Shown one piece after another: positions 1 through 51,289 of a stretch of 51,289 bases of DNA. Location of the stretch: assembly GCA_028715625.1 (NCBI GenBank), contig JAQURL010000009.1:1-51289 (forward strand), read 5' to 3'. The notes under the pieces were generated by a model, which was not told the DNA's origin, did no database searches, and saw only the letters and a list, made by a program, of their open reading frames with translations. The DNA comes from Candidatus Margulisiibacteriota bacterium (GTDB lineage: Bacteria > Margulisbacteria > Riflemargulisbacteria > GWF2-35-9). Every line of letters begins with the position of its first letter. Within the stretch, counting starts at the first letter, position 1. A program made the position numbers and the translations under genes.

Positions 1-494
1 TGGGTTCTTGTCAGACCATTAGTTTCAAGAAAATTTTCCCAGATTTCTTTATTTTCCGGATTACCTTTGATGCTAATGGCGTTAAAAAGTATTTGGCTCA
101 AGGTATCACCTTTTTTTACTTTTAAATCTTTTTGCAGGGCAGAGAAATTTAACTTCATTAAATTTTGTGTGACTTCATCTGCAGGTTTTGGAGTTTTTTT
201 GGGTTCAGGCTGAGCTTTCCCCTGGAAAACTTCAATTGTCGGAATATTCAGACTTTGCCCGATGCGCAGTTTATTTCTATTCTCCAGCTTGTTGGCACTA
301 TCCAGACTATCAACAATATCAATAATGCTGGTAGTTTGTAATCCGGGATGTTCTTTTTTGAGCCGCTTAGCTATTTTCCATAAAGAATCATTTTTGTGTA
401 CTTCATACTGTTCTCCAGGATTAATTGCATAATTTACTAGAGTGCCTGACTTATTTTTAATTGCTGATTTTTCTGATACCTGTAAAGCACACAT
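1..494 (-). CDS. LysM-repeat protein, C-terminus cut by window edge
   Basis: Reverse-strand reading frame open from the ATG at 494-492 to the left edge, so at least 164 residues with the C-terminus missing. Two LysM-like modules are visible: one near residues 29-88 (YEVHKNDSLWKIAKRL at its start, LRIGQSLNIP at its end) and the beginning of a second near residue 124 (KVKKGDTLSQILFNAI). They are joined by a Pro/Lys-rich linker (EPKKTPKP). LysM modules bind peptidoglycan or chitin-type glycans, so a cell-wall or envelope role is likely. The chosen start has no clear Shine-Dalgarno sequence and no signal peptide follows it, so the true start may differ. It diverges from the lipoprotein gene at 607. 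Confidence 0.72.
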   Translation of the reverse strand, partial: MCALQVSEKSAIKNKSGTLVNYAINPGEQYEVHKNDSLWKIAKRLKKEHPGLQTTSIIDIVDSLDSANKLENRNKLRIGQSLNIPTIEVFQGKAQPEPKKTPKPADEVTQNLMKLNFSALQKDLKVKKGDTLSQILFNAISIKGNPENKEIWENFLETNGLTRT

Positions 495-550
495 GATAAA
501 TTAAATATGCCCTGTTTTTAATTTTATTAAACCCGTCTTTGAAAAAATCA

Positions 551-579
551 TGGTCTGCTAAAACATGTTGGCCTATAAT
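551..579 (+). promoter_or_regulatory. Candidate promoter of the acetolactate decarboxylase gene
   Basis: A consensus -10 box TATAAT lies at 574-579. A poor -35 (TGGTCT, 551-556) sits 17 bp upstream. The distance to the ribosome-binding site (AAAGGAGG, about 594-601) and the ATG at 607 fits a short leader of about 20 nt. Confidence 0.45.
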
Positions 580-606
580 TGTTACAGCATCAAAAAGGAG
601 GACTTT

Positions 607-1314
607 ATGAAAATTTTAAAAACAGGTCTTATTTTAGTTTTATGTATAAGCTTAATCAGCTGTTCAGGCAGGCAGGCTAAAATTCCTGTAATCTATCAGT
701 TTTCCACCATACAAGCGCTGATGAACGGTCAGCTGGAAGGCAAGCTGAGTTTTAAAGAGCTTAAGAAACACGGCAATACAGGCATGGGAACTTTTGAAGG
801 TCTGGACGGTGAGATGATCGAGTTGGATAACCATTTTTATCAGATCAAAGCAGACGGCAGTGTGAACAAAGTAAAAGATACATTAAAAACTCCTTTTGCT
901 ACGGTTATTTATTTTCATCCGGTCCAGGAGCAAAATGTCTCAGAATCAATGACCTTAAAGCAGTTTACAGATAAGCTGGAAAAAGAAACCAAAGCTGAAA
1001 ATTCTTTTTATGTTATCAAGATAACCGGACTTTTTTCTACCATGAAAACCAGAAGCGTGCCCAAACAGGAAAAGCCCTATCCGGGTCTGGCAGAAGTTGT
1101 CAAAAAACAGTCTGTTTTTGATTTTGATAATATCCAGGGTACGGTTGTAGGCTTTAAAATGCCTAAATATATCGGAGGGGTGAACGCGCCCGGTTTCCAT
1201 TTCCATTTTATTTCCAAAGACAAAAAAAATGGCGGTCATGTGCTGGATATGAAAATAGCGAAGGTAAAAGTAGAGATAGAACCGATTAAAAAGATCAAAA
1301 TTACTTTAAATTAG
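607..1314 (+). CDS. Acetolactate decarboxylase, predicted lipoprotein
   Basis: Alpha-acetolactate decarboxylase converts 2-acetolactate to acetoin. The family signature is clear: GTFEGLDGEM in the middle, then a C-terminal block reading TVVGFKMPKYIGGVNAPGFHFHF, shown here in shortened form as GFKMPKY...PGFHFHF...GGHVLD, whose HxH plus downstream His are the zinc ligands of the family. The ATG at 607 is preferred over an in-frame start at 565 because a strong AAAAAGGAGG site precedes it and because it opens directly into a lipoprotein signal: MKIL, a hydrophobic stretch, then the lipobox LISC with Cys19. The product should be exported and lipid-anchored, unlike the cytoplasmic enzymes of most fermenters, although exported homologues are known in some bacilli. 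The gene stands alone; no acetolactate synthase is next to it. Confidence 0.88.
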   Translation: MKILKTGLILVLCISLISCSGRQAKIPVIYQFSTIQALMNGQLEGKLSFKELKKHGNTGMGTFEGLDGEMIELDNHFYQIKADGSVNKVKDTLKTPFATVIYFHPVQEQNVSESMTLKQFTDKLEKETKAENSFYVIKITGLFSTMKTRSVPKQEKPYPGLAEVVKKQSVFDFDNIQGTVVGFKMPKYIGGVNAPGFHFHFISKDKKNGGHVLDMKIAKVKVEIEPIKKIKITLN

Positions 1315-1387
1315 TAGGTTTAGGTTGTTTGCAAAAACGTCCATTTCGATCGAACAGATTGAAATTCATGCTGTGTCAAGGATATAT

Positions 1388-1486
1388 CGTCATTCCGAGC
1401 GTAGTCGAGGAATCTTTAGATGATAAAAGACAGTATTTTTAAATATACAGATCCCTCCATTACGCTGCGCTCCAGTCGGGATGACG
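1388..1486. repeat. MITE-like imperfect palindrome
   Basis: Arms CGTCATTCCGA (1388-1398) and TCGGGATGACG (1476-1486) pair with one mismatch, and the inner GAGGAATCT/AGATCCCTC segments also pair imperfectly. The shape resembles small non-autonomous palindromic repeats common in bacterial intergenic DNA. It fills most of the 323-bp gap between 1315 and 1637; I see no gene in that gap. Confidence 0.6.
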
Positions 1487-1637
1487 TTGGTATGATGTCA
1501 TCTCAATGTCAAAAATATCTTTTGGACATAAACTTTACAAAAGTTTTTTTTAAAAAAGCAACATTTTTTTTCAATACAAAATAAGAGACTTAAAGCACGA
1601 TATTTATAGCAAAGTAAATAAATCTTGGGGGATAGAT

Positions 1638-2831
1638 ATGACAACAAATGATGTAATAATGGGCTCAAACAGAGTATCACAAGCAAGTGGAACATCACAA
1701 GCAGACAGTGCTTCATCCTCTGGCGAAGGCAGCTTGATTAGTAGCCGTTCAGGTAGCGTGGAACTGCCTTCTTCTTATGGCACACCTGCGGTGTCTACAC
1801 TTTCTCTTAATGAAAGCGGTGATGGAGATGTTAGCACTATGGCTTACAGCGAGGAAGGTGGAGGCTTTACAGATTCCAGGAGTGAAAGTGGAGGAGGGAT
1901 AAAAACGCACGAATCTCCTTATGCCACAACGAATTCCTTAAACGAAGAAGGGGGAGGTCTTCGGACACATGAATCGCCGATAACAACTATGGCATATGGT
2001 GAAGAGGGTGGTGGTATCGAAACTCATATGGGCCCGATATTAACTCATGAAAATCCTGTTGAGACCCATAAGGCCCCAGACGGAACTTCATATCAGGATT
2101 ATTCGGCAGAAGTAGAAATTTTGAAACTAATCACTAAAATTAATAATGGTGAGACTATAACCGCGGAAGAAATGTATCTGGCTATAAAGAACGGTATTTC
2201 GGATCTTGACGCTCACGGAGCAAGCCTGGAAAACGTTGATTTTAATACTTTTTTTGGCAGATATTCCGATCATTTATCTGACGGCGCTAAAAAAGTGATG
2301 GAAATTTACAATATTTATGCTGAGAAACACGCATACAGCGGCGGAATCACTGAAAGTGAAGCCAATACGATGTTTGAGGAAATGTCCCAAATTTCTGATC
2401 CTGTTGCTACAACCGCGGGCTTGAATGAAGAAGGCGGAGGGGTAGAAACTCATACCCCGCCATTAACACACGAAGCACCGGATGGGACAACCGTATATCA
2501 GGACGATACAGCTAAAGCGGAGATTTTGAAACTAATCACTAAAATTAATAACGGTGAAACTATAACTGCCGATGAAATGTATCTGGCTATTAAAAACGGG
2601 ATTTCCGATCTGGATGGAAAAGGCGCAAGTACAGAATTTTCAGATTTTAATAAATTTTACTGGGAATACCAGGACCATTTGTCAACAGGCGCTAAAGACG
2701 TCATGAAAATTTATGGCGCTAAAGCCGCGGAACATGAGTTTACCGGTGGAATTCCCATTGGTGAACTCGACACCATGCTTGAAGAAATGGACAAGGTGGA
2801 CGATGCTTATATACTATTAAAAACAGATTGA
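1638..2831 (+). CDS. Repetitive protein; candidate multi-core graspetide-type RiPP precursor
   Basis: 397 residues, no homologue recognised. The ATG at 1638 follows a GGGGGA ribosome-binding site. Residues 1-50 are Ser/Thr/Gln-rich without a signal peptide. Residues 53-147 and 258-283 carry cassettes built from two alternating motifs. The first is TTxxxxEE followed by GGG: TTNSLNEE (97-104), TTMAYGEE (116-123), TTAGLNEE (258-265), with variants STMAYSEE (66-73) and STLSLNES (53-60). The second is THxxP, seven copies (from residues 90, 110, 129, 136, 143, 271, 277). Two similar helical domains (about 157-250 and 293-388), each containing the shared stretch ILKLITKINNGETIT, follow the cassettes. 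TTxxxxEE is the known core of plesiocin-type graspetides, in which an ATP-grasp ligase links Thr hydroxyls to Glu carboxyls. The next gene encodes exactly such a ligase. The helical domains could act as docking domains. Alternative: an ordinary low-complexity protein. Confidence 0.7.
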   Translation: MTTNDVIMGSNRVSQASGTSQADSASSSGEGSLISSRSGSVELPSSYGTPAVSTLSLNESGDGDVSTMAYSEEGGGFTDSRSESGGGIKTHESPYATTNSLNEEGGGLRTHESPITTMAYGEEGGGIETHMGPILTHENPVETHKAPDGTSYQDYSAEVEILKLITKINNGETITAEEMYLAIKNGISDLDAHGASLENVDFNTFFGRYSDHLSDGAKKVMEIYNIYAEKHAYSGGITESEANTMFEEMSQISDPVATTAGLNEEGGGVETHTPPLTHEAPDGTTVYQDDTAKAEILKLITKINNGETITADEMYLAIKNGISDLDGKGASTEFSDFNKFYWEYQDHLSTGAKDVMKIYGAKAAEHEFTGGIPIGELDTMLEEMDKVDDAYILLKTD

Positions 2832-3086
2832 ACAGCCACAATAGCTGTTAACGACTCAACAAGTGCTGCAGGTGAGTACAAGGATGTTATAACTGAAATT
2901 CTTATTAATCAGGCTAAAAGAGACCTGGTCACCAATCTCAGAACTGCGGTTTTTTCGACAAGTACAAGCACAGACTCTACAGCTAATGATGAAACAAAAA
3001 AGCAGGATGTGGTAAAAAAGGCTGATGTGATAGTACCAAAAAATACGGTTAAAACTGATACGGTGGATTACAAGACTAACAATTAG
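2832..3086 (+). other. In-frame 84-codon extension beyond the TGA stop at 2829-2831
   Basis: Directly after the TGA ending the gene at 1638, the same frame stays open for 84 codons to a TAG at 3084-3086. The encoded segment is Thr/Ser/Lys/Asp-rich (for example ILINQAKRDLVTNLRTAVF, STSTSTDSTANDETKKQD) and resembles the composition of the upstream protein. It has no ATG in frame of its own. A hairpin AACAGC/GCTGTT with a 7-nt loop occupies 2831-2849, right at the stop. This may be a nonsense mutation, a sequencing error or readthrough. TGA is a normal stop elsewhere in the window, so genome-wide recoding is unlikely. Confidence 0.5.
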
Positions 3087-3149
3087 ATACTGACAGATTT
3101 TTTAGATACGGATTTTGGTCAAATGATCTGAAATAAACAGATATTATGT

Positions 3150-3155
3150 TATACT
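3150..3155 (+). promoter_or_regulatory. Candidate -10 box just upstream of the maturase start
   Basis: TATACT ends 11 bp before the ATG at 3167, where no Shine-Dalgarno sequence is visible. If used, transcription would begin at or next to the start codon and give a leaderless mRNA. No good -35 box is present, so this is tentative. Confidence 0.25.
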
Positions 3156-3166
3156 GATTTACGGTC

Positions 3167-5110
3167 ATGACCAATCTCCGTATCATCTGGGATATCACTT
3201 CTCGCTGTAATTTCAGCTGTAAACATTGCTACTTTAAAGCTTCGCCGAATGACGAACAAAAAGAGTTCAGCCTTGAACAATCAAAAATTTTTTTACAACA
3301 AGTCGCAGATGCCGGGATAAAACATGTTTCACTTACCGGTGGCGAACCTCTGTTACGTAAAGATATTCTGGAAATTCTAGGTTTTGGAAAATCTTTGGGA
3401 CTATCTTTTTCTTTAGCGACTAATGGGGTGCTTTGCACAGAAGAAATCCTTCAGGAACTAAAAAGAATCGGCATACGAAGCATCCAAATCAGTCTGGACG
3501 GGCCGGATAAAACCACTAATTTGCAAATCAGGGGTAATTCGGAAATTGACTATTACCTGGCAATTAAAGCTATGAGAATGGCTCGTGATCTGGGATATAC
3601 AGTGACAATGGGGGTTCTTCAACACAAACTCACATTGGACAGGGTCCCGGAATTTCTGGCTTTGGCCGAAGCGCTGGGTGTGCATTATCTACGTTACTCG
3701 GCAATAATTCCGGTTTATTATAAGGAATTAAAAAAAGATTATAATGCTATTTTACCTGACATTGAGCAGCAAAAACGTTTTTACGAATATGTTCGAAATG
3801 TTTCTCAAAAAAAAGTAAGGATTTTGCTGGACTGCCCCTGCGGCCCAGTATGGGAAGGGCAGAAACATTATTGTACAGCCGGCAAACATTCGGTTTATGT
3901 TAATGCGAAAGGTGAAGTTTTTCCCTGCTCAACCCTGGCTTTCGATGAGTTTTCGTTCGGTAATGTCTTAAACGGCTCGCTGGGAGAAATTTTAAACAAA
4001 GGTGTTGAGTTCAGGCAGACAGTTACGAAAAAAGACAAAAAAGGCAAGTGCGGCAAGTGCGCTAATGATTCCTGCAGCGGTGGTTGCCCGGGGCTTATCT
4101 ATGCTTTTTCCAAAAGACTGTATTTATCCAATCCTTTTTGTTCTTTTTATGTAAAACAATCAGAAAACAAAGAGGTGCAAGCCGTAAATAATAATGATAT
4201 AAAAAAATCCGTAAGAAAATCAATAATAGTTTTAAGCCATAAAGACGAACAGCATGCCCGGCACATTAAAAAATTATTGGAAGAAAAAGGGGAAGAATCA
4301 TACTTTCTTGACTGGAGACAGTTTCCTGAAAATATTCAGCTATCATATTCACCTACTCAGAGTTTTCGCAGCGGACTTATTATCGATAATTCTGAAATAG
4401 ACGTTAAAAGTGTATTCTGGCGCTGGTATCACAGCCCTGTCGTTCATACAAGCGGGCCCGATTATCAGATTGACTTAAAGAATGCTGAAGCTGCTATAAA
4501 AGGGTTTATGGGACAACTGGACTGTCTTTGGGTTAATCCGCCGGACAGCTACTATCTGCATTGGTGCAAACCTTTGCAGCTGACAAAGTTCAGAGAAGCA
4601 GGTCTACCATTGCCAAAAACTCTTATTACCAATAATTTAGGAGATATCAGGGAATTTTTGGGAACCTATAAAACTTCAATTATTCATAAGCCGGTACAGG
4701 GTGGATATCACACTCAACTATACAGCACACAGGAAGAGGAAGAATTTGCCCAAAATTTAAAAACGTTACCGGTCACTATTCAGGAATATATTGAAGGATC
4801 AGATATCCGGGTTTACATAATCGGCCAAAAACTTTATGCCGTGAAAATAGTGACTGATGCTGTGGACTTTCGTAACGACAAACAGCATAAACTGGAACGT
4901 ATAGATATACCAGAAGTCTTGGCTCAGCAGTGCTGGACAGCTGCACAGGTTTCAGGATATGTGTTTACGGCAATTGATATCAAACAGGACAAAAATGGAA
5001 ATTATTTTTTTCTGGAAGCCAATCCCAGTCCCATGTTCATGCATGTGGAAAATGTTACAGATTATCCTATAAGCAAGGATTTAACGGATCTTCTTTGTGG
5101 CGGCAAATAG
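3167..5110 (+). CDS. Fused radical SAM/SPASM - ATP-grasp peptide maturase
   Basis: 647 residues joining two RiPP enzyme types. Residues 1-340: radical SAM with CxxxCxxC (C14, C18, C21) and GGEP (58-61), then a SPASM-like region with C223, C225, C236, C254, C295, C298, C303 and C307, suited to auxiliary Fe-S clusters. Residues about 350-645: an ATP-grasp ligase of the graspetide (MvdC/MvdD-like) type, with the pre-ATP-grasp opening IIVLSHKDEQHA, VFWRWYH (about 416), WVNPPDS (about 455), LITNN (about 485), a DIR triplet (546-548) like the DxR signature I recall from these ligases, and EANP (E617, N619) for Mg-ATP. Expected chemistry: ATP-dependent ester or amide macrocycles plus a radical modification, in the cytoplasm. 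It follows the TTxxxxEE protein; the gap is 81 bp from the end of that frame's extension. Separate ATP-grasp and SPASM partners are known as grasp-with-spasm systems; a single-chain fusion is unusual. No exporter or protease is adjacent. Confidence 0.9.
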   Translation: MTNLRIIWDITSRCNFSCKHCYFKASPNDEQKEFSLEQSKIFLQQVADAGIKHVSLTGGEPLLRKDILEILGFGKSLGLSFSLATNGVLCTEEILQELKRIGIRSIQISLDGPDKTTNLQIRGNSEIDYYLAIKAMRMARDLGYTVTMGVLQHKLTLDRVPEFLALAEALGVHYLRYSAIIPVYYKELKKDYNAILPDIEQQKRFYEYVRNVSQKKVRILLDCPCGPVWEGQKHYCTAGKHSVYVNAKGEVFPCSTLAFDEFSFGNVLNGSLGEILNKGVEFRQTVTKKDKKGKCGKCANDSCSGGCPGLIYAFSKRLYLSNPFCSFYVKQSENKEVQAVNNNDIKKSVRKSIIVLSHKDEQHARHIKKLLEEKGEESYFLDWRQFPENIQLSYSPTQSFRSGLIIDNSEIDVKSVFWRWYHSPVVHTSGPDYQIDLKNAEAAIKGFMGQLDCLWVNPPDSYYLHWCKPLQLTKFREAGLPLPKTLITNNLGDIREFLGTYKTSIIHKPVQGGYHTQLYSTQEEEEFAQNLKTLPVTIQEYIEGSDIRVYIIGQKLYAVKIVTDAVDFRNDKQHKLERIDIPEVLAQQCWTAAQVSGYVFTAIDIKQDKNGNYFFLEANPSPMFMHVENVTDYPISKDLTDLLCGGK

Positions 5111-5150
5111 GCATCAGTTTATCTGCAAAGCCTAAATTAAACGGCCTGCC

Positions 5151-5179
5151 ATGACCGGTTTTAATTTTTATGTTACAAT
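5151..5179 (+). promoter_or_regulatory. Weak promoter candidate before ftsK
   Basis: A -10-like TACAAT (5174-5179) with a partial -35 ATGACC (5151-5156) 17 bp upstream, in the 106-bp gap between the maturase gene and ftsK. A 13-codon ORF (5186-5227, MKKIRCLVLAYGC) lies between this and ftsK and overlaps its start out of frame. Confidence 0.3.
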
Positions 5180-5216
5180 TAAAAAATGAAAAAAATACGC
5201 TGCCTGGTGTTAGCTT

Positions 5217-7466
5217 ATGGCTGCTAAGAAAAATTCCCCCGAACGCTTTGAGCAGCATTCCAAGGATGATCTGGTAAAACGAGAAATAATCGGCATTATT
5301 ACTCTGGCTTTGGCTGTATTTCTATTCCTGGGCAATACTTACGAACAATCTACCGGAATAATAGGCGGGTTTATATTCGGGACGTTATTTAACATTTTTA
5401 TCGGTCATGGCAAGCTTATTCTGCCTTATTTTATAGGTATTACCGGATTGCTGATACTTTTTGGACGTGATTTTACCCGGGAGAAAACCACAGTGCCGGG
5501 TATTTTCTACGGCTATCTGGTTTATCTCATTTATCTGGAAGTCGAAAGCGGCAGAACATTCTCTGCCTTTCAATTATTGCCGATTGCTGAGCATGCCGGT
5601 GGAATTATCGGTTATTTATTCGCTTTTTTATTACACAAAATAGTAGGGTTTTCCGGGCTTAAAATTGTCCTCATTGCTTCGGTTTTCATTGCGATGATGC
5701 TTATTTTTAATGTAACTTTGGCTGAAGCCATAGCCGTGCTAATGTTTTCGGTTAAGAAAGTCGTGGATTTCATAAGAGCTATTATTTTTTACAAACGGCC
5801 GTCAACAGAAGAAGCGAAAGAAAACCCCAAAGCTGTCCAGGCCAAAACAGAAGAAATTCAGGCAGATATTGAAAAAAAGAAAAAAGTTGTGGAACCGAAA
5901 ATTATTGAAGAAGTTGTCGTAAAAAAGAAAAAAGCTGTAGAGGAAGAAAAAGAACTTGATCTGGACAGGGCTCAGCGGATCGACAAATTTGATGATGATT
6001 TTGAGCTTCCGGACCTGAAACTTCTCGCTGATATTACCGTACCCAGAGACAACATCAAAAAAGTTGAAGAAGAAATCAAACTGACCATCAGAAAACTGGA
6101 AGAAACCCTGGAAAGTTTTAAGGTAAACGCCAGAGTAGTGGCCACGAGCCAGGGGCCGTCTGTAACCCGTTATGAAATTCAGCCGGGTTTCGGAGTTAAA
6201 GTCAGTAAGATTGTAGGTCTGGCTGATGATATAGCACTAAACCTGGCAGCGCGTGGAGTGAGGATTGAAGCGCCTATTCCAGGCAAGTCCGTGGTAGGAA
6301 TTGAAATACCCAATAATATTATGCAGATGGTAACCATGCTGCCGCTGGCCAGAGATGAAAAGTTTTTATATTCTTCTTCACCTTTGTTTATAGCGCTGGG
6401 TAAAGATCTGGAAGGCAAGTCTACATATATTGACCTTACAAAAATGCCACATTTGCTGGTGGCCGGCGCTACCGGCTCCGGTAAGTCGGTATGTATCAAT
6501 TCTATTGTCATAAGCTTGTTGTTACGCAACACACCGTCAACTGTACGCTTCATCATGATTGACCCCAAGAAGGTGGAACTCAGTGTTTATGATGATATCC
6601 CGCATCTTATAGCACCGGTGGTGACCGACCCCAAAAAAGCGGCTGTAACTTTACGCTGGTGTGTGCGCGAGATGGAAAGACGCTACGAGGAACTGGCCAC
6701 GTTAGGTGTCAGGAATATTGACGGATTTAACGAAAAGATAGATGAACTGCATATTCAAAAAGAAAAGATGAACGAAGAACAACAGAAAGAATTTTTCATA
6801 CCGCAGAAACATACTTATATAGTCGTTATCATCGATGAACTCGCGGACTTGATGCTGGCAGCCGCCTCGGAAGTGGAAACCAGCATTGCCCGCATTTCAC
6901 AGATGGCCAGAGCAGTAGGTATACACTTGGTTATAGCCACGCAGCGTCCGTCAGTGGATGTTATCACCGGGCTGATTAAAGCCAATGTGCCGTCGCGAAT
7001 AGCCTTTGCCGTATCCAGCCAGATAGACAGCCGCACCATACTGGATTCCATGGGCGCGGAAAAACTTCTGGGAAAAGGGGATATGCTCTATAAACCGGTG
7101 GGTTCTATGCAGCCGACAAGGGCTCAGGGAGTATATATTTCAGACAAGGAAGTTCATTCTATCGTCAAGTTTGTTAAGTCTCAAGGTAAACCTGAATATC
7201 TACAGGAAGTTGTAAACCTGAAAGCAGAGGACCTGGAAGATTTGAAGAAAAGCGCAGAGTCCGGTGCTAACGGCGGGGATTTCGACGAATTTTATAATGA
7301 AGCCAGGGAAATTGTGATACAAAGTAAAGTGGCTTCTATCTCTTATATTCAAAGAAAGCTGAGAATTGGGTATAATAGAGCAGCACGTATAATGGAACAG
7401 TTGGAGGAAGCGGGGATAGTTTCTTCGGCTGACGCGGATGGTAAGAACCGCAAAGTGATAGTTTAA
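5217..7466 (+). CDS. ftsK: DNA translocase FtsK/SpoIIIE
   Basis: Septum-located ATPase that pumps the chromosome terminus and assists dimer resolution. 749 residues in the standard order: an N-terminal membrane domain with about four helices (residues 22-190), a charged Lys/Glu linker (about 195-255), the alpha/beta motor with Walker A GATGSGKSV (about 417-425) and Walker B IVVIIDELADLM (about 534-545), and a C-terminal winged-helix gamma domain (about 690-749, ending SSADADGKNRKVIV) that would read KOPS-type DNA signals. The linker is short compared with E. coli. The ATG at 5217 lacks a strong ribosome-binding site and overlaps a 13-codon ORF, so translational coupling is possible. hom follows after 15 bp. 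Confidence 0.96.
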   Translation: MAAKKNSPERFEQHSKDDLVKREIIGIITLALAVFLFLGNTYEQSTGIIGGFIFGTLFNIFIGHGKLILPYFIGITGLLILFGRDFTREKTTVPGIFYGYLVYLIYLEVESGRTFSAFQLLPIAEHAGGIIGYLFAFLLHKIVGFSGLKIVLIASVFIAMMLIFNVTLAEAIAVLMFSVKKVVDFIRAIIFYKRPSTEEAKENPKAVQAKTEEIQADIEKKKKVVEPKIIEEVVVKKKKAVEEEKELDLDRAQRIDKFDDDFELPDLKLLADITVPRDNIKKVEEEIKLTIRKLEETLESFKVNARVVATSQGPSVTRYEIQPGFGVKVSKIVGLADDIALNLAARGVRIEAPIPGKSVVGIEIPNNIMQMVTMLPLARDEKFLYSSSPLFIALGKDLEGKSTYIDLTKMPHLLVAGATGSGKSVCINSIVISLLLRNTPSTVRFIMIDPKKVELSVYDDIPHLIAPVVTDPKKAAVTLRWCVREMERRYEELATLGVRNIDGFNEKIDELHIQKEKMNEEQQKEFFIPQKHTYIVVIIDELADLMLAAASEVETSIARISQMARAVGIHLVIATQRPSVDVITGLIKANVPSRIAFAVSSQIDSRTILDSMGAEKLLGKGDMLYKPVGSMQPTRAQGVYISDKEVHSIVKFVKSQGKPEYLQEVVNLKAEDLEDLKKSAESGANGGDFDEFYNEAREIVIQSKVASISYIQRKLRIGYNRAARIMEQLEEAGIVSSADADGKNRKVIV

Positions 7467-7481
7467 CGAGAGGGGGTCAAT

Positions 7482-8735
7482 ATGGTAAATATAGCTCTGA
7501 TCGGGTCCGGGATAGTGGGTTCCGGAGTAATTCATATCTACAAACATAATTTCCAGAAGCTCAGGGAAAATGCCAAAAAAGAGATTGTTTTGAAGACCAT
7601 ATGTGACCTGGACTTCAATAAATGTCCACATGATTTGAGTTCATTCAAATTAAGCAAAGACTGGAAGGAAGTGGTTGCTGATCCCGATATACAAATTGTT
7701 GTGGAATTGATTGGTGGAGAAGAGCCGGCCAAAAGTATTATCAAAGCAGCCTTGCAAAATCATAAAAGTGTTGTTACAGCCAATAAGCTGGTATTGGCTA
7801 AATATGGCAAAGAATTGCTGGAGTTGGCCGTGGCCAACGGCGTGGACATTCTCTACGAGGCTTCCGTGGGAGGCGCGATCCCGATTATTTCTCCTTTAAA
7901 AAGGACCTTGGTGCCCAATAATATTATGGGTATATATGGGATAGTAAACGGTACAACAAATTATATCCTGACCAAGATGCATGAGAAAAACGCCCGCTAT
8001 CACGAGGTCTTAAAAGACGCGCAGAAGCTGGGCTATGCCGAAGCCGATCCTACTTCGGACGTGGGCGGATTTGATTCTCAGTACAAACTGGCTATTTTGT
8101 CATCTGTGGCTTTCCAAGCTGAAATTAATTATCAGGACATACTGGTTGAAGGTATTACTGATGTTTCGCCCAACGATATTCTCTATATCAGAGAGTTCGA
8201 TCTTGTCATTAAATTAGTCGCTATTGCCAGAATGGACAATGGTCAGCTTGAGCTACGCGTTCATCCAGTGGCCTTAAACCGCAAACATCCGCTGGCTTCG
8301 GTCAACGATGTTTATAACGCCATTTATGTGGTTGGCGACGCGGTTGGAGATATAATGTTTTCAGGACAGGGCGCTGGCGGAATACCTACAGCTTCTTCAG
8401 TTTGGGCCGATATTCTGGATATTGTTAATGATACTCCCTATAAAACCGGTAGAATTCAGAAAATAAAAATCAAGGCGCATGATGATATAAAATCCGAATA
8501 TTATTTTCGTTTCAGGGTAAAAGATAAACCCGGCGTGCTGGCCGAGATCAGCGGAGTATTCGCCAAATATGAGATCAGCATAAAAAACGCCATGCAAAAA
8601 GGGCTTGGCGATGGCGCCGAACTGGTTATTATCTCGCATGTGATACAGGAAAAATATAAAAATCTGGCTGTGGGGGAAATCAAGAATCTGAGCAGTGTAA
8701 AGAAAGTCAGCAGCGTAATACGGGTAGGAATTTAG
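7482..8735 (+). CDS. hom: Homoserine dehydrogenase
   Basis: Reduces aspartate semialdehyde to homoserine with NAD(P)H, the branch point to threonine and methionine. 417 residues: an N-terminal Rossmann fold (IALIGSGIVGSGV), a catalytic/dimer domain with the family stretch LGYAEADPTSDVGGFDSQYK whose Asp and Lys residues serve catalysis, and a C-terminal ACT domain (about 345-417, starting FRFRVKDKPGVLAEISGVF) normally used for threonine feedback. A GAGAGGGGG ribosome-binding site precedes the ATG. The stop overlaps the GTG start of the next gene. Its neighbours are not amino-acid genes, so the shared transcription looks like one of convenience. Confidence 0.96.
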   Translation: MVNIALIGSGIVGSGVIHIYKHNFQKLRENAKKEIVLKTICDLDFNKCPHDLSSFKLSKDWKEVVADPDIQIVVELIGGEEPAKSIIKAALQNHKSVVTANKLVLAKYGKELLELAVANGVDILYEASVGGAIPIISPLKRTLVPNNIMGIYGIVNGTTNYILTKMHEKNARYHEVLKDAQKLGYAEADPTSDVGGFDSQYKLAILSSVAFQAEINYQDILVEGITDVSPNDILYIREFDLVIKLVAIARMDNGQLELRVHPVALNRKHPLASVNDVYNAIYVVGDAVGDIMFSGQGAGGIPTASSVWADILDIVNDTPYKTGRIQKIKIKAHDDIKSEYYFRFRVKDKPGVLAEISGVFAKYEISIKNAMQKGLGDGAELVIISHVIQEKYKNLAVGEIKNLSSVKKVSSVIRVGI

Positions 8736-11146
8736 TGCCTAAATATATAACGATCCACGGACATTTTTACCAGCCTCCGCGCGAAAATCCCTATCTGGGA
8801 AAAATAGAGATGCAGGAAAGCGCCTATCCCAACCATGACTGGAATGAGCGGATAAATGAGCAGTGTTATCGACCCAACACCTGTTCCAGAGTACTGAACG
8901 AGCGTGGCAAAATTTTGGACGTTATTAATAATTATGAATATTTGAGCTTTAATATCGGGCCGACACTTATGAACTGGCTAGCCGAGAATGATAAAGACAC
9001 CTATAGCAAAATTGTCGAAGCAGATGAAAAAAGCAAGGAAAAAAATCACGGACATGGCAATGCTATTGCCCAGGTATACAACCACCTGATCATGCCTCTG
9101 GCTCCCTACAGGGACAAAGTTACACAAGTTCGTTGGGGAATTGAGGATTTCAAAAAACATTTCGGCCGTGAGCCTGAAGGTTTATGGCTGGCTGAAACCG
9201 CTATTAATATGGAGACCGCGAAAGTTCTTGTGGAGAATAATATAAAATTTACCATACTTTCTCCTTTTCAGGCTGAAAAAACCCGCAACTTTTTTTCCAA
9301 TACCTGGCTGGATGTATCAGGCGGCACTATTGACCCAACTCAGCCTTATCGTCTTTTTGTGGACGAGGAGAAAACCAAATATCTGGATATCTTTTTTTAT
9401 GACGCGCCAATTTCCACAGCTGTAAGTTTTGAGCATATACTGCGAGACTCCAGGGTTTTCGCGGACCGATTGAACCTGGCCGCGTTATCCAAAGAGGAAC
9501 GGCCTACTTTAATCAATATTGCCACAGATGGGGAAAGTTACGGGCATCATGAACCTTTCGGCGATATGTGTCTGGCTTATTTTTTCAAATATCTGGTTCA
9601 TGAATACAGGTTTCGCATCATTAACTATGGTCATTTTTTGGAATTGTACCCGCCTATCTCTGAAGTTGTTTTAAAAACCGGCAAGGATAATCTGGGCACG
9701 GCCTGGAGTTGCTCGCATGGTGTGGGCCGCTGGAAAGAAGACTGCGGTTGTTCCACTTATGCCGCGCCCGGTTGGAACCAGAAGTGGCGTTCACCTTTGC
9801 TTAAAGGATTGGAAACATTACGCGACAGGTTGTGGGAAATTTATCTGCGTCACACCCAGAGTATATTCCATGATCCGCTGGAAGCCCGGCATGATTATTA
9901 TCGTTTATTCAAGGGATTAGTTACCAGAGATGAATATTTCAAGAAGCATTTGAAAAAAAAGAATATAGATGAACAAAAAATGGTGGGCATATTAAACCTG
10001 CTGGAAAGTCAGCGTAACAGTCAGCTTATGTTTACCAGCTGCGGATGGTTTTTCGCGGATATTTCAGGCATAGAAACAGTACAAATTATCAAATATGCCA
10101 ATATGGCCATCAAGCATGCCCAGACATATTCCGATCATGAACTGGAAAATGAATTGTTAAACTGCCTGAAGCTGGCTTACAGTAATGTCGGGCCGGATTA
10201 CAATGGCGACAGCATCTATAATAAATGGATCAAACCGTATGAGTTGGATGCCTATAAAGCTACGAACCAGTACATGATAGAAGGCGAACTGTTCCACCAG
10301 TTTAAACCCAGACAGGTCTATCTTTTTGACATTAAAACAGAGCAAGTAGCTCGCTTTGAGCAGGATGGCGTTTATTATATCCTGGCTAATCTGGACGCTA
10401 CGCACACTCTTACCGGCGACCACAAGCAGTTTTCTGTAATCCTGCAAAATCATGAAAAAAATTACAGGCTTTTTATCAGTGAGAAAATTTATCAGGACCT
10501 CGCGGAGATTATGGGCCTGTTCCATAAAAAATCCGCTAAAAAAGAAGAGTTGATCAGCCGGTATTTTCCAATCCTGAAAACCATGAATGATCTGAATTTT
10601 GAGGCAAGTTCCTCGATTATGAGCTTTTTATGGGAGAAAAAATATAATCAGCTTATTCATTCTCTGGACCTGATATTTGTTACCTTCCGGGACCTGATAA
10701 TGTCTACAGTTTATATGGGTGGATTTTTACCGCATGAGATTAAATCCATCATGGAAATTATTATGAGCGCCAGATATCTGGAGGAAATAAAGAAAATTGA
10801 TGTTTATAAGCAGGAAAACGTAGTGGGAGTGACAGATGTTATTAACATGAGCAAAAAAATGAACCTGAACCTTAATAAAAACAGGGCCAAGGCTTATCTG
10901 GAAGAAACCTTGAACCATCAACTCAAAGCTTTAGCTGAAAGTTTGAAAAAAGAAGATATTGAAAAAGCGATCCAGTTTATAGCGATACTGGATTATATGG
11001 ATATTACACTGAATAAAACAGTTTCCGAGAATATTGCCTTCAAATTGTATCAGGACCTGAAAAATAATTCCTATCCGAAAATAACTAAAGTCGGCAAAGA
11101 AGTCGCAACGCTGGCCCTGATGCTGAATATAGCGGAGCATGTATAA
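8735..11146 (+). CDS. Glycoside hydrolase family 57 protein, DUF3536 type
   Basis: 803 residues with the GH57 beginning ITIHGHFYQPPRENPYLG. The likely catalytic pair is E154 in WLAETAIN (nucleophile) and D265 in ATDGESYGHH (acid/base). The C-terminal half is the helical DUF3536 region. GH57 enzymes cleave or rearrange alpha-1,4/1,6-glucans; the substrate of the DUF3536 branch is not settled, so a role in intracellular glucan metabolism is an inference. It starts at GTG in a TAGTG overlap with hom, implying translational coupling. A full-length, intact gene. Confidence 0.9.
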   Translation: MPKYITIHGHFYQPPRENPYLGKIEMQESAYPNHDWNERINEQCYRPNTCSRVLNERGKILDVINNYEYLSFNIGPTLMNWLAENDKDTYSKIVEADEKSKEKNHGHGNAIAQVYNHLIMPLAPYRDKVTQVRWGIEDFKKHFGREPEGLWLAETAINMETAKVLVENNIKFTILSPFQAEKTRNFFSNTWLDVSGGTIDPTQPYRLFVDEEKTKYLDIFFYDAPISTAVSFEHILRDSRVFADRLNLAALSKEERPTLINIATDGESYGHHEPFGDMCLAYFFKYLVHEYRFRIINYGHFLELYPPISEVVLKTGKDNLGTAWSCSHGVGRWKEDCGCSTYAAPGWNQKWRSPLLKGLETLRDRLWEIYLRHTQSIFHDPLEARHDYYRLFKGLVTRDEYFKKHLKKKNIDEQKMVGILNLLESQRNSQLMFTSCGWFFADISGIETVQIIKYANMAIKHAQTYSDHELENELLNCLKLAYSNVGPDYNGDSIYNKWIKPYELDAYKATNQYMIEGELFHQFKPRQVYLFDIKTEQVARFEQDGVYYILANLDATHTLTGDHKQFSVILQNHEKNYRLFISEKIYQDLAEIMGLFHKKSAKKEELISRYFPILKTMNDLNFEASSSIMSFLWEKKYNQLIHSLDLIFVTFRDLIMSTVYMGGFLPHEIKSIMEIIMSARYLEEIKKIDVYKQENVVGVTDVINMSKKMNLNLNKNRAKAYLEETLNHQLKALAESLKKEDIEKAIQFIAILDYMDITLNKTVSENIAFKLYQDLKNNSYPKITKVGKEVATLALMLNIAEHV

Positions 11147-11720
11147 TCGGCGCTCTATTCGTCTAAAAGGTTATGACTATACTCAATCCGGGGCATACTT
11201 TATTACACTCTGTACGCAAGATCGGAAACACTTGTTTGGAGAGATAGTGAATCATGAGATTAAGCTGAACGACTTGGGGGTTATTGCAGCTAGGTGCTGG
11301 CTGGAGATCCCTGTCCACTATCCCAAGGTACAACTTGATGAATATATCATAATGCCGAATCATATCCACGGCATACTGATAGTAGGGGAGAGCTTTTCTT
11401 CAAGAGAAGAGCTCAGCCCCATAGTAAGGGCGAATAATTATTCGCCCCAACCAGGATGGCCCCAACCAGGATGGCCCCAACCAGGATGGCCTCAACCTGA
11501 CGTCTCGTCCAATCCAAAAGGCACGTCAAGGACAATAGGAGCAATCGTAAGAGGATATAAAATTGGCGTTACTAAATGGGCAAAGGAAAACAAAGCATTT
11601 GAAAAAATATGGCTGCGCAACTACTACGAACATATTATCCGAAATGAATTGGAATTAACCAGGATACGGGGATATATAAAGAATAATCCATTGAATTGGA
11701 GTAATGATGAGTTACACTAA
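11139..11720 (+). CDS. REP-associated tyrosine transposase (Y1/RAYT, IS200-like)
   Basis: 193 residues. Single-strand HUH/Y1 nuclease signature: GAYFITLCTQDRKHLFGEI near the N-terminus, MPNHIHGIL (the HxH metal-binding pair), and the C-terminal NYYEHIIRNELELTRIRGYI carrying the catalytic Tyr. Members process palindromic REP-type repeats. The start overlaps the GH57 gene by 8 bp and the end overlaps tgt, so it sits inside a housekeeping operon without flanking inverted repeats. Residues about 99-119 (RANNYSPQPGWPQPGWP...) are encoded by palindromic and tandem-repeat DNA, a low-complexity insertion between the HUH and Tyr motifs. Both catalytic motifs remain, so it may be active. Confidence 0.9.
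   Translation: MYNRRSIRLKGYDYTQSGAYFITLCTQDRKHLFGEIVNHEIKLNDLGVIAARCWLEIPVHYPKVQLDEYIIMPNHIHGILIVGESFSSREELSPIVRANNYSPQPGWPQPGWPQPGWPQPDVSSNPKGTSRTIGAIVRGYKIGVTKWAKENKAFEKIWLRNYYEHIIRNELELTRIRGYIKNNPLNWSNDELH
11390..11489. repeat. Palindromes and 15-bp tandem repeat inside the RAYT gene
   Basis: Three elements in a row: an imperfect hairpin with GAGCT/AGCTC ends (11390-11414), a perfect 20-bp palindrome (11428-11447), and three exact 15-bp units CCCCAACCAGGATGG (11445-11489) with a degraded fourth. All keep the reading frame; the tandem part encodes QPGWP repeats. Confidence 0.85.
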
Positions 11721-12795
11721 CGATTTTACCTTTAAAATAACTAAACAAAGCCATAAACATAAGGGTCGGCTGGGAATCCTGCATACACCTCATGGTGATA
11801 TACAGACACCTGTATTTATGCCGGTTGGGACGTTGGGCTCGGTAAAGGCTGTTCTACCGGAAATGCTGCTGGCAGAAGGTACGGAGATAATTCTGGCCAA
11901 TACTTATCATCTTTTTTTAAGGCCCGGCACAGAAGTGCTGGAGAAATTTCAGGGACTGCACAATTTCATGAACTGGCACAAGCCTATACTCACGGATAGC
12001 GGAGGTTTTCAGGTGTTCAGTCTCAGTGATTTAAATAAAATTACAGACAAGGGAGTTATTTTCAAGTCGCATCTGGATGGTTCCTTAATGGAATTTACGC
12101 CGGAAAAGGTGGTCGCCATTCAACAGAGCATTGGTGCGGATATTATCATGCCGCTGGACGAGTGTCTGCCGCATGATGCTGATAAAAAAAGAACCGCTGT
12201 TTCTATCAAACGGACTTTCAACTGGGAAAAACGTTGTCAGCGCTATATGCAAGAAAATCCGGGTCGACACGCTCAAGCCATGTTTGGTATAATCCAGGGT
12301 GGCATGTTCCCTGACTTGAGAGCGGAATCAGCGGAACAGTTACTTGATTTGGATTTTTTTGGATACTCAGTAGGGGGATTAAGTGTTGGTGAAGATAAAG
12401 AAACACTGTATAGCCTGTCTGCGGAGACTGTTCAGCATATCCCGGTCGCTAAGCCCAGATATTTAATGGGTGTGGGCTCTCCGCAGGATGTAGAATTTGC
12501 TATAAAACAAGGTTATGATATGTTCGATTGTGTCTTACCTACCAGGATCGCCCGTCATGGAGCCTTTTTTTCGAAAGAAGGTAATCTCAGTATCAAGAAA
12601 AAAGAATTTGAATTCGATTCACAACCCTTGGAAGTGGGTTGTGATTGTTACACATGTGCAAATTATTCGAGAGCATATTTGCGGCATTTGTGGAGAAATA
12701 AAGAATTTAACGCTATGACCCTGATATCGATCCATAACATAAGATATCTGATAAAGATGATTCAGGGCATTAAAGAACAAATAATTAATGAATAG
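11707..12795 (+). CDS. tgt: Queuine tRNA-ribosyltransferase (tRNA-guanine transglycosylase)
   Basis: Exchanges guanine-34 of GUN-anticodon tRNAs for preQ1 on the way to queuosine. About 362 residues, the usual bacterial length. Visible: VFMPVGTLGSVKA, the substrate-site LTDSGGFQVFSL, GIIQGGMFPDLR, GYSVGGLSVGE, and the nucleophile-bearing MFDCVLPTRIARHG. The zinc site is CDCYTC (three Cys) plus the later His of YLRHLW. Two adjacent ATGs (11704, 11707) are possible; GGAG at 11698-11701 is better spaced for 11707. It overlaps the end of the transposase gene and precedes secD by 21 bp. The tgt-secD-secF arrangement is common, but yajC is absent from its usual place. Confidence 0.96.
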   Translation: MSYTNDFTFKITKQSHKHKGRLGILHTPHGDIQTPVFMPVGTLGSVKAVLPEMLLAEGTEIILANTYHLFLRPGTEVLEKFQGLHNFMNWHKPILTDSGGFQVFSLSDLNKITDKGVIFKSHLDGSLMEFTPEKVVAIQQSIGADIIMPLDECLPHDADKKRTAVSIKRTFNWEKRCQRYMQENPGRHAQAMFGIIQGGMFPDLRAESAEQLLDLDFFGYSVGGLSVGEDKETLYSLSAETVQHIPVAKPRYLMGVGSPQDVEFAIKQGYDMFDCVLPTRIARHGAFFSKEGNLSIKKKEFEFDSQPLEVGCDCYTCANYSRAYLRHLWRNKEFNAMTLISIHNIRYLIKMIQGIKEQIINE

Positions 12796-12816
12796 AAGTG
12801 GCGAGAGGAGTAAAAG

Positions 12817-14139
12817 ATGACAAATAAGATTCGCTTTTTTTTGTGGTTACTTAGCATAGCGGCAATCGTTTTAGTGCTGCAGAAAGTCCCGGTAAATCTG
12901 GGTTTGGATCTGCAGGGCGGTATGCGTCTGGTGCTGGAAGCCGAGGATACCCCAACGGTTAAGGTGGATGAAAATGCCATGCTGGGAGTGGTTTCGGTAA
13001 TTCGTAACCGGGTAGACGGACTGGGTGTGAGCGAGCCTTTGATTGCCATAAAAGGTAAAAGACAGGTGGTCGTTGAACTCCCCGGTATCAAGGACCCGAA
13101 ACACGCGCTGGCCTTAATTGGGGATACCGCGCTTATGGAGTTCATTGAAGCTGAGTGGCTGCCTGGCAACGCGCCTAATATTTCGACACAGGATTTGCAG
13201 ATTATTGGCGGAGAAGGAGCCAAATTATCTACTTACATTATTCGGGACAATAACGGCAATATCACCAAGGAACTTCCTATTATTCTTAAAAAAAGCGTAA
13301 TGACCGGAAGTGATCTCAAGTGGGCAGGCCCATCCGTAGATCAGTATGGAAAATCTGTTGTAAGTATCGAATTTACTCCTGAAGGAGCCAGAAAATTTGC
13401 TGATGTCACTGCGAGAAATGTAGGTAAACCGTTGGCTATCCTATTAGACGGCAATATAATATCAGCGCCGAATATCAGTGAGCCGATTTTAGGAGGGAAA
13501 GCCCAGATATCCGGTTCGTTTACAGTTCAGGAAGTTCAGGACCTGGTTATAAAACTCAAAGCCGGTTCTTTGCCTGTACCGGTGAAAATATTAGAAAAGA
13601 AAGAAGTAGGCCCGACACTGGGTAAAGATTCAATTAATAAAAGTATAATAGCAGGAATTATCGGTTACATCCTGGTTGCTATCTTTATGATATTGTTTTA
13701 CAGATATTTGGGATTTGTTGCTGTCATTGCCTTGCTCTTTTATTTATTTTTGAATATAGCAGTATTAAATTTATTTCACGTAACTCTGACCCTTCCAGGT
13801 ATAGCTGGAATAATCCTTGGTTTAGGTATGGCAGTTGATGCCAACATTCTAATCTACGCGAGATATTTGGAGGAGTTAAGATCAGGAAATACTGTAATGA
13901 ATTCTCTGGAAAACGGGTTCAAGAGAGCTTCAGTAACTATTATCGATTCAAACGTGACAACATTGATAACAGCTATTGTTTTGTTCTGGTTCGGTACGGG
14001 TAGTATCAAAGGTTTTGCGGTTACTTTGTCCATAGGTATTGTGCTTAGTATGATAACAGCTCTTTACCTGACCAAGTTTTTATTGTTTGCCACGTTGAAT
14101 ATGAGAGCTATTCGCGAGAGCTCTTTAATTAGATTCTAA
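12817..14139 (+). CDS. secD: Protein translocase subunit SecD
   Basis: Membrane partner of SecYEG that uses the proton-motive force to pull exported proteins out. 440 residues: an N-terminal membrane helix (FFLWLLSIAAIVLVLQ), LGLDLQGGMRLVLE, a periplasmic P1 domain, and a C-terminal RND-type bundle with GIAGIILGLGMAVDANILIY, where the Asp is the conserved proton-relay residue. The periplasmic part is compact compared with E. coli SecD (615 residues). A GAGAGGAG ribosome-binding site precedes the ATG. secF follows after 10 bp. Confidence 0.95.
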   Translation: MTNKIRFFLWLLSIAAIVLVLQKVPVNLGLDLQGGMRLVLEAEDTPTVKVDENAMLGVVSVIRNRVDGLGVSEPLIAIKGKRQVVVELPGIKDPKHALALIGDTALMEFIEAEWLPGNAPNISTQDLQIIGGEGAKLSTYIIRDNNGNITKELPIILKKSVMTGSDLKWAGPSVDQYGKSVVSIEFTPEGARKFADVTARNVGKPLAILLDGNIISAPNISEPILGGKAQISGSFTVQEVQDLVIKLKAGSLPVPVKILEKKEVGPTLGKDSINKSIIAGIIGYILVAIFMILFYRYLGFVAVIALLFYLFLNIAVLNLFHVTLTLPGIAGIILGLGMAVDANILIYARYLEELRSGNTVMNSLENGFKRASVTIIDSNVTTLITAIVLFWFGTGSIKGFAVTLSIGIVLSMITALYLTKFLLFATLNMRAIRESSLIRF

Positions 14140-14149
14140 GGAGAGATTA

Positions 14150-15067
14150 ATGAAAAAAGAATTTTTTATAAAAAATAGAATAATTTGGTACACTTTTTCC
14201 AGCACTCTAATTATTGTCGGTATAATCTCCATGTTCTTAAATTTTTCAAAGACCGGCTCAGCCTTTAATCTGGGTATTGATTTTACCGGTGGTACCAGCA
14301 TGCTGCTCCAGGTACAGTCTGTTGAAAAAAGCATCAATTCTAAAGGGGAATTACCGGCCGAAATTCGTAATAAAACCCAGGACTCTATTCGCAGGACTTT
14401 ACACAATGCCGGTGTGACAAACGTACAACTCACAACACTGGATAAAAAATATTTCTCCATCCGCACAGAACCAATGAGTAAGGAAAAAATGGATTCTATT
14501 ATCAATGAACTTAAGACATCTCTCGGTTCGGTAAATGTTCTGGAATCTGATTTTATTGGACCCACAATAGGGCATGAACTGCAAAAACAAGCTTTGACAA
14601 TTATTTTTGTGGCTATTTTTTTATTACTTATTTATATTACATTTAGATTTGAATTCTGGGCAGCGGTAGCGGCTATTATCGCTCTGGTACACGATTCTTT
14701 AATAACGCTGGGATTAACATCAATTCTAAAGATACAAGTTGATGCTGCTTATGTCGCAGCCATTTTAACAATTCTAGGTTATTCTATAAATGATACAATA
14801 GTTATTTTTGACAGGGTCAGAGAAAACACTAAAATTCTAAAAGAAGATTTCGCAAAAATTGCGGAAACAAGTATCTGGCAGACCTTAACCAGGTCTATTA
14901 ACACTGTTACGACAGTATTAATAGTTTTAGCCGCCATTCATTTTTTTGGCGGTGTATCTTTAAAGGATTTTTCTCTGGTTTTACTAATAGGAATATTTTT
15001 CGGTTGTTATTCGTCCATATTCATTGCCAGCCCATTACTGGTAATGTTTAAAAAGTGGAGTGAGTAA
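14150..15067 (+). CDS. secF: Protein translocase subunit SecF
   Basis: 305 residues, usual SecF length. It forms the SecDF complex with the preceding gene. Visible: one N-terminal helix, NLGIDFTGGTSMLLQV, the ESDFIGPTIG motif before the membrane bundle, and GYSINDTIVIFDRVREN with the conserved Asp in the fourth helix. TAAGGAGAG overlaps the secD stop and serves as ribosome-binding site. Confidence 0.95.
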   Translation: MKKEFFIKNRIIWYTFSSTLIIVGIISMFLNFSKTGSAFNLGIDFTGGTSMLLQVQSVEKSINSKGELPAEIRNKTQDSIRRTLHNAGVTNVQLTTLDKKYFSIRTEPMSKEKMDSIINELKTSLGSVNVLESDFIGPTIGHELQKQALTIIFVAIFLLLIYITFRFEFWAAVAAIIALVHDSLITLGLTSILKIQVDAAYVAAILTILGYSINDTIVIFDRVRENTKILKEDFAKIAETSIWQTLTRSINTVTTVLIVLAAIHFFGGVSLKDFSLVLLIGIFFGCYSSIFIASPLLVMFKKWSE

Positions 15068-15106
15068 AATAAGCCATTTATCCGCGTTAAATAAAAGGGA
15101 AAATAA

Positions 15107-16153
15107 TTGGCTGATACGCAAAAATTAACGAACAAACCACTTTTGGCCATATTAGCTGGTGTCGTTTTTATTGCAGCTTTTTTAATAATAAAACCTCTGC
15201 TGACCTCAATATTATCCAGCATTGTTTTGGCTTATTTATTCTTTCCGGTATATAAATTTTTTAAGAAGATATGGGGATTTAATAATCCGCATAAAGGTCA
15301 GGCTTTAGGTGCATTCAGTATTGTTATTCTGATAATATTTATTTTTTTAATACCGGTCAGTTTGCTATTCGGGCTTTTATTCTTAAATTTTAAGGAGATA
15401 AAACAATTTATAGGTTATTTTATACCTGCCGCATCATCTTTTTTTACAGATATTATCCCGGTTATACGCGATCAGTTGAACTTCGGGGATATCAATGTAA
15501 ATCTGTCACAATTAATGACTTCTTTTTCGGTAAGTATATTGAAAACAATCCAGTCACTTTTTGCACAAGTACCTTTATTTTTGTTAGGTTCTTTTATTAC
15601 CCTTTTTATTGTTTATTATTTATTGAAAAGTTCCGAGACCATAATCATTACTATAGAAAAATGGCTTCCTCTAAATAAGGAGATTAAGGGGAAATCTTTA
15701 GAAAGATTTAATTATCTTTGTAGAGGGCTTCTTGCCAGTCAGCTGATTATTGCTGTATCTCAGGCTTTGCTTATGGGCATAGCTACATTTATCCTGGGTT
15801 TTAAGCATATTTTATTATTTGTTTTACTTACTCTGGTCATTGCCGTTATACCTTTTCTGGGGGCTGCAGTGGTTTGGATATTAATAACAGTATATTTAGT
15901 AATTCAATTCGTTAACGGGCATGTTCCTTTATGGCATCCTGTGTTTATGTTTTTATATGGGACTTTTCTAGTGAGTACAATCGATAATATCCTTCGCCCC
16001 ATTATTCTTTCCGATGTAGCGAAGATTAATCCGGCAATTGTTTTGGTAGGATTTATCGGAGGATTCATGCTTTTTGGTATTCCCGGGGTTTTTCTAGGTC
16101 CTATTATCCTTACACTTACCGAAGTCGCCTTTGAAGTTTTTCGGGAAATATAA
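15107..16153 (+). CDS. AI-2E family transporter (PerM/TqsA type)
   Basis: 348 residues with about eight hydrophobic segments and the family core: PVYKFFKKIWGF after the first pair of helices, an amphipathic central region, FLGAAVVWI and the closing VGFIGGFMLFGIPGVFLGPIIL. Members export autoinducer-2 or act as small-molecule or Na+/H+ exchangers; substrate cannot be told here. It starts at TTG (15107), 9 bp after AAAAGGGAAA; no better ATG is near. Probably the last gene of the run from ftsK, meeting uppP tail to tail. Confidence 0.87.
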   Translation: MADTQKLTNKPLLAILAGVVFIAAFLIIKPLLTSILSSIVLAYLFFPVYKFFKKIWGFNNPHKGQALGAFSIVILIIFIFLIPVSLLFGLLFLNFKEIKQFIGYFIPAASSFFTDIIPVIRDQLNFGDINVNLSQLMTSFSVSILKTIQSLFAQVPLFLLGSFITLFIVYYLLKSSETIIITIEKWLPLNKEIKGKSLERFNYLCRGLLASQLIIAVSQALLMGIATFILGFKHILLFVLLTLVIAVIPFLGAAVVWILITVYLVIQFVNGHVPLWHPVFMFLYGTFLVSTIDNILRPIILSDVAKINPAIVLVGFIGGFMLFGIPGVFLGPIILTLTEVAFEVFREI

Positions 16154-16155
16154 AG

Positions 16156-16956
16156 TCAACGAATTATTAAAAGAATTATAACTGCCAGAATTATCCGATA
16201 ATAACCGAAAATTTTAAGATCGTGTTTAGCAATGAATTTCATCAGCCCTGCAACAACGGCCAGAGCGACAATGAATGAAGTAATGAAACCTGCGGCAAGA
16301 ATTAAGATCTCGTTTCCGCTGAAACTGATACCGTGTTTCAATAAAGCATAACCGGAAGCGGCGATCAATGTAGGAATAGCCAGAAAAAAAGAGAATTCTA
16401 CTGCCAGTTGTCTGGATGTCCCCAGAAGCATGGCTCCGATAATTGTAGCCGCAGAACGTGATGTTCCCGGTATCATAGCGATACACTGAATGAGCCCTAT
16501 GAGAAACGCCGTTGTGTAGGAAAGTTGTTTTATGGATATAAGCGAGGCCCTGTGTTTTCTGCCCTCTATATAAATCAGGATCAGACCGCCGATAAGCAGT
16601 GCTAATGAAACTACCAGAGAATTAAACAGTTTTTCTTCAATAATTTTACCTACGGTCGCACCTATTATTATCGCGGGAATAACGCCAACCAGTGTTTTCC
16701 TCCATAACTGCCATATATCTTTTTTTTCTGCCAGTGTTTTGAATTTGCCGAAAGGAAATAAACGTTTCCAGAAATAAAAGACAACAGCCAGAATTGCGCC
16801 GACCTGGATAACAATGTCGAACATTTTGGTAAAAGAATCTTCAAAATAGAACCATTTGTTAATCAGAATAAGATGGCCGGTAGAGGAAACAGGCAGGAAC
16901 TCTGTAAGCCCCTCGGTAATACCGAGAATTATAGAATTAAAAAGATCTGTTAGCAT
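16156..16956 (-). CDS. uppP: Undecaprenyl-diphosphatase (UppP/BacA)
   Basis: Integral membrane enzyme that dephosphorylates undecaprenyl diphosphate, recycling the lipid carrier for cell-wall synthesis. 266 residues with the two family motifs: ILGITEGLTEFLPVSSTGHLIL and IPGTSRSAATIIGAMLLG, containing the Glu, Ser, His and Arg active-site residues, plus about eight membrane helices. The ATG at 16956 gives the typical N-terminus (MLTDLFNSIILG); a GTG at 16977 in the same frame is an alternative. Neither has a strong ribosome-binding site. Two bases separate it from the convergent transporter gene. Confidence 0.94.
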   Translation of the reverse strand: MLTDLFNSIILGITEGLTEFLPVSSTGHLILINKWFYFEDSFTKMFDIVIQVGAILAVVFYFWKRLFPFGKFKTLAEKKDIWQLWRKTLVGVIPAIIIGATVGKIIEEKLFNSLVVSLALLIGGLILIYIEGRKHRASLISIKQLSYTTAFLIGLIQCIAMIPGTSRSAATIIGAMLLGTSRQLAVEFSFFLAIPTLIAASGYALLKHGISFSGNEILILAAGFITSFIVALAVVAGLMKFIAKHDLKIFGYYRIILAVIILLIIR

Positions 16957-17049
16957 TCTAATTAAACAGGATAACACAAAACATAAAAGTTAAACAATTA
17001 ATAGAACACTGATTATATCGAAAATATTAGCTGGATTTTTTTGACGGTA

Positions 17050-17886
17050 TTATTCTTGATATGTCCGCTGTAAGCCCCTGATGACTTCAATACCCCTTGA
17101 TTTACCTGCAGGTTTTTGGTGCGTACTTTCAGATGTTCCCCTGATTACCTGTATATGTTTGGGTTTGGCGTAAGCTATTTTCCGATTAATTGTTTGACGA
17201 TTAGTTCCTTTGATAACTTCAATATGGTATGAAGGATTAATCGCGTTTACTTGACTATGTTTGGTTTCCATCCCTTTTATTATCTCAATTTTTTGAGGAT
17301 AGTGGGTGCCCTCAGTTTGAGGTTCATCATTTTTTGTAATTTCGGTTAGCTTAAGAGTATATTCTTCTCTTGTTTTATATGCCGCAGTAATTGTTTGATA
17401 TGCACGGTTGGGCCCATAGGGATTACCCGATCGGTCATATTGCGCGCTTACCTTCTGTAGCTGTTGCTTCAGGTTACGGTTATTTAATTTGATCTCTTCA
17501 AACTGATTATTTTTAACAACAAAAAGTTCACCTGATTTATCGCAGACAAATTTTGCAGAAGGATGATTCAGGATGTAATATGTCTCCCCCTCTGTATCAT
17601 GGATAATACCACTGATTTTAATATTTTTTATAAGGTAATAACCAGCAATTTTTTGAATTGTTTGTAATTCATAAGCGGGGACATTTATTTGTTTATAGTT
17701 AAAACCATTTTTATCAAATTGATATAATTTATTCTGAGCAAAGTTAAAATATAAATTATCGTTTAATTTTAGCCAAAGTGGATGATCTGCTATGGGGCAG
17801 ACAATATCTCTGGGACAAATATAATGTAATCCTGAACTGCTTTCTATATAAGCACCTATACGGGTTATATCCGGTTTTTGTATCAT
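17050..17886 (-). CDS. Unknown protein with four IEVI(K/R)G repeats
   Basis: 278 residues, no family recognised, no signal peptide. The first 150 residues look like a beta-rich fold with repeated Tyr/Asn/Phe-containing strands (NDNLYFNFAQNKLYQFDKNGFNY). The C-terminal third holds four copies of the motif h-x-I-E-[VI]-I-[KR]-G followed by a polar spacer: KIEIIKG, HIEVIKG, HIQVIRG and GIEVIRG, spaced about 25 residues apart, the last near the C-terminus. The repeat could be a peptide ligand or docking motif. AAGGAAA precedes the ATG. It diverges from the GH13 gene across 123 bp. Confidence 0.72.
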   Translation of the reverse strand: MIQKPDITRIGAYIESSSGLHYICPRDIVCPIADHPLWLKLNDNLYFNFAQNKLYQFDKNGFNYKQINVPAYELQTIQKIAGYYLIKNIKISGIIHDTEGETYYILNHPSAKFVCDKSGELFVVKNNQFEEIKLNNRNLKQQLQKVSAQYDRSGNPYGPNRAYQTITAAYKTREEYTLKLTEITKNDEPQTEGTHYPQKIEIIKGMETKHSQVNAINPSYHIEVIKGTNRQTINRKIAYAKPKHIQVIRGTSESTHQKPAGKSRGIEVIRGLQRTYQE

Positions 17887-18009
17887 CGTCTTTTCCTTAT
17901 GATTATTTTTGTACTAACAATTTATCGCCATAAATAACATTAAATTTCACAAATTATTACGCTTGTAAAAACCGTAACTATTTATTAAGATAAATGAGGT
18001 TTCAAATTT

Positions 18010-19293
18010 ATGAATAAACAACATCTACCTCCGGCAATAATTTATAATCTTTTCCCAAGGCTTGTTGGCCCTATGTCAGGATGGAAGTCACATTTTGAAC
18101 GAGCGAAATATATGGGCTTTAACTGGATTTATATTAATCCGCTCAGTTATCCGGGCTTTTCAGGCAGTTTATATTCCATTAAAGATTATTATAGAATTAA
18201 TCCGTTATTTTTGGATAATTCCGGCAGATCGGAAGAAGAGCAGGTCAGGGCCATGATCCAGGACGCCCATGAACTGGGGCTCAAAATAATGTTTGATCTG
18301 GTTATCAACCATACAGCGATTGATTCGGTATTAATCGTTAATGATAAATGGTATAAAAAAGATGAACATGGGAAAATCAAAAATCCGCAGGTGTGGGAAG
18401 GCGATAAGTTGATCACGACCTGGGGTGACCTGGCAGAAATAGACAATGAAAAATCTCCGGACAAAGATAACCTCTGGCGCTATTGGCTGGACCTGACTTC
18501 TTATTACATTGATTTTGGAGTTGACGGGTTCCGCTGCGACGCGGCTTATCAGGTCACAACTGAGTTATGGGAATATTTGATCTCTAATATTAAGCAAAGG
18601 AAGACTGATACTGTTTTTTTCGCGGAAACATTGGGCTGTGAAATAGAAGATGTAATTGAACTGGCCAAAGCCGGTTTTGATTATTCATTTAACAGTTCCA
18701 AATGGTGGGATTTTGAAGAGTCCTGGTGCCTGAAGCAATACAAAGAGAATGCTGAAGTTTCTCCCTCAGTATCATTTGCGGAATCACATGATACGCCCAG
18801 ACTGACCGAAGAGTTTAAAGGAGAGGAAGCGGCTGTTAAATTGCGATATTTATTTTCAGCGATATTTTCCAGTGGCGTGATGATGCCTGTGGGACTGGAA
18901 TACGGTTTTAAAAAAAGGCTTAATGTGGTGCATACCTTGCCCCAGGATTGGGAAACACAGCAGTTTGATCTGACCGAATTTATAAGAAAAGCCAATCAGC
19001 TTAAACTGCAGTATAAAATTTTCAGCGAAGATAACGCAATTGAGATTATCGAGACAGTAAACAAAAAAGTATTTGTAATGCTTAAAATATCCCATGACAA
19101 AAAAGAAAAAGCTCTGATTATTATTAATAAGAATTTGCAGGGCACTGAACATTTATCGATAGATCTTGTTGAAATCATGAACTGCTCCTCATTCAAGATC
19201 AAATGTCTGAGCATAGAAAATCCGCTTACTGAAATGCCTGATGTACTGGAGTATAATTTGCAGCCCGGTCAGATGATGATTTTATATTGCTGA
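18010..19293 (+). CDS. Alpha-amylase family (GH13) glycosidase or glucosyltransferase
   Basis: 427 residues. TIM-barrel GH13 motifs: FDLVINHTA (region I), DGFRCDAA with nucleophile D177 (region II), FAETLG with acid/base E206 (region III), ESHDTPRL with D261 (region IV), and a small C-terminal beta domain. The opening (YNLFPRLVGPMSGWKSHFERAKYMGFNWIY in overview; key parts FPRLVGPMSGW and LSYPGFSGSLYS) recalls the GlgE maltosyltransferase barrel, but GlgE is larger, so I stop at GH13. No signal peptide: an intracellular glucan enzyme, possibly related in function to the GH57 protein. GAGG at 17996-17999 is the ribosome-binding site. It ends 5 bp from the convergent YcaO gene. Confidence 0.88.
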   Translation: MNKQHLPPAIIYNLFPRLVGPMSGWKSHFERAKYMGFNWIYINPLSYPGFSGSLYSIKDYYRINPLFLDNSGRSEEEQVRAMIQDAHELGLKIMFDLVINHTAIDSVLIVNDKWYKKDEHGKIKNPQVWEGDKLITTWGDLAEIDNEKSPDKDNLWRYWLDLTSYYIDFGVDGFRCDAAYQVTTELWEYLISNIKQRKTDTVFFAETLGCEIEDVIELAKAGFDYSFNSSKWWDFEESWCLKQYKENAEVSPSVSFAESHDTPRLTEEFKGEEAAVKLRYLFSAIFSSGVMMPVGLEYGFKKRLNVVHTLPQDWETQQFDLTEFIRKANQLKLQYKIFSEDNAIEIIETVNKKVFVMLKISHDKKEKALIIINKNLQGTEHLSIDLVEIMNCSSFKIKCLSIENPLTEMPDVLEYNLQPGQMMILYC

Positions 19294-19298
19294 CTCGG

Positions 19299-20810
19299 CT
19301 AAGCTGGTATGTCACCTCTGAGCACAGCCATGTAATATTTTATCTGATCCAGATAATTACCATGGTGAACAACCTGTTCCAATGGTAATTTGTCGGGTGT
19401 TATCATACTGTTTACCAGATTCAGCACTACATCTTCATCTCCAGCTTGCCTGAAGTTTTGCCCGGTTTCCGCCATATACATATTTATTCCCAGACTTAAA
19501 AAAGATTCCATATTTTTTAGCAGACTGCGGAAATTTTTTGTGTAGTACTGCTGAGCCTCTTTCATTTTTTTATCCTGCACAAGCAGCTGGAGCACAATCA
19601 GATCATCATTCTGGTTCATGCTGCTGATTGTATTGATTGGCAGTAGACCCGGTATGTAAACCCGATATACCGGTACCTTCAATTTGGGATGGGATTTGTC
19701 TATGACAATTGTGTTCAAGTTTTGTTCATTAAGCAGGTCCATAAGACTATATATTTCCTCCCGAAAGTCATCAGAAGACAAATTATTCAGCGCAGAAACC
19801 GGGATTACTTTACACTCTTTAGCGCACTTCTCCACATCCATATCCAGGCAAAATTGCCAGCGTCCTTTGGTAAGTTTAAATTTGCTGGGAACTATGTCCT
19901 GTTTCAACACAATTCCTTCCCGCCCCTGGGTATATTCGGTGATAGCCCTGATTATAGCTTTATTGGGGTCTGTATGACAGCCATAGCCGAAACCTTTACG
20001 CAAAATTTCTTTGTCTGTCCTATGATCAATTCCGCTGCATAAAATTGTCGGTACATTAATGTATTTGGAAGCATTAAAGAGGTAAATATCAATACCGATC
20101 CTTTTATAGTAATTGTATAAATCATGTATGGCCGGATGATTGATAGAATTTATATCAATAAGCTCTATAGCTGAATATTCTTTATTCATAACCACATAGC
20201 CGGTATTGTGCCTCTCAATAACTTCACAAATACCCTGAACAATAGCTTCTTCTTTGGTATTGCCAGTGCATAAACCATTTGATGTCTGATAATTATTGTT
20301 CCAGTTCAAGGGATAATATTCCGCGCATTTATGTGTCAATGAGTATCCTGGTACCCAGTCCATATTGATATTTCTTAAATATTCGAGCAGATATTCCTTT
20401 TTATCACTGTAGGGTATAAAAAAACAATTATTAATTCTGCTTAGATCAAATTCTTTATTCAGATCAGAGAAAGACAGATGCTTGTACCCCGGTACATTTT
20501 TATAATCATAGTTCAACCAGGAATATCGTTCGCTGTATTCCATAATGGCGCTGGCTTTGGCTTGATCGATAGTAAACCCTTTGCCATGAGAATTCACAGT
20601 GCCGTCGCCGAAGTCATATACAAAAATCGGGTGATCAGCACGAATTTCCAGTAAATGAGGAGAACGGTCGGTAATATTTCGCATGATGTTCCTGTATGCT
20701 TTTTTGAAAGTAACTTTGGGATGGACAAATTTATCCTGATCAAAGATATAACTTTTTTTAACCGACTCAAGCTCAAATCCGGTTTGTTCCCGAAGAATAA
20801 AGTTAACCAT
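19299..20810 (-). CDS. YcaO-domain protein
   Basis: 503 residues. The YcaO fold uses ATP to activate amide backbones, making azolines, thioamides or amidines in peptides, or supporting methylthiolation of ribosomal protein S12 in E. coli. Diagnostic stretches: GKGFTIDQAKASAIMEYSER, SNGLCTGNTKEEAIVQGICEVIERH (ATP/Mg-binding glutamates) and FGYGCHTDPNKAIIRAITEY. The C-terminal part is helical and ends GDIPA rather than in the proline-rich tail of azoline cyclodehydratases. No TfuA, E1-like partner, dehydrogenase or obvious precursor is adjacent, so its substrate is open. The ATG at 20810 lacks a Shine-Dalgarno sequence; a TATAAT reads on this strand at 20824-20819. It diverges from the giant-protein gene across 167 bp. 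Confidence 0.88.
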   Translation of the reverse strand: MVNFILREQTGFELESVKKSYIFDQDKFVHPKVTFKKAYRNIMRNITDRSPHLLEIRADHPIFVYDFGDGTVNSHGKGFTIDQAKASAIMEYSERYSWLNYDYKNVPGYKHLSFSDLNKEFDLSRINNCFFIPYSDKKEYLLEYLRNINMDWVPGYSLTHKCAEYYPLNWNNNYQTSNGLCTGNTKEEAIVQGICEVIERHNTGYVVMNKEYSAIELIDINSINHPAIHDLYNYYKRIGIDIYLFNASKYINVPTILCSGIDHRTDKEILRKGFGYGCHTDPNKAIIRAITEYTQGREGIVLKQDIVPSKFKLTKGRWQFCLDMDVEKCAKECKVIPVSALNNLSSDDFREEIYSLMDLLNEQNLNTIVIDKSHPKLKVPVYRVYIPGLLPINTISSMNQNDDLIVLQLLVQDKKMKEAQQYYTKNFRSLLKNMESFLSLGINMYMAETGQNFRQAGDEDVVLNLVNSMITPDKLPLEQVVHHGNYLDQIKYYMAVLRGDIPA

Positions 20811-20977
20811 ATAAATCTATTATATTATCAACCAAAAAAAACTCATACAAAATTATCAAAAATTTTGACGATAATAATGTTCGGGAGAGTCTGTTTTTCT
20901 GAAAATTCAGGCCCAAATATTGACCGGGGAAAATAACGAACGTATGCTATTAAACAGCAGGGTTTATAACAAAAATA

Positions 20978-23900
20978 ATGACTGAAATTATACAGCCACA
21001 AATTTCTGAGGTTAAAAACCTAGAAGGTATTGGTATTGACGGAAATGCCGGTGCCGGGCAATTTATACCTTCATATATTCTGAATATAGAGGAGACACAG
21101 AAAGGCAATACTGCCCAGGATGTTGTAGCTCTCTCAGGCAAGAGCGCCACAGCTGATAATTCCAACCAGCAGCAAATCGGTAATGATTTTAGAAGAACAT
21201 TAGAAAAGGTCAAAGACAATCAGGGGTATGTACTGAACGATAAAACCTTTGCCGCGCTGGAAACGGGCTTCACGGCAATAGACGAAAAATTTAACGCTTA
21301 TCTGGAAACTACCAGGGGGCGTGGCAGGCAAGTAAATGTGCTTGTGCAGGATTTCAAGCAGTACAGCCTGGAAGTTTTTGAAAAATATGATTTGGCCAAA
21401 GGTACTGATAAAATACTGGCGCGAATAGATGAACTAATTAAAACAGATGCTGGAAATGGCGAGAAAACTCTGCTCAAAGATATACAGAAAATTACGGCAG
21501 ATTTTCAGTCTGATTTAAAAGAAGCCGATTTTATAAATCGGGAATTGCCTTTTGCGCCAGAGACAAAAATCGCAGAACCGGTTATAGAGGAAAGCATTTT
21601 TACCGGTGAAAAAATTTTGTTTTCTCAAGCGGAAAAAATGAACGCTCAGTTAACTGTTTGCCAGGAACGGTTATATATAAATCTTGAAAAAAAGGAGCAG
21701 AAAATCGCTGGACACGATTTTGATAAAACTATACCTGAACAAGACGCAAGGGTTGAGCAGGTAAAAGATTATGTTATAAATGAGCGAACCCTGAATGTGC
21801 AGGTCAACGGAGGTATAAACGAAGCTTATGCGTATGATGGCCAGCAGGACATTAAAGTAACAGATTTCATTGATCCTGACAATGCCGAAGTCCAGAAGTT
21901 GTTACAAAAATTAAAAGATGAAAAAGTAATAACCGAAGATATGACAGATGAACAGATAATATCGGCCCTTTATAACTATTTAACGAATAATTTCAATTAT
22001 ATAACGGATAAAACAGGAGAAGGTTGGCAAAAAGCAGATAAAACAATAGCCGAAGGTGGGGGAGATTGTGAGGACCTGTCTATTCTTCTGGCCAACCTTT
22101 GTTACGCCGCTGGTGTGAGCCAGAGTAAATTGCAGGTTTATGTGGATGCTGGAACAGAAAAAGAGCAGGGACATGTTGTAGTTGGTTTTAAAAGAATTGA
22201 TGATACCATTGCGGACCTGGACCTTACCGAAGCTGTGCAAACAAAAAAGGATATTAATTCCGTTTATGACTGTAAGCTTCTTGACGCCACACTTTTTGAT
22301 TTCAGTTTTAACGAGTATTCAATTGATTCTTATGATGGTTCAACCGGTAAAGATTATGGTGTTTTTGAGGATCCGACAAACGCCAGCAGTTTATATACTT
22401 CGGGGATAATTTTGCGTTTCGATGCCACTGAAGAAGATCAGATTGTCAGAGGGTCCATGGGCGCTGATGCTTTTAGCGGTTGTATTAATCAGATGATCGC
22501 TTATTATCAAGGTTTAATAAGCGATTATAACAACAACTATCAGAGTGCTTTAAATGATTTTAATTCAAAAGCCGGTGAAGGGGGTGGTTATTACGACAGT
22601 AATGGTAACTATATAACTTCTCCTCCTGAATATGATCAGGGATATTTGGATTCCTTACAAAGTACGATTAATCAATTGTCGGGTATGTCTTCATCGGATA
22701 TTTTTAATCAGCTGGTTGCTTTGGGATATTTAGATGCTTCTGGCAAAATTACAGAAAAATTTACTTATCATGTTACCTCATTGGGATTAAATCCACCTTG
22801 TTTAGATCAGCCGGTAATTAACGCTTTACGCAGAGGAGTATACATAAAGTTGGCAACAGTTGAAGGTGTGTATGGATCTCCGAGACAAATGGTGTACACA
22901 GGAAATAATTACGCCATGAGTGTATTTTACAAAATAGCAAATGCCATGAGCAAGGCCTGGTGGCTGATACAATGCGCTGTGTTTACCATTCTTAATCAGG
23001 GAATAACACCTGAACAAATGGTCGATATCCTGAACAGTTTGCGTCAGGCCATGATGGATGGAAGAGTAGACTGGGACAAAGGTATGACAGTCTATAATGC
23101 TTTAATCAATGGCGCAAATGCCGGCATATTGCTGGACGCGTTGCGAAACCCGAGTGAGTTCAATATGTATGTAACGGGTGGGAAAAAGGATTATGGTACG
23201 GAATGCACAAAAATCGGCCTGGGAAACCGCAGTGATATTATAGGAGATAGCGGTCTGAGTAGCTGGGCAAGCGGTGTAAGCTATACATCCTGGATGGAAT
23301 ATTATACAGAAACAACAATGGTCAGTCAGTATGCTCCGCAGGTTGGTTCCCCATGGTTTGGAGGAGTTTGTTTTAAGACACTTAATTTTAAAGCGATTGA
23401 CGACTGCATGCATAAACTGGAAGTGGCGATTGACTGGGGTTGTGGCTTGGCCATGATCGGAGAAACCCTTACAGATATACGCAGTTCGGTGATCCAGATT
23501 ATTTTCGGGCTGGAAGATTTTAAAAAATTGGAAGTCTTTAAAGCCGGCAGATTTATAGAATTTTTATCAGGGGTACTCAGCAATGTAGATAAAGTTTCCA
23601 ACGATTTGATGGAAAGAGTGCAGGCCTACAATAACAGAGTTCTGGAAATCAAGATTGAGGCAGCAAAAGCTCTGGCCAGGCAGATGTCGGCGGGTATGAA
23701 GAAAAAAGCCGCAGCCTATGAACAAATGCTTGTTGCGGAATTTACTGTTGTTCTTCTTAACCAGATGAAAGCAGTTCAGGAAAAAATGATTGCAGGCATA
23801 AAATCTGTTATAGAAATACACATTGCCCGGCTGGAAAATTCTAAAGATCCTTTTAACAAAAAGCGCGCTGAATATTTGCGACAAGCGTTGGAACATAATT

Positions 23901-26900
23901 ATTTTTCCAGTGATGGCGGTAATACCGGCAAAATGAATTTTGACAAAGAATTTGCTTTGACTATGCAAATGCACATGATGAACCTTAAATATACACAGCA
24001 GGGTTCAGAACTCACCAAAGACGCGGCTGAAAACGTAAAAGATATCATCATAAAAATTTTATTCGGTATTGATACCAGAAGCGATGTGCGCAGCTCGTTA
24101 TTAACTTTACTGGATGCTATGACGCAGATCGAGACTATGTGGATACACCGTTATTCCTCTATGCTGGATACCTTACGTCAGGTAAATAATGCTATAAAAG
24201 ACGCGGAAAAAGCTTATCAGGACGCCAAGCGTGTTTATGACGCTATGGTGCGGGCAGCGAACAGATCAAGTTTTTGGGGTAGTTTTTTAAGTTTTGTAGC
24301 CATCGCCGCTGTCTTCGTAGTATTTGCAGCGCCTTATATCGCAACCATTTACGTGGTGCTTGCCTCAGTGGTCTCTGCCTTAGCAACCTTAGCAAGCGCC
24401 TACATTCAGATGAAGGGCCAGTTGGACGTACTAAAGGCTATTAAAGAAGGACTGTCTCAGGATTTTTCATTTAAGATTACTTCTCTTTCCAGTCAGTTTT
24501 TAAAAGCATTACAGGATATAGATATGAAATATGATCAAGGCCAGTTAACAGGATCCAACAGCTATATACAGACCATGGCTAATATAGCGAAAAATTTTAG
24601 ACGTCTGATAGCGGCCATGTGGCAATTTGTAGCGATGATGTCCGGCACAAATTTATGGAAGGACAAAGGTGGAGGATTTAAAACAGTTGACGCGGCAAAA
24701 CTGGCTGAAATGCGGGTAAAGATCATGGCTATTCAGTACCAGATGACTGCGCTTATTATGATCGGGGAAGCAATTCAGGACGCGCATGATATTGTAATTC
24801 AAGTCCTTTATCAGATCAAAACAAAAGGTCCGTTGATGAAAGCCTTACAAGGGGCTATGAACGGTATTTTTCAGATTATAAACGACGCGGCCAATTATCA
24901 GTGCCAACAGTTGTACGCGCAAGTGCAGGAATATAACCGTGCTTTGCAGCAGCAGTTGGACCTGGCCCGGGTAAACCAGCAGATAGCTTCGGTCAAGGCG
25001 CAATTCGGTATTGCCGTTATGGTTTGTGTTATTTCGATAGCCGCGGCTTTTACTGCTGTTGTTTCGCCGCTTTTAGGAGCAGCGCTGTCGCTAGCTGTCA
25101 ACGTAATAGGGCAATACATGCAAATGCAGGTTGCCAAGGATGATTACAAGTTTGCCGAGCAGATGTATGAGCGTTATAAAGATTTCAGCGCTGAAACCGC
25201 GAAAGTACTTTTAGAATACGCTGCCAAGGATTATGAAATAGCGCATCGGGAAGACGAATCACCCACTCAGCGCGCCAGGATTAATGTGCATAACGCTTTA
25301 CTCCATTTAATGGAAAAGCTTTATCAGAGCATCAATAGCATTACTTTTGCGGACGCGACAATAAATATTGGCAATGAATATATGGGCATTAACCCTGTTT
25401 TTCTTTCAGAAATATCCAAAGAAATGGCCAAAATTTTAAATGCCATGCTGGCAGTGTTCGCGGCTTTTAAAGCAGCGGAGGAAATCAGGGCCGTAGTATT
25501 GGAAATATGTATGGGAGTGCAGGTAGGGTCCGGCTCATATTACATGATGCAGGCCATACGTATTTTAAGTTCTTTCGCAGCCGGCAGCCTTACAACCAGG
25601 GTTGAGCAACTAAACCTGGATATTCAGGCTTATAATCGCATGATAGACGCCAAACATCAAATGGAAGACGCTCAAAAGCAGTATGAGCTGGCCTGCAAAT
25701 ACGCCGCTATCAATATTGCCATATCTATTATTTCTTTCGCGGCAAGTGTCGGTGCTAGTGCCACAGCACCTGGAGTAGATCAAGCCGCAGGTGCTTTGAA
25801 TAAAGCTTTCCAAACCGTAGTAGCTTTAATGAAAATATTAAGCACGCTTATGAATATGATGCAGCAGCAGGAGCAGATAGACATTCTTAGGGCCAAGCTG
25901 GCCAAGGAAACCACCGGGGACCTGAAAAAGTATCAGGAAATGCTTATGAGCTTTTTTGATTCGTTATTCGGCGATACTAACGATCCGTTCCTGCAATTAT
26001 TAAAAGCAGCGTTGAAATCCATAAATATAGGTATGGTGGAATCCACTGCCGCCGGCCAGGTGGGATTTAATTCGGGAATAATGACTGAAATGCAGTATCT
26101 GATAGAAAACGCCTTTGAGACCCGTAAAGCTATTCTGGAGATACACTCGGCCAGAGCGGAGATCAGAGACCTTGTGCGCCAGATGACCATGGGCATCCCG
26201 CCGTCTGCCGAGCAATTCTCCATTTCGGAAATGGCCCTGAATTTCTGGGAACAGGCTATAAACCAGATGCTGGGCTATGCCAATCAAACAGTGCATGATT
26301 ATGTCGATCGTTATAATAAACGCGTACAAGCGGAGGAACGTCTGGCTGTAGAAATAGCCAGAGCCTCCGTTTCAACAATGTTTTCCATGATCAGTATCGC
26401 GGCTCAAATGGTCAAAATAGCTGCTATATGGACTAATGACAGCAACAAAATTAATCAAATGAGTGGATTGGATATGTTAAGTAAACTCATGGACCCAGGT
26501 GGGCCTATGTCTTTATTTTATGACATTATGAAACAACTGTTGACTTACATGGCAGTAAAAGCAGCCAAAGAAAAGTTTGCCAGGGACGCAGAGGCCAGGG
26601 CCAAAGCCGAACATCCCGGAGGTCAGCCATCGGTCCATGCCCATCCCGGGTTAAGTATGAAAGCAATGACTATGCGTTTGGGCATGGTCCTGGGAGATAT
26701 GCAGATGCAAAATGCCGCGGAATCCATTCTCCAGCATAGAAAAACAGAACTGGAAATAATGCTGGACAAGCTTATGGATAGAATTTTGAAATCTGTAACC
26801 CGTGCTGATTATCAAGGTATGGTTGATTTTTTCAAGAGCGCGATAAATTCCGAAGCTGTTAAAAGTATAACGAAGGGGGAAGCTGACTTAAAAAATCCGA

Positions 26901-29900
26901 AGAATCCTAATCAATCTGGAACTTCTGGTCAAACGGAAAATGAACCAGTATCACCGCCGCCACAGGCACCATCACCACTTGCTGACGCGACTGGAAAAAC
27001 GTCTCAGTCTCCCGTGATAAACCCTGATGGCAAGCAAGCTCCCCAGGCATCATCATCGCCAGTTGACGCAACAGGAAAAACGCCGCAATCTCCTGCAATA
27101 AATCCTGATAGTAAGCAGCCGCCACCAACAACGCCCCCGCCAGCTGACACAACAGGAAAAACGTCACAGTCTCCTGCAATAAATCCTGATAGTAAGCAGC
27201 CGCCAGTTACACCGTCGTCACCTACAACAAATCCGGATGGAAAAGCATCAGCAACAGCCCGCTTGAGCTTATGGGATATTTTAAAAAGTTTATTTTCAAA
27301 ACCGTTTACCAGCAATGATAAAGCCTGGGCTGTTGAGGCACGAAAATATCTTGATAAAAATCCAAATAATGGATCAATGACTGTCGAAAAATGCCCATAT
27401 CTTAACGCCAACCAGATATCACCCGAATATCATAAAACAAGGCTTGATGATTTTGTAGCAACCTACGCAATAGCTGCGGAGATTCCTCAAACTATTACAT
27501 CCAGTATAAAATCTCTTACAGGAGAAATAGACAGGCTTACTCATCAGCTGGATAGCGCTATCAAGCAGAATATGCCTCATGCCAGCCACCCTAAATTGCA
27601 ACCTCCGCGCCTCAGCGATACTATGTCCGATGTACGTGTCGGCGATCTCGGGCTGGAGGATGCCGCTGAAAGAATAGTAAAGCATTTTGAATCCATGGTG
27701 GAGAGGATTATTAATGATCCCAAATTGCAGGAACTTATAGGTGATATGCTTAAGCCGAAACCAACAGTATCTCTGCCAAAAGGTGCAGCGGAAGAACTTG
27801 ATAAGGTGCGACAGAACTCTACATTTAATAAACAGTTGAATCAGGTTATGGAAAAAATGATTAATAGTAATGATCAACAGGTTATTTCTCAATGCAAAAG
27901 TGATATGCTGGAGATTGCGAAAAAAACTATTAAAGGTGGAGAATATCCCACACTTGCCAAAATGAACGAAACTGAGGCAGCGCAGGCCTTGCTGGCAACT
28001 ACAGATATATCCAAATTGCCTTCTTCTGAAAAACTTCAATTTTTATTTCGAGACGGGGCTCAACAGGTTAATGATATTAATGTATTGGACAAGGCTGCAA
28101 TGAGCCCGGATGCAGCTAAAAAGGTTTTAGATATAATTCTGAAGAATAATAATATATTTAATTATAAAGAAGATTCAACCCAAAACATCAGTAAAGTTTT
28201 TGATCAGGTTAAAAATATTAATGAAAATAGCAAAATAGATCAGGATTGCGTGATCATGTATGCCATTTTAGGTGTGATGAAAGCAGCGGGTATAAATGCC
28301 AGGTTGAACCTGACCGCAGACGATACAAAAGCTCATGCCTCCATAGTATTTCAGGATCCGAATGATAGTCAGCTCAAAAAATTGGATTTTAACAAAGATG
28401 GAATGAAGTTGAGTTCGATATCGGCTGAAGAATATAATAATACTTCAACCGATACCATCAGAGTTATTGGTGTCAGCGGTCGGGTAATTAAAGAAAATCA
28501 AATATTGAACCCAACGAATAAATTAATTCAAGATGCTTTGAAGTCTTCCTCGGCTACTTTGGACACAGATGATAAAACCAAAGGTTTTCGTGTGGATGGA
28601 AAGACAGAGCAAAAAATCAGTGCTACCGCGGCGTCAATAAATGTGCCTAGTATTCTTACTCCTTCGGCAGTTCCAGCGGAAAAGGCTTTGTCACCGCAGG
28701 CAACAGCGCAGACCGGTATAAGCGCATTAACCGTTACCGATAGACTGGACAATATTGAGACCAAAATGACCAGGCTCATGGAAAAGTTGATGCAGCAAAT
28801 GAGTTCCAGGCGCGACAACTCGACTTCCAGAATTGATGAAGACCAGCAGCAGATCAAACAGGAAGATATGCTTAAGGATTTCAGAGAAAAAGTCGCTGCT
28901 ACCTTGATAGCGTCTCTTAGCCAGGCTGACAAAATTATCTCTCAAAATCCGGTCGCAGCAGAGCATGAAGTTTCAGCCAGCCCGGACACGCAAATAATGA
29001 GGCAGTCTCAGGATGATAAGCTACAGAAGGCTGCTATCGAAGATCAGGTTAATCAAATATCTTATCAGTTGCAGGCAGTTTTAAACCAGGCAGTGAAAGA
29101 GACCGCAATGGATTTTAATGTAAGACCGTCATCCAGCAATATAACTCAGGATATCAAAGATTCGTTGAGAGATATGTTAAATATTGTGCAAAAAGACAAA
29201 CAGGAAATTGAAGAAATAGAAAAAAATAAAGACGAACAAATGCAGCAAATGATGCCGGTTACAGCTTCGCAAACCGTTACTCAAGCTACATCTCAGGTTG
29301 CTCAGAAGACTGGAGTTGAGGTGCCTAAAGCCGCTGTTACAGGCATAAGTGATGAACAATTCAAGGAACTGAAGGTGGGAGAAGTTACTAAACAGCTGGA
29401 AGTTATAAAAGGTAATATAGAGAATATTTACAGCCCGATAATCCAGATGAACGCACAGCAGATGGACCAGGCAGTAAAAATGGTACTGAATAATTACGAG
29501 AATATAGCCAAGAGCGGGGTTCTGGTAAGTCCGGAACTGCCGAAATTGATAACAGAGTTGAAACAGAAAGAAACAATCAAGCTGGAAGATATTAAGAAGC
29601 TGAATGAAGCTTTGGAACGGTCTGTGGACAAGAGTTCTCTGGGTAGAGAGCAGAAGATAAAGCTGACCGAGGGGATAGTTGATATAAACAAGAGCATAGA
29701 TGGTATAGAGCTTACAAAGAAGGGCGGGAAAGTAGAGACGATAATCCGCAACAAGGTGGATACGGTTGAAGAAAAAGTTGAGAAGTTATTGGAGTTGGAG
29801 AACCCCGAAGAAGTTATTAAATATATGAAGGCAAACCCGGAAATAATGAAAGCGAACAAGGACCTGCTGGTGAACTATTTAAAAAAGGAAAAAAAATATA

Positions 29901-32900
29901 AAGATGTGAGCAAAGCTGCACAGGAAATAACAGGACTGATTGATGATATCAAGCTAACGCCTAATGAAAAGAAACAGATGGTAATAAATATTATTGATGA
30001 CAGACAGCAATTTAAGGATAAAAAAGAAGCTGTGCAGATAATTGTAAAAGATATCAGCATTTTAGCTGAAGCGTTAAGCAAGGAGTTAATCAAGGAAGAT
30101 GAGTTTAAGGACGCTGTAAACAATCAGATTATAGTGCTGGACCGTCAGGACCGGGAGACCAAAAGGGAAGCGATAGAGCAGATAGTAAGTATTCGGGATA
30201 CCAGAGAAGGCAGCGCAAGAAATTGCTACCGGGAAGCTATTAAGGAAATAAGCCAAAGCAGTTTGGAAAATGATGAGTTGGTCAAAAGCGTAAGCGGGGC
30301 AATAGGTGCGGCGGGGATGGTATCCGCATCCGGTATGAGTCCGGTCACTGCAACTGCGCAGAAATCAGGAACAGAGGTACCTAAAGCTGCTATTACAGGT
30401 ATTAGCGAAGAACAGTTCAAGGAACTGAAGGTGGGAGAAGTTACTAAACAGCTGGAAGTTATAAAAGGTAATATAGAGAATATTTACAGCCCGATAATCC
30501 AGATGAACGCACAGCAGATGGACCAGGCAGTAAAAATGGTACTGAATAATTACGAGAATATAGCCAAGAGCGGGGTTCTGGTAAGTCCGGAACTGCCGAA
30601 ATTGATAACAGAGTTGAAACAGAAAGAAACAATCAAGCTGGAAGATATTAAGAAGCTGAATGAAGCTTTGGAACGGTCTGTGGACAAGAGTTCTCTGGGT
30701 AGAGAGCAGAAGATAAAGCTGACCGAGGGGATAGTTGATATAAACAAGAGCATAGATGGTATAGAGCTTACAAAGAAGGGCGGGAAAGTAGAGACGATAA
30801 TCCGCAACAAGGTGGATACGGTTGAAGAAAAAGTTGAGAAGTTATTGGAGTTGGAGAACCCCGAAGAAGTTATTAAATATATGAAGGCAAACCCGGAGGT
30901 TACAAACGCGAATAAAGGATTGGTAGAAAAATATCTTATGAAAGAAACCATAAATAAGTACCAGGGGAAAGTGGTCCCTGATATTCTTGATGTTTTGACA
31001 CAACTGAAGATCAGTAATGATGAGAAACAGAAAATCCTGCAGGAAATAATTTCAAGCAAATTAGGTGGTCAGGACAGGGAACGTCAACAACTAATTGCGA
31101 CGTTGTCTCTTGTTGCGGAAGGCATGGGACGAAAAATACTGGGTAGCGAACCGTTTATTAAGGATCTGGTTATAAATATAAAAGAAAAATTGAAACTGCT
31201 AGAGGATAAAGAAAAAAATAATTTATATCAGGAAGTAGCAAACCTTAGAAACAACGCGGACACAAAGGTTAAGACCAGCTATAACCGATTGATAAATGAG
31301 TTGGATATTATACAGCCGTTGTCCGCCTCTGCAACGCAACAAAATTCACAAAACACAATAGCTTATTCCAATATTAAAATAGAAAATATCGGGCAGGCTA
31401 AACCTGTTTTGCCAACTGCTATACAAGATAATGATGCCAGTTATTCAGGATTAAAAGAGGTAATTGATTTTTACCAGAGAAATTCTGGGCTTATAGAAGA
31501 TCATTTGCCCCATATTAAACAGTTTCTGCAGCAAGTTTTTGATAATGAAAAGAATGTTGGTTTTGTACAACTTATGAGTCGGTTTATTAGTGAAATGAAA
31601 ATATCGGCAATAAATAAAGAAAAGATCGTAAATGAATTGCTGGAAAATACTCCGGAAAGAATTGACAGCCAGCAGGATTTTTCTGTGGCCCTGAAACAGG
31701 CACTACTTTGCGATCAGTTACAGTCACAAAAATGGTCACAGATTGAGCCGAAGAAACTTGAACTGGCCAAAAAGTTTTCCGGACTTGTAACCGGTCTGGA
31801 CGAGGAAAACGCTTTGACTATTATGAAACAGTTGCCCGGAGAGATGCAGCAGAGAGTGTTGGGGAACATCGTTAAATTATATGAAAAAAGTCAAAAAGAG
31901 GGTTCTGGCAAGGTAAAAGGCAATCTTTATGAACAGTTGCTGGATTACTTTAAAAATAACGGTCTTTTGCATTCGGCAATAGGCTCGATGCAGGCACAAT
32001 CTGTTGCCCCAAAACCAGCCATATTTGATATAAAAGGTCCTCAAACAGGCAGAGGTGTACCGGGAGGTAGTATAACAGGTATTGAAGAAGAAGATTTGGC
32101 GGGAGTTCGTGCAGCCGGGTTAATAAAAAAACTTGAGTCCATTAAAAGCGATATCAAAAGCAGGGCAAATACTGTGAGTAAAACAGAACAAAGGAATGTA
32201 AATTATAAGGATTTGATAGCAAAATATCAAAGCCTGAGGGATAGCCGGCTCATTGATAACGAGCAGTTCGCCCAGGAATTGGATTCCCTGCTTGATAAAG
32301 AAACTGTGAGTAAAAATGATATTTCCAGATTGAATAGTATTCTAATGGAAGTCTGCAAACAGGATAAAAAGATACCATCAGCTATGGCCCAAAAGATTTT
32401 TTCTGTACTCAATACCACTAATCAATATCTGGGCAAGAGCTTGAACTTGCCTGAGGCGATAGTCAGAGAAGATTATACAAAAGAGGGTCTATCTCAGGTA
32501 AAGGATTTTTATCAGAGAAATTCCGAACTGGCAGATCGTAGCAGTGCGATAATCTTTGATTATCTGGAAAAAGTATTTCAATGCAATGATAATCCGGAAA
32601 TAGCGGCAGAAATAGCACAATTCATGAAGAATCTCTTAATCATTAAAGACAAAAAACAACAGTTTTCCGGAATAATACTGAGTAATAAAGCTGCAGATAT
32701 ATCAACTGTTTCAGAGTCAAATCAGAGCATAAAGCAGATTGTTTATATTCAACACTCAGCTCAGGAAAACGTTATTGATTTCGCTGGCAATTTCCAGAAA
32801 CTGTCACATGGTTTATTAAAGTTTATACTGACACAGTCATTGAGTGCTGCGGTTTCAACCGTAAATCAAATGCCGGCAGAAACCAAGAAGCATATTTTAC

Positions 32901-33754
32901 TCAATCTCTGCAAAGCAAGCTTTGAAGCAGGGAATAAAATGACTAATAGTCATGTGAAGGATAACCGCTATGAAAAATTGTTAAATTATCTGGAAATTAA
33001 CGCAGACAAAGAAACAAAAATGATTATTAAAGATTTACGCCAGCATCCGCAGACCTATTCGGAACCGGCCATGCAAACCATTCATGACCTGACAGAGTTG
33101 TGTGTTCATATCAGAAGTTCGGTGAAGCAGGACCCGGGACAAATTCCAGCTTTCCAAAGTGATTTTTTGTTCAAGATCAAGGAATTATCAAATTATTATG
33201 ATATTTCTTTACCTGCTGCAAAAACTAATTCGGCAAATCTTGTGAATTCCATACAAATGGCCAGAGCTGTTATGAAACAGATAGAGCTCAGGAGTTATTC
33301 CGACCGGACTAGCCGTATGAACTTTGAGCAGTTGTTCATGGAAATGGACAAGATTGAATTGTTTTATGAAATCATTCCTGAGTCGCGTTATTTTATCGAA
33401 CGTTTGGTAGCGGCTGCAGCTGATAACAGATATACTCTTGTTCCCAGTGATGAGATAAAAGAATTGATAAAGCAGTATCAGGGGTATGAACCTATAGCTC
33501 AGGCTTATTTAGAAAAAGTACTGGCAGGTACAGAAGACAAAAAATTTCAGGACAGGTTGCAAATACTGCGTAATCTATTGCGCGAGTCAGCGGCACAGCA
33601 TAATAATGCGCAAATAGTTTCACTAAGCGCTATGCTTAGTGTGCCTGTGCAGGAACTGATCTCAAGTGTAGTAAATCAGCTCTGGAATAAAAAACAAAAA
33701 GAGGATAAAAAAAATATTAATATTATCGGTGTTATCCCGAAAGTGAAAGGTTAA
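20978..33754 (+). CDS. Giant 4258-residue protein with two transglutaminase-like domains
   Basis: A single uninterrupted frame of 12.8 kb; no overall homologue recognised. Regions: 1-230 polar, coiled-coil-prone, no signal peptide; about 250-440 transglutaminase-like cysteine domain with C364 (GGGDCEDLSILLANLCYAAGV), H399 (GHVVVGF) and D413/D415; about 830-1950 five degenerate 185-250-residue repeats, each opening with a motif like IRSSVIQIIFG, most followed by a coiled coil and a hydrophobic stretch (about 1098-1142, 1341-1381, 1574-1598, 1796-1818); about 1988-2094 Pro/Ser/Thr linker; about 2400-2480 a second transglutaminase-like core (C2424, H2453, D2470); from about 2560 helical modules, two starting VPKAA(V/I)TGIS and a diverged third near 3690. 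The hydrophobic/coil alternation recalls secreted pore-forming or translocator proteins, but that is inference. It heads an operon with two further unknown genes. No strong ribosome-binding site. Confidence 0.85.
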   Translation: MTEIIQPQISEVKNLEGIGIDGNAGAGQFIPSYILNIEETQKGNTAQDVVALSGKSATADNSNQQQIGNDFRRTLEKVKDNQGYVLNDKTFAALETGFTAIDEKFNAYLETTRGRGRQVNVLVQDFKQYSLEVFEKYDLAKGTDKILARIDELIKTDAGNGEKTLLKDIQKITADFQSDLKEADFINRELPFAPETKIAEPVIEESIFTGEKILFSQAEKMNAQLTVCQERLYINLEKKEQKIAGHDFDKTIPEQDARVEQVKDYVINERTLNVQVNGGINEAYAYDGQQDIKVTDFIDPDNAEVQKLLQKLKDEKVITEDMTDEQIISALYNYLTNNFNYITDKTGEGWQKADKTIAEGGGDCEDLSILLANLCYAAGVSQSKLQVYVDAGTEKEQGHVVVGFKRIDDTIADLDLTEAVQTKKDINSVYDCKLLDATLFDFSFNEYSIDSYDGSTGKDYGVFEDPTNASSLYTSGIILRFDATEEDQIVRGSMGADAFSGCINQMIAYYQGLISDYNNNYQSALNDFNSKAGEGGGYYDSNGNYITSPPEYDQGYLDSLQSTINQLSGMSSSDIFNQLVALGYLDASGKITEKFTYHVTSLGLNPPCLDQPVINALRRGVYIKLATVEGVYGSPRQMVYTGNNYAMSVFYKIANAMSKAWWLIQCAVFTILNQGITPEQMVDILNSLRQAMMDGRVDWDKGMTVYNALINGANAGILLDALRNPSEFNMYVTGGKKDYGTECTKIGLGNRSDIIGDSGLSSWASGVSYTSWMEYYTETTMVSQYAPQVGSPWFGGVCFKTLNFKAIDDCMHKLEVAIDWGCGLAMIGETLTDIRSSVIQIIFGLEDFKKLEVFKAGRFIEFLSGVLSNVDKVSNDLMERVQAYNNRVLEIKIEAAKALARQMSAGMKKKAAAYEQMLVAEFTVVLLNQMKAVQEKMIAGIKSVIEIHIARLENSKDPFNKKRAEYLRQALEHNYFSSDGGNTGKMNFDKEFALTMQMHMMNLKYTQQGSELTKDAAENVKDIIIKILFGIDTRSDVRSSLLTLLDAMTQIETMWIHRYSSMLDTLRQVNNAIKDAEKAYQDAKRVYDAMVRAANRSSFWGSFLSFVAIAAVFVVFAAPYIATIYVVLASVVSALATLASAYIQMKGQLDVLKAIKEGLSQDFSFKITSLSSQFLKALQDIDMKYDQGQLTGSNSYIQTMANIAKNFRRLIAAMWQFVAMMSGTNLWKDKGGGFKTVDAAKLAEMRVKIMAIQYQMTALIMIGEAIQDAHDIVIQVLYQIKTKGPLMKALQGAMNGIFQIINDAANYQCQQLYAQVQEYNRALQQQLDLARVNQQIASVKAQFGIAVMVCVISIAAAFTAVVSPLLGAALSLAVNVIGQYMQMQVAKDDYKFAEQMYERYKDFSAETAKVLLEYAAKDYEIAHREDESPTQRARINVHNALLHLMEKLYQSINSITFADATINIGNEYMGINPVFLSEISKEMAKILNAMLAVFAAFKAAEEIRAVVLEICMGVQVGSGSYYMMQAIRILSSFAAGSLTTRVEQLNLDIQAYNRMIDAKHQMEDAQKQYELACKYAAINIAISIISFAASVGASATAPGVDQAAGALNKAFQTVVALMKILSTLMNMMQQQEQIDILRAKLAKETTGDLKKYQEMLMSFFDSLFGDTNDPFLQLLKAALKSINIGMVESTAAGQVGFNSGIMTEMQYLIENAFETRKAILEIHSARAEIRDLVRQMTMGIPPSAEQFSISEMALNFWEQAINQMLGYANQTVHDYVDRYNKRVQAEERLAVEIARASVSTMFSMISIAAQMVKIAAIWTNDSNKINQMSGLDMLSKLMDPGGPMSLFYDIMKQLLTYMAVKAAKEKFARDAEARAKAEHPGGQPSVHAHPGLSMKAMTMRLGMVLGDMQMQNAAESILQHRKTELEIMLDKLMDRILKSVTRADYQGMVDFFKSAINSEAVKSITKGEADLKNPKNPNQSGTSGQTENEPVSPPPQAPSPLADATGKTSQSPVINPDGKQAPQASSSPVDATGKTPQSPAINPDSKQPPPTTPPPADTTGKTSQSPAINPDSKQPPVTPSSPTTNPDGKASATARLSLWDILKSLFSKPFTSNDKAWAVEARKYLDKNPNNGSMTVEKCPYLNANQISPEYHKTRLDDFVATYAIAAEIPQTITSSIKSLTGEIDRLTHQLDSAIKQNMPHASHPKLQPPRLSDTMSDVRVGDLGLEDAAERIVKHFESMVERIINDPKLQELIGDMLKPKPTVSLPKGAAEELDKVRQNSTFNKQLNQVMEKMINSNDQQVISQCKSDMLEIAKKTIKGGEYPTLAKMNETEAAQALLATTDISKLPSSEKLQFLFRDGAQQVNDINVLDKAAMSPDAAKKVLDIILKNNNIFNYKEDSTQNISKVFDQVKNINENSKIDQDCVIMYAILGVMKAAGINARLNLTADDTKAHASIVFQDPNDSQLKKLDFNKDGMKLSSISAEEYNNTSTDTIRVIGVSGRVIKENQILNPTNKLIQDALKSSSATLDTDDKTKGFRVDGKTEQKISATAASINVPSILTPSAVPAEKALSPQATAQTGISALTVTDRLDNIETKMTRLMEKLMQQMSSRRDNSTSRIDEDQQQIKQEDMLKDFREKVAATLIASLSQADKIISQNPVAAEHEVSASPDTQIMRQSQDDKLQKAAIEDQVNQISYQLQAVLNQAVKETAMDFNVRPSSSNITQDIKDSLRDMLNIVQKDKQEIEEIEKNKDEQMQQMMPVTASQTVTQATSQVAQKTGVEVPKAAVTGISDEQFKELKVGEVTKQLEVIKGNIENIYSPIIQMNAQQMDQAVKMVLNNYENIAKSGVLVSPELPKLITELKQKETIKLEDIKKLNEALERSVDKSSLGREQKIKLTEGIVDINKSIDGIELTKKGGKVETIIRNKVDTVEEKVEKLLELENPEEVIKYMKANPEIMKANKDLLVNYLKKEKKYKDVSKAAQEITGLIDDIKLTPNEKKQMVINIIDDRQQFKDKKEAVQIIVKDISILAEALSKELIKEDEFKDAVNNQIIVLDRQDRETKREAIEQIVSIRDTREGSARNCYREAIKEISQSSLENDELVKSVSGAIGAAGMVSASGMSPVTATAQKSGTEVPKAAITGISEEQFKELKVGEVTKQLEVIKGNIENIYSPIIQMNAQQMDQAVKMVLNNYENIAKSGVLVSPELPKLITELKQKETIKLEDIKKLNEALERSVDKSSLGREQKIKLTEGIVDINKSIDGIELTKKGGKVETIIRNKVDTVEEKVEKLLELENPEEVIKYMKANPEVTNANKGLVEKYLMKETINKYQGKVVPDILDVLTQLKISNDEKQKILQEIISSKLGGQDRERQQLIATLSLVAEGMGRKILGSEPFIKDLVINIKEKLKLLEDKEKNNLYQEVANLRNNADTKVKTSYNRLINELDIIQPLSASATQQNSQNTIAYSNIKIENIGQAKPVLPTAIQDNDASYSGLKEVIDFYQRNSGLIEDHLPHIKQFLQQVFDNEKNVGFVQLMSRFISEMKISAINKEKIVNELLENTPERIDSQQDFSVALKQALLCDQLQSQKWSQIEPKKLELAKKFSGLVTGLDEENALTIMKQLPGEMQQRVLGNIVKLYEKSQKEGSGKVKGNLYEQLLDYFKNNGLLHSAIGSMQAQSVAPKPAIFDIKGPQTGRGVPGGSITGIEEEDLAGVRAAGLIKKLESIKSDIKSRANTVSKTEQRNVNYKDLIAKYQSLRDSRLIDNEQFAQELDSLLDKETVSKNDISRLNSILMEVCKQDKKIPSAMAQKIFSVLNTTNQYLGKSLNLPEAIVREDYTKEGLSQVKDFYQRNSELADRSSAIIFDYLEKVFQCNDNPEIAAEIAQFMKNLLIIKDKKQQFSGIILSNKAADISTVSESNQSIKQIVYIQHSAQENVIDFAGNFQKLSHGLLKFILTQSLSAAVSTVNQMPAETKKHILLNLCKASFEAGNKMTNSHVKDNRYEKLLNYLEINADKETKMIIKDLRQHPQTYSEPAMQTIHDLTELCVHIRSSVKQDPGQIPAFQSDFLFKIKELSNYYDISLPAAKTNSANLVNSIQMARAVMKQIELRSYSDRTSRMNFEQLFMEMDKIELFYEIIPESRYFIERLVAAAADNRYTLVPSDEIKELIKQYQGYEPIAQAYLEKVLAGTEDKKFQDRLQILRNLLRESAAQHNNAQIVSLSAMLSVPVQELISSVVNQLWNKKQKEDKKNINIIGVIPKVKG
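26984..27226 (+). repeat. Three 81-bp tandem repeats coding a Pro/Ser/Thr linker
   Basis: Units start at 26984, 27065 and 27146, each encoding about 27 residues of the form D(A/T)TGKT(S/P)QSPxINPDxKQ plus a proline-rich tail; a partial fourth (TNPDGKA) follows. This joins the membrane/coil part of the giant protein to its C-terminal half. Copy-number variation between strains is expected. Confidence 0.85.
29360..29841 (+). repeat. 482-bp identical direct repeat, copy 1
   Basis: Within the giant gene, this stretch (residues about 2795-2955) matches 30416-30897 base for base as far as I can read, offset exactly 1056 bp (352 codons). Flanking sequence on both sides is similar but diverged, so the identical core reflects recent duplication or gene conversion within an older repeat. 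Confidence 0.9.
30416..30897 (+). repeat. 482-bp identical direct repeat, copy 2
   Basis: Second copy, residues about 3147-3307 of the giant protein. After base 30897 the two modules separate (copy 1 continues EIMKANKDLLVNYL, copy 2 EVTNANKGLVEKYL), still recognisably related. Confidence 0.9.
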
Positions 33755-33757
33755 GCT

Positions 33758-35260
33758 ATGGCAATTTCCCCGGATAAAATAAAAATAATTATTCAGGAAC
33801 TCAAAGAAATTTTTGAATTTTCTATGGGCATTAGAGAAGTTGAACTGCCGGTGGGAATGTTGCCCGAGGATAAAAAGCTTGTTGCTCCGGTGGATCAGGA
33901 GCTGAAAAATGCTTATAAACTTATGAATGAGGCTTTAAAGCTGTTTGAAAAACCTAAAGATATGGAAGAAGTAACCAAACAGGTTAATGCTTTGTTAACA
34001 AATCTCGGCCCTTTATCCATGCAGCCTGAAGCGCAAGGTGATTCCTTTAAGTTTCTGCTGGATAAACAGGTTCACGAAATAGTTCTGGAAAGGAACTTGA
34101 TGGTATATTTATATGTTTATGAGAATGAAGATGTACGTCAGTCATATTTTCTGCATACATCCCATGACCTGTCCTCTGTTATTAATTTACTCCAGATTTT
34201 CCGGTCCGGTATGCTGGCCACCAAACAGGAAGTGGAAAATTGTGATGCTTTTATAGAAAAAATAAAAAAGGTCGCGGATCAATTTCGTCCGGACTGGAAA
34301 CAGGTTTACGGGCTTAAACTCCCTGAAACGGGACCCTTTGGGGACAGGCTATATTTTTCAGACAGGGATGTTGAGGAAATAACCAGAGAATTTAAAAACA
34401 AATATTATGGCCCTGAACTGGCGCAAAAAATGGCTGAAGAAGATTTACATGATATTCTTAAATTTATTACAGACACACTTGCCAAAAACCCGCAGATAAA
34501 AGATAAAATCTTGAATGAACAGTTGTCTGTTATCCAGGATTATTTCAAGTCTGAGGATGATCCTTTACCATATATAATGGAACATCATCCGGAGGTCCAG
34601 GAGTATTTCAAACAACTGGTTTCCAAATATACGATTCGCAATAAACTTAATCAGATAAAAAAGGAGTTAGAAGAAAACGAAAAAGAAATGCAAAGTATTT
34701 ATGCGGCAAAAGAGAAGAAACATAAGTTCGGTCTTATAAAAGAGGCTTTGGAAAAGAACAATGTCGAGGATTTTTTTGCTTTTATAGATGATAAAACACC
34801 TGAAGATCAGGAAAAACTTCTGAAATACCTTAAAGAGCAGCCTGATGAATATTTCAAAAAACGAAGTCATTTATTCGCTGACGCTATTTTTAATAATGTT
34901 CTGCTGCTGGATAAAGAGTTGGCCGGACGTATAAGCCTGCTTGTTTTTTCTGACTATACTTTGTATGTAGACGAAGCCATGGACGAAGCTGTTAGAAGCA
35001 AATTCGTAGAGGAGCTTGCCCAAAACATGCCCAGGGAAATGCCGCCGGAAATACCGGTGCTTAAGCCGCTTGATCCTCAGCTGCAGGAAGCAGCCAAAGT
35101 TATCGGCGAAGCTATGGCTGAGGACATGTATAATAAATATGAAAAGGAAATACACAAACTTATGGATAAATATAATCTGGATGAATTTCCTGAGCAGTTT
35201 GCCAAATTTATCGGCAGCCATCTGGAAGAAGAACTGGGGAAACTGGGAAAATTGGTATGA
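33758..35260 (+). CDS. Unknown helical protein, operon partner of the giant protein
   Basis: 500 residues, no family recognised. Mostly charged, helix-forming sequence with no membrane segment or signal peptide. It has a coiled-coil segment at about 285-325 (NKLNQIKKELEENEKEMQSI region) and an acidic, helical C-terminus. It starts 3 bp after the giant gene's stop; AAAGG just before that stop is the likely ribosome-binding site. The last four bases are shared with the next gene (ATGA). Tight coupling suggests the three products act together, for example as cytoplasmic partners of the giant protein; this is inference from gene order. Confidence 0.8.
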   Translation: MAISPDKIKIIIQELKEIFEFSMGIREVELPVGMLPEDKKLVAPVDQELKNAYKLMNEALKLFEKPKDMEEVTKQVNALLTNLGPLSMQPEAQGDSFKFLLDKQVHEIVLERNLMVYLYVYENEDVRQSYFLHTSHDLSSVINLLQIFRSGMLATKQEVENCDAFIEKIKKVADQFRPDWKQVYGLKLPETGPFGDRLYFSDRDVEEITREFKNKYYGPELAQKMAEEDLHDILKFITDTLAKNPQIKDKILNEQLSVIQDYFKSEDDPLPYIMEHHPEVQEYFKQLVSKYTIRNKLNQIKKELEENEKEMQSIYAAKEKKHKFGLIKEALEKNNVEDFFAFIDDKTPEDQEKLLKYLKEQPDEYFKKRSHLFADAIFNNVLLLDKELAGRISLLVFSDYTLYVDEAMDEAVRSKFVEELAQNMPREMPPEIPVLKPLDPQLQEAAKVIGEAMAEDMYNKYEKEIHKLMDKYNLDEFPEQFAKFIGSHLEEELGKLGKLV

Positions 35261-36372
35261 AAATAATTCTAGAGAAATTGGCAGAAGTACAGAATAAAAA
35301 AGATGTAGACTGGGTTTTTGAAAACCTGTATAAAAAACTTAAGGATGGAATAAGAGGATATTCTGTTAATGATATGATTTTTTTAGGACATCTTACAGGA
35401 ATTCTTTTTACTTATTATGAAGAAGTTTTTCCGGATTCTGGAAAATATAATATGGTCAGAGACTTAATTGTCGATCTTTTTGTAAAAGAGATAAAAATGG
35501 GTTTAACCGATGAATTTAAAAATATTCTTTTCGCTTATCCACTGGATGTTATAGAAGGTATTCAAAATATGAAACCCACAGATGATCTGGAAGTGATTTT
35601 AAAATTCCGGAAAATAGAACAGGGCCTGAATTCCATGTGGGACACGCAGATGGCAAAAGAGCCGGCCACAGATGAGTTTGATGTTGATGGCGGCAAATCT
35701 GAAATAGACCGGATTTTCAGCGCTGAAAATCTCTCCCGGATTTCTGACAGGACCATTGATTATGTCGCTGAAACCATACAGAAACTAAAAGATAAAGTAT
35801 TGCCTTTAACCAGGGATACATTAAAAAAAATGGAAGATGACCTTAAAAAACTGGATGCTGAAATTCTGAAGAATTCGAACGAGCTGCCAGCTTATGTAAC
35901 AACAAGACGTTTTGATGAAGCCACAGTTGAGGAATGGATCAAGGTGCTGGATGATGAAAAGTTGTTTGATTATAATAAAGCCGTTCCTATAAAAAAAGTA
36001 GAAATAAAAGCGGAAAAAGTCGGGAAACAGCAAGAGGCCGCAAGTTATCAGTTAAAAGATATAGATGAAGCGAAAAACAAAAAAATTACACGGGATATTG
36101 TAAACAAAGAAATGAGTGAGATCAGAAAAGACGTTACAAAAAAAGATCTGACCAGGCAGGTTGACAGAAAAATCGACAAACTGCCGCCGGATTTGCAAAA
36201 AACAAAGCCTGTTGCTGAACAGTCAGTCCGGAAGCAGCATGAGGATAAAGTTGCGCAGAATTTACAACCCGTAAAGAAAGAAGTGCTTAAGCCGGAGAAT
36301 AAAATTCACTATGATCAGGAAAAAGTTGTCAGGGACCTCAAACAAAAACACAAAGGGTCACGTTCAATTTGA
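35257..36372 (+). CDS. Unknown Lys/Glu-rich protein, third gene of the giant-protein operon
   Basis: 371 residues, no family recognised. It has an N-terminal helical domain (about 1-130), a middle segment with a coiled coil (RDTLKKMEDDLKKLDAEIL), and a highly charged, probably disordered C-terminus from about 260 (repeated K/E/Q/D runs, ending KQKHKGSRSI). No signal peptide or membrane helix. The start overlaps the previous stop in ATGA, so translation is probably coupled. The 3' end overlaps a small convergent gene by 9 bp. Confidence 0.78.
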   Translation: MKIILEKLAEVQNKKDVDWVFENLYKKLKDGIRGYSVNDMIFLGHLTGILFTYYEEVFPDSGKYNMVRDLIVDLFVKEIKMGLTDEFKNILFAYPLDVIEGIQNMKPTDDLEVILKFRKIEQGLNSMWDTQMAKEPATDEFDVDGGKSEIDRIFSAENLSRISDRTIDYVAETIQKLKDKVLPLTRDTLKKMEDDLKKLDAEILKNSNELPAYVTTRRFDEATVEEWIKVLDDEKLFDYNKAVPIKKVEIKAEKVGKQQEAASYQLKDIDEAKNKKITRDIVNKEMSEIRKDVTKKDLTRQVDRKIDKLPPDLQKTKPVAEQSVRKQHEDKVAQNLQPVKKEVLKPENKIHYDQEKVVRDLKQKHKGSRSI

Positions 36373-36513
36373 AATATTTTTTGCTTCCCGTGTTTTAATA
36401 TCACTTTCCAGTTGTTTTTTTTTGGAATAAAGATAACCCAGAAATGATTGACGGATAATAAATGCGACAACGAGTATGGCCAGAGCCCAGATAACTAAGA
36501 AGGCAATTATCAT
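36364..36513 (-). CDS. 49-residue single-pass membrane protein
   Basis: Short frame MIIAFLVIWALAILVVAFII followed by a basic, helical tail (SKKKQLESDIKTREAKN). Its ATG overlaps the stop of the 71-residue gene upstream (ATGA), as expected for coupled genes, and ribosomes ending there would reinitiate here. The pattern of one helix plus short charged tail resembles CcmD-like or other small accessory subunits, but no cytochrome c maturation genes are nearby. Last gene of the mot cluster. Confidence 0.6.
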   Translation of the reverse strand: MIIAFLVIWALAILVVAFIIRQSFLGYLYSKKKQLESDIKTREAKNISN

Positions 36514-36725
36514 TTTTTCTTCTTTTTGTTATTTTTGTAGGAATTGTTAGAATCACCGTTGGTCTGTTTGCTGTCGGTGAGAGTTTGGGCTAGATTGAAC
36601 TTGTCCACGTCCAGAATAAAAGAGCGTTTGTTTTGTTTATCCTGTTTAACGAATAACACAAGCAGTGCTATGGAAATTAAGAGTAAAATCACCAGAGGTA
36701 AACGAATTATGAAACCTTCAAGCAT
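36510..36725 (-). CDS. 71-residue membrane protein of the mot cluster
   Basis: One hydrophobic helix (LPLVILLLISIALLVLFV) followed by a polar, Asn/Lys-rich tail ending in six lysines. No family recognised; small flagellar proteins such as FliO or FliL have a similar layout, but the similarity is only structural. Downstream of the sensor-like gene by 33 bp and overlapping the 49-residue gene by 4 bp. Confidence 0.62.
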   Translation of the reverse strand: MLEGFIIRLPLVILLLISIALLVLFVKQDKQNKRSFILDVDKFNLAQTLTDSKQTNGDSNNSYKNNKKKKK

Positions 36726-36758
36726 AACAATATTATAGCATAAATCTTTCCGGTTTAT

Positions 36759-37559
36759 TCAGAATAATTTTTTCGGTACGGAAAAAATTATGGCAAATCC
36801 AGCTTGAGTTTCCAGCCAAAGTTTTCCTCCATGCGCTTCAACAATATTTTTAGCTTTATCAGTACCTTTGGAAAAAGAAGCTATCAGGTCGGAATAATGA
36901 TCCTCTGCTATTTTTTCTTCCGGGTTTTCTATTTTTATCAGGTTGGAGTTACCTGTTTCTCGTTCCATGATATGCAAGGTAATCTTACCTTTTTCCGAGA
37001 ATTTAATAGCTTTGCTCATCAGGTTCATTATCGCGAATTCCATTTGCCCGGGATTAATATAAAGAACATCTGTATGCTCATCAACGAGAAGATTTACCGG
37101 AATATTTTTGGCTTCGGACAAGTCCTGCATATTTTCAATGATTCTGTTACCGAATTCGATAGCGTTGATCTCTTCTTTCTGTAAAACTTCTTCAGTGCAT
37201 GTTGGGGTTTCTGTTTCAGTAAGGGTTGTAGGCAGGAAAAGCAATGTCTTGTAAGAAGCCTCATCCTTCTTGCCTTTAAAGGAATAGGCGCGGAGCTGGT
37301 ATTTTTTGTCCTTTATTTCAAAATATTCTTTTTCCATTATGCCGGTGTTCATGGCTTTGGTCATTAAGCCATTTTCAGCACAGAGCTGGCCGTTCAACAA
37401 ATTGCCGCATTTTTTACCCATAATTTCGTGGTGCTGTAATCCAAGATAAAATTCAATTATTTTATTGGCATAAACGACTTCCAGCTTGTCATTAAAAATC
37501 AAGATTCCTTCCAGGATATTCTCCATTAGAAAGAAGGCCAGTTCCGTAGCGTTAAACAT
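36759..37559 (-). CDS. PAS domain protein with degenerate histidine-kinase ATPase domain
   Basis: 266 residues. Residues 1-105 form a PAS domain (NILEGILIFNDKLEVVYANK, then FYLGLQHHEIMGK). Residues about 150-266 resemble the HATPase_c fold of sensor kinases (GQMEFAIMNLMSKAIKFSEKGKITL, then KNIVEAHGGKLWLET). The phosphoacceptor His region is missing, the normally invariant N-box Asn is Lys (MSKAIKFS), and no DxGxG box is visible. It is therefore probably not a kinase but a PAS-based signal or scaffold protein. AAGGGAG precedes the ATG; motB ends 11 bp upstream. Confidence 0.75.
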   Translation of the reverse strand: MFNATELAFFLMENILEGILIFNDKLEVVYANKIIEFYLGLQHHEIMGKKCGNLLNGQLCAENGLMTKAMNTGIMEKEYFEIKDKKYQLRAYSFKGKKDEASYKTLLFLPTTLTETETPTCTEEVLQKEEINAIEFGNRIIENMQDLSEAKNIPVNLLVDEHTDVLYINPGQMEFAIMNLMSKAIKFSEKGKITLHIMERETGNSNLIKIENPEEKIAEDHYSDLIASFSKGTDKAKNIVEAHGGKLWLETQAGFAIIFSVPKKLF

Positions 37560-37570
37560 TCATTTCTCCC

Positions 37571-38248
37571 TTATTTTTCCAATATTTTAATTTCTACACG
37601 CCGGTTTTTGGCCCGGTTTTCTTCTGAAATATTTTGGGCTACAGGACGATTATCCGCGTAGCCTGTAGCAACCAGCCGTTTAGGATCCAGATGACCGGTA
37701 TCAATAAAATATTTGACCACACTGCAGGCCCGGCCAGTGGAAAGCTCCCAGTTTGATGGATATTTGTCCGTTACAATGGGTATATTATCTGTATGTCCTT
37801 CAACAAGAACCGGGTAAGAAGATTTATTGATGGCATTAATTATTGTATTCAGGGCAGGAACCGCAGATGATAATAATTCGCTGTCCCCGCTGTCAAAAAA
37901 AAGTGAATCGTTAATAATAATACGAATACCATTATTATCAAAATCAGTAGAAATTGACGAACTGTAATCAGATTTTTTAATATTACTGTCCAGTTCTTTT
38001 TTTATATCCATCAATTTTTCGATATCATTTTTAGCCAGTTTTGCCAGCTGGGTTTTGCTGAGCAATGTTTCCTGCATGGATTTAATGGATTGCTGGTATT
38101 TAACAATATTTGTATTGGATATGGAGAAAAGTAAAACAAAAAAAACCAGAATTTGAGACAACAGATCGCCGAACATTAATGACCATCTTGGAGCGCCGGG
38201 ATCTACGGGAACAGGAATGGATACTTTTTTATTTTTATACGCTTTCAT
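37571..38248 (-). CDS. motB: Flagellar stator protein MotB
   Basis: Part of the ion channel and peptidoglycan anchor of the flagellar motor. 225 residues: a basic N-terminus, the membrane helix FGDLLSQILVFFVLLFS with the conserved ion-carrying Asp (D28), a linker/plug region, and a C-terminal OmpA-like peptidoglycan-binding domain (VLVEGHTDNIPI, WELSTGRACSVVKYF, NRRVEIKI). The start overlaps the motA stop by one base. No other flagellar structural genes lie in the window. Confidence 0.93.
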   Translation of the reverse strand: MKAYKNKKVSIPVPVDPGAPRWSLMFGDLLSQILVFFVLLFSISNTNIVKYQQSIKSMQETLLSKTQLAKLAKNDIEKLMDIKKELDSNIKKSDYSSSISTDFDNNGIRIIINDSLFFDSGDSELLSSAVPALNTIINAINKSSYPVLVEGHTDNIPIVTDKYPSNWELSTGRACSVVKYFIDTGHLDPKRLVATGYADNRPVAQNISEENRAKNRRVEIKILEK

Positions 38249-39066
38249 TATTTTTCAGCTTCATTAAATTTTATTGAAACTCTGTTTTTTATCGGCAGGT
38301 AAGAATTAAGTTTCGATTCTATAATACGTGCGCTTATATTTTGTCTCAAAGCAATAATTCCTTCTTTAATAACATTCATAAGCATGAGCTCTTCATTCAT
38401 GCGTGTACGTAATTTTTCCACTATAGGTAAGAAAATCAGGTTAGCCATTATCGCTCCATAAAAAGTGGTTATTAAAGCCAGAGCCATTGCCGGCCCTATA
38501 GACTTCGGATCAGAGAGCCTTGTAAGCATCTGTACCAGTCCAATGATAGTCCCAATGAGCCCGAAAGCCGGAGCGAAATTAGCCATTGTATTAAATATTT
38601 GCTGTCCTGCGAGATGACGTTCTTTTTGTGCCTCAATTTCAGCGCTTAGCAGGTCATCGATCATTTCCGCTTCCAGGCCGTCTACAACCATTGAAACACC
38701 TCGTTTTAAAAATTGATCGCCGATTTTGTTTTCTTCTTTGCCCAGTCCCAGGTTGCCACCCTGCTTTGCTTTAAATGACAGTTTAACAATTGCTTCAATT
38801 ATTTCTTCCAGGCTTCGCACACGTTTACTGAAAATTTTGAGAAAGACACTAAAAACTTTGATTACCTGATGAAGAGGAAAACTTATACAAGTTGCGGCTA
38901 TTGTCCCGCCGAAAGTAATGAGAAAAGAGTTGAGGTCTAAAAATTGACCTATCCCTCCACCGTTGTTGATTGCATAAAAAAGAAGAGTAAAGCCGGAAAA
39001 AATACCCAGTAATGTAAAAAAATCACGGGAATACTGTCTGTTTGCGTAACCGCTCTGAGTCGCCAT
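38248..39066 (-). CDS. motA: Flagellar stator protein MotA
   Basis: 272 residues. Four membrane segments with the family arrangement: LNSFLITFGGTIAATCISFP, a cytoplasmic loop with charged residues that contact FliG, then FAPAFGLIGTIIGLVQML (with the Pro important for torque) and AMALALITTFYGAIMANLIFLP. GGGGGAAGA is a strong ribosome-binding site before the ATG at 39066. Forms the MotA5B2 stator with the next gene. Confidence 0.94.
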   Translation of the reverse strand: MATQSGYANRQYSRDFFTLLGIFSGFTLLFYAINNGGGIGQFLDLNSFLITFGGTIAATCISFPLHQVIKVFSVFLKIFSKRVRSLEEIIEAIVKLSFKAKQGGNLGLGKEENKIGDQFLKRGVSMVVDGLEAEMIDDLLSAEIEAQKERHLAGQQIFNTMANFAPAFGLIGTIIGLVQMLTRLSDPKSIGPAMALALITTFYGAIMANLIFLPIVEKLRTRMNEELMLMNVIKEGIIALRQNISARIIESKLNSYLPIKNRVSIKFNEAEK

Positions 39067-39117
39067 GCTCTTCCCCCAAATATTCTAGTTCATCAAGCTA
39101 CTTGCCCGCGGGGCAGC

Positions 39118-39588
39118 TCACCATCCCCACAGAATGGTGTGTTTTAGTAACTTGTTGGTATTTCTGATACGATCCGCCAGGATTTTGGCTATATTTTTGT
39201 AAATGATAAGACCCACATGATTATTATGAGCAGCCACATTTTCAAGTTTTTCCCTGGACAGACAGAAAATTTCCACCACTGAAGTGGCTTCAATGGTTGC
39301 AGACCTCTTAACATCAGTTAAAAGCGAAAGTTCTCCGAAAATCTGACCCTTGCCCATTACATTAATGTTGGCGCTGTCTTCCTTTTGTGTTGAAATTTTG
39401 GCTACCACTGTTCCGGAGACTATCAGATACAGGTCCTTGTTTTGCTCATCACCTTCAGTGATTATTTCATCATGTTCCCTGAATGTCTTATATTGGATGA
39501 TATTGGCCACATCACAAATGTCTTGGGGGGTAAGTCCTTCAAATATATTATATAAAGGAATTTGTTGCTGTATCTGCTCGATATTCAT
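39118..39588 (-). CDS. Cyclic nucleotide-binding domain protein
   Basis: 156 residues, almost entirely one cNMP-binding (Crp-like) beta-roll: LYLIVSGTVVAKIS, then the phosphate-binding cassette GQIFGELSLLTDVKRSATIEA containing the GE and R pair used to bind cAMP or cGMP, then a C-terminal helix region. There is no DNA-binding domain, so it is a stand-alone sensor module. It lies 51 bp upstream of motA on the same strand, hinting at motility control. No Shine-Dalgarno sequence is visible before the ATG. Confidence 0.87.
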   Translation of the reverse strand: MNIEQIQQQIPLYNIFEGLTPQDICDVANIIQYKTFREHDEIITEGDEQNKDLYLIVSGTVVAKISTQKEDSANINVMGKGQIFGELSLLTDVKRSATIEATSVVEIFCLSREKLENVAAHNNHVGLIIYKNIAKILADRIRNTNKLLKHTILWGW

Positions 39589-39670
39589 TACAATATTATT
39601 ACAACAAATAGTAAATTTAATGTCAATAAAAAGCCCGACTTGTATGGTGTTTTATGGTGAATGAGAAATT

Positions 39671-39759
39671 GTCATACTGAGCTTGACGAAGTATGACCTA
39701 AACTTGATGCTCACCCTTCGTCCATTCGCCAGTCGCATAGCTGGCGAAGCTCAGGGTGA
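39671..39759. repeat. Palindromic intergenic repeat
   Basis: Two hairpins in series: GTCATAC/GTATGAC (39671-39677 with 39691-39697), and TCACCCT/AGGGTGA (39711-39717 with 39753-39759) enclosing a perfect inner stem TTCGCCAG/CTGGCGAA (39725-39732, 39741-39748). Similar in style to the elements at 1388 and 49961. Confidence 0.65.
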
Positions 39760-39780
39760 CGCGCGCTCCACGTTAAGTTT

Positions 39781-40272
39781 TTATTTGCTCGGCTTTTTAG
39801 TGTATTCAATAAGCCCACCGGCTGTGATAAGTTCCTGCATAAATTCCGGGAAAGGTGCAGCCTTGTAAGTTTCGTTTCTGGTCAGATTTTTTATTTCCCC
39901 TTTGGCAATGTCTATTTCCAGTTTGTCGCCTTCCTTGATTTTTTCGGAAGCTTCAGGGCTTTCCAGAATAGGTAGGCCGATATTTATGGCATTACGGTAA
40001 AATATGCGGGCAAAGGTTTCGGCAATAACCGCGCTTATTCCCGCGGCTTTAATGGCAATGGGAGCGTGTTCCCGGCTGGAACCGCAGCCGAAATTAACTC
40101 CGGCCACCATAATATCCCCGGCTTTGATTTTTTGTACAAAGTTTTTATCAGCGTCTATCATGCAATATCTGGCCAGCTCCATAGGGTCGGAAGTGGTCAG
40201 ATAGCGGGCCGGTATAATAACATCAGTATCTATATGGTCACCAAATTTCCAGGCACTTCCTTTAAGTAACAT
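39781..40272 (-). CDS. leuD: 3-isopropylmalate dehydratase small subunit
   Basis: 163 residues, the short form that pairs with HacA/LeuC-type large subunits. It carries the swivelling domain: [33 protein letters not shown], and [12 protein letters not shown]. With LeuC it isomerises 2- to 3-isopropylmalate in leucine synthesis. It starts 29 bp after the leuC stop. A related short family acts on homoaconitate, so the substrate is probable rather than certain. Confidence 0.92.
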
Positions 40273-40301
40273 ATTTATTCCTCCATATTCCCGAAACGGG
40301 A

Positions 40302-41561
40302 TTAAATTTTACCAGGGTCTGTAATATATCCGGTAATAGCTGATGCTGCGGCTACAGCAGGTCCGGCCAGATAAACTTCACTTCCGGCGTCTCCCATGCG
40401 GCCTACAAAATTACGGTTGGTAGTGGCCAGCGCTTTTTCACCTTTGGCCAGAATCCCCATGTGTCCTCCCAGACAAGGTCCGCAAGTGGGTGTTGAAACA
40501 GCGGCGTTTGCATCAATAAATATCTCCAGCAGACCTTCTTTTAAGGCTTGTTTGTAAATAAGCTGTGTGGCAGGGATCACTATACAGCGAAGATCCCTGG
40601 ATACTTTCTTGCCTTTCATAATCGCGGCCGCGATCCTCAAATCCTCTATGCGGCCATTGGTACAGGAGCCGATCACTACCTGATCTATTTTTACATCGGC
40701 AGCTTCCGATACATTTTTGGAGTTTTCCGGTAAATGTGGAAAAGCAACCTGCAGTTCAATGTCATCCATATTAATTTCATAACTTTTTATATACAGAGCG
40801 TCAGGGTCGCTGGCATATACCTGATACGGCCTCAAAGTCCTGCCGCTTACGTAACCCAGGGTAACATAGTCAACAGGGAAAATTCCGTTTTTTGCCCCGG
40901 CTTCAATAGCCATATTGGCTATGGTGAAGCGGTCATCCATGCTCAGCTGCTTGAGCCCTTCGCCGCTGAATTCCATGGATTGGTACAGGGCTCCATCCAC
41001 GCCGATTTTCCCGATAATATAAAGGATCAAGTCTTTGCCGGTGATCCATTTTTTCTTTTTACCGGTTATATTAAAGAGTATACTTTCCGGTACTTTGAAC
41101 CAGGCTTCTCCGGTGGCCATAGCCGCAGCCATATCCGTACTGCCTACGCCAGTGGAAAAAGCACCAAGTGCTCCATAAGTGCAGGTATGCGAGTCAGCGC
41201 CGATGATCAGGTCTCCGGGGCCTACAATGCCTTTTTCGGGCAACAGAGCGTGTTCCACGCCCATTTCGCCGACATCATAAAAATGTACAATGCCCATTTC
41301 CCGGGCAAAATCCCTGAGGATTTTCACCTGTTCGGCAGATTTGATATCTTTGTTAGGCGCGAAATGGTCAGGTATCAAGGCAATACGATCTTTAGCAAAA
41401 ACCTTGTCTACTCCGATTTTGCGAAATTCTTTAATTGCTACCGGTGCTGTGATATCATTGCCTAGAACTATATCAACTTTAGCCTGTATCAGTTCTCCGG
41501 GTGCAACTGTTTTTTTCCCTGCGTGTGCCGCTAAAATTTTTTGCGTTATTGTCTGCCCCAT
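40302..41561 (-). CDS. leuC: 3-isopropylmalate dehydratase large subunit
   Basis: Aconitase-family [4Fe-4S] dehydratase, 419 residues. Cluster ligands are visible in [22 protein letters not shown] and [10 protein letters not shown]. The ATG at 41561 is preferred over one at 41591 because AGGAGGAG lies just before it and the protein then begins [15 protein letters not shown] as in relatives. It is of the shorter 420-residue type shared with archaea and many deep bacterial lineages. No other leu genes are in the window and I see no T-box or leader peptide upstream. Confidence 0.93.
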
Positions 41562-41591
41562 TTTTTCAACTCCTCCTAATTCCCTATTCAT

Positions 41592-41704
41592 TTCTCGCCT
41601 CTCTCCGTCCTTCGGACACCTCTCTCCGCAAGCGGAGAAAGGTTAAAAGGTTTTTCCCTCTCCACAGGTGGAGAGGGATGTCGCGTTAGCGACAGGGTGA
41701 GGCG
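41592..41704. repeat. Hairpin-rich intergenic repeat between the BI-1 gene and leuC
   Basis: A series of small hairpins: GTCC/GGAC (about 41607-41616), TCTCCGC/GCGGAGA (about 41623-41638), a 10-bp stem CCCTCTCCAC/GTGGAGAGGG (41656-41665, 41668-41677) and TCGCG/CGCGA-like pairing around 41681-41692. No U-run follows on the minus strand, so it is not a standard terminator. Confidence 0.55.
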
Positions 41705-42403
41705 TTAATAATCCCTATTCCTGTTGCCTACGATCCGGAGGATCATAATAAACAGGTTAATAAAGTCCAGATAGAGCGTAAGCGCGCCCAGAATGGAATA
41801 CTTCTGGTAAGCCACTTCATCGTTGCCCACGGTGCTGAGCATGGCTTTAATTTTCTGTGTGTCATATGCCGTTAGCCCTATAAATACTGCCACGCCCACA
41901 TAAGAAATGATCCAGTCCATCATCGGGCTGCGCAGGAAAATGTTTACCAGAGAAGCAATGATAATACCGATAAGTCCCATAAACATTAGCTTGCCCATTT
42001 GGGTCAGGTCGGACTTAGTGGTGTAGCCATAGACGGTCATAACTCCAAAAGTAGCTGCTGTAATAAAAAAAGCCAGAGCAATAGACGCTCCGGTATATAG
42101 CATAAAAATTCCCGAAAGGGTCAACCCGTTTAGGACTGAATACCCTACAAAAACATAAGTCGCTGTTGCCAGGGACATTTTATTGATGGCTCCTGCCAGA
42201 CTGGCTACAGCAATCAGCTCCAGTATAATCAGCCCGAAGAGTATTATCGGGTTACCCAGCACCAGTGCCTGCATGCCGGGAGAGGCAGTCACATAAAGGG
42301 CGGTAACGCCGGTGAGAATCAAAGCGAATGTCATCCAGCTGTATACGCGGTTGAAGAATTTTTGTTCAAGTGTGGCCACTTGAGTGTTGGATTTGTTGAC
42401 CAT
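41705..42403 (-). CDS. Bax inhibitor-1 / YccA family membrane protein
   Basis: 232 residues with seven hydrophobic segments. Family landmarks: RVYSWMTFALILTGVTALYV at the N-terminus and YVGVAVFIGLTAYDTQKIKAM followed by ALTLYLDFINLFIMILRIVG at the C-terminus, which hold the paired Asp residues proposed as a pH-sensitive calcium latch. Bacterial members act as calcium leak channels or modulators of membrane proteases; the role here is unknown. AGGAGGAAAA precedes the ATG. Confidence 0.92.
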   Translation of the reverse strand: MVNKSNTQVATLEQKFFNRVYSWMTFALILTGVTALYVTASPGMQALVLGNPIILFGLIILELIAVASLAGAINKMSLATATYVFVGYSVLNGLTLSGIFMLYTGASIALAFFITAATFGVMTVYGYTTKSDLTQMGKLMFMGLIGIIIASLVNIFLRSPMMDWIISYVGVAVFIGLTAYDTQKIKAMLSTVGNDEVAYQKYSILGALTLYLDFINLFIMILRIVGNRNRDY

Positions 42404-42603
42404 ATATTTTCCTCCTTATTTTTGGCTTGTTGCAAAATGCGCTTTCTGTGTCAATTTCGTCTCTCGCTCCTCGACGTATGTCTTAATACGACTGCGTCGC
42501 TCGTTTCCTCATTTCCTTGAAATCATCATTTCGCAACTGCGCCTACAGAAACGTAAATTTAATTATAGCAGATATTGATTTTTTTTGAATGAGAAAATCA
42601 AGG
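42404..42603. other. Non-coding gap upstream of the BI-1 gene
   Basis: No gene seen. It includes the BI-1 ribosome-binding site and complementary segments GCGCTTTCTGT (about 42439) and ACAGAAACG (about 42546) that could pair across about 100 bp, suggesting another decayed repeat. Confidence 0.4.
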
Positions 42604-42832
42604 AGTTCTTTTTAAAAAAGAACACAAATTTATGCGAGAGGAACCGAGCTCATTGCCGCAGGTTCCTCTCGCTCTCTTCCTGGCTAGCACCTATACTTCA
42701 GCCTCTCAAATGGCAATGTCTCATTCCGCTGACGGGTCAACTCGTCTTCCTGACTCAGTGACCCTGCAAAAACTTCCTGTTTTTGCCACGCTTCATTCGT
42801 CGGCTATTTTACGATGCTTTCGCAACGGTGCA
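42604..42832 (+). repeat. ~230-bp dispersed element, copy A
   Basis: About 85% identical by eye to the reverse complement of 46394-46618. It begins with TTCTTTTTAAAAAAGAA, a small palindrome, then a perfect 12-bp stem GCGAGAGGAACC/GGTTCCTCTCGC (42634-42645, 42661-42672) with a 15-nt loop, then a conserved 150-bp body. A 73-codon open frame (42632-42853) crosses it and part of that frame is conserved in copy B (TRLPDS...LQK.PVFATLH), so a decayed short ORF is possible, but a structured non-coding repeat fits as well. Confidence 0.7.
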
Positions 42833-42899
42833 GGGGGAATCGCTGAAAATTAATTTGGATAACAGTTAATTTAAGTTATATTTACTTGATATATAGAAC

Positions 42900-43388
42900 T
42901 TAAAATGTCCAATTCTCTCTACGTAAAAAATCTTCAAAATTAATACAAGGGATTTTAAAATGTTCACAAATGTTAGGAATATTTCTTCCATTTTTTTTAT
43001 TCTTTTCTTCAGTAACTACAGTACCATTAATGGATTTTGCTCTTGCAATGACAAAGGGATCTGCAAAAGGGCCACCGTGAAGCAATTTTTTTCTTTCAAG
43101 ATTTTGTTGGAAATGTTTTACCGAATAAATTTTTGTTATAAAAGATAGCTCATCTGGTGTAGGTGCAGGAAAGGAATCTTTATTTGTTTTCAACCAATCA
43201 TCCAACATAACGATATGATTCATTAAAGCAAGTTCATTTTTTACTTCTCTTACAGATGTTATCCTCTTAGTTTTCAACATTAAGTCAAATTTCGCCCAAA
43301 ATGTGGGGAATCTGGCAGAGTAGTAATGATTAAAAATATTAGATAATGTACATGTATCAAATACATAAATACTGTTAGTTATAGACAT
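42900..43388 (-). CDS. PIN-like (DUF4411-type) protein, probable toxin
   Basis: 163 residues. The opening YVFDTCTLSNIF supplies the first PIN-fold Asp, VREVKNELALM a conserved Glu, FADPFVIARAK a second Asp and VVTEEKN further acidic residues, as in PIN-type ribonuclease toxins. The ATG at 43388 is chosen over a TTG at 43406. It overlaps the end of the HTH-peptidase gene upstream, and such pairs occur as toxin-antitoxin-like modules. The base composition is clearly more AT-rich than the core genes, a sign of transfer. Confidence 0.75.
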   Translation of the reverse strand: MSITNSIYVFDTCTLSNIFNHYYSARFPTFWAKFDLMLKTKRITSVREVKNELALMNHIVMLDDWLKTNKDSFPAPTPDELSFITKIYSVKHFQQNLERKKLLHGGPFADPFVIARAKSINGTVVTEEKNKKNGRNIPNICEHFKIPCINFEDFLRRENWTF

Positions 43389-44523
43389 AATGTTCGAAAC
43401 TTTCAATATTTTTTACTTTAGTATTTAAATATTCCGATAAGTTTTCTATACTTATTTTGTTTTGGTAGTACTTACTAAATGCAAGGTTAATATAGTTTTC
43501 ACCTAAATAACTTATATTGGTGTAATAATAATTACCACCAGGTGTTTTTTTCTGGTTAATTAGTTTAAGGTCATCAATCCATTTCATTGTCATTTTTTTA
43601 TAAAAAGAATTGTCTATGAGTTTTAAATCCAGAAAATTTCTTAATATTACTTCTCTACTCACACTATATTTTTGGGCTAATATACTTATATTTTTCTCTG
43701 AAACGATTAAATTTTCATTGATAAATACCTTGGTAGGAACTAGAAACTCATTTGCGAATCTATTACAGACAGTTTCATAATTAGCATACTCATTTTCAAT
43801 AAAATTTAATCGATTATTTTCTCTAAAATCTATCCCTCCCTTGTGAAATAGAAGGTGAGCAAGTTCGTGGAATACAGTGAAAATTTGACGAGAAAACGGC
43901 ATGCTGTTGTTAATGTAGATAATTGGGTAAAGTTTATCGTATAAACAAAAGCCAGAATAATCTTCATTATGAAAAGCATCTTTAAAAATAAAGATTCCTT
44001 TTCTTTCAAGTAGTTCTCTCCATTCTTTTAATGCTATATCGTGAGATTGCCACGAAAATTGTTCCTCATAGGAAATCCCAAGAAAATCACGAATATTTTC
44101 TACAAAATTAGATATATTTTTAGCATCACTAATATGGAATTTATCAAGAATTCTATTCTGATTTAAAGAATTTCCTTCATAAAGTTCCTCAATATTTAAT
44201 TGAAAAATTTTGGCCTTCCTGTAAAGTTTTATAATTTCTGGTGGTAGCGAGTTAACTATGGTGCTGGGAAGAGTTCGAAAGTCAGTTTTAGGATTATCTT
44301 CATCAGGTATCTCTGGGAAGAAAAAAACTGCAACAGGTCTTTTATAAACATTATATGCAAGATTTTCAAGTTGTGAATAGGTGGGTGATTCAGCACCATT
44401 TTCCCATGCTGCAACTAATTGAATATCCTTTTTAATTATATTTGCAACATCTTTTATTGTTAGTCCTATAGATTCTCTCGACCATTTTAAAATATTTATA
44501 TTAACAGGAAGATTTTTATTCAT
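43375..44523 (-). CDS. XRE-type HTH plus ImmA/IrrE metallopeptidase protein
   Basis: 382 residues. Residues about 8-65 form a Cro/C1-type helix-turn-helix (ESIGLTIKDVANIIKKD, AAWENGAESPTYSQLENLA). From about 170 an ImmA/IrrE domain follows with the zinc motif HELAH (about 218) in IFTVFHELAHLLFHKGG and a later Glu-containing CNRFANEFLVP. Such proteins cleave or sense repressors and often serve as antitoxin with a PIN or DUF4411 toxin encoded just downstream, which is the arrangement here (14-bp overlap). AAGGA precedes the ATG. Markedly AT-rich. Confidence 0.85.
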   Translation of the reverse strand: MNKNLPVNINILKWSRESIGLTIKDVANIIKKDIQLVAAWENGAESPTYSQLENLAYNVYKRPVAVFFFPEIPDEDNPKTDFRTLPSTIVNSLPPEIIKLYRKAKIFQLNIEELYEGNSLNQNRILDKFHISDAKNISNFVENIRDFLGISYEEQFSWQSHDIALKEWRELLERKGIFIFKDAFHNEDYSGFCLYDKLYPIIYINNSMPFSRQIFTVFHELAHLLFHKGGIDFRENNRLNFIENEYANYETVCNRFANEFLVPTKVFINENLIVSEKNISILAQKYSVSREVILRNFLDLKLIDNSFYKKMTMKWIDDLKLINQKKTPGGNYYYTNISYLGENYINLAFSKYYQNKISIENLSEYLNTKVKNIESFEHYVYN

Positions 44524-44551
44524 TGTGAAATCCTTAAATTATTATATAGTA

Positions 44552-44563
44552 TAACAATTGTTA
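44552..44563. promoter_or_regulatory. Palindromic operator candidate for the HTH-ImmA gene
   Basis: Perfect 12-bp palindrome TAACAATTGTTA, 29 bp upstream of the start codon at 44523, with a -10-like TATAAT between it and the gene on the minus strand. Position and symmetry fit autoregulation by the encoded HTH protein. Confidence 0.45.
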
Positions 44564-44896
44564 ATGATTTTTTATAGTTCGGATTTATTTAGATATATTT
44601 TTATGCTATAGCTATCTGAATTTAGGTATTTGATCTTGTATTGAATACAAGTTAAAAATATCATTATTAAATTTATATCTTCAAACTCATCAATTTCTCG
44701 CATTTAACTGGGCGCCTTGCGAAAGAGCCGTAGAATTGTCAACGAATGGAGCGTAAGCCCGTCAGGACAGACGGGTTTAAGATTCTTTTCCTAAAAGAAT
44801 TTAATCCCGGTTTCCTCCCCTGAAAAGGGGAGGTGTCTCGCCGAATCCGTTTTGGGCGGAATAGGCGGACGGAGGGGTTAGCATAGACAGGATGAG
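44564..44896. other. Repeat-bearing non-coding region between the two toxin loci
   Basis: No gene seen. 44719-44754 is a diverged third relative of the ~230-bp element in the orientation of copy B. It is followed by a hairpin CCCGTC/GACGGG (44758-44763, 44770-44775) and ATTCTTTTCCTAAAAGAAT. A second repeat ends in TAGGCGGACGGAGGGGTT (44862-44879), repeated exactly at 45746-45763. Confidence 0.55.
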
Positions 44897-45178
44897 TTAC
44901 ATTCCCAGCACATCAGCATGCGTTCCAGTCCTGGCTAGAATTAATTGATTGTGTTTAGTATCGATTTTATACAATAGCACCCAGTTGTCTTTGATATGAC
45001 AATCATAATAACCATTGTAATATCCTAAAAGCTTATGATTTTTATATTTAGCAGGCAATGACTTTTTATTTAATAGGCAGTCTAATACTTTATCGAATTC
45101 TTTAAAGTTATAGGTGCCGGCTTTCTTTAGTTTTTTAATATCTTTTTGGAACGTATTTTCAACAACAAGTGCAAGCAT
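44897..45178 (-). CDS. YafQ/RelE-family mRNA interferase toxin
   Basis: 93 residues of the RelE superfamily. YafQ-type features: an N-terminal FQKDIKKLKKAG, the central YKNHKLLGYYNGYYDCHIKDNWVLLYKI (His, Asp and Lys/Tyr positions of the active groove) and the terminal RTGTHADVLG with a conserved catalytic His. It would cut mRNA on the ribosome when freed from its antitoxin. Its ATG overlaps the antitoxin stop in TAATG. Confidence 0.9.
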   Translation of the reverse strand: MLALVVENTFQKDIKKLKKAGTYNFKEFDKVLDCLLNKKSLPAKYKNHKLLGYYNGYYDCHIKDNWVLLYKIDTKHNQLILARTGTHADVLGM

Positions 45179-45453
45179 TATATACCTAGTTTCTTGTACA
45201 TTCCCTGCTTATTTTTGTATTTCGTAAGATTTTTACCTTTTTCAATATTTATTATAGATTTTAGAGTTTTTTCCGGCAATTTGATTTCAAAAGGGATACC
45301 TTTTTTAAGCAATATTTGTTTATAAAACAATATGATGGCCTCAGATGGGGTAAGGCCCAACTCATTTAAAATTATTTCGGTATCATATTTTAATTCGGGA
45401 TCAATCCTGGTACTGACCCTTGCCGATTTTGCTTGTGTTATTGTTTTTGTCAT
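45178..45453 (-). CDS. RelB/DinJ-family antitoxin
   Basis: 91 residues. Ribbon-helix-helix N-terminus (SARVSTRIDPELKYDTEIILNELGLTPSEAIILFYKQI) typical of RelB/DinJ, followed by a flexible toxin-neutralising tail. AAAGGAG precedes the ATG. It precedes the toxin, the usual order, and should repress the shared promoter. Confidence 0.9.
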   Translation of the reverse strand: MTKTITQAKSARVSTRIDPELKYDTEIILNELGLTPSEAIILFYKQILLKKGIPFEIKLPEKTLKSIINIEKGKNLTKYKNKQGMYKKLGI

Positions 45454-45483
45454 AATAGCTCTCCTTTAACTTTTATATATTAT

Positions 45484-45511
45484 ATTGTACCCCAAATGGC
45501 GTACATGTAAA
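45484..45511 (-). promoter_or_regulatory. Promoter/operator of the RelB-YafQ pair
   Basis: On the minus strand: -35 TTTACA (45511-45506), 16-bp spacer, -10 TACAAT (45489-45484). The 8-bp palindrome TACATGTA (45502-45509) covers the -35 box, a natural site for antitoxin binding. Confidence 0.55.
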
Positions 45512-45765
45512 CATTTTATTTTTGTAATTTTTCTCATTCAACCGGCATTTTCTTTTTTCTCTTTTCTTTGTAGCAATGACAAAGAAATGAGAATAGAGTT
45601 TTGAATCTTTTTTAAAAGAATTCCTAATGCTTTTCCAAAAGCCTTAGTTTCCCCTCCTTTAAAAGGAGGGGTGGCATGCGCAGCATGACGGGGAGGTATG
45701 CTCCCTTCTCTTTGCAAGAGAAGGGCTGGGGATGAGTTATCCTCGTAGGCGGACGGAGGGGTTCG
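45512..45765. repeat. Repeat-bearing gap between antitoxin and flavodoxin genes
   Basis: Contains TTTTTTAAAAGAATTCCTAATGC like the end of the ~230-bp family, a stem CCCCTCC/GGAGGGG around 45652-45670, CTTCTCT/AGAGAAG around 45704-45725, and the 18-bp sequence shared with 44862-44879. No gene seen. Confidence 0.5.
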
Positions 45766-46242
45766 TTATTTTGTCAGAACACCCACAAAAGCCTTGATCT
45801 GCTCAGCTGTCTCTGGGCTGTCGATTTTGCTTTGCTTGATATCCAATGTCCCCGCAACCGCTTTGCCATAAACATTTTTCAGATCATTTAGGGCAGGATC
45901 ACTGGGTGATCCGCCACCTCTGGTCATAAAGAAAGCAGCCTTTTTTATCTTATCTTTGTTTTGCAAAAGATATGTTCTGGTGGCCGGAGCTACTCCTGTA
46001 AATCCCCATAGAGGTCCGCCGATGAGCACCAGGTCGTAATTCGCCGGTTTGTTTTTTATCGGCTCAATATCAGTAGCTATCCTTTTCATTCCGTCCCGTC
46101 CGGCTATTAACCAGCCCATTATTCCCGATCTTTTCTTTTTATCTATGAGTCCTTCAATGTCGGCTTTCAGCTCTTTGGCCAGCCTTTCAGCCAGTTTTTT
46201 TGTAGTTCCTGTTTTGGAATAATAAACAACTAATGTTTTCAT
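45766..46242 (-). CDS. Flavodoxin-like protein
   Basis: 158 residues. FMN-phosphate loop VVYYSKTGTTKKLAERLA at the N-terminus, central YDLVLIGGPLWGFTGVAPATRTYL and AAFFMTRGGG as isoalloxazine-side loops. It belongs to the short flavodoxin/WrbA-like group used as electron carrier or quinone reductase. The ATG at 46242 follows AAAAGGAGAAAAA and is preferred to an upstream in-frame start at 46311. A single gene within the repeat-rich island. Confidence 0.85.
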   Translation of the reverse strand: MKTLVVYYSKTGTTKKLAERLAKELKADIEGLIDKKKRSGIMGWLIAGRDGMKRIATDIEPIKNKPANYDLVLIGGPLWGFTGVAPATRTYLLQNKDKIKKAAFFMTRGGGSPSDPALNDLKNVYGKAVAGTLDIKQSKIDSPETAEQIKAFVGVLTK

Positions 46243-46393
46243 TTTTTCTCCTTTTATTATAGATATTTCCAATATTATAATATATCCAAACCTTAAAGTT
46301 TTATATCTCATTATTTATATATGCCAGAATTTTGCATTTTTCCAGGCGCATTGCTGGAACAACGTAGAATTTTTTTTGTATTCGCATTTTTAC

Positions 46394-46618
46394 GCACCAT
46401 TGCGAAAAGCCTCGTAAAATGGTCGGCAAATGAAGCGTGGCAAAAACAGGATGTTTTTGCAGGGGCATCGAGTCAGGAAGACGAGTTGTCCCGTCAGTGT
46501 AATGAGCCGTCACCATTTAAGAGGCAGAAGCACAGGTGCTAGCCAGGAAGAGAGAGCGAGAGGAACCTGCGGCAATGAGCTCGGTTCCTCTCGTATAAAG
46601 TTTGAATTCTTTTTAAAA
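46394..46618 (-). repeat. ~230-bp dispersed element, copy B
   Basis: Inverted partner of 42604-42832. The hairpin arms CGAGAGGAACC (46557-46567) and GGTTCCTCTCG (46583-46593) and the body are conserved, and TTCTTTTTAAAAGAA follows. With copy A it brackets the toxin-antitoxin/flavodoxin island. It fills most of the 390-bp gap 46243-46632. Confidence 0.7.
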
Positions 46619-46632
46619 GAACTGGATATGTT

Positions 46633-47502
46633 TTACAGTTCCAGAACTATAGTACTGGCATACCACTCATCATAATAGAAGCTGAAACTGCTGCCGAAAT
46701 GATCGTAATTGCCTCCGATTATCAAATTTGTATATTTGTCACTCACCGATACTTTAAGCAGAGGATTGATCGCCTTTATCATTCTGGCTGCGCTCATGGC
46801 GTATTCATTGGCTATTTTGAGTTTATTAGGGTCCGTCTCATCTTTATCAAATTTAATCTTGGTTAAAATTAAGACTTCTCCTTTGACTGTTCTAATGATC
46901 TCTATTTCATTTATGGAACTTCCGTCAGTTAAGGCTGGACTGCTCATTAAAGACTGCTTTATCTTTGTAAGTTCATTATTAATATAGTTGTCTTGTATAT
47001 AGACATACCACATAGCATTAGATTTTGAGGGATAATCTGCACAAGCCTCCCGGACCGTATTGGCCAGATTAAGCCTGAGATCGTCTATTTTTTTCTTATC
47101 TAATATCTCTATATCTATTTTATCGCTGAATCCCAGTTTCCCGAAATCGCGCGCCAGTTTTTCCAGAATGATATCACCCGTCAATGAGGACAGGTTACTG
47201 ATGCAGCTGTGTATAGAGACCATAGCTGAAGTTTTGGCTTCCCTTAATGCAGAAGTTTTGTCTATTGAAGGTTTTTCAAAAGCCAGAAATGAAAGGTCTT
47301 TGGATTTAGCTGTTGTTTTTAAACAGCTTAACAATAATTTTGTTTTTTCAGGCCCCAGCGCTACAAGTTCTCCCAATACTTTTTTTGCGTGATTACCTGT
47401 AAAAATATTAAGGCCTGTGGCAAGCATATCAAGTTCCTGCTGTAAAAATTTGGAAATTTGTAACTTATCGGTAACTGAAATGATTTTTGTTAAAAGTTTC
47501 AT
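46633..47502 (-). CDS. Unknown protein sharing an N-terminal domain with the gene at 50116
   Basis: 289 residues, no family recognised. Residues about 1-130 match the N-terminal part of the protein at 50116-51177: NIFTG.(N/H)A+K, VALGP(E/D)KTKLLLSC, LSFLA..KP.ID, and AMVSIHSC(I/L)SNLS, with LARDF.KLGF. The rest is unrelated to that paralogue and ends in a beta-rich stretch (YDHFGSSFSFYYDEWYASTIV). No signal peptide. The ATG at 47502 follows AGGAGC and is preferred to a start at 47526. It diverges from the gene at 47655. Confidence 0.72.
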   Translation of the reverse strand: MKLLTKIISVTDKLQISKFLQQELDMLATGLNIFTGNHAKKVLGELVALGPEKTKLLLSCLKTTAKSKDLSFLAFEKPSIDKTSALREAKTSAMVSIHSCISNLSSLTGDIILEKLARDFGKLGFSDKIDIEILDKKKIDDLRLNLANTVREACADYPSKSNAMWYVYIQDNYINNELTKIKQSLMSSPALTDGSSINEIEIIRTVKGEVLILTKIKFDKDETDPNKLKIANEYAMSAARMIKAINPLLKVSVSDKYTNLIIGGNYDHFGSSFSFYYDEWYASTIVLEL

Positions 47503-47654
47503 ATAATGCTCCTGTCTATCAACCAATTATCGATTGAGAGTTTTATTTATTTCACTAATTTATTTTCACTATCGGTAATTTTTATGCAACTTTTTCAAAA
47601 TCATAACGATAGATAAATAGATAAACAGAAATCAATAAATTTAAGGAGATAAAA

Positions 47655-48281
47655 ATGTTTAACAAAATAATTGCCATGACTGACGAAATGCTGCTCGATG
47701 CAGTGAACAAATTAATGAACTGGACGAACCGGTATTTTTATACTAAGGACAGAATAAGTTTTATCCTATTGAAAGAATCCAAAAACCTGGCCATAGAAGT
47801 TTATAAAAACGGTAATAGAGAAGGTGGTACTGCTTTGGTCAGTCTTCGTACGGCAAAAAATTTGTTAGAAGAACTTAAAGATAAGATCGAACCTTTTACC
47901 GGCGGCCATCATCACGAAGAAGACGCGGCTGAGATCTATTTACAGAATATGATCGAAAAGGCAAATACCCGAGATGATGCCTCGATTGAAGAAGTGGAAG
48001 CTTTGATGAAATGGGTAGATCGTCATTATTACGCCAGAGGGCAAATAAATTTCATATTGCTTAAGGATTCCGGGTGTTTGGTTATTCAGATTCCCAAGAC
48101 AACATACAAAGAAGGCGGCGCTGTTGTGGTAAGTTTGAGCGACGCAAAAAGTTTGCTGGAAGAACTTAAAAAAGGTCTGGAATCCATTGATGGGCATCAC
48201 AAAGAGGATATGTATACGGAATTCAATCTGCAGTGGCTTTTAGAAAATGCATTGAAATACAATATAACTATTCCGGCTTAA
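47655..48281 (+). CDS. Unknown protein with duplicated domain
   Basis: 208 residues formed by two related halves of about 90 residues: LMNWTNRYFYTKDRISFILLKES...EGGTALVSLRTAKNLLEEL and LMKWVDRHYYARGQINFILLKDS...EGGAVVVSLSDAKSLLEEL. About half of the positions match. Each half looks like an alpha/beta unit; a His/Glu/Asp linker (GGHHHEEDAAE) joins them and a similar GHHKEDMYTE follows the second. No signal peptide, no family recognised. TAAGGAGAT precedes the ATG. Confidence 0.72.
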   Translation: MFNKIIAMTDEMLLDAVNKLMNWTNRYFYTKDRISFILLKESKNLAIEVYKNGNREGGTALVSLRTAKNLLEELKDKIEPFTGGHHHEEDAAEIYLQNMIEKANTRDDASIEEVEALMKWVDRHYYARGQINFILLKDSGCLVIQIPKTTYKEGGAVVVSLSDAKSLLEELKKGLESIDGHHKEDMYTEFNLQWLLENALKYNITIPA

Positions 48282-48359
48282 TCTTTTTGTTCGGTGTTCA
48301 GGATATTAAGAAGAATAGAAGAACTTAGGGTTTAGCTAGACTTCTAATCTTCCAATCCT

Positions 48360-49190
48360 CTAAACTTCCAATAAGTAGCTTACCCTTATTTCGCTACTAT
48401 AGACATCGGTCCAGTGCGACTCTTTTTTGCCCTGATTGGTGCTCAGTACCCGCCAGTTTAGTCCGGGATTTTCCAGATATTTGTCCCAGCTTATTCCGGA
48501 ATAGTTAAAACCAAGTGACTTGAAATAGGTTTCCAGCAAAGTTATGGTAGGGCAGGATAGAAGTGAGAGTTGTTTGTTGCCTTTGGTTACTGTTCCGGGC
48601 AGTGCATACGAACTTTTTTCCGTTTGGGTAAGATTATGCAGCATAAGCGGCAGTTTGAAAGTATCCGCGGTCACAGATTTCAATACAGCTTTGCTGTCTT
48701 TGCCCTGCACAGCGCAATAATAAGCAGTAAAAGTATCCAGAATTATGGCTTTTTTAGCTATTTTTTTTAATAATGACAGCAGATGATAATTATCCGGTAT
48801 GTAGTACATTAGGCCGAAACAAAGGACAGTATCAAAACTTTTTTCCGGCAGAGTCTCCAGATATTCAATGATATTTCCGACTTTAAAGTCATATTTACTT
48901 TTATTTACTTTATATACTGAAAAGTATTCACAGGCCTGTTCCAGTAAGACTGGCTCAATATCCACACCTTGCACAAAGCCGGCTCCCAACTGCAAAGCTA
49001 TATAAGCAAAAGTGCCGAAGTGGCAGCCCAGATCGAGTACGCGCTTGTTTTTTATATATTTTTTGTTATTGTCCAGTAAAATTTTTGCCCGGACATTTAC
49101 TGTTTCGTAAGTGTAAGGAACTGCCCAGCGTTTGGCGCGGGTGTCTTGTGTTAAAAAATGAGAATTTGCAGCGATATATTCCTTGTCCAT
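48360..49190 (-). CDS. Class I SAM-dependent methyltransferase, partner of CmoA
   Basis: 276 residues. Rossmann methyltransferase: motif I VLDLGCHFGTFAYIALQLGA, the acidic residue of motif II in GVDIEPVLLEQA, and motif IV DTVLCFGLMYYIPD. The start overlaps the cmoA stop in TAATG. In proteobacteria CmoA makes carboxy-S-adenosylmethionine and CmoB uses it on tRNA U34. This protein is shorter than CmoB (about 320) and lacks its N-terminal region, but position and class make it a candidate for that transfer step. Confidence 0.8.
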   Translation of the reverse strand: MDKEYIAANSHFLTQDTRAKRWAVPYTYETVNVRAKILLDNNKKYIKNKRVLDLGCHFGTFAYIALQLGAGFVQGVDIEPVLLEQACEYFSVYKVNKSKYDFKVGNIIEYLETLPEKSFDTVLCFGLMYYIPDNYHLLSLLKKIAKKAIILDTFTAYYCAVQGKDSKAVLKSVTADTFKLPLMLHNLTQTEKSSYALPGTVTKGNKQLSLLSCPTITLLETYFKSLGFNYSGISWDKYLENPGLNWRVLSTNQGKKESHWTDVYSSEIRVSYLLEV

Positions 49191-49897
49191 TATTTTACTG
49201 CCAGCATAGCGCAGAAATTAAGATACTGAAAAAAAGGCTCAGCGGTCTTAAATCCGGCTTTTTTCAGCAGACCAATATTTTCCTTAATGGTATAACTTAT
49301 TAGTACATTTTCCAATGCCTCTCTTTTCTGGCGTATTTCCAGTTCGGTATATTTATTGTCCAGCTTAAATTGTGCATAAAGATTAAAAAATGTCTGCTGA
49401 TTATGGTCGGCCAGAATTTTTTCACTGAGCAGTATTATGCCTCCGGGAAGTAAAGAATCGAATAATTTTTTTAGAAGTTTCAATCTTTTGGACGGAGGTA
49501 TAAACTGTAATACATAAGTTATGATAATTACCGAACAGGGTTCGGGCTCAAATGATAAGAGATCTGCTTCGACAAATTTTATAAATGGAAATTTCCGGCA
49601 TTTCACCCCGGCTTTTGCCAGCATTTGCGCGGAGGAATCTACTCCTGTAAGTTTCATTTTTTTCTGAGACTGTGATGCTATACGGTACAAAGTTTCACCT
49701 GTGGAACAGCCAAGATCATAAATTTGTGTTTTTTCCTGATAAAATTTCAGAGCAAATTTGCCAAGCAAATACTGCAGTTCCTTATAGCAGGGTACGGATC
49801 GGTTGATCATATCGTCAAACACATCAGCGACTTCCTGATTAAAGGAAAATGGCGGGATATCAGACAGCGGCTTGCGGTATATTTTGTCCTGTTTCAT
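49190..49897 (-). CDS. cmoA: Carboxy-S-adenosyl-L-methionine synthase-like (CmoA)
   Basis: 235 residues, typical for CmoA. The signature VADVFDDMINRSVPCYKEL near the N-terminus, YDLGCSTGETLYRIA (SAM loop), GVDSSAQMLAKA, IITYVLQFIPPSKR, and LLSEKI in the C-terminal half. The enzyme makes carboxy-SAM from SAM and prephenate for cmo5U34 in tRNA wobble bases. First of a two-gene unit. Confident for family, slightly less for activity because related methyltransferases share the fold. Confidence 0.88.
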   Translation of the reverse strand: MKQDKIYRKPLSDIPPFSFNQEVADVFDDMINRSVPCYKELQYLLGKFALKFYQEKTQIYDLGCSTGETLYRIASQSQKKMKLTGVDSSAQMLAKAGVKCRKFPFIKFVEADLLSFEPEPCSVIIITYVLQFIPPSKRLKLLKKLFDSLLPGGIILLSEKILADHNQQTFFNLYAQFKLDNKYTELEIRQKREALENVLISYTIKENIGLLKKAGFKTAEPFFQYLNFCAMLAVK

Positions 49898-49960
49898 GGC
49901 TCAAGGTTATAACATAAAATAACTTATGGGTAAAGTTCCTGCTCATCTGTCTGAAAATAT

Positions 49961-50099
49961 AGTCATTGCGAGGAGCGTTGGCGACGTGGCCAGCCGTCGC
50001 AGTGCTAGGGCTGGTAAACAATCCTCTAAAGTAATAGGAGGATTGCCTGCCCGCCGAAGCCCTTGGGCGAGGGAGGGCCGCGCTTCGCTCGCAATGACT
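49961..50099. repeat. MITE-like element with 12-bp terminal inverted repeats
   Basis: Perfect terminal arms AGTCATTGCGAG (49961-49972) and CTCGCAATGACT (50088-50099). Inside, a second perfect stem CAATCCTC/GGAGGATTG-type pairing (50019-50026 with 50038-50045), plus GC-rich segments. A compact palindromic mobile or REP-type repeat, 139 bp long, between cmoA and the next gene. Confidence 0.8.
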
Positions 50100-50115
50100 T
50101 AGAAATTTATTTTTA

Positions 50116-51177
50116 TCAATCAATTACAGAGTTATTATTGATAATAAATTTAGCGCCTAATGTGTAACCATAAGTTCTGCTATTTAAAAGATAGATCCAT
50201 TTTTTACTTTTAACCTTACTGCCGGAACCATTGCCGATTATGATCACCGGGCCTCTGGCTGTAAAGGATGAATGATTTCCATAGGACGGACCGAGAATCG
50301 AGATTTTGTTGCCAACATCTATAGGTTTCATATTCGCCCCGAAATAACTGCCTCTGTAATAAACAGCTTTTTTGTTCCTTAAATATTTTTGTAGTTGTGG
50401 CAGGCTTTTGCCAAGTTTAGCAGCCAATTGTTCATCATTATATATTTTCATAAACATGTCCAGCATTTCGCTTGGCGTTGGTTGAGGCCTGTTGATATCA
50501 CGGCCCGGGGAATATTGTCTTTCGTCAGCATAAGTCAATTTTTTGAAAATAAATTTTGTAGTGTCCGGAGAAAAGGACCTGTCTATAAACGGCATATTTT
50601 CTTTGATAAACACTTTACATCTTGCTATAATTGGCCGCAATTTATCTACAAAGCCCGGTTTTACCGGTACAATAATTTGATAGTAGTCAGGGATAACAAT
50701 TGGTGCGTTTACCGATTGATTAACAGCTAATACTTCTGCCTCTGTTATGGGCGGAGAAATTAAATCCTGGTTCAAGTTGGGGGCAGCATTTAACGGAACA
50801 TTTTCGTTAAAACCTAGCTTTTCAAAGTCTCGCGCCAGTTTATACTCAATAATATTTCCGGCTTGCGCGGACAAGTTGCTCAGACAACTGTGAATAGAAA
50901 CCATGGCTGAAGTTCGCGCTTCAGCTTCAGGATTTGACCTGTCTATTAAAGGTTTGCCCGAAGCAAGGAAGGAAAGACTTCTTGAGGTATCCGGAAACTG
51001 TATACAGCTTAATAGCAATTTTGTTTTATCCGGTCCCAGCGCAACAAACTCTTCCATTATTTTTCTGGCATTAGGTCCTGTAAAAATGTTGGCTCCCAGC
51101 TTCAGCCTTTCCAACCCCCGCCTGAGCAGCATGGAAATTCTTATTTCATTAACAACGGATATGAGTTTTGTTTGCAT
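50116..51177 (-). CDS. Unknown protein, paralogue of 46633 with a different C-terminus
   Basis: 353 residues from the ATG at 51177 (GGAG lies about 12 bp before; a TTG at 51225 is an alternative). Residues about 1-130 share the domain described for 46633. Residues about 150-353 are different: YQIIVPVKPGFVDKLRPIIARC, a Pro-rich turn (GRDINRPQPTPSEMLDMFMKIY), and a beta-rich end (FTARGPVIIIGNGSGSKV, WIYLLNSRTYGYTLG). No signal peptide, no family recognised. The 112 bases to the right edge hold nothing I can name. Confidence 0.72.
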   Translation of the reverse strand: MQTKLISVVNEIRISMLLRRGLERLKLGANIFTGPNARKIMEEFVALGPDKTKLLLSCIQFPDTSRSLSFLASGKPLIDRSNPEAEARTSAMVSIHSCLSNLSAQAGNIIEYKLARDFEKLGFNENVPLNAAPNLNQDLISPPITEAEVLAVNQSVNAPIVIPDYYQIIVPVKPGFVDKLRPIIARCKVFIKENMPFIDRSFSPDTTKFIFKKLTYADERQYSPGRDINRPQPTPSEMLDMFMKIYNDEQLAAKLGKSLPQLQKYLRNKKAVYYRGSYFGANMKPIDVGNKISILGPSYGNHSSFTARGPVIIIGNGSGSKVKSKKWIYLLNSRTYGYTLGAKFIINNNSVID

Positions 51178-51289
51178 TAGCGTTATAACTCCAGAAAAGT
51201 TTAATCTTATAATTATCGAACTCAATTTTTATTAGTTGCAAAAAATAGAAACACAATTATTACGTTAACATATATTTACAGATAAGCGT

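Follow-up and report, generated by a model that had tools for sequence, protein, structure and literature searches.

The beginning of this contig raises the question whether two consecutive genes, one for a protein with repeated TTxxxxEE motifs and one for an enzyme joining a radical SAM/SPASM part to an ATP-grasp part, constitute a new RiPP system, as was proposed in a first-pass annotation of the window, i.e., of the whole stretch of 51,289 nucleotides that was analyzed. As the ligase half of the enzyme is of the PsnB type and the same core occurs beside its relatives, the gene pair is very probably a graspetide cassette. It presents itself as a variant of the graspetide class and not as a separate class of RiPPs.

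The upstream gene encodes the putative precursor, a protein without any cysteine; a G-rich stretch, TTGGGGGATAG, stands 5' of its open reading frame. Three exact and three degenerate TTxxxxEE motifs are present, arranged in 11-residue TTxxxxEEGGG units:

1638..2831, forward strand: putative multi-core graspetide precursor of 397 amino acids (open reading frame call; cores counted)
1794..1826, forward strand: degenerate core 1, STLSLNESGDG, residue 53 (STLSLNES is near-exact; motif count)
1833..1865, forward strand: near-exact core 2, STMAYSEEGGG, residue 66 (motif count)
1866..1898, forward strand: degenerate core 3, FTDSRSESGGG, residue 77 (motif count)
1926..1958, forward strand: exact core 4, TTNSLNEEGGG, residue 97 (motif count)
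1983..2015, forward strand: exact core 5, TTMAYGEEGGG, residue 116 (matches the family consensus TTxAxGEEGG)
2409..2441, forward strand: exact core 6, TTAGLNEEGGG, residue 258, flanked by both helical domains (motif count)

In composition-preserving shuffles of the precursor TTxxxxEE occurs with a mean of 0.037 per shuffle, and three or more motifs were reached in none of 20,000 shuffles compared to the three observed. The three exact and two near-exact motifs reported in the first-pass annotation were all located (residues 97, 116, 258, 53 and 66). The sixth unit, FTDSRSESGGG, had been missed, as had the seven THxxP motifs and the coding-like codons following the stop codon that are described below.

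The downstream gene encodes the fused maturase, which shows the following features:

3167..5110, forward strand: fused maturase of 647 amino acids, radical SAM, SPASM and ATP-grasp graspetide synthetase (Pfam, NCBIfam, frame check)
3206..3229, forward strand: CNFSCKHC, the CxxxCxxC motif for the radical SAM [4Fe-4S] cluster (invariant with relatives)
3872..4150, forward strand: SPASM domain with seven cysteines, residues 236-325 (Pfam SPASM, 4.4e-10; cysteines)
4217..5107, forward strand: PsnB-like ATP-grasp ligase half, residues 351-647 (structure matches, alignment, model, fold search)

The frame is continuous over 650 codons without an internal stop, and both enzyme parts are thus on one polypeptide, as had been stated before. 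Searches against Pfam assigned Radical_SAM to residues 10-166 (7.7e-26), SPASM to residues 236-298 and a RimK-type ATP-grasp domain to residues 478-641 (2.8e-8), next to an MvdD pre-ATP-grasp domain that stays below its cut-off (9e-5). For the ATP-grasp half, NCBIfam returned TIGR04187, ‘ATP-grasp ribosomal peptide maturase’, over residues 353-643 with 1.9e-37, which is below the family cut-off.

Among solved structures, the ligase half matches PsnB best by sequence (1.6e-35; 33% identity over 303 amino acids), followed by MdnC (2.2e-16). When the predicted structure was used for a fold search, PsnB again came first (6.3e-24), followed by MdnC, AMdnB and RimK. The conserved ligase residues K468, K508, R548, D604, E617 and N619 are retained; the positions at which the general ATP-grasp fold leads one to expect binding of ATP and magnesium are conserved with PsnB and relatives. 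In the AlphaFold model of the fusion only the ligase half is confident and the orientation of the domains is not readable, and the radical SAM relatives supplied by viral contigs were too few for an improvement of this model. In a tree of ligases the branch of the window sequence is long and lies close to the TTxAxGEEGG clade and apart from PsnB, at an open fork where long branches meet. Sequence and predicted fold both identify the ATP-grasp half as a graspetide synthetase of the plesiocin type; this sustains its earlier description as graspetide-like, and it does not cluster with non-peptide ligases. Plesiocin itself is a graspetide and a protease inhibitor, made by a stand-alone ligase without a radical SAM domain from a short precursor with an LFIEDL leader. 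The window shares with this system (PsnA2/PsnB, group 2) the tandem TTxxxxEE cores and PsnB as the closest solved ligase, but no leader of the LFIEDL type was seen on reading its precursor.

In the radical SAM half the CxxxCxxC motif (C14/C18/C21), the GGEP motif and all seven SPASM cysteines (C236, C254, C295, C298, C303, C307 and C325) are intact, in agreement with the first-pass description of the cysteines. Its family within the radical SAM enzymes is less defined. The best NCBIfam matches, all below cut-off, are AhbD (heme b synthase), TIGR04053, NirJ2 and PqqE, and among these matches it fits no defined peptide-maturase subfamily; PqqE is also the best match among solved structures (2.6e-22). 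A common fold family connects this half with SPASM peptide maturases such as PqqE and SkfB. Such maturases act on ribosomal peptides and usually have an RRE or a partner; here the half is fused to a peptide ligase, no RRE was seen, the matches are below the cut-offs in the NCBIfam families listed, and the putative substrate is without cysteine. As the precursor has no cysteine, thioether chemistry within it is excluded. The same genome encodes another radical SAM/SPASM protein of 523 amino acids (locus L002, 1003-2571, forward strand), with an N-terminal extension that looks RRE-like by eye.

To place the cassette among its relatives, 84,980 species genomes were scanned with two short patterns and the best 80 of 202 relatives of the ligase were examined (L040-L119). 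These nearest relatives belong to Gastranaerophilales, Vampirovibrio, Cyanobacteria, Planctomycetes and some Pseudomonadota, and the closest genomic ligases are 28-40% identical to the window ligase half, many of them near 36. At 48 of these 80 loci an open reading frame with at least two TTxxxxEE motifs was found, and the 191 cores from the 48 loci give the consensus TTxA[LVI]GEEGG, to which TTMAYGEEGGG of the window fits. Within the same phylum a stand-alone homologue lies directly downstream of a 211-residue precursor with six TTxAIGEEGG units (L005), and at a further locus (L033) the precursor beside the homologue is short and contains LFIEEL together with two TTxxxxEE motifs. The motif is therefore conserved as the core of precursors adjoining relatives of the ligase. 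Two of the outcomes that the first-pass annotation had named as refuting its proposal, a missing conservation of the motif and a ligase half grouping with non-peptide ligases, were thus not observed. Many TTxAxGEEGG precursors from Cyanobacteria, Planctomycetes and Pseudomonadota (L043-L119) begin with an HPF[DNE]L leader, which is unlike that of plesiocin.

The cyanobacterial, melainabacterial and planctomycete TTxAxGEEGG loci resemble the window not only in the core. Some of their precursors are long and multi-core, reaching 266-446 codons (stop-to-stop) and up to nine cores in Vampirovibrio, Melainabacteria, Gastranaerophilales and Planctomycetes, and those of L051 and L053 have a non-core C-terminal region. 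Long repeat precursors are also described for graspetide groups 34 and 35 (PMC13097080). The first-pass annotation inferred an unusually long multi-core substrate with folded domains between the cores. The domains are found, as two helical copies, but in view of these relatives it is not supported that a substrate with many cores and additional domains is unusual by itself. It was furthermore shown that the fuscimiditide synthetase ThfB cyclises substrates to which whole proteins are attached and also works with a leader at the C-terminus (PMC12291112, PMC13003496), which makes protein-like graspetide substrates plausible, although the ThfB cases are engineered and, unlike the window maturase, have no radical SAM part.

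Beyond the cores, the precursor and the codons downstream of it show these features:

1905..2078, forward strand: five THxxP motifs, residues 90, 110, 129, 136 and 143 (candidate radical SAM target)
2448..2480, forward strand: two more THxxP motifs, residues 271 and 277 (motif count)
2079..2399, forward strand: helical domain copy 1 (five helices predicted, pLDDT 84)
2475..2804, forward strand: helical domain copy 2 (65% identity to copy 1)
2829..3086, forward strand: in-frame TGA (2829-2831), then 84 open coding-like codons and TAG (codon score)

The seven THxxP motifs, most of which directly follow cores (shuffle mean 0.04), are present in none of 49 related precursors and are the most conspicuous feature of the precursor without a counterpart in relatives. 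They may thus be the best candidate for the target of the radical SAM half. The helical domain of approximately 105 amino acids gave no match to solved folds in the PDB at E≤0.001. A copy of it, 41% identical, occurs in a 536-residue protein encoded by another genome from this bacterial family (L120, 251-1861, reverse strand), which also carries an EF-hand, four ETMTDP repeats and RTX-like repeats. The codons after the TGA score 0.226 bits/codon compared to a 95th percentile of -0.157 in wrong frames, and the probability for this frame to be open by shuffle is 0.0006; they are possibly a continuation of the precursor, and the TGA itself may be read through or may reflect a recent nonsense change or an error of the assembly.

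The fusion is what sets this locus apart. Among the best 80 of the 202 relatives no ligase is fused, and no recognisable radical SAM open reading frame lies within 6 kb of the ligase. A fused orthologue was likewise not found in 74 genomes of the phylum, in 383 genomes across the domain or in two further phyla, where only open frames too short for both halves were returned, and none was present in plasmids or viral contigs. Moreover, no description of a radical SAM/SPASM-ATP-grasp graspetide fusion was found in the open-access literature searched. The fusion is a unique feature among the genomes searched, and the long multi-core precursor is not. The closest known combination is the grasp-with-spasm system of Bacteroidota (group 14, TIGR04193), in which an ATP-grasp ligase and a radical SAM/SPASM enzyme occur together as in the window, but as two separate proteins and with different precursors that often contain cysteine (PMC8939145; PMC13097080). 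The window maturase is a single polypeptide, and TIGR04192/04193 are not among the best 25 NCBIfam families listed for it.

With regard to the locus, the cassette is flanked by FtsK, whose counterparts from four genomes within the family are 66-69% identical; this shows that the contig belongs to its genome. As the cassette adjoins ftsK where relatives carry other genes, it was probably acquired. Directly upstream lies an acetolactate decarboxylase (565-1314; Pfam). Elsewhere in the window a stand-alone YcaO protein is encoded (19299-20810, reverse strand; 2.9e-59 in Pfam; among NCBIfam families a McrA thioamidation protein matches best, below cut-off), as well as an open reading frame of 4258 amino acids (20978-33754), in which Pfam finds a transglutaminase core only and in the region of which an 81-bp tandem repeat lies near 27 kb.

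Taken together, we consider it probable that the two genes form a graspetide cassette in which both halves of the fused enzyme modify the same precursor. In every TTxxxxEE unit, the ATP-grasp half would activate the core glutamates with ATP and link them to the two threonines by two side-chain esters. Three to six hairpin loops of the protein, lying on the helical domains and between them, would be stapled in this way. The tethered radical SAM/SPASM half would introduce a second, carbon-centred modification into the same precursor, perhaps at the core-adjoining THxxP repeats, and the product would probably act as a multivalent protease inhibitor like plesiocin. The fuller reading, i.e., a bifunctional maturase placing ester staples and a radical modification on one multi-domain substrate, with THxxP as a new target and a hybrid class of graspetides as the result, is tentative and stays somewhat short of an even chance. 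Several observations count against the preferred explanation. No LFIEDL- or HPFDL-like leader was seen on reading the precursor, and neither an RRE nor a leader was found by reading the genes of the window; the maturase shows no N-terminal RRE, as its frame begins at the radical SAM core without room for it. TTNSLNEEGGG and TTAGLNEEGGG (cores 4 and 6) deviate from the family core at two loop positions, with S or G for A and with N where relatives have G. No protease or exporter is present beside the gene pair, and the lack of a fused orthologue in the genomes searched and the missing subfamily assignment of the radical SAM half point in the same direction.

It is rather unlikely that the locus is a graspetide cassette only, in which the ATP-grasp half staples while the radical SAM half acts elsewhere or has lost its role on the peptide and the fusion is incidental. 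The similarity of this half to heme-pathway and PQQ enzymes, which is as high as that to peptide maturases, the lack of radical SAM frames at the nearest graspetide loci and the lack of fused orthologues in the genome sets searched would agree with such an accidental joining. However, its catalytic and SPASM cysteines are all retained, an enzyme fused to a substrate-specific ligase normally shares its substrate, and separate SPASM partners are known from graspetide group 14 (PMC13097080). Within the explanation of a shared precursor, the radical SAM half might alternatively edit the core instead of THxxP, for example by a C-C or C-O cross-link, an epimerisation or a hydroxylation in the xxxx loop. 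This version would suit the loop deviations of the cores and a precursor in which, without cysteine, other residues are left as targets, but it appears unlikely, since TTMAYGEEGGG is the same in relatives that have no radical SAM enzyme and THxxP is the feature that those relatives are missing.

The remaining alternatives concern the integrity of the locus. Truncation of the precursor by the in-frame TGA, leaving a non-functional cassette, would explain the open coding-like codons behind the stop as well as the degeneration of three of the six cores; nevertheless this is improbable, as the TGA lies 3' of all exact cores and of both helical domains and the maturase has kept its motifs and a reading frame without a stop. 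That two separate genes were joined by the assembly is very improbable. The fusion occurs in one genome only, from an assembly of 127 contigs with an estimated contamination of approximately 2%, but the two halves are connected in frame by a plausible linker and are coding by score in one frame, and the neighboring gene has its matches within the same family.

Only few graspetides have a second modification. For the authors of a 2026 survey of more than 20,000 predicted graspetides, acetylation and a methyl ester were the known ones; they mention aminomalonate formation and add a hydroxylation (PMC13097080). A natural fusion identifies the partner chemistry without inference from neighboring genes. 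It would allow both steps to be tested with one enzyme and one substrate. Moreover, a substrate that would alternate stapled loops with folded domains is of interest for protein engineering.
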